NCBI GenBank assembly: GCA_024683675.1
Contig: JAIKYB010000016.1
Location: forward strand, 1 to 35,598
From: Treponema sp.
Lineage (GTDB): Bacteria > Spirochaetota > Spirochaetia > Treponematales > Treponemataceae
DNA: 35,598 nucleotides
Reading direction: 5' to 3'
This document shows, in pieces, positions 1 to 35,598 of this stretch; the stretch's first letter is position 1; each line of letters opens with the position of its first letter. A program made the translations under genes and the position numbers. The notes under the pieces were generated by a model that worked only from the letters and a program-made list of their open reading frames with translations, did not search any database and was not told the origin of the DNA.

Positions 1-3000
1 TTCTATGCAAAGGATTCTCTTGGAAACGAAAGTTATACTCCAATTACAAGTGCTGATGGTCAGACTCCAATAAGCATAAACTTTAATCCTTATGGTGACA
101 GACCTAGCAGCACAATTACTTATCCAAGTGGAATATATAGAGGAGCAAATACTTCGGATGATGCTGCCCCAACTTATGTAAGTGGCTATTCAAATGTAAA
201 TGGTTCAATTCGTGTAACAGGTTCTGCGAGTGATAATAATTCAATCAGCTCTGGAAAGGTATTTATTCAGCTGGATGTAAATAGAGATGGCCTCTTTAAT
301 GATGCTGATGTAACCTTACTTGCTGATGCCGGCTATACAATAATTTCTGATATAACAGCGGCCTCTAACTGGGGAGACTTAAGCATTAATCCTTCAGCTG
401 TTACCTATTACGAAGAGAGTAAATGGGGAATTGCGGTAAGCGGAACAAACAGCTGGAGTATTAACTTAAACTCCAGAGATGAACTTAAACTTTCTGCTGC
501 CTCTATAGGAGATGACACGGGTAAGTATAAGATTGGTGTCCGCTCTCTTGCTGTTGATAATACAGGTGTATTTGGAAAGTGGAGCGAGTCTAAATACTTT
601 ATGATTGATACAAATGCTCCTCAGATTACAAAATCAGAAATTGTAAGTTCTACAGATGCGACAGTAAGTCAGCTTTACAGTGATGATATGTATTTGAAGG
701 GTACTCAGTATCTTAAGCTTACATTAAAGGATAAGGAAGGAATTAAAAAGCTTACTTATGCCCTTGCAGATAATATGAACAGCCTTGGCTCTCCTCGTGC
801 CACCTATCTTATTGATGGAATTGGCTCTTTAGCTGATAGTGCTCAAACAAGTGATAGTCATGGAGCTATTGTAAAACGCACTGGCACTGCTGATGGTTAT
901 GTGCTTTACAATGTGTTCCTTCCTGTTTCTACCTTAACCGCAAGCGGAACAGATAGTCTTGCCCTTAAGGTAACTGCCTATAAGAATGCAGATTCAGAAC
1001 TTTCAACTTACGAACGCTATTCAATGAGCTTTGATAATAACAAGCCTGAAATTGAAGAAAATATGGGTATTACCTTTAATGGTGTAAAGGGTGATACTAC
1101 TGCCGGCTCAATGAAGAACCGTTTGATGAACAGCAATGGTCAGTACTTTACACTTGGCGGAAAGATAAAGGATACAGGTTCAGGCTTTGAACGCATTGCC
1201 TTCTATTACTATCGCGATAAGCAGAATACAGAAGGACAGAAACGCCGTGTATATGATATGGATCCTACAGGCAGCGTTGGAGAAGCTAATAGGAAGGTTC
1301 AGGTTACAGAGGATTCTTCAACAACTTTATTGACTGGCATTACTATGCAGGAGCTTTCAAGCACAGAAGAAAGTGGAAATACTCCAAAAACTGCGCCAAT
1401 TTATGGTTATAACTCTGCTGTAACAATTTCTTCAGATGGACTTACACTTACTCTTGCAAGTGAAAGTGATAACGCTCATATTAGAAGTGGAGGTCTTGTA
1501 AGAATAGCAGGCTTCTGGCATCTCATCAGCGCAAAGTCTGGTACGAGTCTTACATTATCTAGTGCAACAACCGCAACAAGCGAAACTTCAGCCTTCTTCC
1601 CAATTGCTCAGGTAATTGACAATCTTGGGGCAGAAAAAACTGATTCTAGCGGTAACTTAATTGCTGAATCTGGTGATGATGGGGACGGAATGCCGGAAAG
1701 TGTAGTTAAGAGTGGTTCTTACTGGACCTTTGATGCTTCAATCCATTCTAATTACATTCCGGATGGTCCTGGAAATCTTGTTATCTTTATCTGGGATAAG
1801 GCTGGAAACCTTGAAGTTCAGAAGTTCACAGCTTCAGTACAGAATAATGCCCCTCGCATTACAAAGCTCTGGCTTGGAACAGATTTGACTGGCTCTCAGA
1901 CCTTCTCAGAGAATGCCTTTACAGAATATGACCTTCTTACAAAAACGGGCACTGCTCAGAGCTCTTACGAAATGGCAACCGCAGCATATACAGGTAAACG
2001 CTTCCGCATTAAGGGAGACCTTGCTGTAGTTGCAGAGTTTACCGGTGGAAACGGAAGTGGAGATGACAGACTAAAGATGGCCTTGAACTCTAGTGCCGAA
2101 AGTGAAAGCAGCGGTTATTGTGCTGATAATGGAGAGTCTGGAGATGATTCAAATATGTACAGTCCAAATGCTACCTTGTCTGCAAAAGACTGGTTTACTC
2201 ATTCTACGAGTGCTTATGTTGATTCAGCCGGAACTTCTCATACAGATTTTGCAAACTTTGCTTATATTATTGATAAAGATAAGCTTGGTTCTGATAGTGC
2301 TTATACAAACGGGGCCTATGCTAATAGAGAAATGTCATTTACCTTCTGGGATAAGACAGAGGAAACAACTCAGGGTAAGGACAGCTGTTACAGCTATCTC
2401 AAGCTTACAGATTTAATTGTAATGATTGAGGATAACTTCGCTCCGACAGTTGCAATTGATCCATTCTATTGGAAGTCAGAAAGTGACAACAGTCTTGCGG
2501 GCTATAGTTATAAGAATGGACATATTGAACTGCCGACAGTTTCTGGTGCCACTTTTGAGTTGACAACTGGTATGTATAAGAATGGGTCAAGTCTTGTAAC
2601 AGGTTCTGATACAAATAAGCCTCAGGTTTCTGGAAAGATTTCTTTGCGAGGTTCTGCATTGGACGGACACGGCCTGAAGAGCATTTGGGTAGCCTTTACA
2701 GATAATACTGGTGCAAGTGTATTTACTCCTGCTAATGTGGATTCTGCTGGCACTGGAAGTGCTTATTATAAGATTGCTGAATATACCGCTTCATGGGTTT
2801 GCGAAAATGAAGATGACTGGAAGTGTACAATCCTTTCTGATGAAACAACTATGGAAGGACAGCTTGTAAGCTGGCAGCTTGACATTGACACCTCAAAGAT
2901 GACCGGTGGAATGGGTAATGACCTCTTCTTTAAGGTAATGGCTCGTGATAAGTCTTATACAGCAGCTACGGCTTCAAGTCATCAGTCTAAAGAAATTGCA

Positions 3001-4923
3001 AGTGGTTCTATTACAAGGTATGGAACTTATGATTTGACCACTGAAGGAGTAAATCAGCCTTCTTATAAGGTTGATGTAGTTCCATATATCAGCGATGTTT
3101 ATGATGAAAATGACCTGGCTGCAAACCGCTCAAGACTTGGTCGCTTCCCGGTTAGAACTGGCAAGACAATCAAGATTAAGGGCTTCAACTTTGGCTCAGA
3201 AATTTCTACAGTAGCCGCAGAACTTTATAAAAGTTCTGGAACTAAGACTGCTGATATTACTGCAGTGCGCACGGATGCAAATACAATCACAATTACAGCT
3301 CCGGCAAATTCTGGTTACCTTCGCCTGAAAATTGGAGACACCTATGCTTCAAACGCATATCAGCCTTCGAGCTCAGCCGCTCCATACAACATTGAAGCCG
3401 GCTACCTTTCAAGCGACAGCAGCAGCTACGGCCGTAACGCCGCTAACTCAGCCGGCACCAACTTCTGGGGAAATGACAGGTATTTGAGTGTTTGGAATGT
3501 AGAAAATCAGATTTCGGGAAGTGACAAACCTATGTCTGGTATTATAAAGAAAGCCGGAAATACTTCTGTTTGGCGCCGAGTTTCTGATGGATATGAATGT
3601 AAACCGGAGACTGTAAATGCAAATAATGTTATAGCCACATGGTCTGCTACAGACAGACTGACAATGTATGGTCAGGTAGTTGGAAATGGTTCTACGACAT
3701 TGGGAAGAACAGTTGGTGTTACTGAAGCCAGTTTCTATGAAGCTCCTCCTGTGCTTGATACATGTGTTATTAATGGAGAGCCTTTCTACGTATTACTTGA
3801 CAATTATGTTGGTGGAGATTCTGCAAATAACTGGGGAGCTGGTCTGCTTTATGGTAGGGAAGGCTGGGTATTTGCAAAAGGTCAGTTTAGCGGGGCTTCC
3901 AGTCAACGTAAGAATTTTATTGAATACCAGGGAAGTAAGAATCAAGAAAATTCTTCTAATGGATTTGATGGAAAGAAGAATCAGTTTATAAATCCTCATA
4001 TCACAGGTTATCAGGATACAAATGATGTGTTCCATATTTGGATTTCTTATTATGATTCTTATGCTCACTGTCTAAAATATGCCGCTTATACCGAAAAACT
4101 GACTCTTAATCCTGCTGGAATTAACTGTGGAAACGCAATGTATGAAAACTTTACTACAGATTTAAATGTTCTTATGCGAACAACAGATGATATGGATGGT
4201 GGTCTTGCTGTAGTTGCCGGTTATGATACTTTAAGAAAAGATGAAAACGATTTTAAAGAAGAGGCTGGCGAATATAACGATATTCTTATGGATGGAACAA
4301 CCCCTGTATTGATTTATTATAGTAAAACAAAAAAGAGTCTTGAGATTGCCCGGCCAAAGGTCGATGTACCTTCTTCTGGAAACTTGCATACTACTAATGG
4401 ATACACAAGTGATTTAACAGAAGGTGATAATGGTTGGTATAAGACAAAAGGAATTACACCAAATTCTTCTATTGATTTCGGACGTTATGTAAGTGCAACT
4501 ATTGATTCTAGCCATAACTTACATATTACCGCACAGGATGTTACTAATGGTAAATTGTATTATGGAGTTTTTGCACTAAGCGGAAATACTTATTCAATTA
4601 GTGATGCTGGTTGGACTGTTGTAGATGCAACAAGTTCAGTTGGTATGTGGACAGATATTGAATTGGATTCAGATAGCAAGCCTGTAATTTCTTACATAGA
4701 TAAATCTCAATTAAATACTATAAAGGCTGTTAAAGTTGCTTATTATGATACTGTAAGTAATTCTTTTGAATCAATGACAGATCCAGCAGTGTATGAAGCT
4801 AAGGATGACAAGACTAGTGTAGTTTCAAATGCTTATGAAACTAAAACTTCTACAAGTGGTACAAAACTGGCAGTTGGTTTCAATTCTAATATGTTTGCCG
4901 TAGACTTCCTCCGCGGGGAATAA
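1..4923 (+). CDS. Very large modular surface/exported protein, 5' end outside window
   Basis: The frame is open from base 1, so the ATG at 601 is internal and the true start lies upstream; 1640 residues are visible before TAA at 4921-4923. Ig-like beta modules are suggested by recurring boundary motifs: DTNAP (about residue 202), DNNKP (346), QNNAP (614) and DNFAP (810). An EF-hand/dockerin-like calcium loop (D-V-N-R-D-G-L-F-N-D-A-D) lies at residues 92-103. Residues about 1026-1120 resemble an IPT/TIG domain (GKTIKIKGFNFG followed by TITITAP). The last 490 or so residues contain repeated strands such as HIWISYYD, HITAQDV and KPVISYID, typical of a beta-propeller. Composition is rich in Ser, Thr, Gly, Asp and Asn, as in exported proteins. 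No catalytic motif is visible. Probable role: adhesion, glycan binding or a surface layer. Module types are family inference; the exact function is unknown. Confidence 0.8.
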   Translation, partial: FYAKDSLGNESYTPITSADGQTPISINFNPYGDRPSSTITYPSGIYRGANTSDDAAPTYVSGYSNVNGSIRVTGSASDNNSISSGKVFIQLDVNRDGLFNDADVTLLADAGYTIISDITAASNWGDLSINPSAVTYYEESKWGIAVSGTNSWSINLNSRDELKLSAASIGDDTGKYKIGVRSLAVDNTGVFGKWSESKYFMIDTNAPQITKSEIVSSTDATVSQLYSDDMYLKGTQYLKLTLKDKEGIKKLTYALADNMNSLGSPRATYLIDGIGSLADSAQTSDSHGAIVKRTGTADGYVLYNVFLPVSTLTASGTDSLALKVTAYKNADSELSTYERYSMSFDNNKPEIEENMGITFNGVKGDTTAGSMKNRLMNSNGQYFTLGGKIKDTGSGFERIAFYYYRDKQNTEGQKRRVYDMDPTGSVGEANRKVQVTEDSSTTLLTGITMQELSSTEESGNTPKTAPIYGYNSAVTISSDGLTLTLASESDNAHIRSGGLVRIAGFWHLISAKSGTSLTLSSATTATSETSAFFPIAQVIDNLGAEKTDSSGNLIAESGDDGDGMPESVVKSGSYWTFDASIHSNYIPDGPGNLVIFIWDKAGNLEVQKFTASVQNNAPRITKLWLGTDLTGSQTFSENAFTEYDLLTKTGTAQSSYEMATAAYTGKRFRIKGDLAVVAEFTGGNGSGDDRLKMALNSSAESESSGYCADNGESGDDSNMYSPNATLSAKDWFTHSTSAYVDSAGTSHTDFANFAYIIDKDKLGSDSAYTNGAYANREMSFTFWDKTEETTQGKDSCYSYLKLTDLIVMIEDNFAPTVAIDPFYWKSESDNSLAGYSYKNGHIELPTVSGATFELTTGMYKNGSSLVTGSDTNKPQVSGKISLRGSALDGHGLKSIWVAFTDNTGASVFTPANVDSAGTGSAYYKIAEYTASWVCENEDDWKCTILSDETTMEGQLVSWQLDIDTSKMTGGMGNDLFFKVMARDKSYTAATASSHQSKEIASGSITRYGTYDLTTEGVNQPSYKVDVVPYISDVYDENDLAANRSRLGRFPVRTGKTIKIKGFNFGSEISTVAAELYKSSGTKTADITAVRTDANTITITAPANSGYLRLKIGDTYASNAYQPSSSAAPYNIEAGYLSSDSSSYGRNAANSAGTNFWGNDRYLSVWNVENQISGSDKPMSGIIKKAGNTSVWRRVSDGYECKPETVNANNVIATWSATDRLTMYGQVVGNGSTTLGRTVGVTEASFYEAPPVLDTCVINGEPFYVLLDNYVGGDSANNWGAGLLYGREGWVFAKGQFSGASSQRKNFIEYQGSKNQENSSNGFDGKKNQFINPHITGYQDTNDVFHIWISYYDSYAHCLKYAAYTEKLTLNPAGINCGNAMYENFTTDLNVLMRTTDDMDGGLAVVAGYDTLRKDENDFKEEAGEYNDILMDGTTPVLIYYSKTKKSLEIARPKVDVPSSGNLHTTNGYTSDLTEGDNGWYKTKGITPNSSIDFGRYVSATIDSSHNLHITAQDVTNGKLYYGVFALSGNTYSISDAGWTVVDATSSVGMWTDIELDSDSKPVISYIDKSQLNTIKAVKVAYYDTVSNSFESMTDPAVYEAKDDKTSVVSNAYETKTSTSGTKLAVGFNSNMFAVDFLRGE

Positions 4924-4931
4924 AATCTTCT

Positions 4932-4955
4932 CTCCTCCAGGCCTCTGGAGGGGAG
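4932..4955 (+). other. Short hairpin after the surface-protein gene
   Basis: CCTCCAG (4934-4940) pairs with CTGGAGG (4945-4951) around a 4-nt loop, starting 10 nt after the stop codon. There is no run of T after the stem, so it is a poor intrinsic terminator by the usual rule. It may instead protect the mRNA end or assist factor-dependent termination. Confidence 0.35.
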
Positions 4956-5057
4956 TGGTGAATTGAAAGTTCAAGGCTGGGAAGAGGCGAGTGTATTCTG
5001 CAGGGGCGTCTTCTGGAGGGGAGGGGAAACTGAAAACTCAAGCCTGCGGAGAGGGAA
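4944..5057 (+). repeat. Two imperfect G-rich direct repeats
   Basis: A unit beginning TCTGGAGGGGAG at 4944 recurs at 5012. The two copies stay alignable for about 46 nt (GTGG..AATTGAAAGTTCAAGGCTGGGAAGAGG against GGG..AAACTGAAAACTCAAGCCTGCGGAGAGG, with a one-base gap). The period is about 68 nt. No open reading frame covers them. They look like decayed duplicated sequence between two convergent genes. Confidence 0.5.
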
Positions 5058-5138
5058 ATTGTTCGTTCAAAATCTGAACTGATAATTGCAAATGCACTTA
5101 AAGATCAGAATATTCCTTACCGCTATGAGTTCCCCCCC
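5055..5138 (+). pseudogene. Fragment of a decayed gene, VRSKSE...IPYRYE motif
   Basis: Translating from 5055 gives about 28 coherent residues, beginning EIVRSKSELIIANAL and ending NIPYRYEFPP. An in-frame TGA lies at 5031 and no start codon is credible. The reading is lost at a C7 run (5132-5138), just before the metA stop on the other strand. The pattern VRSKSE..IA..L...IPY.YE.P matches, from memory, the start of a nuclease-like domain (PD-(D/E)XK type) in hypothetical proteins of rumen Firmicutes and Treponema. The family assignment is tentative. That this is a gene remnant is well supported by the coherent protein-like reading in non-coding surroundings. Confidence 0.55.
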
Positions 5139-5144
5139 AGAGAT

Positions 5145-6071
5145 CTACTTGCTTCCCTCAATGCTGGAAAGTTCAAACGGAGTCTGCTGGTAAACGTAAT
5201 AGTTGAGCCAGTTTGAATAGAACAAGTGAGCTGTGCTTCTCCAGTAATTCAGGGGGGCCCGGCAAACGTTGTTTGTAGGGAAGTAGTTCTTTGGAAGAGG
5301 AACATCCATGCCCTTGTCTGTGTCACGGAAGTATTCACCGGCAAGAGTTTCTGTATCATATTCCAGATGCCCGGTCATAAAAATCTCGCGGTTATCCTTT
5401 GATTTTACAATTGTAACTCCAGCCTCCGCACTTTCTGCCAGAATGCTCAGCTTTTTGCAGGCAAGTATTTCTTCCTTTTTAAGAGTTGTGTGACGGGACT
5501 GAGGAATCGGGAAGGTGTCATCAAAACCGCGGAGAAGAGGGTCTCCTTCTGTTGTCTTGTGATTCATAAAGATTCCCGACATTTTCTTTTCAAGAGGATA
5601 TTTTTTAATTCCATAATGATGATAAAGCCCTGCAAAACTTCCCCAGCACAAATAAAGGGTGGAGAAAACATTTTCCTTAGCATAATCCATAATAGAGCAT
5701 AATTCATTCCAGTAATCTACGCTTTCAAAGGCAATCTGCTCAACAGGGGCTCCGGTAACCAGCATGCCGTCAAACTTTTGTGTGAAAAGTTCATTCGAAG
5801 GAATGTAAAACTTTTCTAGGTAAGCTTCATCAGTGTTTTTGCTGACATGATTTTCCATTCTCACAAGTGAGATTTCAATCTGAAGCGGAGTGTTTCCTAA
5901 AAGTCTTAAAAGCTGGGTTTCTGTAGTTTCTTTTGTAGGCATAAGATTTACAATTGCAATCTTAAGCGGACGGATATCCTGAGTTGCGGCACGTTTGTCC
6001 GTCATTACGAAGATATTTTCTTTTTCCAGTGTTGAAACTGCAGGTAAGTCTGAATTTACTTTAATTGGCAT
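5145..6071 (-). CDS. metA: Homoserine O-acetyltransferase (MetA family)
   Basis: Cytoplasmic enzyme that activates homoserine for methionine synthesis by transferring an acyl group from acyl-CoA. At 308 residues it matches the usual MetA length. The catalytic set falls exactly at family positions: Cys142 (in LCWG), His235 and Glu237 (in GHLEYD). Residue 111, which decides acyl specificity in this family, is Glu (GAPVEQ). Glu111 is known to favour acetyl-CoA and Gly111 succinyl-CoA, so acetyl transfer is predicted despite the common succinyltransferase label. The start at 6071 has no Shine-Dalgarno sequence. A TATACT box on the minus strand (6083-6088) lies 11 nt upstream, implying a very short leader. 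No SAM riboswitch fits in the 46-nt gap to the divergent gene at 6118. The other methionine genes are not in the window. Confidence 0.95.
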   Translation of the reverse strand: MPIKVNSDLPAVSTLEKENIFVMTDKRAATQDIRPLKIAIVNLMPTKETTETQLLRLLGNTPLQIEISLVRMENHVSKNTDEAYLEKFYIPSNELFTQKFDGMLVTGAPVEQIAFESVDYWNELCSIMDYAKENVFSTLYLCWGSFAGLYHHYGIKKYPLEKKMSGIFMNHKTTEGDPLLRGFDDTFPIPQSRHTTLKKEEILACKKLSILAESAEAGVTIVKSKDNREIFMTGHLEYDTETLAGEYFRDTDKGMDVPLPKNYFPTNNVCRAPLNYWRSTAHLFYSNWLNYYVYQQTPFELSSIEGSK

Positions 6072-6104
6072 TTCTATAATGTAGTATAAATTTCAAATTT
6101 ACGC

Positions 6105-6117
6105 TATACTTTTGGGC
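6105..6117 (+). promoter_or_regulatory. -10 box immediately before the hydrolase gene
   Basis: TATACT at 6105-6110 is followed by only 7 nt and then ATG at 6118. A transcript starting at the usual distance from this box would begin at or next to the start codon. No Shine-Dalgarno sequence is present and the -35 region is weak. This is one of several similar layouts in the window. Confidence 0.5.
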
Positions 6118-7122
6118 ATGGCAATTCAGAACGACAGAAAAAATGCTATAAAAAAGCTGAAACTCCTGACATTTGGCTCAAAATCAAACGTGGACTCATT
6201 TCGTTCAAAGCTTGATGATGCTTTTAAAACTGTTTTTCTTCCAAATGGAGTAGAGCGCACAGAATATCGCTATGGTAATGTTGATTGTGATGTTCTTTCT
6301 CCGGAAATCTATTCTTCAAACAGGGTAATGCTATATATCCACGGAGGCTCCTTTGCCGGAGGTTCTCGTCTTGCCTACAGGGGCTTTTGTTCCTCTCTTG
6401 CAACAAAATGCTTTTGCCGCGTTGTAATTCCGGAATTCCGTCTGGCGCCCGCTTCTCCATATCCGGCTGCCAATGAAGATATTCAAACTGTTTTCAAGGC
6501 CCTCTTTACAGAAGAGCAGGTCGCCTGTTCACTTAGCACAGAAAAGGGCCAGAAACCTTTACTTCCTGAAATTATTATTGCCGCAGACAATTCAGCTGCT
6601 TCAATAGCCTGTTCCCTGATTTTCAATCTTAAAGAAAAATTCCGGGCCTGCATAAGTAAGGTAATTCTCCTTTCTCCATGGCTTAATCTTTCTTCTTCCT
6701 CACGACTTATTACAACTAAAAAAATCAGTGATGAAGTAATGTCGGGAGATATTCTTCGTAAAAGTGCCGGAATCTATACCTACGAATCAAATACAGAAAG
6801 TCCTTTTGTTTCTCCTTTACTTGCTGATGAAGAAATGTTAAAGAACTTTCCTCCGGTTTTTATTCAGATGGGCGCAAAGGAAATCCTTTTAGAAGATGCC
6901 AAGGCTTTTTGTGATAAGCTTGTCGCTGCGGGAAATTCCTGTCTGCTTGATGTTTGGCCGGACATGATGTTTATGTTCCAGATGGCCGATGAATATCTGC
7001 ATGAATCTCATCTTGCTCTTGATAAAATCGGACGAATTGTTACCGGTGATTTTTCTGGCCAGGAAGCAATTCAGATTGATAACAAACCTCGTCTTGAACA
7101 CAGCCTGCGCTCGGAGGCGTAA
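6118..7122 (+). CDS. Alpha/beta hydrolase, HSL-like, with eroded catalytic triad
   Basis: 334 residues with the fold signature of the hormone-sensitive-lipase group: an oxyanion HGGSF motif at residues 75-79 and a C-terminal stretch aligning with the family (PPVFIQMGAKEILLEDA; VWPDMMFMFQM). The nucleophile-elbow serine is kept (Ser159), but the GxSxG context reads D-N-S-A-A. The expected acid in the G-x-D-E-x-L motif is Lys254, and the expected His in the WPGMWHVFQ-type motif is Phe285. By alignment, two of three triad residues are missing, so ordinary esterase activity is doubtful. The ATG at 6118 is preferred over an in-frame TTG at 6112. The gene ends 3 nt before the U32 gene, and the ribosome site of that gene lies within its last codons, so the two are probably co-transcribed. 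Substrate or ligand unknown. Confidence 0.8.
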   Translation: MAIQNDRKNAIKKLKLLTFGSKSNVDSFRSKLDDAFKTVFLPNGVERTEYRYGNVDCDVLSPEIYSSNRVMLYIHGGSFAGGSRLAYRGFCSSLATKCFCRVVIPEFRLAPASPYPAANEDIQTVFKALFTEEQVACSLSTEKGQKPLLPEIIIAADNSAASIACSLIFNLKEKFRACISKVILLSPWLNLSSSSRLITTKKISDEVMSGDILRKSAGIYTYESNTESPFVSPLLADEEMLKNFPPVFIQMGAKEILLEDAKAFCDKLVAAGNSCLLDVWPDMMFMFQMADEYLHESHLALDKIGRIVTGDFSGQEAIQIDNKPRLEHSLRSEA

Positions 7123-7125
7123 TTT

Positions 7126-8610
7126 ATGGGAAATCAGATAGAACTTCTTTCTCCAGCTGGAAATGTGGAGAAGCTTGCCTATGCATACGCTTATGGTGCG
7201 GATGCTGCCTATATCGGACTTAAGAAATTTTCACTGCGAGTAAAGGCTGATAATTTTTACGAGGATGAGTATAAAAAGGTAATTGAGCTTAAAAATCGTT
7301 ATCCGGGAAAACGCCTTCATTGTGCTCTGAATATTTCCTTTCATGATGAAGAAATTGATGCACTAAAGGCTAATCTTGATTATTTCCGTCAGTATCCTAT
7401 AGACGCTTTTATTGTTCAGGACATTGGAATCGTTCCACTTTTACAGAAGGAATTTCCGGATGCCCAGCTTCACCTTTCAACTCAGGCTTCCTGCGTAAAC
7501 AGTCAGGCTGTAAAAATGTACAAGTCTCTGGGATTTTCTCGTATCGTATTAGGACGCGAAATTTCAATAGAACAGATTAAGAGGATAAAGGATTCTGTTC
7601 CTGACATGGAACTTGAAACCTTTGTTCACGGAGCTATGTGCATTGCCTACGCCGGTCGTTGCCTTATGAGTGCCTATTTGACAGGCCGCAGTGCCCAGAG
7701 TGGCTTCTGCTCCCATACCTGCAGGTGGAACTTTAATCTAAAGGAAGATCCCGAAGCGGCCAGGGCTGCTTCAAAAGAACTTGCCCAGAGCGGCATATTA
7801 GTTCTGGAAGAAGAGCAGCGCAAGGGAGAATATTTCCCTGTTTATGAAGGTGAAGATTTTACAGCAGTTCTTTCTTCAAAGGACCTTCGCATGATAGAGC
7901 ATCTTGCAGATTTACGGGATGCTGGAATTGATTCCTTGAAAATTGAAGGCCGCATGAAGAGTGTTTACTACGTCGCAATGGTAACACGTGCTTATCGTAA
8001 GGCTCTGGATGCCCTGGAAGGCAAGATTTCTCAGGAAGAGGCAGCTCCTTTTATTGCAGAGCTGGATAATGTTGCCCACCGCGAAAGTACTACCGGTTTT
8101 TATTATAACAAGGCTGATGCAGATAAAACTACCAGCGGTGCAAGTGACAGTAAATATCAGCTGGCAGCAGAAATTGGCCGCCAAATTGCTGGTGAAGAAT
8201 TTGAAAAGCTTTGGACTGAAGGAATGAATCGTTATAAGGCTTATTCCCAGGAGCTGGAAAATATGCATCCTGCAGCCAGAGAGGCCCGCTTAAAGGATTT
8301 GGAAATCCACACTGACCGCCGGGTAATTCCTTTCGAAAAAAAAGAAGGCTGGTATATGTATGAATGTACCGCTATGAATATGATTAAAATTGAAGATGAT
8401 ATAGAATTTGTTTCTCCGGATTTTTCTTCGCTTACGGTGCCTGCCGGGGAGTGGGAGATAATCAGCTCTGAGACCGGTTTGAAGATGAACTGGGTTTGTG
8501 ATGGTCATCCAGCAGTAATTTACACAAAATATCAGCTCCCTCGCGCAAGTCTTTTACGTACTTTGGACCCTGATTACGTAGAAGGCAAAATCCGCGATAC
8601 AGGCCGCTAA
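7126..8610 (+). CDS. U32 peptidase-family protein, TrhP/YegQ-like
   Basis: 494 residues. The N-terminus ELLSPAGNVEKLAYAYAYGA is the classic start of the U32 family. The family signature is intact: E-T-F-V-H-G-A-M-C-I-A-Y-A-G-R-C-L-M-S, followed by more cysteines (FCSHTCRW) that may bind an iron-sulfur cluster or metal. In well-studied bacteria, members of this size (YegQ/TrhP) work in tRNA wobble-uridine hydroxylation rather than classical proteolysis; true collagenase-like members also exist. Length and N-terminus fit the TrhP type better than the longer RlhA. The GGAGG site lies in the end of the preceding gene, giving tight coupling. No clear terminator follows. Family membership is sure; the exact activity is inferred. 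Confidence 0.88.
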   Translation: MGNQIELLSPAGNVEKLAYAYAYGADAAYIGLKKFSLRVKADNFYEDEYKKVIELKNRYPGKRLHCALNISFHDEEIDALKANLDYFRQYPIDAFIVQDIGIVPLLQKEFPDAQLHLSTQASCVNSQAVKMYKSLGFSRIVLGREISIEQIKRIKDSVPDMELETFVHGAMCIAYAGRCLMSAYLTGRSAQSGFCSHTCRWNFNLKEDPEAARAASKELAQSGILVLEEEQRKGEYFPVYEGEDFTAVLSSKDLRMIEHLADLRDAGIDSLKIEGRMKSVYYVAMVTRAYRKALDALEGKISQEEAAPFIAELDNVAHRESTTGFYYNKADADKTTSGASDSKYQLAAEIGRQIAGEEFEKLWTEGMNRYKAYSQELENMHPAAREARLKDLEIHTDRRVIPFEKKEGWYMYECTAMNMIKIEDDIEFVSPDFSSLTVPAGEWEIISSETGLKMNWVCDGHPAVIYTKYQLPRASLLRTLDPDYVEGKIRDTGR

Positions 8611-8682
8611 AAATTTCATTTTTTTTCGTAAAAAACAGCATCTTTTGATCAAACTCTGTCTACTATAAGTATAGAGGTGATT

Positions 8683-10710
8683 ATGAAAAAGATGACATGT
8701 GAATTCAAGCTTACTATTTTTCTTTCTTTATTGATTTTTTTGTTTTCCGCCTGCGATAGTCCTTTTTACGGTTTTTCAGAAGAGCCCGGGCTTTCCGATA
8801 CCCTGCAGCTTCCTGCCGAAAGCAATCTTGAAGAAGATGAGATGACAGAATCTTCTGAAGACAAGCAGACTGAAAATCAGACTGAAAATCAGGCTGAAAA
8901 TCAGACTGAAAATCAGGTAGAAAATCAAACTGAAAATCAGGTAGAAAATCAGACTGAAAATCAGACTGAAAACCAGACTGAAAATCAGACTGAAAACCAG
9001 ACTGAAAACCAGACTGAAAACCAGACTGAAAACCAGACTGAAAATCAGACTGAAAATCAGACTGAAAAGCAGACTCCAATTCCGGAAATAGCAGTCAGTT
9101 TTTCGATTAATCTTCCTTCAAATGATATAGTAACCAACCTTGAACAAGTCGGCTCGGAATATGTTCTGACTGCTTGCGAGGATTACGAAAAATATTTTTG
9201 GAAAATGGGTGACAGCCTGCTTTCAACAGAAAAAAACTGTTCCATTGAAATCTCCAAGTTTATTGAGTCTCCTTACCCTATTATTCTTTTTGCTGAAAGA
9301 AATGGGATTCTTTATTCTGCTTTCCGATATCTTAACATTGGACAGGGTGGACAGGAAAGTTCCCGTACGGTGCTGCCTTATTTTTCTAGAGATGCTTTTT
9401 CAAAAATTTCACTTACAATCAGCAGACCTGATAATGAAGGGGAAGCACAAGTGGAAGTTTTAAATTTTAACTCTCTTACAGAAGTTCAGAGTCAAAAAAT
9501 TTCTCTTTCCCAGGGCAAATTTCTCTTTCATTTAAGTGCTCTTTGTGCCGGTTTTGTTTTTTCTGACTCCCAACTCCTGGAGCTGGAAAATGCTGAAGAA
9601 GCCAAGGTTGGTTTTTCTTTGAAATTAGAAGGGCAGGCTAGACTTGAGGATGAGCTTCCCCAGGGAAAAGGTAAAGTAGATATTCTTAATTATTTTGTTA
9701 GCGATATAAATGTTAGTGACGCTAGTATAAGACTTTACAGGGAAAATCAGGGGACTTATCAGCTTTGTGATATGAGAAGCTACTCTCAGGGTAATCTTCC
9801 TTTTTATAGAGGTAAGGATGAATATGAGGATAAGAAATATATAAGATATAGTGCAGAGCTTGAGCCCGGGCTTTATTGGTTCCGCTCTGATGCAATAAGC
9901 TCTGATGGCAAGAAGGCCTCTTATCTTATGGAGCTGCTTTATGTTGCTTCAAATGCCAGTTCCATAAAGATTTTTGAAAGTTCTACATTTTTTGACTTGT
10001 ACACACTTTCCTATGAATTAAATGGAGGCTTTTTTACAGGGCCTGTTCTTACTCAAAAAGCGGCCTCTTTTGATGCTTTTAGCCTTCCGCCGCCTGATGA
10101 AATGCAAAAGCCGGGTTATACTTTTGCAGGCTGGTATTCTGATGCGGCTTTCGAAAATCCTGTTGAATCCTACTTTGCAGCAGGTCAGCTTTCTGGTGAC
10201 CTAACCCTTTATGCCCGCTGGACGCCGGCCATGCCTGATACCCAGGATGCCACGTCTGCCCAGTCCACTCAGGAGGCCCCGTCTTCCCAGGATGCCGCTT
10301 CCCAGGCCTCCTCAGCAGCTCAGGACACTCCAGCCACCCAGTCCACCCAGCACGCCCCGTCCTCCCAGCCCGTCCAGCACGCCCAGGCCACCCAGCCCGC
10401 CCAGTCCAGCCTTGAACTGGAGGAAAGTTCAGACGAACTTAAGCTTACAATAAAAAACACTGAAGCAAACGACCTTTTCCTAATCGAGGTTTATAACAGT
10501 GCCGGTAACTTGTGCAAAAGCTCTTATAGTGATATAAAACTGAAAGACTCTTGCTGCAGTCTGAAAATGGGACTTAGATGCAGAAAAGGAGAGGCTTATT
10601 TAATTTCTGTATCAGTATTTAAACAGCTTGATTTAATAGATAATAGAAGTTTTCAGGAGCTCCGTTATTGTGAAAAGTGCTTGTTTATATCGGAATTTAA
10701 TCATTTTTAG
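8683..10710 (+). CDS. Repeat-rich lipoprotein with InlB-type repeat
   Basis: 675 residues starting at ATG 8683, which has AGAGGTG 4 nt upstream; an in-frame GTG at 8677 lies inside that site. A signal peptide ends at lipobox FSAC with Cys24, so the protein should be lipid-anchored. Order: acidic linker; 17 tetrapeptide units, mostly TENQ (residues 63-130); an unassigned region (about 135-440); a Listeria-Bacteroides/InlB B-type repeat (about 442-515: SYELNGGFF...GYTFAGWYSD...LTLYARW); a Ser/Ala/Gln/Pro-rich linker encoded by unusually GC-rich DNA (about 517-581); and a C-terminal domain of about 90 residues. The two low-complexity linkers suggest stalks that hold binding modules off the membrane. 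Probable surface or periplasmic binding protein. Ligand not predictable. Confidence 0.85.
   Translation: MKKMTCEFKLTIFLSLLIFLFSACDSPFYGFSEEPGLSDTLQLPAESNLEEDEMTESSEDKQTENQTENQAENQTENQVENQTENQVENQTENQTENQTENQTENQTENQTENQTENQTENQTENQTEKQTPIPEIAVSFSINLPSNDIVTNLEQVGSEYVLTACEDYEKYFWKMGDSLLSTEKNCSIEISKFIESPYPIILFAERNGILYSAFRYLNIGQGGQESSRTVLPYFSRDAFSKISLTISRPDNEGEAQVEVLNFNSLTEVQSQKISLSQGKFLFHLSALCAGFVFSDSQLLELENAEEAKVGFSLKLEGQARLEDELPQGKGKVDILNYFVSDINVSDASIRLYRENQGTYQLCDMRSYSQGNLPFYRGKDEYEDKKYIRYSAELEPGLYWFRSDAISSDGKKASYLMELLYVASNASSIKIFESSTFFDLYTLSYELNGGFFTGPVLTQKAASFDAFSLPPPDEMQKPGYTFAGWYSDAAFENPVESYFAAGQLSGDLTLYARWTPAMPDTQDATSAQSTQEAPSSQDAASQASSAAQDTPATQSTQHAPSSQPVQHAQATQPAQSSLELEESSDELKLTIKNTEANDLFLIEVYNSAGNLCKSSYSDIKLKDSCCSLKMGLRCRKGEAYLISVSVFKQLDLIDNRSFQELRYCEKCLFISEFNHF
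8869..9072 (+). repeat. 17 tandem 12-bp repeats encoding TENQ units
   Basis: Consensus ACTGAAAATCAG in perfect 12-bp register, 17 units. Variants are ACTGAAAACCAG, GCTGAAAATCAG, GTAGAAAATCAG and a final ACTGAAAAGCAG. The unit is a multiple of three, so copy changes lengthen or shorten the protein without a frameshift. The ACC-type variants cluster in the second half, consistent with recent expansion by slippage. Confidence 0.97.
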
Positions 10711-10743
10711 GCCTGCTTCTACCGCATTTTTAGCCTTTCTACA

Positions 10744-10772
10744 TTGACTTTTTTTTTATATTTGTGTAAACT
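10744..10772 (+). promoter_or_regulatory. Sigma70-type promoter of rpmB
   Basis: TTGACT (10744-10749) and TAAACT (10767-10772) are separated by exactly 17 nt. The spacer begins with a T tract; the run T10749-T10757 is nine bases. The downstream leader is about 55 nt and ends in an AGGAAGG ribosome site (10817-10823), nine bases before the rpmB ATG. Confidence 0.75.
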
Positions 10773-10832
10773 CTCTAAACTATCGTTTACAGTGCGAAAA
10801 TGTATTTTTATATATAAGGAAGGATACAGAAA

Positions 10833-11060
10833 ATGTCTAGAATGTGTGATGTTTGCGGAAAAGGCGTTATGTCCGGAAATAAAGTTAGCAAGTCTTATAA
10901 CCATACTCGCAGAACTTGGAGACCTAATCTTCATACCGTAAAGGCTTCTCTTCCTAACGGAGAAGTAAGAACTCTTAAAGTTTGCTCAAACTGTCTTAGT
11001 GCAGGTTTCATCAACAAGAAGGTAAGAGTTCCAAAGACAACTGAAGCTGCACAGAACTAA
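10833..11060 (+). CDS. rpmB: Large-subunit ribosomal protein bL28
   Basis: 75 residues, the normal bL28 size. The N-terminus SRMCDVCGKGVMSGNKVSKS is the family signature. Two CxxC pairs (Cys5/Cys8 and Cys51/Cys54) make it the zinc-binding form. It is part of the 50S subunit. It has its own promoter and ribosome site and is followed by a strong intrinsic terminator, so it is transcribed as a single gene. Zinc-containing L28 is replaced under zinc starvation in bacteria that also carry a zinc-free paralogue; no paralogue is in this window. Confidence 0.97.
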   Translation: MSRMCDVCGKGVMSGNKVSKSYNHTRRTWRPNLHTVKASLPNGEVRTLKVCSNCLSAGFINKKVRVPKTTEAAQN

Positions 11061-11080
11061 GCTTCTTTTACGCTGATTAA

Positions 11081-11116
11081 AAAACCTGAGCAAGCGGGCT
11101 CAGGTTTTATTTTTTT
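11081..11116. terminator. Bidirectional intrinsic terminator between rpmB and the MBL gene
   Basis: An 11-bp perfect stem, AAAACCTGAGC (11081-11091) with GCTCAGGTTTT (11098-11108), closes a 6-nt loop and is followed by a T-rich tail to 11116. The A run on the 5' side lets it also serve the convergent gene. Confidence 0.93.
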
Positions 11117-11130
11117 AACATTAGTTAGAA

Positions 11131-12006
11131 TTAGATTTCAAGAACCAAACGGTCATAGGCCGGAAGTACATCAATATCCTTCAGATTTTCAAATTCCTTT
11201 TTATGTTCCTGTAAATATTCTGTAATTTGCTGATGATTTGCTTCATGAGTAATATGAGTCATCCAAAGCTTTTTAGGCTTCATTTTATTTGCTGCTTCCA
11301 TAGCCTGTAAAAAAGAAAAATGTGTAGAATGAGGCTTAATTCTTAGTCCATCAATAATCAGCTGGTCTAAGCTTCCACTATTTTCATTTACCAGCTTAAT
11401 TGATTCTGGGCTGATAAAGCTGCAGTCAGTCAGATATCCGATTGAGTGAACTGTACCATCCTTTGCCTTTTTAGAAAAAATCCAGCCTGTGGTTGGTAAA
11501 TGTCCGTGCATCATAGGAATTGGCGTAATTCTTGTTGCAAAGAAGTCAAAGCTTTTATCTGCCTGGTGAAGGGTAACCTTTGCATGACCGCCCCCTTCTT
11601 TTACATCCTTAAAAAAGTAAGAAAACCTGGTTGTTACATCTTCAATAGTAATTTCATTTGTATAAATCGGAATTGGGGGTGCGTTGTAGGTTTCCAGGCT
11701 CTTTTGACTTTCAGGTTTCTTCCACATTGCTGCACTGAATATTCTTAAATCATCAATGCCGTGTAAGTGGTCTGCGTGACTGTGGGTTAAAAGCAGGGCA
11801 TCAATCTTTTTTATTTTATTTTCCAGAGCCTGAATACGGAATTCGGGCCCAATATCAACCAGAATATATTTACCGTCATCGCTTTCTATATAAACGGAGC
11901 TTCTATATCTTTTGTCTTTTGGATCTTTTGAAGTACAGACAGGACAATCACAAGCAATTACCGGGATACCATGACTTGTTCCCGAGCCTAAAACAGTCAG
12001 TTTCAT
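11131..12006 (-). CDS. Metallo-beta-lactamase-fold hydrolase, PhnP-like
   Basis: 291 residues. The N-terminus LGSGTSHGIPVIACDCPVC and the metal motif HSHADH (residues 75-80) identify the MBL superfamily branch containing PhnP phosphoribosyl cyclic phosphodiesterases. Further expected ligand motifs appear as MHGH, LTDCS and a C-terminal HITH. The Cys pair near residue 21 resembles the extra structural zinc site of PhnP. No phosphonate genes are nearby, so a general role on cyclic phosphates or nucleotides is more likely than C-P lyase function. The start at 12006 has no Shine-Dalgarno sequence; a TATAGT box ends 7 nt upstream, suggesting a leaderless transcript. Confidence 0.82.
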   Translation of the reverse strand: MKLTVLGSGTSHGIPVIACDCPVCTSKDPKDKRYRSSVYIESDDGKYILVDIGPEFRIQALENKIKKIDALLLTHSHADHLHGIDDLRIFSAAMWKKPESQKSLETYNAPPIPIYTNEITIEDVTTRFSYFFKDVKEGGGHAKVTLHQADKSFDFFATRITPIPMMHGHLPTTGWIFSKKAKDGTVHSIGYLTDCSFISPESIKLVNENSGSLDQLIIDGLRIKPHSTHFSFLQAMEAANKMKPKKLWMTHITHEANHQQITEYLQEHKKEFENLKDIDVLPAYDRLVLEI

Positions 12007-12013
12007 AAAAAAG

Positions 12014-12019
12014 ACTATA
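12014..12019 (-). promoter_or_regulatory. -10 box immediately before the PhnP-like gene
   Basis: On the minus strand TATAGT is followed by CTTTTTT and then ATG (12006-12004). The 7-nt distance puts the expected transcription start at the start codon. The -35 region is only weakly matched (TGTAAA). Confidence 0.5.
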
Positions 12020-12086
12020 TCACTTTAAGAAGATAATTTACAGACCTTCAGATTTACATTAAAATTGATTTGCTTGAGGGGATAAT

Positions 12087-13562
12087 TTGGATAATATAAA
12101 AACATCAAGTCTGATTGCTCAATTTCTCAAATCTCAATTTGAAACTTTTACTGTAAAAGATTTTTATACTTATCTTCGTAAGCACGGTTCAAAGGTTACA
12201 AAAATGCAGGTTGCAGATCTTTTGTATTCCTCTGATTATGTATTTCCTCTGATAAATCAGGAATTTATAACTAGAGCCGGTGTATTTACAGGCCGCTGGT
12301 TCAGTTTTGCTCCATCAAAAGAAGAAATCAAAAAAAATCATATTATACTTGGCCATCGCTGTATGCCTTTTGTAAATCAGGATGTAAATCCGGATAGTTA
12401 CCAGCTTCTTTCTGACGGTAAGATAATTGAGTCTGAAGCCCAAAGCTTTTCTATGAATCAGGCTTTAGATACCTTTGCACTTTTTGGTGAAGGTTACGTT
12501 ATTCCATATATCTTGAATGATAAGGCAAACACAAGTATTCCTCTTACTTCTGTACAATATAATCTTCCGCTTGCTGTAGATTTAACTTCCTGGCCTTTAG
12601 ATAAGCTTTTTGAAAATCAGAAAGTAGAATTCGGGGACAGAATATTGTGCCGGGTTTCTGATTGGAATAATAATATAATAGAAGTATTCTTACAGAAGAA
12701 TGATACTTCAGGCTTTATGGTGTCTGCTTCAGCAATAAAAAGGGAAGAGTGGTATTCCCAGGTTGAAGAAGCTCTGCTTGCCGGCTTTGAAAAGCATGGT
12801 CCCGCAGCTTCAATAGAATCACAGCTTGCATTTTTGTTTCTGGAAAATCAGGAAACTCTCTGCTCAAAAAATTGCGGTTCTATTGAAGAGTTTATAGTTA
12901 CTTCTAAAAAAGTGAAATTTCAGCCTTATGGCTTAGAAACCCGCTTGTGGAATGCCGATTCCGTAGTTCCTTACATTGGGAACTGGAATAATCATGCAAA
13001 AAAAGACCTTATTATGTCTGAAATTGCCATGATGTTTACTCCTTCGGTTATCGATGCCTTTATAGAAAATCTTCTTTATCAGGAATCCTGTGGTAAAAGT
13101 GTACCTACATTAAATGAGTTAGTAGATTCAATTTTTCCAAATGTTCTTGCAGAAGGTAGCCTTGAATGGAAGTTTGTATTATTGAACTTAGAAAAGAGGT
13201 TTGATATACTAAAAAAAGCATATAATAGTTTCCGTGATTATCCTGTCGCAGAAATAAGAAAACGTTGTGTGGATGTTTTTTCACAGGTAAGCCAGCTTTT
13301 GTGTGAAATTGGAAGCTCAGAAGTTTCGGCTGATAATTTTCCCCAGCAAGAGCTTGTCGTATTAACTCAGCTTTATGGACACCTTGCCCGCCTTCTGGAG
13401 GAAGTTGAAAATGATTACACAAGGGACCTTTTTCCTGCAGATGATGTTGCTTTATCTCTAGAAGGTATGGAAGATACCTTTTACGAAATCCGCGGTATTT
13501 TAAAAAAGGCTGTAGAGGATAATAGAAGCAGAGGCTATGAATTGGTAACAGAAAAGGAATAA
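12087..13562 (+). CDS. Protein of unknown function, first gene of EIIA-transketolase operon
   Basis: 491 residues; I do not recognise the family. Translation most likely starts at TTG 12087, because GAGGGG (12076-12081) sits 5 nt before it. There is no signal peptide or membrane segment, so it should be cytoplasmic. The first 70 or so residues (IAQFLKSQFETFTVKDFYTYLRKHGSKVTKMQVADLLYSS) resemble a small helical, winged-helix-like domain. The middle is mixed alpha/beta with many Trp residues (DLTSWPLDKL, RLWNADSVVPYIGNWNNHAK). The C-terminal 140 residues are strongly helical. It ends 15 nt before the EIIA gene, which suggests a joint regulatory role, perhaps as the partner controlled by EIIA. 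That link is inference from position only. Confidence 0.75.
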   Translation: MDNIKTSSLIAQFLKSQFETFTVKDFYTYLRKHGSKVTKMQVADLLYSSDYVFPLINQEFITRAGVFTGRWFSFAPSKEEIKKNHIILGHRCMPFVNQDVNPDSYQLLSDGKIIESEAQSFSMNQALDTFALFGEGYVIPYILNDKANTSIPLTSVQYNLPLAVDLTSWPLDKLFENQKVEFGDRILCRVSDWNNNIIEVFLQKNDTSGFMVSASAIKREEWYSQVEEALLAGFEKHGPAASIESQLAFLFLENQETLCSKNCGSIEEFIVTSKKVKFQPYGLETRLWNADSVVPYIGNWNNHAKKDLIMSEIAMMFTPSVIDAFIENLLYQESCGKSVPTLNELVDSIFPNVLAEGSLEWKFVLLNLEKRFDILKKAYNSFRDYPVAEIRKRCVDVFSQVSQLLCEIGSSEVSADNFPQQELVVLTQLYGHLARLLEEVENDYTRDLFPADDVALSLEGMEDTFYEIRGILKKAVEDNRSRGYELVTEKE

Positions 13563-13577
13563 TTAGGGGTAGTATAT

Positions 13578-14042
13578 ATGGAAAACGAAATTGATATTGC
13601 TAAATTGATTCATCGTGGTGGAGTTTTTAAGGATGTTGAAGGAAAAACTCCTCAGGAAATTTACGAAAAAGTTTGTAAAATGATAGATTTACCCGATGGC
13701 ATGACTTCAGAACAGGTGTATAATGCTTTATGTGCTCGTGAAGAAGTTCTTAGTACAGCAGTTGGTAATGGAATTGCCCTGCCTCATGCTCGTACACCTA
13801 TCATGAAGGAAGAGAAGGATCAGCGCATTTGTGTTGTTTATCTCAAGAATCCTATTGATATGAAAGCTCCTGATGAGAGAGCCGTATTTGTCCTGTTTGT
13901 TTTGCTTACACATAATTCACAGGTTCATCTTAAGGTGCTTTCTTCTTTGGCAGGACTTTTCCGCAGTGCAGAATTTAGAAAGGCTTTGGAAGAAGGTGCT
14001 GATGAAGCTACTCTTTCTGCTTTGATAAAGAATCTCGCTTAG
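13578..14042 (+). CDS. PTS EIIA type-2 domain protein (PtsN/fructose-family)
   Basis: 154 residues, a single EIIA domain of the fructose/mannitol/Ntr class. The phosphorylation site is seen in the family motif REEVLSTAVGNGIALPHAR, with His70 as the acceptor. The following strand-helix pattern (VYLKNPIDMKAPDERAVFVLFVLLTH) is also canonical. It stands alone without EIIB or EIIC, as in PtsN, so a regulatory rather than transport role is likely. An AGGGG ribosome site lies upstream. It sits between an unknown protein and transketolase with 15-nt and 35-nt gaps, so it may tie phosphotransfer state to pentose-phosphate flux. No other PTS component is in the window. Confidence 0.9.
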   Translation: MENEIDIAKLIHRGGVFKDVEGKTPQEIYEKVCKMIDLPDGMTSEQVYNALCAREEVLSTAVGNGIALPHARTPIMKEEKDQRICVVYLKNPIDMKAPDERAVFVLFVLLTHNSQVHLKVLSSLAGLFRSAEFRKALEEGADEATLSALIKNLA

Positions 14043-14077
14043 TTTTATTATATAGAAAATAATATAGGAGTTTTATT

Positions 14078-16051
14078 ATGGACAAAAAAGGTGTTGAGGC
14101 TGTAGCTCTTTCAATCCGCAGCTTGTCAATGGACGCAATTCAGAAGGCAAATTCAGGACATCCTGGACTTCCTCTTGGTGCAGCAGAAGCAGCCGCAGTT
14201 TTATATGGCGAAATTATGAAGCACAATCCTGCAAACTCAAAATGGGCTGACAGAGACCGTTTTGTACTTTCAGCAGGACATGGTTCAATGCTGCTTTATT
14301 CTATTCTTCACCTGGCTGGCTACAAGGTAAGCATGGATGATATCAAGAACTTCCGTCAGGTTGGTTCAAAGTGCCCTGGACACCCAGAATTCGGTGATAC
14401 AGACGGTGTTGAATGTACTGGTGGTCCTCTTGGTCAGGGTGTTTCCATGGCTGTTGGTATGGCTATGGCAGAAAGCATGCTTGCTGCTAAGTTCAATACT
14501 CCAAAACATACAATCGTAGATCATTACACATATTCTCTTGTTGGAGAAGGCTGTCTTCAGGAAGGTGTTGCTTCTGAAGCTTCTTCTCTTGCTGGAAACC
14601 TTAAGCTTGGAAAATTGATTGTATTCTACGATCAGAACAAGATTTCTATTGATGGTTGTACAGACATTACCTTTACTGATGATATTGCTAAGCGTTATGA
14701 AGCTTATGGCTGGCAGGTTCTTAAAGGTGATATGTATGATGTAGAAGGCATTGTTAAGCTGGTTTCTGAAGCTAAGAAATGTACAGATAAGCCTTCTTTG
14801 ATTATGCTCAAGTCTATTATTGGTAAGGGAGCTCCAAAGCAGAATACTGCTGATGTTCATGGTGCACCTCTTGGAGCTGAAGGAATTGTTGAAGCAAAGA
14901 AAACTCTTGGTCTTCCAACAGACAAGGATTTCTATGTAGTTCCAGAAGCATACAAATATTTTGAAGACAAGAAAGCTGCTTTTGCAAAGGCAGAAGCTGA
15001 TTGGAATGCAGACTTTGACGCCTGGGCAAAGGAAAATCCTGAACTCAAGAAGCTCTGGGATGCTTACCACTCTGATGGTGTAACAGACGAATCTGTAAAA
15101 GATGTTGAATATAAGGTTGGAGATGCTTGCGCTACTCGTGATGCATCTGGAAAGGCTTTGAACGTAATTGCAGCCCGCTATGCTAACCTTGTTGGTGGTT
15201 CTGCTGACCTTATGGGACCAAACAAGACTGCATTTAAGGCTACAGACAATGGAACCTTCAGTCCTTCAAATCGTGCTGGACGTACAATTGAATACGGTAT
15301 CCGTGAATTTGCAATGTCTGCTGTTTGTGCAGGTATTTCTCTTCATGGTGGTCTCCGCCCATTCTGTGCAACCTTCCTTGTATTTGCTGATTACCTCCGT
15401 CCATCTTTACGTGTTGTTTCTTTGATGAAGCAGCCTGTAATTTATGTATTCACACATGATTCTATTTATGTTGGTGAAGACGGTCCTACACATCAGCCAA
15501 TTGAAACAATGACTTCTCTTCGTGCTATTCCTGGAGTTCAGGCAATTCGTCCTGGTGACCCAGAAGAATCTATGCAGGCTTGGAATATAGCTTACGCAAG
15601 CAAGGATCATCCAGTTTGTATGGCATTTACACGTCAGGCTCTTGCAGTTTATGAAAAGGCTGATAAAGACTGGAAGAAGAACATGGCAGAAAAGGGTGCT
15701 TATATTGTACAGGAAGGCTCTGCTTCTCCTGATATTACAATCCTTGCTAGTGGTTCTGAAGTTAATATGGCTCTTAAGGCTGCTTCTCTTGTTAGTGGAA
15801 AAGCAATCCGTGTTGTATCTGTTCCAGACCTCAAGAAGTTCGAAGGACTTTCAAAGGCAGAACAGGACAAGATTATTGGAAATCCAAAGCGCGTAGTTTG
15901 TACAGAAGCCGGAATCAGTATGGAATGGCTGCAGTTTACTTCAAAAGAAAACTGCTTCTGTATCGACAACTTTGGTACATCAGGTCCTGCAAACAAGGTT
16001 GCAGAATACCTTGGCTTTACAGCTGAAAAGTTGGCAGAACTCTTAAAGTAG
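14078..16051 (+). CDS. tkt: Transketolase
   Basis: Thiamine diphosphate enzyme moving two-carbon units between sugar phosphates in the non-oxidative pentose phosphate pathway. 657 residues, the full bacterial length. The N-terminal SMDAIQKANSGHPGLPLGAA is diagnostic. The ThDP/metal motif reads GEGCLQEG (about residue 156) with downstream YDQNKISIDG. The pyrimidine-domain motif is GEDGPTHQPIE (about 466). The first Asp of the usual GDGxxxEG motif is Glu here, a conservative change that keeps the acid. TAGGAG precedes the start. Codon use is strongly biased, as expected for a highly expressed gene. It is the last gene of the operon starting at 12087 and is followed by a strong hairpin terminator. 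It supplies ribose-5-phosphate for the PRPP synthetase at 18132. Confidence 0.97.
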   Translation: MDKKGVEAVALSIRSLSMDAIQKANSGHPGLPLGAAEAAAVLYGEIMKHNPANSKWADRDRFVLSAGHGSMLLYSILHLAGYKVSMDDIKNFRQVGSKCPGHPEFGDTDGVECTGGPLGQGVSMAVGMAMAESMLAAKFNTPKHTIVDHYTYSLVGEGCLQEGVASEASSLAGNLKLGKLIVFYDQNKISIDGCTDITFTDDIAKRYEAYGWQVLKGDMYDVEGIVKLVSEAKKCTDKPSLIMLKSIIGKGAPKQNTADVHGAPLGAEGIVEAKKTLGLPTDKDFYVVPEAYKYFEDKKAAFAKAEADWNADFDAWAKENPELKKLWDAYHSDGVTDESVKDVEYKVGDACATRDASGKALNVIAARYANLVGGSADLMGPNKTAFKATDNGTFSPSNRAGRTIEYGIREFAMSAVCAGISLHGGLRPFCATFLVFADYLRPSLRVVSLMKQPVIYVFTHDSIYVGEDGPTHQPIETMTSLRAIPGVQAIRPGDPEESMQAWNIAYASKDHPVCMAFTRQALAVYEKADKDWKKNMAEKGAYIVQEGSASPDITILASGSEVNMALKAASLVSGKAIRVVSVPDLKKFEGLSKAEQDKIIGNPKRVVCTEAGISMEWLQFTSKENCFCIDNFGTSGPANKVAEYLGFTAEKLAELLK

Positions 16052-16082
16052 ACTTTACTTTATAGCTAACATAAAATTGCAT

Positions 16083-16120
16083 AAACGGCATCAGTTTTAC
16101 GACTGCTGCCGTTTTTTATT
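16083..16120 (+). terminator. Intrinsic terminator after tkt
   Basis: AAACGGCA (16083-16090) pairs with TGCCGTTT (16107-16114), extended inward by CAGT/ACTG (16092-16095 with 16102-16105) after one mismatch. A T-rich tail follows. Confidence 0.88.
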
Positions 16121-16125
16121 TTTCC

Positions 16126-16154
16126 TTGAAAATATGAATTTTGTAAGGTAAAAT
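16126..16154 (+). promoter_or_regulatory. Promoter of the LacI-GGDEF gene, -10 box 6 nt from ATG
   Basis: TTGAAA (16126-16131), a 17-nt spacer, then TAAAAT (16149-16154) and only 6 nt before ATG 16161. Both hexamers are close to consensus and the spacing is ideal, so the transcript is expected to start at the A of the start codon or one base before it. No Shine-Dalgarno sequence is present. Confidence 0.65.
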
Positions 16155-16160
16155 TAAGTA

Positions 16161-18050
16161 ATGCATTTTGGCCCGAAAAAGAAAACTATAGCTATTTGTG
16201 TTTCAGGTTTTAACTGGGAGTACGAGGTTAAAGTCATAAATGGTATAGTTACTCAGTCTGAAAATACAGATGTCAGGATTCTAATTTTCTCTTCACTTAT
16301 GATGAAAGCAGAGTATCCTAGAGGAGTTGATCAGGATAAAAGCTTTGTAAGAGGGGAAAATGAAATCTATAACATGGTGAATTATGATATCCTGGATGGA
16401 CTGATCCTTTTTAGCGGCAGCCTTTATTTGAATGAAACTGTAGATAAAATTGTCGCAGCCTGTCGTGAAAAAAATATCCCCATTGTAAATGTTTATAGAT
16501 CAGCTTTATTCGAGCATAATGTAATTATTGATGAAAGCTCGGGCCTTGAATATGTTGTAGAGCATTTAATTCGTGACCATGGATTGCGTCGCTTAGATTT
16601 TATAGGGGGCTATCCGGATAATAAAGAAACAATTACCCGACTGGATGCTTATAAGCGAGTCTTGAAGAAGTACAACATTCCAATAGAAGAGAAACGTATA
16701 AAATACGGGCATTTCTGGAAAAAATCTATAGAGTGTACTAAGGAGCTTCTTGAAATAGATAAGCCTGACGCTATCGTTTGCGCAAATGACACAATGGCAA
16801 TTATGGTTTGCGATTATTTGAAAAACGAAGGCTATACCGTTCCTACTGATATTGTTGTTACTGGCTTTGACGGTATTGTAGATGCATATATTTATAATCC
16901 ATCTATAACAACGGTTCGGGCAGATTTAGATAATGCCGGAAAACAGGCTTTTGATTTGTTACTGAAGCTTATAGACGGCGACAGTGATGCAGAAGATGTT
17001 TATGTTTACCCGGAATTAGTTATTCAGGAATCCTGCGGTTGTGTTATAGCCAAAAAAAGAGATTTTAATTACATAGATTCAAAGTATGTAGAACGCTATC
17101 TTTTGGATACCTTTCACAAGAGTCTTATTAAAACTGATGTTTATTTTTCTGAAGCAGAAACAGAGGATGCTCTCTTTTTGCATTTGCTGTCTGAAGTTGT
17201 ATTCTTTGAATTTGATGCCATTTGTTTTTGTATAAACTCTGATTTAAGTGATACAAAACAATCTTATTTCCTGAAGTCAGATGATAAATATGGTCTTTCG
17301 GAAACAGTAACCACTTATTACATGGATAAGAAAAATAAACTTGCTAAGCAGACTATAAAAGCCAGTGACTTATATCCAAAGGTAATTTCTTCCAGTAAGG
17401 GGGCCAATGTTTTTACCTTTAGTCCTTTGTATTGGAAGAAAAACTATATTGGTTATGTGGTATATTCTCCTGCTAAGGGGGAAGTCTTCCGAGATTATTT
17501 CCAGCTCTGGTTAAAAAATATTTCAAATGTAATTGGAAGCTATTACGAAAGAAAGGAATTAGAGCGTCTTAGTTATAGAGATTATATGACTGGTCTATAT
17601 AACAGGCGGGGTATAGACCTTATTTCTATTGATGCCAAAAATAAAATCCAAAGTGGTAAGGGCTATGTTACCCTTGTTTGTGCAGATATAGACAGACTCA
17701 AAAAAATAAATGATAGCTATGGGCATGATGCCGGTGATACTGCAATTATTCAGGTTGCAAAGGCTTTAAAAGCGGGCTTTGGAGAACAGACTCCCTGTAT
17801 AAGAACCGGCGGTGACGAATTTAGTGTGCTTTTACTTTTTGAAAGAAAAACTGATATAGACCGATTAATTCAAAAGGTAGAGAAATATCTGGAGGATTTT
17901 AATGCTTCCAGTGGTCTGCAATTTGAGGTAAAGTGCAGCTGCAGTTATAGCACGGTTCCTTATTCAGAATTTACTGATTTTACTAGTCTTTATAAACAGG
18001 CTGATCAGGAGCTTTACAAAGTAAAAGAGCAGCACCATTCACAAAATTAG
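16161..18050 (+). CDS. LacI-type sugar-sensor domain fused to GGDEF diguanylate cyclase
   Basis: 629 residues without signal peptide or membrane helix, so a cytoplasmic sensor is expected. Residues about 8-295 match the effector-binding core of LacI/GalR regulators (ILDGLILFSG; HLIRDHGLRRLDFIGG; DAIVCANDTMAIMVCDYL; DIVVTGFDGI; ITTVRADLDNAGKQAFDLLLKLIDG), but the DNA-binding helix-turn-helix is absent. A middle region (about 300-460) may be GAF-like. The C-terminus (about 470-625) is a GGDEF domain with DYMTGLYNRRG, ADIDRLKKINDSYGHDAGD and an intact GGDEF at 550-554, so it should make cyclic di-GMP. The RxxD product-inhibition site expected just upstream is absent. It likely converts a sugar or metabolite signal into c-di-GMP, perhaps controlling motility or attachment. 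Ligand unknown. Confidence 0.9.
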   Translation: MHFGPKKKTIAICVSGFNWEYEVKVINGIVTQSENTDVRILIFSSLMMKAEYPRGVDQDKSFVRGENEIYNMVNYDILDGLILFSGSLYLNETVDKIVAACREKNIPIVNVYRSALFEHNVIIDESSGLEYVVEHLIRDHGLRRLDFIGGYPDNKETITRLDAYKRVLKKYNIPIEEKRIKYGHFWKKSIECTKELLEIDKPDAIVCANDTMAIMVCDYLKNEGYTVPTDIVVTGFDGIVDAYIYNPSITTVRADLDNAGKQAFDLLLKLIDGDSDAEDVYVYPELVIQESCGCVIAKKRDFNYIDSKYVERYLLDTFHKSLIKTDVYFSEAETEDALFLHLLSEVVFFEFDAICFCINSDLSDTKQSYFLKSDDKYGLSETVTTYYMDKKNKLAKQTIKASDLYPKVISSSKGANVFTFSPLYWKKNYIGYVVYSPAKGEVFRDYFQLWLKNISNVIGSYYERKELERLSYRDYMTGLYNRRGIDLISIDAKNKIQSGKGYVTLVCADIDRLKKINDSYGHDAGDTAIIQVAKALKAGFGEQTPCIRTGGDEFSVLLLFERKTDIDRLIQKVEKYLEDFNASSGLQFEVKCSCSYSTVPYSEFTDFTSLYKQADQELYKVKEQHHSQN

Positions 18051-18062
18051 AAATAATTTGAT

Positions 18063-18127
18063 GACCTCTTCCTAAACAACACTAAATATGCTATAGTGTG
18101 GTAACTAATCCCACTATAAAAGAGGTC
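18063..18127 (+). promoter_or_regulatory. Nested hairpin covering the prs ribosome binding site
   Basis: The inner stem is TATAGTG (18092-18098) with CACTATA (18112-18118), extended by GG/CC across a bulged T, with an 8-nt loop. The outer stem is GACCTCTT (18063-18070) with AAGAGGTC (18120-18127). The AGAGG Shine-Dalgarno sequence of the next gene (18121-18125 region) lies inside the outer right arm. If transcripts enter from upstream, the structure would hide the ribosome site. Alternatively TATAGT (18092-18097) is a -10 box and the inner palindrome an operator. Confidence 0.5.
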
Positions 18128-18131
18128 TTAT

Positions 18132-19409
18132 ATGCCTTATACCGAACCAACAAGTCTAGCGATTGTTGCGTGTCCAGGTGGCGAAGCTTTCGCCAATGAA
18201 GTCATAACGCACCTCAAACATATGTATAAACATCGCTTCACATTGAAGAACGATGTTATATCTAAGCGTTATGGACTGAGTAAAGAAGAGCTTGTACGAA
18301 AGATTAATCTGCAGAATGATTTGCAGACTTCTGATCTTTGTATAAGAGGTACAACAGATAAGTACAGACCGCCTGTATTTAAAGTAAATGCACGGTTTAC
18401 TTATTTTGCTAACCGTGAGGTAAAGACCGAACTGTTGGACACTGTCCGCGGAAAGGATGTATTCATTTTCCAGGACGTTGAGAACCACGAAGTTCTTAGT
18501 TTGAACGGTGGTGCCAACAAAATTAAAATGACAGTAAATGACCATGTAATGTCATTGCTCGTCACAATTGATGCTGTACGCATGGCAGGTGCTGAAAAAA
18601 TCACTTTGGTTGTTCCAGCTTATCCTTATGCACGTCAGCACAAGCGTAAGGGCCGTGAAGGTCTTACAGCAAGTCTTCTGGGGCACATCTATGAGATGCA
18701 GGGCGTAAACAGAATTATCACTCTTGATTTACATTCCCGTGAAATTCCAAATGCTTTCTCAAGAGCAAATTTGGACAATCTTCATGCAAGCTATCAGATT
18801 ATTCGTGAGCTTTCTAAGATTGTTGATCTTACAGGAAAATCTGAGGATTTGGTAATTGTATCCCCTGATACTGGAGCTATTGACCGTAACAAGTTCTATG
18901 CTTCAGGACTTAAACTCCCTCTTGCAATGATTTACAAAGAGAGAGACTACTCAATTGTAACTCAGGATGCTCATTCAACAAACATCAAATCAGTTAAATT
19001 GCTTGGTGATGTTAAGGGTAAGGTTGCCTTCCTTGCAGATGATATGCTTGGAACTGGTGGAACTTTACTTAAGGCTATGGAATTCCTTAAAGAGCAGGGG
19101 GCTACAAAGGTTATTTGTGCAATTTCCCTTCCATTCTTTACAGGAAACGCTATCGAGCTTTTTGACGAAGCATATAAGCGTGGACAGTTCTACAGAATTA
19201 TCGGTACTAATGCCGTTTATCACGAAGAACTGCTTAAGCGCGAATGGTACATCAGCACAGATGTAAGTGGACTTTTTGCAAATGTTATCACTCGTATTCA
19301 TTACAATCAGTCTTTAAGCGAACTGCTTGATAACCGTAACATTATTGAAAAGGTTGTAAAGCAGAACAGCACAAACGAAAAATCAGATAAGGACGATTCG
19401 GCTAACTAA
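18132..19409 (+). CDS. prs: Ribose-phosphate pyrophosphokinase (long form)
   Basis: Makes PRPP from ribose-5-phosphate and ATP for nucleotide, His and Trp synthesis. The PRPP-binding loop is DDMLGTGGT (residues 303-311, preceded by VAFLA), and the catalytic region PAYPYARQHKRKGREGLTAS with LDLHSREIPNAF is typical of Prs. At 425 residues it is about 100 longer than common Prs. Extra sequence lies in the first 110 residues (including KRYGLSKEELVRKINLQNDL) and in a charged tail, so regulation may differ from the ADP-inhibited class I enzyme. The stop codon overlaps the next ATG (TAATG), so it is translationally coupled to a sugar-kinase-like gene. The ribosome site lies in a hairpin. Confident on family, less on kinetics. 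Confidence 0.9.
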   Translation: MPYTEPTSLAIVACPGGEAFANEVITHLKHMYKHRFTLKNDVISKRYGLSKEELVRKINLQNDLQTSDLCIRGTTDKYRPPVFKVNARFTYFANREVKTELLDTVRGKDVFIFQDVENHEVLSLNGGANKIKMTVNDHVMSLLVTIDAVRMAGAEKITLVVPAYPYARQHKRKGREGLTASLLGHIYEMQGVNRIITLDLHSREIPNAFSRANLDNLHASYQIIRELSKIVDLTGKSEDLVIVSPDTGAIDRNKFYASGLKLPLAMIYKERDYSIVTQDAHSTNIKSVKLLGDVKGKVAFLADDMLGTGGTLLKAMEFLKEQGATKVICAISLPFFTGNAIELFDEAYKRGQFYRIIGTNAVYHEELLKREWYISTDVSGLFANVITRIHYNQSLSELLDNRNIIEKVVKQNSTNEKSDKDDSAN

Positions 19410-20521
19410 TGACCGACGCAGTTCTTTGTGTTGATATTGGAACGACTTCACTAAAAGCGGGACTTGTTACCGCCAATGGTGAAGTCGTTTCTGTTTCTAC
19501 TGTTAAATTTAATTCTGCAGATGATAAATATCACATAGCCCTTACCTGGTTACCGGCACTTAAGCGGGCTATAAAAAAACTAACTTCTTTAGATAGTATT
19601 TTTGTCAGGGCCCTTTCCATTTCAGGAAACGGACCAACTGTAGTAAGTGAAGACGGTACAACAATTCTTTGGAATGATGCCTACCAGGCTGATGCAGAGA
19701 AGTGTGGAAATTCACTTTTTATTCCAAAGCTTTTTGCTCTAAAAGAGCTTTTTCCCCAGCAATTTAATGAATCAAAATATATATTTTCCGGCCCGGAATA
19801 TTTAATCTGGCAGCTTACAGGAAAAGCCCTTACAATTTTACCTGAAGCCCGCTTTGAAGGAGCCTATTGGAATAATGATTCCCTTGCAAGGGCTGGACTT
19901 CCTTCAAATAAAATGCCTGCATTTCTAACTGTAGACCAGAAATATGCTGAGATTTCTGGCAGCAGGCTTTCTGAACTAGGCTTGCCCCTTGTTCCAGAAA
20001 AGCTCCCAGTCTTTGGTGCCGGACCTGATTTTGTAGCTGCCCTTATAGGAACAAATACACTTTCGCCGGGCCGCATTTGTGACCGCAGCGGCTCTTCAGA
20101 AGGACTAAACTTTTGCGTTCCTGCCGCTATCCGTCATCCTCAGGTCAGGACTTTGCCTTCTGTTATTCCGGGTTTATGGAATATTTCTGTTTTAATTCCA
20201 AGAAGCGGCCGCATGCCGGAAAAGCAGCGTTTGGAGTCCTTAAAAAGGGCAGTAGAACTTTTGAAGGAGCTTGCCGGCGAAAACGGGGTAGACTTCCCCC
20301 AGGAAATATTTGTCACCGGCGGACAAACAAAAAATCCGGCTTATATGGGACGCAAGGCATTGGCTCTGGGCATCAGGCTTCTTGAGGCCAATTGCGATGA
20401 CGCAGAGCTTTTAGGAGATGCCTGCGTTGCCTGGTTTGGGCTGGGAATCCCTGCTTTTGATTCCTTGCAAGCTGCTGCAGCCAGCATAGTTCATGGAGGT
20501 AGGCATTATGAAGCTTTATAG
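19409..20521 (+). CDS. Short FGGY-type carbohydrate kinase-like protein
   Basis: 370 residues. The N-terminus VLCVDIGTTSLKAGLVTANGEVV is the ATP-phosphate motif of the FGGY kinase/actin fold. Later pieces fit the same family: ALSISGNGPTVVSEDG with WNDAY in the substrate region, DRSGSSEGLNF, and the C-terminal EIFVTGGQTKNPAYMGRKALALGI followed by ELLGDACVAWFGLG. Typical FGGY kinases have about 480-520 residues, so roughly a quarter is missing, mostly from the second half. It is an intact open frame, not a frameshifted gene. Start overlaps the prs stop; the end overlaps the HAD gene by 14 nt. A role in feeding a pentose into the prs pathway is plausible but unproven, as the substrate cannot be read from sequence. 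Confidence 0.8.
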   Translation: MTDAVLCVDIGTTSLKAGLVTANGEVVSVSTVKFNSADDKYHIALTWLPALKRAIKKLTSLDSIFVRALSISGNGPTVVSEDGTTILWNDAYQADAEKCGNSLFIPKLFALKELFPQQFNESKYIFSGPEYLIWQLTGKALTILPEARFEGAYWNNDSLARAGLPSNKMPAFLTVDQKYAEISGSRLSELGLPLVPEKLPVFGAGPDFVAALIGTNTLSPGRICDRSGSSEGLNFCVPAAIRHPQVRTLPSVIPGLWNISVLIPRSGRMPEKQRLESLKRAVELLKELAGENGVDFPQEIFVTGGQTKNPAYMGRKALALGIRLLEANCDDAELLGDACVAWFGLGIPAFDSLQAAAASIVHGGRHYEAL

Positions 20522-21152
20522 GCTGCCGACTTGCGTTAAGGCTTTTATTTTTGATATAGATTCAACCTTGTATACAAATGCGGCTTATGCCTTTGAGCAG
20601 GTGGATTGTCAGGTAAGGGAATTCGCTCGCCAGAGGGGAATTTCTGCTGAAGAAGCCAGAAAAATGGTCGCTGATTATAGACGTAAGTTTGCCGCAGAAA
20701 ATGACGGTAAAAAAATCAGTTTAGGTAACACTTTGCTTGCCTTTGGAGTTCCCATTCAGCAGAGTGTAGAATGGCGCAAAAAACTGCTTGAACCTTCTGA
20801 TTATCTTTCTGTGGATACCAGGCTTATTTCAGAAATGGAAATTCTGTCTCAAAATTATAAGCTGATTTGTGTAACAAATAATCCTATTTTACCTGCCAGA
20901 AAAACACTTGATGCTATTGGTATTTCAAAATTTTTCCCGGATATAGTTGGCCTGGATTCCTGTTTTAAATCAAAGCCGGCATTGGAACCCTTCCAAAAAG
21001 CCTGCGATATTCTGGAAACTCCTGCAGAAAATATAATCGCTGTTGGTGACCGTTATGATATGGATATTTCTCTTCCATTAGAAATGGGAATGGGAGGAAT
21101 ATTAGTTTCTGGTGTAGAAGATGTGTACCAAATCCACAAATATGTGGTATAA
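20508..21152 (+). CDS. HAD-superfamily phosphatase, pyrimidine 5'-nucleotidase-like
   Basis: 214 residues from ATG 20508, chosen because GGAGGT (20495-20500) sits 7 nt upstream; an in-frame ATG at 20493 has no such site. HAD motif I is FDIDSTLY (nucleophile Asp16, acid/base Asp18), motif II is VTNN, motif III is the Lys in FKSKPA, and motif IV is GDRYDMD, so all catalytic elements are present. The DxDSTLY form and helical cap resemble Sdt1/PynA-type pyrimidine 5'-nucleotidases. Its overlap with the kinase and proximity to prs suggest nucleotide or sugar-phosphate turnover. The exact substrate is open because HAD enzymes are promiscuous. Confidence 0.85.
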   Translation: MKLYRLPTCVKAFIFDIDSTLYTNAAYAFEQVDCQVREFARQRGISAEEARKMVADYRRKFAAENDGKKISLGNTLLAFGVPIQQSVEWRKKLLEPSDYLSVDTRLISEMEILSQNYKLICVTNNPILPARKTLDAIGISKFFPDIVGLDSCFKSKPALEPFQKACDILETPAENIIAVGDRYDMDISLPLEMGMGGILVSGVEDVYQIHKYVV

Positions 21153-21153
21153 T
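21145..21153 (+). promoter_or_regulatory. Extended -10 promoter immediately before the second MBL gene
   Basis: TGG followed by TATAAT (21148-21153) gives a TGn extended -10 element. Only 7 nt separate it from ATG 21161. It lies over the end of the preceding HAD gene. No Shine-Dalgarno spacing fits, so a leaderless transcript is likely. Confidence 0.55.
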
Positions 21154-21160
21154 AAAGGGC

Positions 21161-22000
21161 ATGACAACAAAAGCTTTTGAGTCAAAATTAGATTTTCATA
21201 ATGATGGGCAGCTTTCCCTCTTCTTTCTTGGGGCTGGAAGTGCTTTTCAAAAATCATTTTATCAAACTAATCTTTTTGTTGTCAAAGGTGATACTCATCT
21301 TCTTATAGACTGTGGAACTCTTTGTCCTTATGTCCTGGAAAAAGAATATTCTACAAAAATTTCTTCTATCAAAAATCTTATTCTTACACATCCTCATGCA
21401 GATCATATTGGAGGTGTAGAGGAAATTGCTTTAACTGCTTACTATATTTCAAAACAGCCGGTAAATATTGCAATTCCTCCTTCCTTTAAGAAAAAGCTTT
21501 GGAATGAATCTTTAAGAGGTGGAATTCAATTCAGTGAACGTGGAAAAATGACTTTCAATGATTATTTTTCTGAGCTTCCTATAAAGCGGCTCCAGAAAAA
21601 GCCATTTGAAATGTATGAAACAAATATTGGTTCTATAAATATTAAGCTGTTTAGAACCAGACACGTAACAACAAGACTTGATTCCTTTAAGAATTCTCAG
21701 ATTTCTTATGGCTTGATTTTTGATGATAAGGTTTTGTTTACAGGTGATACCCAGTTTAATCCTTCCCAGCTAAAGTTCCTGCTGGAAAGATTTAATAAAG
21801 TTGAACGGATTTTTCATGATTGTGATGTCAGCGGATTTTCTGTTGGCGTTCATGCTTCTTATGAGCAGCTTAAGACTTTCCCGGATGAGATTCGTGCTAA
21901 GATGCTTTTGTGCCACTACAATGAAAAAATGCTTACTGTCGATGCAGTGAAGGACGGTTTTGAAGGCTTCGTTCAACGGGGGATATACTACAATTTTTAG
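21161..22000 (+). CDS. Metallo-beta-lactamase-fold hydrolase
   Basis: 279 residues. The zinc-binding motif HPHADH at residues 77-82 (LILTHPHADHIGG) is intact. A later aspartate ligand appears in VLFTGDTQF and a C-terminal histidine in LLCHYNEK, so two-metal catalysis is expected. The N-terminus (LSLFFLGAGSAFQKSFYQTNLFVVKG) is of the RNase Z/phosphodiesterase type. Length and general layout fit short RNase Z, and a tRNA gene follows 70 nt downstream, but the diagnostic RNase Z exosite cannot be identified by eye. A cyclic-nucleotide phosphodiesterase or other hydrolase is equally possible. Cytoplasmic. Expressed from its own promoter, apparently without a leader. Confidence 0.78.
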   Translation: MTTKAFESKLDFHNDGQLSLFFLGAGSAFQKSFYQTNLFVVKGDTHLLIDCGTLCPYVLEKEYSTKISSIKNLILTHPHADHIGGVEEIALTAYYISKQPVNIAIPPSFKKKLWNESLRGGIQFSERGKMTFNDYFSELPIKRLQKKPFEMYETNIGSINIKLFRTRHVTTRLDSFKNSQISYGLIFDDKVLFTGDTQFNPSQLKFLLERFNKVERIFHDCDVSGFSVGVHASYEQLKTFPDEIRAKMLLCHYNEKMLTVDAVKDGFEGFVQRGIYYNF

Positions 22001-22008
22001 TATTAAAC

Positions 22009-22046
22009 CCTAATTGGAAGGTCGTGCGTTCGAATCGCATCTGACT
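22009..22046 (+). pseudogene. Partial tRNA-Arg copy (3' half)
   Basis: Bases 22016-22044 are an exact 29-nt copy of 22111-22139 in the intact tRNA-Arg: the 3' side of the anticodon stem, variable region, T arm and start of the acceptor strand. CCTAA at 22009-22013 extends the match across two changed bases. Nothing upstream can form the 5' half, because the acceptor partner GAGTCAG is absent and the preceding bases are the end of the MBL gene. It is therefore a remnant, starting 8 nt after that stop codon. Confidence 0.85.
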
Positions 22047-22069
22047 CTCTGATATATATATTTTTTTTA

Positions 22070-22143
22070 GATTCAGTAGCTCAGCTGGATAGAGCATCCG
22101 CCTCCTAAGCGGAAGGTCGTGCGTTCGAATCGCATCTGAATCA
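22070..22143 (+). tRNA. tRNA-Arg (anticodon CCT)
   Basis: A full cloverleaf folds. Acceptor GATTCAG (22070-22076) pairs with CTGAATC ending at 22142, and discriminator A is at 22143. The D stem is GCTC/GAGC. The anticodon stem TCCGC/GCGGA encloses loop CTCCTAA with anticodon CCT, reading AGG. The T arm is GTGCG-TTCGAAT-CGCAT. CCA is not encoded. A run of T follows, and the next coding region starts only 18 nt downstream. Confidence 0.97.
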
Positions 22144-22161
22144 TTTTTTTTAGAGGTTATT

Positions 22162-23481
22162 ATGAAAAAAATATTAATTTCTTCTAGTAACAAAGAGATT
22201 CTCGCTGCTGTAAAGGAAGCCTGTAGAACTTATTCGGATTATTTTGATCCTCTCTATAGTCCAGATACCGACGAAACAATGAGCCTTATGGATTATGAAA
22301 TCCCTGAGGTTAAGGTGTTAGACTTTTCTTCCACTGATATTGATAATTTCAAGGTTTTGTCTGCAATTAATATGGACCCATGGTTTCATAATGGTGGTGT
22401 AATTGCAATTGCAAAGGATCCTAGACAGGCACAGGAACTTGAGGATATGAAAAATCAGAATATCCTTATTGTTCAGACTCTTCATTCTTTTATTTCTTCT
22501 TTTAAGCGTTTGTTAAAGGTTCTCTGGAGTAATCAGCATATTCTTTTTAATCGTGGTATGCAGGAAACTATGGGTGGTGTTGAAAGAGGAAAGTTCATTT
22601 GTGATAATGATCCTCTTAATGCCCGTTTATATACCAGCTTTCTTGTAAACTATTTATATTGCTCAAACCGAATTGATGTTCACGGTCGTTATGCTCTTCA
22701 GACAACTCTTCAGGAGCTGCTCGCAAATGCAATTGAGCACGGAAACTGTGGAATTACTTATCAGGATAAAAGTGCCTGGATGGAGCAGGGCGGAGATATG
22801 CTGGAGCTGGTTGAACAGAGGCGCAATCTTCCTGAAAACAAAGATAAAAAAGTTCATATTTCCTATACTATTACCCGCGAGATTTCTACCTTTACTGTAA
22901 GAGATGAAGGTGCTGGCTTTGACTGGAAGTCTCAGATTGACAACTTTAAGCCTGATATTATGGAAACTCATGGAAGAGGAATTGCTCTTTCTATCGGGCT
23001 TGTTTCAAATCTTAGATATAACGATGCCGGAAACGAGGTTTCTTTTGATTTGGATAACCTCTTGAATGTTTCAAACAATATCCCTGGAATTATGATTCCA
23101 TTTAAGGCAACTGATTACATGAAGGGCGATGTTGTTTGTAAACGCGGTGACCTTTCTTCTGATTTGTACTTTATTGTTTCTGGAACCTTTGGTGTTTATT
23201 CAGATGAAAAGCAGGTTTCTCTTCTTACTCCAAAGGATATGTTTATTGGCGAGATGGCCTTCCTTTTGGATGATAAGCGAAGTGCAACTGTAAAGGCAGA
23301 ACAGCCAGGTAAGCTTATTTGTATTCCTAAGGTTGCCTTTGTAAATCTTATCAGAAAGAATCCTCACTATGGAATCTTCCTTTCAAGGCTTCTTGCTCAG
23401 CGTGTAATTGACCAGCGCGATAAGGCCCTTAAATTACAGCAGAGAATTGACCAGCTTGAAGAAAAGCTTGGTGAAAAATAA
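22162..23481 (+). CDS. Pseudo-receiver, HATPase and cNMP-binding signalling protein
   Basis: 439 residues in three parts. Residues about 1-125 fold like a response-regulator receiver: Asp54 sits at the phosphorylation position (VKVLDFSSTD), but the acidic pair near residue 9 is SSSN, so it may be a pseudo-receiver. Residues about 165-310 are a serine-kinase/anti-sigma type HATPase (N box QELLANAIEHGN, G1 DEGAGFDW, G2 HGRGIAL), the RsbW-like kind that often lacks a dimerisation helix. Residues about 320-425 are a cyclic-nucleotide-binding beta barrel (MKGDVVCKRGDLSSDLYFIVSGTFGVYS; FIGEMAFLLDDKRSATVKA). A short coiled coil ends the protein. It probably combines a second-messenger signal with phosphorylation of an anti-sigma antagonist; the partners are not in the window. 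TAGAGG serves as ribosome site. Probably co-transcribed with the tRNA. Confidence 0.85.
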   Translation: MKKILISSSNKEILAAVKEACRTYSDYFDPLYSPDTDETMSLMDYEIPEVKVLDFSSTDIDNFKVLSAINMDPWFHNGGVIAIAKDPRQAQELEDMKNQNILIVQTLHSFISSFKRLLKVLWSNQHILFNRGMQETMGGVERGKFICDNDPLNARLYTSFLVNYLYCSNRIDVHGRYALQTTLQELLANAIEHGNCGITYQDKSAWMEQGGDMLELVEQRRNLPENKDKKVHISYTITREISTFTVRDEGAGFDWKSQIDNFKPDIMETHGRGIALSIGLVSNLRYNDAGNEVSFDLDNLLNVSNNIPGIMIPFKATDYMKGDVVCKRGDLSSDLYFIVSGTFGVYSDEKQVSLLTPKDMFIGEMAFLLDDKRSATVKAEQPGKLICIPKVAFVNLIRKNPHYGIFLSRLLAQRVIDQRDKALKLQQRIDQLEEKLGEK

Positions 23482-23502
23482 GAGTTGTAAGAGTTAAATA
23501 AA

Positions 23503-23533
23503 AAATGGCCGGAAGTAACCGGCCATTTCCTTT
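23503..23533. terminator. Bidirectional terminator between HATPase-cNMP gene and fhs
   Basis: AAATGGCCGG (23503-23512) pairs with CCGGCCATTT (23519-23528) over a 6-nt loop. T-rich bases follow on the plus strand, and the A run upstream provides a T tail for the minus-strand gene. Confidence 0.9.
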
Positions 23534-23552
23534 TTATAAGTTCTCTTCTTTT

Positions 23553-25229
23553 TTAGAACAAACCGCTGATAATTCCTTCATCATTTACGTCAATATTCAG
23601 GGCAGCTGGGGCCTTAGGAAGTCCTGGCATTGTCATAATATCTCCGGCAAGGGCAACAACAAAGCCTGCTCCGGCATAAAGCTGAACATCGCGAACCGGG
23701 AACTTAAAGCCTCTTGGAGCTCCAATCAGCTTTGGATCATGAGAAATAGAATTCTGTGTCTTTGCAATACAAACAGGAAGCTTGCCATAACCGCCTTCTT
23801 CAAAGGCCTTAAGCTTTTTAAGTGCAGCAGAATCAAAGTCTACATCCTCTGCGCGGTAGATTTCTTTTGCAATCTTTCTGATTTTATCAGCAAGAGGTAA
23901 ATCCAGTTCGTAAAGTGGATGATAATCAGCTTTACCACTGTCTGCAAGCTCTGCAACAGCCTTAGCCAGTTCTGCGGCACCTTCTCCACCTTTTCCCCAG
24001 CCTTCACAAAGAACAGCCTTACTTCCAATGCCTTCGCAAAGCTTTTCAAGCAATTTTATTTCTTCATCTGTATCTGTAATAAACTTATTTACAGCAACAA
24101 TAACCGGTAAACCAAATTTTGCAATATTTTCTATATGAGTCTGAAGATTTGCAAAGCCCTTTTCTAAGGCCTCTGTATTTGGTTTTGAAAGATCTGCTTT
24201 TGCAATACCACCGTGCATTTTAAGAGCGCGGATTGTTGCAACTATTACAACAGCACTAGGCTTAAGACCAGCACTTCGGCATTTAATATCAAGGAACTTT
24301 TCGGCTCCCAGGTCAGCTGCAAAACCGGCTTCTGTTACAACATAATCGCCGCAGGCAAGAGCACAAAGAGTAGCATTTACAGAGTTGCAGCCATGGGCAA
24401 TATTTGCAAAAGGACCTCCGTGTACAAAGGCGGGGTTCTTTTCCAGGGTCTGAACAATATTAGGTTTAATTACATCTTTAAGAAGGGCTGCGATTGCACC
24501 AGTGCATTTTAGCTGTCCAAAGGTAACGTTTTCCTTGTTATAGTTCTGACCAATTACAATACGGTCAATTCTTTCTTTAAGCTCTGTAATTGTTTTTGAA
24601 AGGCAGACAATAGCCATAATTTCTGAAGCTACTGCAATTGAAAAGTGGTCTTCGCGTGGAACACCCTGCAGGCGTCCGCCAAGTCCAATTGTAATATTGC
24701 GGAGGGCTCTGTCATTTAAGTCTACACAGCGCTTCCAGCTGATTGTGCGAGGGTCTATGTTTAATTCATTTCCCTGCTGCAGATGATTGTCTATAAGAGC
24801 TGCAATAAGATTATTTGCAATGCTGATTGCATGAATATCGCCGGTAAAGTGCAGATTTATATCTTCCATTGGAACTATCTGGGCATATCCACCACCGCAG
24901 GCGCCTCCCTTTACACCAAAGCAGGGTCCAAGGCTTGGTTCGCGGAGGGCAACAACAGTTTTCTTTCCAATTTTATTAAGTCCGTCAGCAAGTCCAATAG
25001 AAACTGTAGATTTTCCTTCTCCCGCTGGAGTTGGTGTTATAGCAGTTACAAGAATCAGTTTTCCAGGCTTTGAAGCGGCTTTTGTCTGAAGAGTCTTTAA
25101 TTCATCAAAGGTAATTTTTGCCTTGTATGGTCCATAGTTTTCCAGTTTATCAGCTGGAATTCCAATTTTTGCGGCAACCTCAGAAACAGGAATCATTTTG
25201 TTTTTCTGAGCGATTTCGATATCTGTCAT
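23553..25229 (-). CDS. fhs: Formate-tetrahydrofolate ligase
   Basis: ATP-dependent synthesis of 10-formyl-THF, feeding purine and one-carbon metabolism. 558 residues from the second ATG (25229), which has AAGAGG at proper spacing; the first ATG (25235) directly abuts that site. The nucleotide loop TPTPAGEGKSTV (residues 66-77 or so) and the family block REPSLGPCFGVKGGACGGGYAQ with DINLHFTGD are unmistakable. The C-terminus has TMPGLPKAPAALNID. Length equals the family norm. In anaerobes this enzyme serves formate assimilation or acetogenic routes; some gut treponemes are homoacetogens, but no other Wood-Ljungdahl gene is visible here. It ends at a bidirectional terminator. Confidence 0.97.
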   Translation of the reverse strand: MTDIEIAQKNKMIPVSEVAAKIGIPADKLENYGPYKAKITFDELKTLQTKAASKPGKLILVTAITPTPAGEGKSTVSIGLADGLNKIGKKTVVALREPSLGPCFGVKGGACGGGYAQIVPMEDINLHFTGDIHAISIANNLIAALIDNHLQQGNELNIDPRTISWKRCVDLNDRALRNITIGLGGRLQGVPREDHFSIAVASEIMAIVCLSKTITELKERIDRIVIGQNYNKENVTFGQLKCTGAIAALLKDVIKPNIVQTLEKNPAFVHGGPFANIAHGCNSVNATLCALACGDYVVTEAGFAADLGAEKFLDIKCRSAGLKPSAVVIVATIRALKMHGGIAKADLSKPNTEALEKGFANLQTHIENIAKFGLPVIVAVNKFITDTDEEIKLLEKLCEGIGSKAVLCEGWGKGGEGAAELAKAVAELADSGKADYHPLYELDLPLADKIRKIAKEIYRAEDVDFDSAALKKLKAFEEGGYGKLPVCIAKTQNSISHDPKLIGAPRGFKFPVRDVQLYAGAGFVVALAGDIMTMPGLPKAPAALNIDVNDEGIISGLF

Positions 25230-25284
25230 CTTCATCCTCTTATATACTTATGATTTGTATTTTTCAATTTTATAGCAGAAAAGA

Positions 25285-26094
25285 CTAGTTTTCAAGACGG
25301 GCCAACTCTTCCGGAGAAAGTTCCCTGTATTGGCCGGGTTCCAAAGTGCCGTCTAATCTAAGTCTGCCCATAGAAAGTCTCTTCAAAAAGACTACCTTAT
25401 TTCCCACAGCTGCAAACATTCTTTTAACCTGGTGATATTTACCCTCGTGAATTGTCAGCAGGGCACAATTTGAAGGCCTTGCCTGTATTTGACATTCCGT
25501 CTGGCAGGAAGAAAGCCTGAGGTATTTTTCAATTTCAGCTTCATTTGGCCAGCTTACAGAGGCCGCTTCGCATACAAAGCCTGCTTCGTTATCTTCAGGA
25601 CCGACTTCAATTCCTTTTGCGAATAAATCTTCTATTTTTTTTCTGCTTTCTTCATTTTCATCATGCTGGAGCAGGCAAAAATAAGTTTTATCTATATGAT
25701 TTTTGGGAGAAATTACCCGGTGAGTAAGAGCTCCATCTGTGGTAAAAAGCAGAAGGCCCTCTGTGTCCATATCAAGACGGCCCACCAGATGCAGTTTATC
25801 CAGCAGGTAAGGAGTTTTGTAAGAATCATCAAGAAGGTCAAAAACCGTTTTGTGGTCTCCGTCTTTTGTAGAGCATACCGTATGCATGATTTTATTCATC
25901 ATCAGATAAATTTCGCCATGCAGGTTCAAAACTTCTCCGTCAATGCTTACCTGGTCTTTTTCCGGATCTATCTGAAAGCCTGGATCAAAAATCTGCCTGT
26001 TATTTACAATTACTTCTGCATTTCTCAGTAATTTTTTTATATCCTTGCGGGAACCAAAGCCTTCGTGTGAAAGAATTTTATCTATGCGTTCCAT
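25285..26094 (-). CDS. RsuA-family rRNA pseudouridine synthase
   Basis: 269 residues. An N-terminal S4 RNA-binding domain (MERIDKILSHEGFGSRKDIKKLLRNAEV...) is followed by the catalytic domain with GRLDMDTEGLLL, where Asp108 is the nucleophile, and the C-terminal GKYHQVKRMFAAVGNKV. The layout and the MMNKIMHTVCS segment resemble RsuA, which modifies U516 of 16S rRNA; RluB/E/F types cannot be fully excluded. An insert of about 30 residues (EAASVSWPNEAEIEKYLRLSS region) is present before the last motif. An AAAGGA ribosome site precedes the ATG. It lies in a minus-strand run downstream of the lipoprotein gene. Confidence 0.92.
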   Translation of the reverse strand: MERIDKILSHEGFGSRKDIKKLLRNAEVIVNNRQIFDPGFQIDPEKDQVSIDGEVLNLHGEIYLMMNKIMHTVCSTKDGDHKTVFDLLDDSYKTPYLLDKLHLVGRLDMDTEGLLLFTTDGALTHRVISPKNHIDKTYFCLLQHDENEESRKKIEDLFAKGIEVGPEDNEAGFVCEAASVSWPNEAEIEKYLRLSSCQTECQIQARPSNCALLTIHEGKYHQVKRMFAAVGNKVVFLKRLSMGRLRLDGTLEPGQYRELSPEELARLEN

Positions 26095-26136
26095 TTTCTG
26101 TCCTTTCTGTCCTGTCCGCTTTTTTTTACAGGCTGA

Positions 26137-27177
26137 TTATTCAAGGATTCTAAAAAGCCCGGCCTGTAAATCAAACTGAATTATTTTGTCTTTGAAAAAA
26201 GGATACCCGATATTATTAGATGACGCAATAATCAGCTTGGAAAGAGCTCCGGTGTGCATATGAATATCGGTGATTTTCAGAGCCCTGAGATTTTCCCAGG
26301 TGTGACTTCCGATAGTAAAGCTTTTTGCATAGTTGTACTGGCCGTCAGTTCTTTCCAGTCTTACATTTTTTATCTGATTATAGTAATCCATAAAGGTAAG
26401 GGGCGAGTCCATAAGCTCCATCATTTTCTGACGGTCGAAGGCTGCTTCTCTAAGCGTAAAAACTTCGGAGCCTGTATCCAGCAGCGCATAGTCAGGCTTT
26501 CCGTCTATGCTGACCGGGGCAAAATAATGCCCTGTTGCCGAAAAATATTTCAGAGGAATTGCTTCTTCGCAGATTTCAGGCCCATCAATTTCTATGTACT
26601 TTTCCTGGTAATTAAAGGTGATTCTTTTTGCGTCTGGAAAAAAGGAAAAGCCTATTGTAGCGTCACTTTCATCATCTCCATAACCTTCGTTTTCTGCCGG
26701 GCAGTAGGTAAACAAATAATTATCAAAGGTAAAGCGTTTTTCCGGATAAGAAGGAAGAGTAAGATAGGCAGGGGTAAAATCGGTTGTGATTTTTGGAAAG
26801 AACTTTTCCTTTAGCTTTGATTTTTCTTCTTCACTAACTTCTTCAAAGAGCTTTCCTGTAATTTCCTGAAAGTGCTCCTGGAAAAAGCTTTCTCTTTCTT
26901 CCAGAGCCTCTTGATAATCGCTTCCATTCAGATTTTTAAAGCCCCTTTCCGTGACTATGCCTTTTTTATCCGGGCAGCCTGAATCAAAATTAAAGTATAC
27001 CGGAATATTTTCATCTGTTATAAAGGTTAGAATTACATGATGATGCTGGTCAAGCTCAAAGGGGATTCTTAAGCCTTCTGCTTTGGGATTATCCTGCTGA
27101 CGTGAAGAGGCGCAGGATGATAAAATCACAAGGATCAAAATTATCAGACCTGCGCCCTTTAGTTTTATTTTGCTCAA
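26137..27177 (-). CDS. Retropepsin-like aspartyl protease lipoprotein
   Basis: 346 residues. Lipobox LSSC with Cys22 predicts a lipid-anchored protein outside the inner membrane. Two aspartyl-protease-like active-site motifs are seen: FNFDSG (Asp65) and ALLDTGS (Asp234). Each is followed by a matching motif, IGFSFFPDAKRITFNYQEKYIEI-like after the first (Gly176) and IGYPFFKDKIIQFDLQ after the second (Gly324). The protein therefore looks like two retropepsin-like lobes in one chain, as in pepsins. The start codon is TTG at 27177 with no Shine-Dalgarno sequence and a TATAAT box overlapping it, so the exact start is uncertain. It lies 13 nt after citrate synthase on the same strand. Protease activity is inferred. 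Confidence 0.75.
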   Translation of the reverse strand: MSKIKLKGAGLIILILVILSSCASSRQQDNPKAEGLRIPFELDQHHHVILTFITDENIPVYFNFDSGCPDKKGIVTERGFKNLNGSDYQEALEERESFFQEHFQEITGKLFEEVSEEEKSKLKEKFFPKITTDFTPAYLTLPSYPEKRFTFDNYLFTYCPAENEGYGDDESDATIGFSFFPDAKRITFNYQEKYIEIDGPEICEEAIPLKYFSATGHYFAPVSIDGKPDYALLDTGSEVFTLREAAFDRQKMMELMDSPLTFMDYYNQIKNVRLERTDGQYNYAKSFTIGSHTWENLRALKITDIHMHTGALSKLIIASSNNIGYPFFKDKIIQFDLQAGLFRILE

Positions 27178-27190
27178 TATTATAGCCGTT

Positions 27191-28552
27191 TTATTTTCTT
27201 TCTGAGAAAGGTATAAATTCTCTTTCGTTCATTACATTCTTGTATGCAGGACGATAGATTCTTCCTCCACTTACAATTTCTTCTATGCGGTGGGCTGACC
27301 ATCCTGCGATACGAGATATTGCAAAGATTGGGGTAAAGAGCTCACGTGGAATGTTCAGCATGGAATAAACGAAGCCTGAATAAAGGTCAACATTTGCACA
27401 GATTCTCTTATCAGACTGGTGCACATCCTGAATAATTCCCGGTGCAAGTCTTTCTATTAAATCATAAAGGGCAAATTCTTCAAGACAGCCCTTTTCTTTT
27501 GCAAGCTCTTTTGCCTTTGCTTTAAGCAGAACTTCACGAGGGTCGTTGATTGTATAAACTGCGTGTCCCATTCCATAAACAAGTCCTGAATGGTCAAAGG
27601 CTTCTTTTGTTGCAATCTTTCTGATATAGTCACCAACTTCATTTTCGTTAGTCCAGTCTTTTACATGGGCCTTAATATCGTCCATCATTTCTACAACACG
27701 AATATTTGCACCACCATGACGGCTTCCTTTAAGAGAACCGATTGCAGCTGCAATTGCAGAGTAAGTATCTGTATCAGCAGAAGAAACAACGTGTACAGTA
27801 AGAGAAGAGTTATTACCACCACCATGCTCTGCGTGTAAAATAAGGGCAAGGTCAAGAATTTCAGCTTCAAGGCGAGAGTACTGCTTGTCTGAGCGGATTA
27901 GGCGCAGAAAGTTTTCAGATGTTGAAAGCTCTGGCTTAGGGTTGTGAATAAACATACTCTTATTGTCATAGTAGCGGCGCTTTGCCTGGTAGCCGTAGGC
28001 TGCAAGTGTAGAGAAGCGGGCAATCAGCTGAACACACTGCTTTACTATGTTACCTATATTTCTGTTTTCCGGATCATCATCATAAGAATAGCTGGCAAGA
28101 ACACCACGTGCCATTTTATTCATGATATTGTTAGAAGGGGCCTTCATAATCATGTCTTCTACGAAGTTGTTTGGAAGGGCTCTGTATTTTCCCAGATAAT
28201 TATTAAATCTGTCTAATTTTTCCTGAGAAGGCAGTTCTCCAAAAAGCAGAAGATAAGCACACTGCTCGTATCCAAACTGCTTGTTTTTTTCTGCATCCTT
28301 AATCAGTTCTTCTACGTTATAACCGCGGTAAACAAGGCGACCTGGTACTGCAATTTTCTGTCCGTCTTTAATTTCGTATCCAACTACATCACCAATGTGT
28401 GTAAGGCCTACAAGTACACCAGTACCGTTTTCGTTGCGGAGTCCTCGTTTTACATCGTATTTTTTGTAGAGGGCAGGGTCAATAGGGTCGTTTAATACAG
28501 CAAGTTTTTCGAATTTTTTGATAAGACTCTCTTCTTCTTTTGCTTCTGACAT
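27191..28552 (-). CDS. gltA: Citrate synthase
   Basis: Condenses acetyl-CoA and oxaloacetate. 453 residues. The three catalytic residues lie in recognised contexts: His in LHAEHGGG (about residue 240), His in GMGHAVYT (about 327) and Asp in NVDLYSGFVY (about 389). The N-terminal region (GVLVGLTHIGDVVGYE and VPGRLVYRGYNVEELI) is of the type seen in anaerobic Firmicutes and spirochaetes. GGAGG lies 7 nt before the ATG. No aconitase or isocitrate dehydrogenase is nearby, so it probably works in a glutamate-forming branch rather than a full cycle. The upstream region carries a conspicuous inverted repeat, suggesting specific control. Confidence 0.96.
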   Translation of the reverse strand: MSEAKEEESLIKKFEKLAVLNDPIDPALYKKYDVKRGLRNENGTGVLVGLTHIGDVVGYEIKDGQKIAVPGRLVYRGYNVEELIKDAEKNKQFGYEQCAYLLLFGELPSQEKLDRFNNYLGKYRALPNNFVEDMIMKAPSNNIMNKMARGVLASYSYDDDPENRNIGNIVKQCVQLIARFSTLAAYGYQAKRRYYDNKSMFIHNPKPELSTSENFLRLIRSDKQYSRLEAEILDLALILHAEHGGGNNSSLTVHVVSSADTDTYSAIAAAIGSLKGSRHGGANIRVVEMMDDIKAHVKDWTNENEVGDYIRKIATKEAFDHSGLVYGMGHAVYTINDPREVLLKAKAKELAKEKGCLEEFALYDLIERLAPGIIQDVHQSDKRICANVDLYSGFVYSMLNIPRELFTPIFAISRIAGWSAHRIEEIVSGGRIYRPAYKNVMNEREFIPFSERK

Positions 28553-28586
28553 ATTGTGTCCTCCATCTTTGGAAAGTTTTTAGAAA

Positions 28587-28632
28587 TGTATAATTATGCA
28601 CTTATCTTACAAGTAAATTACATAATTATACA
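28587..28632. promoter_or_regulatory. Perfect 12-bp inverted repeat of palindromic sites upstream of gltA
   Basis: TGTATAATTATG (28587-28598) and CATAATTATACA (28621-28632) are exact reverse complements, 22 nt apart. Each arm contains the self-palindrome ATAATTAT, so each can itself be a dimer site. Centres are 34 bp apart, close to three helical turns. The pair lies 34-80 nt upstream of the citrate synthase start and just downstream of an XRE regulator gene, which is a candidate binder. Confidence 0.65.
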
Positions 28633-28676
28633 GAAAATCATAGGAGAAATGCAAGTATTATGAAAAAATATTCAAA

Positions 28677-29285
28677 TTATTTTGCGAAACGCTGAGCGGG
28701 AGTAACTACCCATATTGCTTCAAGGTCAGTGTCTCCAACGTTTTGAATTACGTGAGGGGCCCCTGCAGAGTAAGAAACACTGTCGCCCTCTTCAAGAATA
28801 TATTCCTTGCTGTCATAAACAAGCTTAGCCTTGCCTTTTATGATAATTCCCATTTCGTAGCCTATGTGGCCGTAAGAACCACGATGAGTATGGGCTCCGT
28901 AAGGAATCTTTACAGCATAAGTTTCAATATCATTATCATTTGAAGAAGGAGTAGGACGTGGAAGCTCCTGATAAATAACTTCATCTTCATGGATAGAAGG
29001 ACGCTCTGTGCTGCGGATAATGGTTACGGGACGTTCTCTTTTATATTCTTCAAAAAGATATTCCAGGTTAATATCAAGAACATCAGCAAGTGCCAGTAGA
29101 GTATCAATAGCTGGAGAAACGTGATTTCTTTCAATCTGAGAAACAAGACTTTCACTAACTCCTGCTCTTTGAGCAACAACCTTTAAAGTATAGCCCTTGT
29201 GTTCTCTGACTTCCCTAAGCTTTTCTCCAAAATGGTAGGGCTTTTTCTTATTCTTAGTTTCATCAGGATTTTGCGAAGGTGTCAT
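28677..29285 (-). CDS. XRE-family regulator with cupin sensor domain
   Basis: 202 residues. Residues about 20-75 are a Cro/C1-type helix-turn-helix (LREVREHKGYTLKVVAQRAGVSESLVSQIERNHVSPAIDTLLALADVL). Residues about 125-197 are a cupin barrel (AHTHRGSYGHIGYEMGIIIKGKAKLVYDSKEYILEEGDSVSY). This architecture is common in regulators of amino-acid, polyamine or carbon metabolism (PuuR-like), where the cupin binds a small ligand. An AAGGAG ribosome site precedes the start, inside the end of the preceding gene; the two overlap by 23 nt. Located directly upstream of gltA, whose promoter region holds paired palindromes. Control of gltA is therefore plausible. Confidence 0.92.
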   Translation of the reverse strand: MTPSQNPDETKNKKKPYHFGEKLREVREHKGYTLKVVAQRAGVSESLVSQIERNHVSPAIDTLLALADVLDINLEYLFEEYKRERPVTIIRSTERPSIHEDEVIYQELPRPTPSSNDNDIETYAVKIPYGAHTHRGSYGHIGYEMGIIIKGKAKLVYDSKEYILEEGDSVSYSAGAPHVIQNVGDTDLEAIWVVTPAQRFAK

Positions 29286-30354
29286 TATTTTGTTTCTCCT
29301 TGTTGAGTGCTGTCACAAACTGAATAAAGTAATCTTCCAGTGTTTTGTGCGGTCCCTCAAGCTTCATACGTGCACGGGCGCGGGCATTATCCCTGCGGAC
29401 TGTATACATAGAGTAGAAGTCTCGGTAGTCCAATCCGGCATCAGCTTTTACGTGTTCTCCCAAAAATTTAGAAACCTCATCACGACCAATTGCCGGAATT
29501 CCCTGTGTTTTTAATATTGTTCTTAAATTCTGAATTTGTTCTGTAGAAATGCCAAAAAGGAATTCCTCCATGGCCTGGGAAACTCCATCATCTCCCATTC
29601 TCTGCTTTATAAAGCTAATCCACTGGTCGTCCATTTGCATAGAAATAAGCAAAAGTTCGCTGGTACCCATCATTGTTCCAAAAGCAGGAGCAAGGCGGCG
29701 ACGGGCTGTCCAAACCGACTGAAGTACGGGAGCAACATTTTCGCTTGTCTGGTCATTCCAGTGTTCCCAAAGTAAAAGGAGCGAAAGAGCCCATTCTCGT
29801 CTGAAATCTATTGGCTGAGTGTCATCAGAAATCAGGTTCAGGTAAACGTCTTCAACTAAAAGTGAAAACATAGAAAGGGTTGTTTCTGTATCAAATGCTT
29901 TAGAAAGCTTATCATATTCAGGTCCAAGATGCTTGGCAAATTTTGCTAAATCAGAAAGAGTGTGAGTTTTAGCCACCAGAAGACTCTTGCCAAGAACAGC
30001 CTTTGAAGGAAGGCGCAGAATTCTGTCTCCATCGTCGTGGTGTTTAATCATTGACTCAATTAAAGTTGCACGAGTTCTGGTTCCACCTGCAAGCTCCTGT
30101 CGTTCCAAAAGAGAAGGGAAGCGGGCGATAGAGGCAGCCATGGATTCCATGTCATTTATTCTATTTATATAGATTTCGTAATGTTCTTTGTCTTTTTTTG
30201 AAACTACTGGGAGAATTTGATTCAAAAGATCTATCTGTTTTTTTGTAAAGGTTTCAACCTTTTCACCAGAAGAGAATTCATTTTTTTCTTGAGTTTCTAG
30301 AAAATCATTAACGTCTATATTTTCGAATTGTTCTAGTTCACCAGAGCTTTCCAT
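29263..30354 (-). CDS. Protein of unknown function upstream of XRE regulator
   Basis: 363 residues; family not recognised. No signal peptide or membrane segment. The first 40 residues are acidic and probably disordered. The rest is predominantly helical with many charged residues (KKDKEHYEIYINRINDMESMAASIARFPSLLERQEL; RREWALSLLLLWEHWNDQ; RDNARARARMKLEGPHKTLEDYFIQFVTAL). It overlaps the XRE gene by 23 nt, so the two are made together and may act together. The start ATG (30354) overlaps the stop of a three-codon upstream frame in TGATG. The promoter (TAGACA, 16 nt, TATAAT on the minus strand) lies upstream. Confidence 0.75.
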   Translation of the reverse strand: MESSGELEQFENIDVNDFLETQEKNEFSSGEKVETFTKKQIDLLNQILPVVSKKDKEHYEIYINRINDMESMAASIARFPSLLERQELAGGTRTRATLIESMIKHHDDGDRILRLPSKAVLGKSLLVAKTHTLSDLAKFAKHLGPEYDKLSKAFDTETTLSMFSLLVEDVYLNLISDDTQPIDFRREWALSLLLLWEHWNDQTSENVAPVLQSVWTARRRLAPAFGTMMGTSELLLISMQMDDQWISFIKQRMGDDGVSQAMEEFLFGISTEQIQNLRTILKTQGIPAIGRDEVSKFLGEHVKADAGLDYRDFYSMYTVRRDNARARARMKLEGPHKTLEDYFIQFVTALNKEKQNNDTFAKS

Positions 30355-30383
30355 CAGACATCCATTTTTTATTTATTTTCTAT

Positions 30384-30411
30384 ATTATAAATCAATTTTT
30401 TGATTTGTCTA
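30384..30411 (-). promoter_or_regulatory. Promoter with palindromic spacer between divergent genes
   Basis: On the minus strand TAGACA (30411-30406), a 16-nt spacer and TATAAT (30389-30384) precede the unknown gene. An inverted repeat AAATCAA-TTTT-TTGATTT (30389-30406) fills the spacer with 7-bp arms, placing a possible operator between the two hexamers. The same site is just upstream of the divergent vWA gene, so it could govern both. Confidence 0.5.
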
Positions 30412-30456
30412 GTCGATAATATATTAGACTATTACGAAAAAGGAGTTATTTTTTTT

Positions 30457-31770
30457 ATGAAAATCGCGAGAAAAAAAGTCAGTTTATTTTTTTTAATTTT
30501 TTTTACCAGCCTTGTTTTTGCTCAAAATAAAAATGACTCCCAATTTACAGTTTATACAGAAGCTCAGCAGAAGCTTAGAATTACAGCAAGTGACGTTCGT
30601 ATTCTTCCGGAAAAGGACAGCGAAAAGGGAGGCTACCATCTTTATGTAAGAAAGCTTCCTAATGTAAATTCCATAATGCTTACGGAAACTGCAAAGGATC
30701 CTAGTGGAATAAACGACAGCTTTGCCTATAGGGCCAAAGAGTATAATCCTATTAATGGTGATGAGCTTCGCTATCTGGATGGAAAAGTCTTAGTTTCTGA
30801 AACTGCAAAATATAGTTTAATAGACTCTACTGTAGAAGAAACTGATTTTTTTGGACCTGCCTTTCATATTTACATTCCTGAGGTTATTGAATATGGTCAT
30901 GAGTGGAGCCGTTATGGAGAAGTTACGATAGGTAAGGGCACCTTTATTAATATCCGTTCTTTTGAAAAGCCTTATGGGGACTATACCGGAGATTTTATGG
31001 ACAGCCCCTTTATGTTCGACTTAAAAATACGCAGGCGGCCTGTAAAAAAACCGGAGCCTGTTAAGGAAGAGTTGCCTGTTATTGAAGAAAACTTTATAGA
31101 TGAACCTATTCCTGAACCTGAACCAGAACCGGAGCCCGAACCTGAACCAGAGCCAGAGGAGACAATTCTGGTAGATGATTATAATCCTATTGCAAGTGAT
31201 AAGTTTAAGGAAATTTCTGAAGATTTACTATATTGTAAGGATGAGTTTAATCTGGTAGATGATATCAGCTCTATTCTTGAAGGTATTCCTGATAAAAAGA
31301 ATCTGGACCTTGTTTTTGCAATTGATGCAACCGGAAGTATGAAAAACGATATTGATCAGCTTAAATCTGATTTGATTCCTATGCTTTTGGAGCAATTTTC
31401 AGGGGCAGAAGGCGCAAGATTCGGTCTTCTTTTCTACCGAGATTACGGCGACACCTTCCGTTATATGGAGCTTCCTGTAAAAATGTACAGCTTTACCACT
31501 AACCTTGCCAGCTTTAATAAAAATCTGAATGCAATAAGAATTAATGGAAAAGAAGGTGGAGATGTTCCTGAAGCTGTTTACGAGGCCATTTATGCTTCCA
31601 GTGAATTCTATAAATGGCGGGAAGATTCTTCTAAGCTGATTATTTTGATTGGGGATGCTGAACCACATCCTACTCCAAGAAATAGTGGAAAATATTCTAA
31701 GGACTATGTAATGGGTATTGCGGCAGCAAAGGGAATTAAGATTCATTCCATTTTGCTGCCAAAGGACTAA
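30457..31770 (+). CDS. Exported von Willebrand factor A domain protein
   Basis: 437 residues from ATG 30457, preceded by AGGAG (30441-30445) and an eight-T stretch; upstream in-frame starts lack a ribosome site. A signal peptide (MKIARKKVSLFFLIFFTSLVFA, then QNK) predicts export. Residues about 25-190 have no recognised domain. A proline-glutamate repeat linker (about 217-235, EPEPEP) spans the periplasm or stiffens the chain. A vWA domain occupies about 280-437 with MIDAS motif DATGS at 290-294 and supporting motifs EGGDVPEA and LIGDAEPHP, so a metal-dependent protein-protein contact is expected. It ends 26 nt before a convergent gene with no clear terminator. Confidence 0.88.
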   Translation: MKIARKKVSLFFLIFFTSLVFAQNKNDSQFTVYTEAQQKLRITASDVRILPEKDSEKGGYHLYVRKLPNVNSIMLTETAKDPSGINDSFAYRAKEYNPINGDELRYLDGKVLVSETAKYSLIDSTVEETDFFGPAFHIYIPEVIEYGHEWSRYGEVTIGKGTFINIRSFEKPYGDYTGDFMDSPFMFDLKIRRRPVKKPEPVKEELPVIEENFIDEPIPEPEPEPEPEPEPEPEETILVDDYNPIASDKFKEISEDLLYCKDEFNLVDDISSILEGIPDKKNLDLVFAIDATGSMKNDIDQLKSDLIPMLLEQFSGAEGARFGLLFYRDYGDTFRYMELPVKMYSFTTNLASFNKNLNAIRINGKEGGDVPEAVYEAIYASSEFYKWREDSSKLIILIGDAEPHPTPRNSGKYSKDYVMGIAAAKGIKIHSILLPKD

Positions 31771-31796
31771 TCCAGGGATTTATATTAAGCTGTTGC

Positions 31797-32189
31797 TTAC
31801 GACTGCTTTTTGTAGCGTTCCGGAATCTTTTCCATGCCTATTTCTGCAAGTCTCTTGTAGGATGCAGGAATAGCGGAGCCTAAAGCCTCGTACAATTCAA
31901 GCAGCTCTGAAAAGTTTGCATAAGCCTTGTCATATTTTTTCTGCTTCAAATAAACATAACCAATTTCGTATTTAGCTTCTGCAAAATATGCCGGATTAGT
32001 ACCAAAGCGTTCTATTGCAGTTTCATAACATACAATTGCCGATTTATAAGAAGTTGCTGCCGAAGCATTCTGGCCCATCTGAATAATCTGAGCATAAGTT
32101 TTATCATCCGGAATTTCTTTTATGGTATTACAAGATGCCAGTAAAAATACAAGTCCGAAGGCTGAAATAATAAGTGCTGTTTTTTTCAT
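31797..32189 (-). CDS. Small TPR-like lipoprotein
   Basis: 130 residues. A short signal peptide ends in lipobox LASC with Cys20. The mature part reads as two to three tetratricopeptide-like helical pairs (SYKSAIVCYETAIERFGTNPAYFAEAKYEIGYVYLKQKKYDKAYANFSELLELY), a protein-interaction scaffold. Related small TPR lipoproteins often act in outer-membrane assembly or envelope complexes; a precise role is not predictable. The start has no Shine-Dalgarno sequence, and TAAACT lies 9 nt upstream on the minus strand, so a very short leader is likely. Divergent from the next lipoprotein. Confidence 0.85.
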   Translation of the reverse strand: MKKTALIISAFGLVFLLASCNTIKEIPDDKTYAQIIQMGQNASAATSYKSAIVCYETAIERFGTNPAYFAEAKYEIGYVYLKQKKYDKAYANFSELLELYEALGSAIPASYKRLAEIGMEKIPERYKKQS

Positions 32190-32241
32190 AGTGATTGAAG
32201 TTTACCCCAAAAATCTTTCATTAGCAATGATTAAACACCAT

Positions 32242-32270
32242 TTGTCATAAGACTTTTTATTTGATAGAAT
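32242..32270 (+). promoter_or_regulatory. Promoter with -10 box 6 nt from lipoprotein ATG
   Basis: TTGTCA (32242-32247), a 17-nt spacer, TAGAAT (32265-32270), then GAAGCA and ATG 32277. Ideal spacing and no Shine-Dalgarno sequence point to a transcript that begins at the start codon. Confidence 0.62.
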
Positions 32271-32276
32271 GAAGCA

Positions 32277-32678
32277 ATGAAAAAAATATTTTTCACAGTT
32301 TTGGTAGTCGGCCTTTTTATTTTTGCCGGCTGTGCTTCAACACCATCAGAAGGTGTTCAAAAAGAAAAAAATCTAAATCAAAAAAAGTTACGATATGATG
32401 ATTGGAAATATATGGGATTTGGTCGTGAGATTCCTGAATGGGTAGAGCTTGCAATCAATAATAATCCTTCCAAGATAAAGAAATTAATTCCAGAGCTGGC
32501 TGAAGCTGAAATTGAAGTAAGGTCTGCTGCTGGAATAAATATAGATCAGGCAGAAGAATCTTTATTGGAACTTGGAATACCAGAAGGTTTTTCTGTATAT
32601 GATTCGTTTTGGGTTCGTCAGGGAAAATCCGTGGAGAAACCTTATATAGCTGTTGCAATTTATAGGAGGCTTTTGTAA
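32277..32678 (+). CDS. Small lipoprotein of unknown function
   Basis: 133 residues with a signal peptide and lipobox FAGC (Cys19), so lipid-anchored. The mature part contains RYDDWKYMGFGREIPEWVELAINN, a pattern I associate with small spirochaete lipoproteins, followed by a helical segment and a short beta-rich end. No enzyme motif. Its TAA overlaps the galE ATG (TAATG), and the galE ribosome site TAGGAGG lies within its last codons, so both are translated together, although a lipoprotein and an epimerase have no obvious shared role. Possible link: envelope glycan synthesis. Confidence 0.82.
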   Translation: MKKIFFTVLVVGLFIFAGCASTPSEGVQKEKNLNQKKLRYDDWKYMGFGREIPEWVELAINNNPSKIKKLIPELAEAEIEVRSAAGINIDQAEESLLELGIPEGFSVYDSFWVRQGKSVEKPYIAVAIYRRLL

Positions 32679-33637
32679 TGAAAGTTTTAGTAATTGGTGG
32701 TGCCGGATATATCGGAAGCCATGTTGTAAAGGAATTGATGAAATCAGGTCACGAAGTAACTGTATTTGATAATCTTTCAAGTGGACTTCGCTGTAATCTC
32801 TTTCCAAAAAATGGATTTATTTATGGAAATATCTTGATTGAACGCGATCTTGATGAAGCATTTGCACGTGGTTTTGACGCTTTTGTTCATCTTGCAGCAT
32901 TTAAGGCTGCCGGCGAATCTATGGTAGCTCCGGAAAAATATTCTATCAATAATATTACAGGAACTCTGAATATTATGAATGCGGCTGTAAAGCACAACTG
33001 CAAGATTATGATTTTCTCTTCTTCAGCTGCTACTTTTGGTGAACCTCAGTACCTTCCTATGGACGAAAATCATCCTCAGAAGCCAATCAACTATTACGGT
33101 TTCACAAAGCTCAAGATTGAAGAGTTTATGGATTGGTATGACCAGCTTAAGGGCCTTAAGTTTGCCGCTCTTCGTTATTTTAATGCTGCAGGTTATGATC
33201 CAGATGGAGAAATCCGCGGGCTTGAACAGAAGCCTGAAAATCTTCTTCCACGTATTATGGAAGCTGCTCTTGGACAGAGAGAGCTTAAGGTATTTGGAAC
33301 TGATTATGATACACGCGATGGTACTTGTATCCGCGACTATGTACACGTTACAGACCTTGCCCGTGCTCATGTTATGGCTCTTGATTATATTGCAAAGAAC
33401 AATAAGAGCCTTAAATTGAACCTGGGAACAGAAAAGGGAACAACTGTAAAAGAGCTGATTGATGCGGCACGTAAAATTACAGGTAAGGCTATTCCTGCAG
33501 AAGATGCACCACGCCGCCCTGGAGATCCTGCCAGCCTTTATGCTACCTCTGCTAAAGCAAAGGAATTGCTTGGTTGGGAACCAAAATTCAGTGATGTTGA
33601 TACTCTGGTAAAGACAACCTGGGAAGTATATAAATAG
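32678..33637 (+). CDS. galE: UDP-glucose 4-epimerase
   Basis: Interconverts UDP-glucose and UDP-galactose for galactose use and envelope sugars; cytoplasmic, NAD-dependent. 319 residues. The Rossmann motif GGAGYIGSH starts at residue 7. The catalytic pair is SSS (in IFSSSAATFGE) with Tyr-x-x-x-Lys in NYYGFTKLKIEEF. The GalE-type ALRYFNAAG, CIRDYVHVTDLARAH and LLGWEPKF follow, so this is a true GalE-like extended SDR. It is slightly shorter than E. coli GalE (338). Translationally coupled to the upstream lipoprotein and followed by a strong terminator. Confidence 0.95.
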   Translation: MKVLVIGGAGYIGSHVVKELMKSGHEVTVFDNLSSGLRCNLFPKNGFIYGNILIERDLDEAFARGFDAFVHLAAFKAAGESMVAPEKYSINNITGTLNIMNAAVKHNCKIMIFSSSAATFGEPQYLPMDENHPQKPINYYGFTKLKIEEFMDWYDQLKGLKFAALRYFNAAGYDPDGEIRGLEQKPENLLPRIMEAALGQRELKVFGTDYDTRDGTCIRDYVHVTDLARAHVMALDYIAKNNKSLKLNLGTEKGTTVKELIDAARKITGKAIPAEDAPRRPGDPASLYATSAKAKELLGWEPKFSDVDTLVKTTWEVYK

Positions 33638-33677
33638 ACTAATCAGTTAAAACAATTAATACATAAGAAACATAAGG

Positions 33678-33713
33678 AAGGGACTGCCCGTTATTTGGGC
33701 AGTCCCTTTTTTT
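33678..33713 (+). terminator. Intrinsic terminator after galE
   Basis: AAGGGACTGCCC (33678-33689) pairs perfectly with GGGCAGTCCCTT (33697-33708) around a 7-nt loop, with a T tract to 33713. Confidence 0.95.
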
Positions 33714-33758
33714 ATAGTAAACATCTGCAATATTCAAACTGCTTACTTAGAAAAGGTC

Positions 33759-33790
33759 TGCTATAATGTAAAATACATAGAAAATTGGAG
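33759..33790 (+). promoter_or_regulatory. Extended -10 promoter and ribosome site of the GH5 gene
   Basis: TGC followed by TATAAT (33762-33767) forms an extended -10 element, and the -35 region is weak. TGGAGG (33785-33790) lies 6 nt before ATG 33797. Unlike several other genes here, this one has a normal leader and Shine-Dalgarno sequence. Confidence 0.65.
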
Positions 33791-33796
33791 GATTTA

Positions 33797-35598
33797 ATGA
33801 AATTATCAAAGAAAGTTCTGGCTTTTATGGCAAGTCTTACTTTACTTTCTGCTCTATTTGCTCAAGATTATGTTCACAACAAGAATGTAAAGTTGCCTGA
33901 CACTTCAAGTACAAAGGTTACAAAAGCCCAGGAAATGGACAAAAAACTTACCGCTACAGAATTAACAAAAATTATGGGAAACGGTATAAACCTGGGAAAT
34001 ACAATGGAAGCTTACCGGGCTGCCGGCATGTCTACAAAACAGGCTGCAACCTCTTATGAAGTACTTTGGGGTCAGCCTGTAACAACAGAAAAAATGATTA
34101 AGGGCTACAAGGCTGCGGGTTTTGATACAATCCGTATTCCTATAGCCTGGACAAACGCTATAGATTATCTGAATGGTGACTACACTATTAATAAGGATTA
34201 TCTGGACCGTGTTGAAACTATAGTTACCTGGGCTCTTAATGCAGGAATGTATGTTATTATCAATGACCACTGGGATGGCGGCTGGTGGGGCCTTTTTGGT
34301 CAACGCGAGGCTGCTTATCGTGAAGATGCCGTTGCACTTTATAAGGCAATCTGGACTCAGGTTGGAATCCGCTTTAAGAATTATTCCGATAAGTTGATTT
34401 TTGAAGGTGGAAACGAAGAAATTGGAGACCGTCTTAATGATGCAAGTAAATACTGGAAAAAGGGCGCTTTGAATGAAGACGGCTGCTATACAATGGCAAA
34501 CTTTGTAAATCAGACCTTTGTTGACACAATTCGCTCTCAGGGGGGGAACAATGAAAACCGCTTCCTGCTCATTCCAGGCTATAACACAAATATAGATAAG
34601 ACAGTTGATTCCCGTTTTAAGATGCCAAATGACACAGCCAAGGAAAGACTTCTTATTTCTGTTCATTATTATGATCCTTCTGATTTTGCTATTGGCGGCG
34701 GAGACCTTTGGGGAACAAAAGCTGATTATGAATATCAGAATGCTCAGTTTAAGAAGATGGAAAAATTTGTAAATGAAGGTTATGGAGTAATTATTGGTGA
34801 ATATGGAGCTTTACCAAATAATGGAAACTATAAAACTTCGACCCTTCCTTGGACAAAAAATGTAATAGATAACTGTGATGCTTACAATTATGTTCCGGTT
34901 CTTTGGGATACAGGTTCAGCTTGCTTCTATAATAAGGGTTCTGCAAAGCTTATTCATAAGGAACTTGTAGACCTTTATAAAGCTCGTGCCGTAGCAAATG
35001 AAAAGGATTACAAAAAGGTTCAGAAGACTGCTCTTGCAGAGCTTAAGAAGGCTGAAGGCGCTGCTAAGAATAGTCTTGATAATAATCCTCTGGTTGGCCG
35101 TAAGGATGTTGGAATTGGTTACATTATGTACAGCGATGCAAACTGGGTTGTAACCTATTCTGTTGGAGATGAATATAAGCCAACTTCAAAAACAAAAGGC
35201 CTTAAGGCAATAGACGCAGAAATTACAGGTCCTGGAACTTACACTCTTGCCCTTGATTTCTCTGAAATGAAGGCTGGAAAAGCCTCAGGGTTTTCTTTCT
35301 GTGCTATTGGTATTGAAAACGGAGAAGCTCTCTTCCCTGATTACGCAATTGATATTAAGGAAATAAAGGTAGACGGAAAGCCTGTAAAAATGACTGCAAA
35401 AGGATATACCGCAACTGATAACGGAAAGACAACCCGTATAAATCTTGTAAATGATTGGGTTACAAGCATTCCAAAAACCGGAATCCGTACTCCTGATGGA
35501 AATCTAGACGGAGTAAAAGCTGTAATCCTTGATAAAAAGGACGGCGTCTTCAAAGATATGAAGAAGCTTGAAATTACGTTTGAATATGGTCCAGCTAA
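33797..35598 (+). CDS. Secreted glycoside hydrolase family 5 (endoglucanase-like), 3' end outside window
   Basis: 600 residues are visible; the frame is still open at the last base. A signal peptide (MKLSKKVLAFMASLTLLSALFAQ) predicts export. Residues about 55-395 are a GH5 catalytic barrel: MGNGINLGNTMEAY, GYKAAGFDTIRIPIAW, INDHWDGGWW, general acid Glu207 in FEGGNEE, LISVHYYDP and nucleophile Glu335 in IIGEYG. The NLGN start resembles GH5 subfamily 4, which contains endoglucanases and xyloglucanases. A Lys/Ala-rich helical linker (about 395-430) leads to a beta-rich domain (about 435-600: YSDANWVVTYSVG, ITGPGTYTLALDFS) that looks like a carbohydrate-binding module, class not identified. Role: degradation of plant beta-glucans. 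Confidence 0.92.
   Translation, partial: MKLSKKVLAFMASLTLLSALFAQDYVHNKNVKLPDTSSTKVTKAQEMDKKLTATELTKIMGNGINLGNTMEAYRAAGMSTKQAATSYEVLWGQPVTTEKMIKGYKAAGFDTIRIPIAWTNAIDYLNGDYTINKDYLDRVETIVTWALNAGMYVIINDHWDGGWWGLFGQREAAYREDAVALYKAIWTQVGIRFKNYSDKLIFEGGNEEIGDRLNDASKYWKKGALNEDGCYTMANFVNQTFVDTIRSQGGNNENRFLLIPGYNTNIDKTVDSRFKMPNDTAKERLLISVHYYDPSDFAIGGGDLWGTKADYEYQNAQFKKMEKFVNEGYGVIIGEYGALPNNGNYKTSTLPWTKNVIDNCDAYNYVPVLWDTGSACFYNKGSAKLIHKELVDLYKARAVANEKDYKKVQKTALAELKKAEGAAKNSLDNNPLVGRKDVGIGYIMYSDANWVVTYSVGDEYKPTSKTKGLKAIDAEITGPGTYTLALDFSEMKAGKASGFSFCAIGIENGEALFPDYAIDIKEIKVDGKPVKMTAKGYTATDNGKTTRINLVNDWVTSIPKTGIRTPDGNLDGVKAVILDKKDGVFKDMKKLEITFEYGPA

Follow-up and report, generated by a model that had tools for sequence, protein, structure and literature searches.

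The paired palindromes that precede the citrate synthase gene gltA in a Treponema contig are almost certainly ARG boxes, the predicted operators of the arginine regulator ArgR, and there is a high probability that arginine-loaded ArgR blocks gltA transcription from them. Expression of gltA thus probably drops under arginine-rich conditions. This reading is built on the motif itself, the arg genes in whose company it occurs, the presence of ArgR, conservation of the boxes before gltA, their overlap with the −10 element and their independence from the neighbouring XRE-cupin gene. The window, by which we mean the whole stretch of 35,598 nucleotides that was analysed, is a contig (C83) of a draft genome of 2.4 Mb that is 80% complete.

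Results

The repeat pair upstream of gltA

In the window the XRE-cupin gene is followed by a 124-bp gap and then gltA, both on the − strand (Table 1). Two copies of the 12-mer TGTATAATTATG are located in the gap at 28587-28598 (+) and 28621-28632 (−), an inverted arrangement given in the preliminary description and confirmed here; only 43 of 20,000 dinucleotide-shuffled versions of the gap contain any non-overlapping inverted 12-mer pair, and a chance origin was rejected on this basis. The distance of 34 bp between centres holds for the 12-mers; measured between the true dyads, which are TGCATAATTATACA (28587-28600) and TGTATAATTATGTA (28619-28632), it is 32 bp. The 12-mer alone is not rare in AT-rich DNA, with 5 matches at up to two mismatches against 4.9 expected. 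The genome scan with the 12-mer that had been proposed returns four exact copies, two of which are the gltA pair and two of which lie elsewhere without a full box, making the exact 12-mer a misleading search pattern. Scored instead with a matrix whose training set excluded gltA sites (99% shuffle threshold, 8.86), the 35.6-kb window contains three places at or above threshold, all in the gltA gap. At the weakest, beside the XRE-cupin stop codon, no conserved element is seen in relatives. Elsewhere in the window a single inverted 12-mer pair within 60 bp is found, AAGGGACTGCCC at 33678-33708; it is positioned just past a galE-like gene and is perhaps a terminator.

Table 1. Positions of genes, predicted ARG boxes and probable promoter elements in the window.
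Feature	Positions	Strand	Basis
gltA, citrate synthase, regulated gene	27191..28552	−	PF00285 (E 7e-113); NF010635 over cut-off
ARG box 2 (predicted), promoter-distal, stronger, AGTGCATAATTATACATT	28585..28602	−	Matrix score 21.3 vs 8.86
ARG box 1 (predicted), weaker, overlaps −10, TCTGTATAATTATGTAAT	28617..28634	−	Matrix score 15.5
Probable −10 TATAAT of gltA promoter, inside box 1	28625..28630	−	Aligned promoters; inferred
Probable −35 TTGCAT, 18-nt spacer	28649..28654	−	TTG conservation
Possible third, weak ARG box by XRE-cupin stop, TTTGAATATTTTTTCATA	28659..28676	−	Score 9.7, just over threshold
XRE-cupin regulator gene, gltA neighbour, not the likely binder	28677..29285	−	PF01381 + PF07883; dissociation from site

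The motif is that of the ARG box

All 18 positions of the Streptomyces ARG box, AWTGCATRWWYATGCAWT, are satisfied by the consensus of the Treponema training sites, ATTGCATAATTATGCAAT, which also resembles the boxes of E. coli, TNTGAATWWWWATTCANW, and B. subtilis, CATGAATAAAAATKCAAK; the three published boxes are as listed in a passage of PMC5291005. In the window, three positions of box 2 differ from the consensus, and box 1 scores lower. Five genomes searched with the pattern yielded 24 loci, and in 17 of these the site precedes an amino-acid gene: argG (3), argJ (2), argD (1), argR (1), gdhA (2), ilvC (2), gltA (3) and one each of a transporter binding protein, an aminotransferase and a PutP-type symporter, some of the gene assignments being made by eye from protein starts. 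The other seven comprise one gltA gap at a contig end, a pair beside glgC (two loci), two sites in coding sequences and two unclear cases. In the window's own genome perfect boxes are found at nine places, compared with one for the reversed pattern used as a control. Two of the nine are beside glgC, and one falls within what was recognised by eye as a helicase-like gene. The other six belong to argR, whose box is 2 bp before the start codon as read, argG, whose box is at a contig end, argD, argJ, an aminotransferase and gltA. Upstream of argG, 8 of 14 regions score over threshold and one more reaches 8.8 against 8.86. The statement that no described regulator has this site therefore fails, as the site matches the published ARG box and precedes both arg genes and argR.

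Perfect ARG boxes are also present between converging glgC and NtrC-like response regulator genes in three genomes (L108:1340-1757, on G000:C15, with boxes at 24167-24180 and 24195-24208; L254:1410-1455; L265:1032-1361). No clear open reading frame is apparent in two of the three gaps, a terminator-like hairpin is visible by eye, and an Rfam search of the gap gave nothing near or over the gathering score. These boxes possibly control, through ArgR, a small RNA or a small protein.

The genome encodes ArgR

A full-length ArgR is encoded elsewhere in the window's genome (G000:C190). It scores 132.8 bits with TIGR01529 (cut-off 130.45), is over the cut-off of PF01316, and aligns across its N- and C-terminal domains to 1f9n and 1b4a, its best solved-structure match being 1f9n, an arginine repressor/activator. 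Within the genus, ArgR is detected in 178/196 genomes at E 0.001 and in 175/196 over the cut-off. The GDD motif, whose Asp128 and Asp129 contact arginine in E. coli ArgR according to a section of PMC2880562, reads GDN in the window genome's protein (L151:1531-2001), the second Asp being replaced by Asn, and GDN, GDS or GEN in the other Treponema ArgRs seen; this change may alter arginine binding in Treponema ArgRs and is a point against the ArgR reading.

Box 1 appears fused to the probable gltA promoter

Relatives share a common architecture upstream of gltA: TTG, a spacer of mostly 17 nt (some 16 or 18), (T/C)GTATAATTAT, and then the palindrome TGNATAWWTATNCA. Alignment on the −10 element, using 80 gltA upstream regions that have a box and TATAAT, indicates that the TTG of the −35 is conserved at 81-91% (79 aligned regions). 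The TTGCAT-TATAAT assignment is drawn from this conservation, since a generic promoter scan did not report the pair and gave only other, weak candidates. TATAAT is followed by TAT, completing the box 1 core, in 77/80 box-bearing regions; of 13 box-less regions with TATAAT, three have the TAT, nine do not and one is cut off. Box 1 thus resembles a weak ARG box merged with the −10.

The box 1 core ATAATTAT is found in 68 of the 71 regions with two elements. Box 2 is located downstream of it by 32 bp in 36 regions, 31 bp in 16, 30 bp in five and 20-21 bp in ten, so that spacings of 20-21 and 30-32 bp account for 67/71, the other four having 41, 52 or 62 bp. Nine further regions have a single box, on the −10 only. 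The preferred spacings approximate two or three helical turns, and the 32 bp of the window about three. The earlier proposal is supported in part: the pair is a palindromic regulatory operator of gltA, its two sites share roughly one face of the helix, and it is tied to glutamate supply. The suggestion of two cooperating dimers fails, ArgR being a hexamer according to the relevant part of PMC6640053.

Conservation of the gltA boxes in relatives

Relatives were collected with the XRE-cupin protein (64 loci, with 30 further loci from 200 genus genomes, many contigs being shared) and additionally with citrate synthase. Conservation upstream of gltA, proposed as a check, is found: a box exceeds threshold in 85 of 105 distinct upstream regions, 20 being without. 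Boxes also occur outside the genus, in 5/11 genomes representing other genera of the family and, beyond the family, in 8/13 scored regions from two further families of the order, one of the 14 regions fetched being unreadable. Such counts are too low where a start codon is misassigned, as in G014.

Box presence is independent of the XRE-cupin gene

Of 93 Treponema genomes tried at gltA, 88 were scored, five having no readable upstream region. A gltA box is detected in 37/49 genomes with both ArgR and XRE-cupin, 19/21 with ArgR only, 10/12 with XRE-cupin only and 2/6 with neither, G005 being counted ArgR-positive by default. Fifty-eight of 200 genomes were called XRE-less, 13 giving no match and 45 a best E no better than 3.7e-12; in 22 of these, chosen for at least 90% completeness, gltA is present in 22/22 and at least one box, at no more than one mismatch, in 20/22. 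In the near-complete subset (57 genomes with completeness of 90% or more and contamination of 5% or less), the gltA box is found in 40/54 genomes with ArgR and 0/3 without, and in 22/36 with XRE-cupin and 18/21 without. The association with ArgR gives a Fisher p of 0.023, a value that ignores relatedness and involves only three ArgR-less genomes.

These three, G068, G077 and G082, have all lost the gltA box, and a search with the ArgR C-terminal domain confirmed that ArgR is absent. No box over threshold precedes argG in them, a 5.5-bit remnant being seen in G077. Conversely, 12 ArgR-less genomes keep the gltA box. Eleven of these are 61-88% complete, and one of the eleven, G184, contains an ArgR C-terminal fragment. 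The twelfth, G055, has ratings of 100% for completeness and 6% for contamination, and counts against the ArgR reading.

Also against the ArgR reading, 14 near-complete ArgR-positive genomes out of 54 score no gltA box. In G014 both elements are present and the miss is due to a start-codon error, G043 and G152 are near misses, and in G078 only 148 nt precede the contig end. In the remaining ten, among them G007 and G011, the absence seems real. The ten also include G106, which is close to the window's species and keeps boxes at argG and gdhA.

Two layouts were encountered in ArgR-positive genomes. In G078 a box pair follows XRE-cupin at a contig end (L114:1380-1680, G078:C4) and gltA is on another contig with a different upstream region (L191, G078:C50), reflecting a rearrangement or an assembly break. 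G007 and G011 (L209, L210; L177, L180) have no boxes at gltA and argG, and their ArgR may recognise another motif or serve a smaller regulon.

Alternative explanations

The preliminary description assigned the pair to the adjacent XRE-cupin protein, which would bind as two dimers and control gltA in response to a small metabolite. XRE-cupin-gltA adjacency is indeed conserved in many relatives, and the protein has both DNA-binding and cupin domains. Such a sensor-regulator is not needed, however, as the box is retained in the ArgR-positive genomes without XRE-cupin (19/21) and lost in G068 and G077, which carry XRE-cupin in the absence of ArgR. In addition, the site occurs before arg genes far from any XRE-cupin gene, and the 200 bp that precede the XRE-cupin gene itself contain no box at any of 64 loci; in the same control, regions upstream of the gene's partner gave 2/60, one of which (L053) is also upstream of a divergent gltA. 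XRE-cupin was dropped as the binder on this dissociation, and the proposal is very improbable. A different role, in which the Treponema XRE-cupin assists ArgR and the two jointly set carbon entry into the citrate-glutamate-arginine route, is unlikely, with a slim chance of being correct. Joint control is conceivable from gene order, as many species have XRE-cupin next to gltA and nine others have it next to argR. In these nine genomes (G034, G060, G087, G094, G145, G156, G160, G161 and G181) argR directly follows XRE-cupin on the same strand, with ∼20 nt between match end and match start, an arrangement suggesting that the regulators may be connected. ArgR may then occupy the boxes, with XRE-cupin acting at another site or on argR itself.

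An RNA origin for the inverted repeat, as a leader hairpin or a terminator between the two genes, is extremely improbable. The 46 nt do fold as RNA (−14.1 kcal/mol, z −4.3), but this is expected of any perfect inverted repeat. Pairing between the arms is not maintained, with 13/14 positions in 1/71 two-element relatives and 9-11 in most, a scan of the gap reported no terminator, and the upstream arm would not be transcribed from the inferred promoter. The hairpin was dropped on the unconserved pairing and the lack of a reported terminator. Alternatively, ArgR could bind the boxes but activate gltA, or act with another factor. ArgR is an activator in some species according to part of a review (PMC12341379), and the changed arginine-site motif could alter the response of the protein. 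Against this, a box on the −10 favours repression, as in the E. coli arginine biosynthetic operators discussed in a section of PMC6640053, and this alternative is accordingly improbable.

Discussion

Repression of gltA by ArgR, our preferred reading, would proceed as follows. When arginine is abundant, arginine-bound ArgR would occupy ARG box 1, covering the −10, together with ARG box 2, which is on the same face some three turns of the helix further downstream. By analogy with E. coli, RNA polymerase would be kept off the gltA promoter. We infer that a single hexamer could span the 32 bp. Citrate synthase would then fall, lowering the supply of 2-oxoglutarate, glutamate and the arginine carbon skeleton, and the products of argJ, argD, argG and other members of the regulon would fall together with it.

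Compared with the ArgR/AhrC regulon of E. coli, B. subtilis and Streptomyces, the Treponema system has the same box consensus, the same regulator protein, boxes before argR and arg genes, and the same overlap of boxes with promoter elements, the E. coli biosynthetic operators overlapping the −10 or −35 (section of PMC6640053). It differs in its target, here gltA, and in spacing. The E. coli ArgR hexamer, with arginine bound, recognises a pair of 18-bp boxes with 3 bp between them (same section), giving dyads 21 bp apart, whereas Treponema dyads are mostly 30-32 bp apart, with 20-21 bp in 10/71 two-element relatives and 32 bp in the window; this wider spacing is a point against the ArgR reading. 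The 3-bp separation is the E. coli design and is not required of every ARG box. ArgR regulons extend to gltBD and ilv genes in some proteobacteria (excerpt of PMC5343134), and control of gltBDF by E. coli ArgR is the topic of PMC1784095, as indicated by the portion consulted. The regulon appears to be extended in the same way from arginine to a glutamate precursor; in Treponema the controlled step would lie higher in the route, at citrate synthase, with gdhA as another gene that carries boxes.

The window's XRE-cupin protein shares its domain order with PuuR-type XRE-cupin regulators, which provide its best NCBIfam match. Its score against PuuR (PRK09943) is 67 bits compared with a cut-off of 211, indicating that it is not PuuR, and no link between PuuR-type regulators and the boxes was found.

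In the literature searched, which mostly lay outside subscription journals, we found neither a report of ArgR control of gltA or citrate synthase nor an ArgR regulon in Treponema, and the parts of PMC12341379, PMC2880562, PMC3616918 and PMC5343134 consulted contain no ArgR control of gltA. gltA is thus probably a new target of the known ArgR system, and the wider box spacing a local feature.

The dissociation of the boxes from XRE-cupin cautions against giving an operator to the nearest regulator gene. The sites listed here provide a candidate ArgR regulon for a genus in which we found none described. If the reading is correct, citrate synthase is under arginine feedback in treponemes and, should the enzyme be biosynthetic rather than respiratory, one repressor would span the route from citrate through glutamate to arginine.
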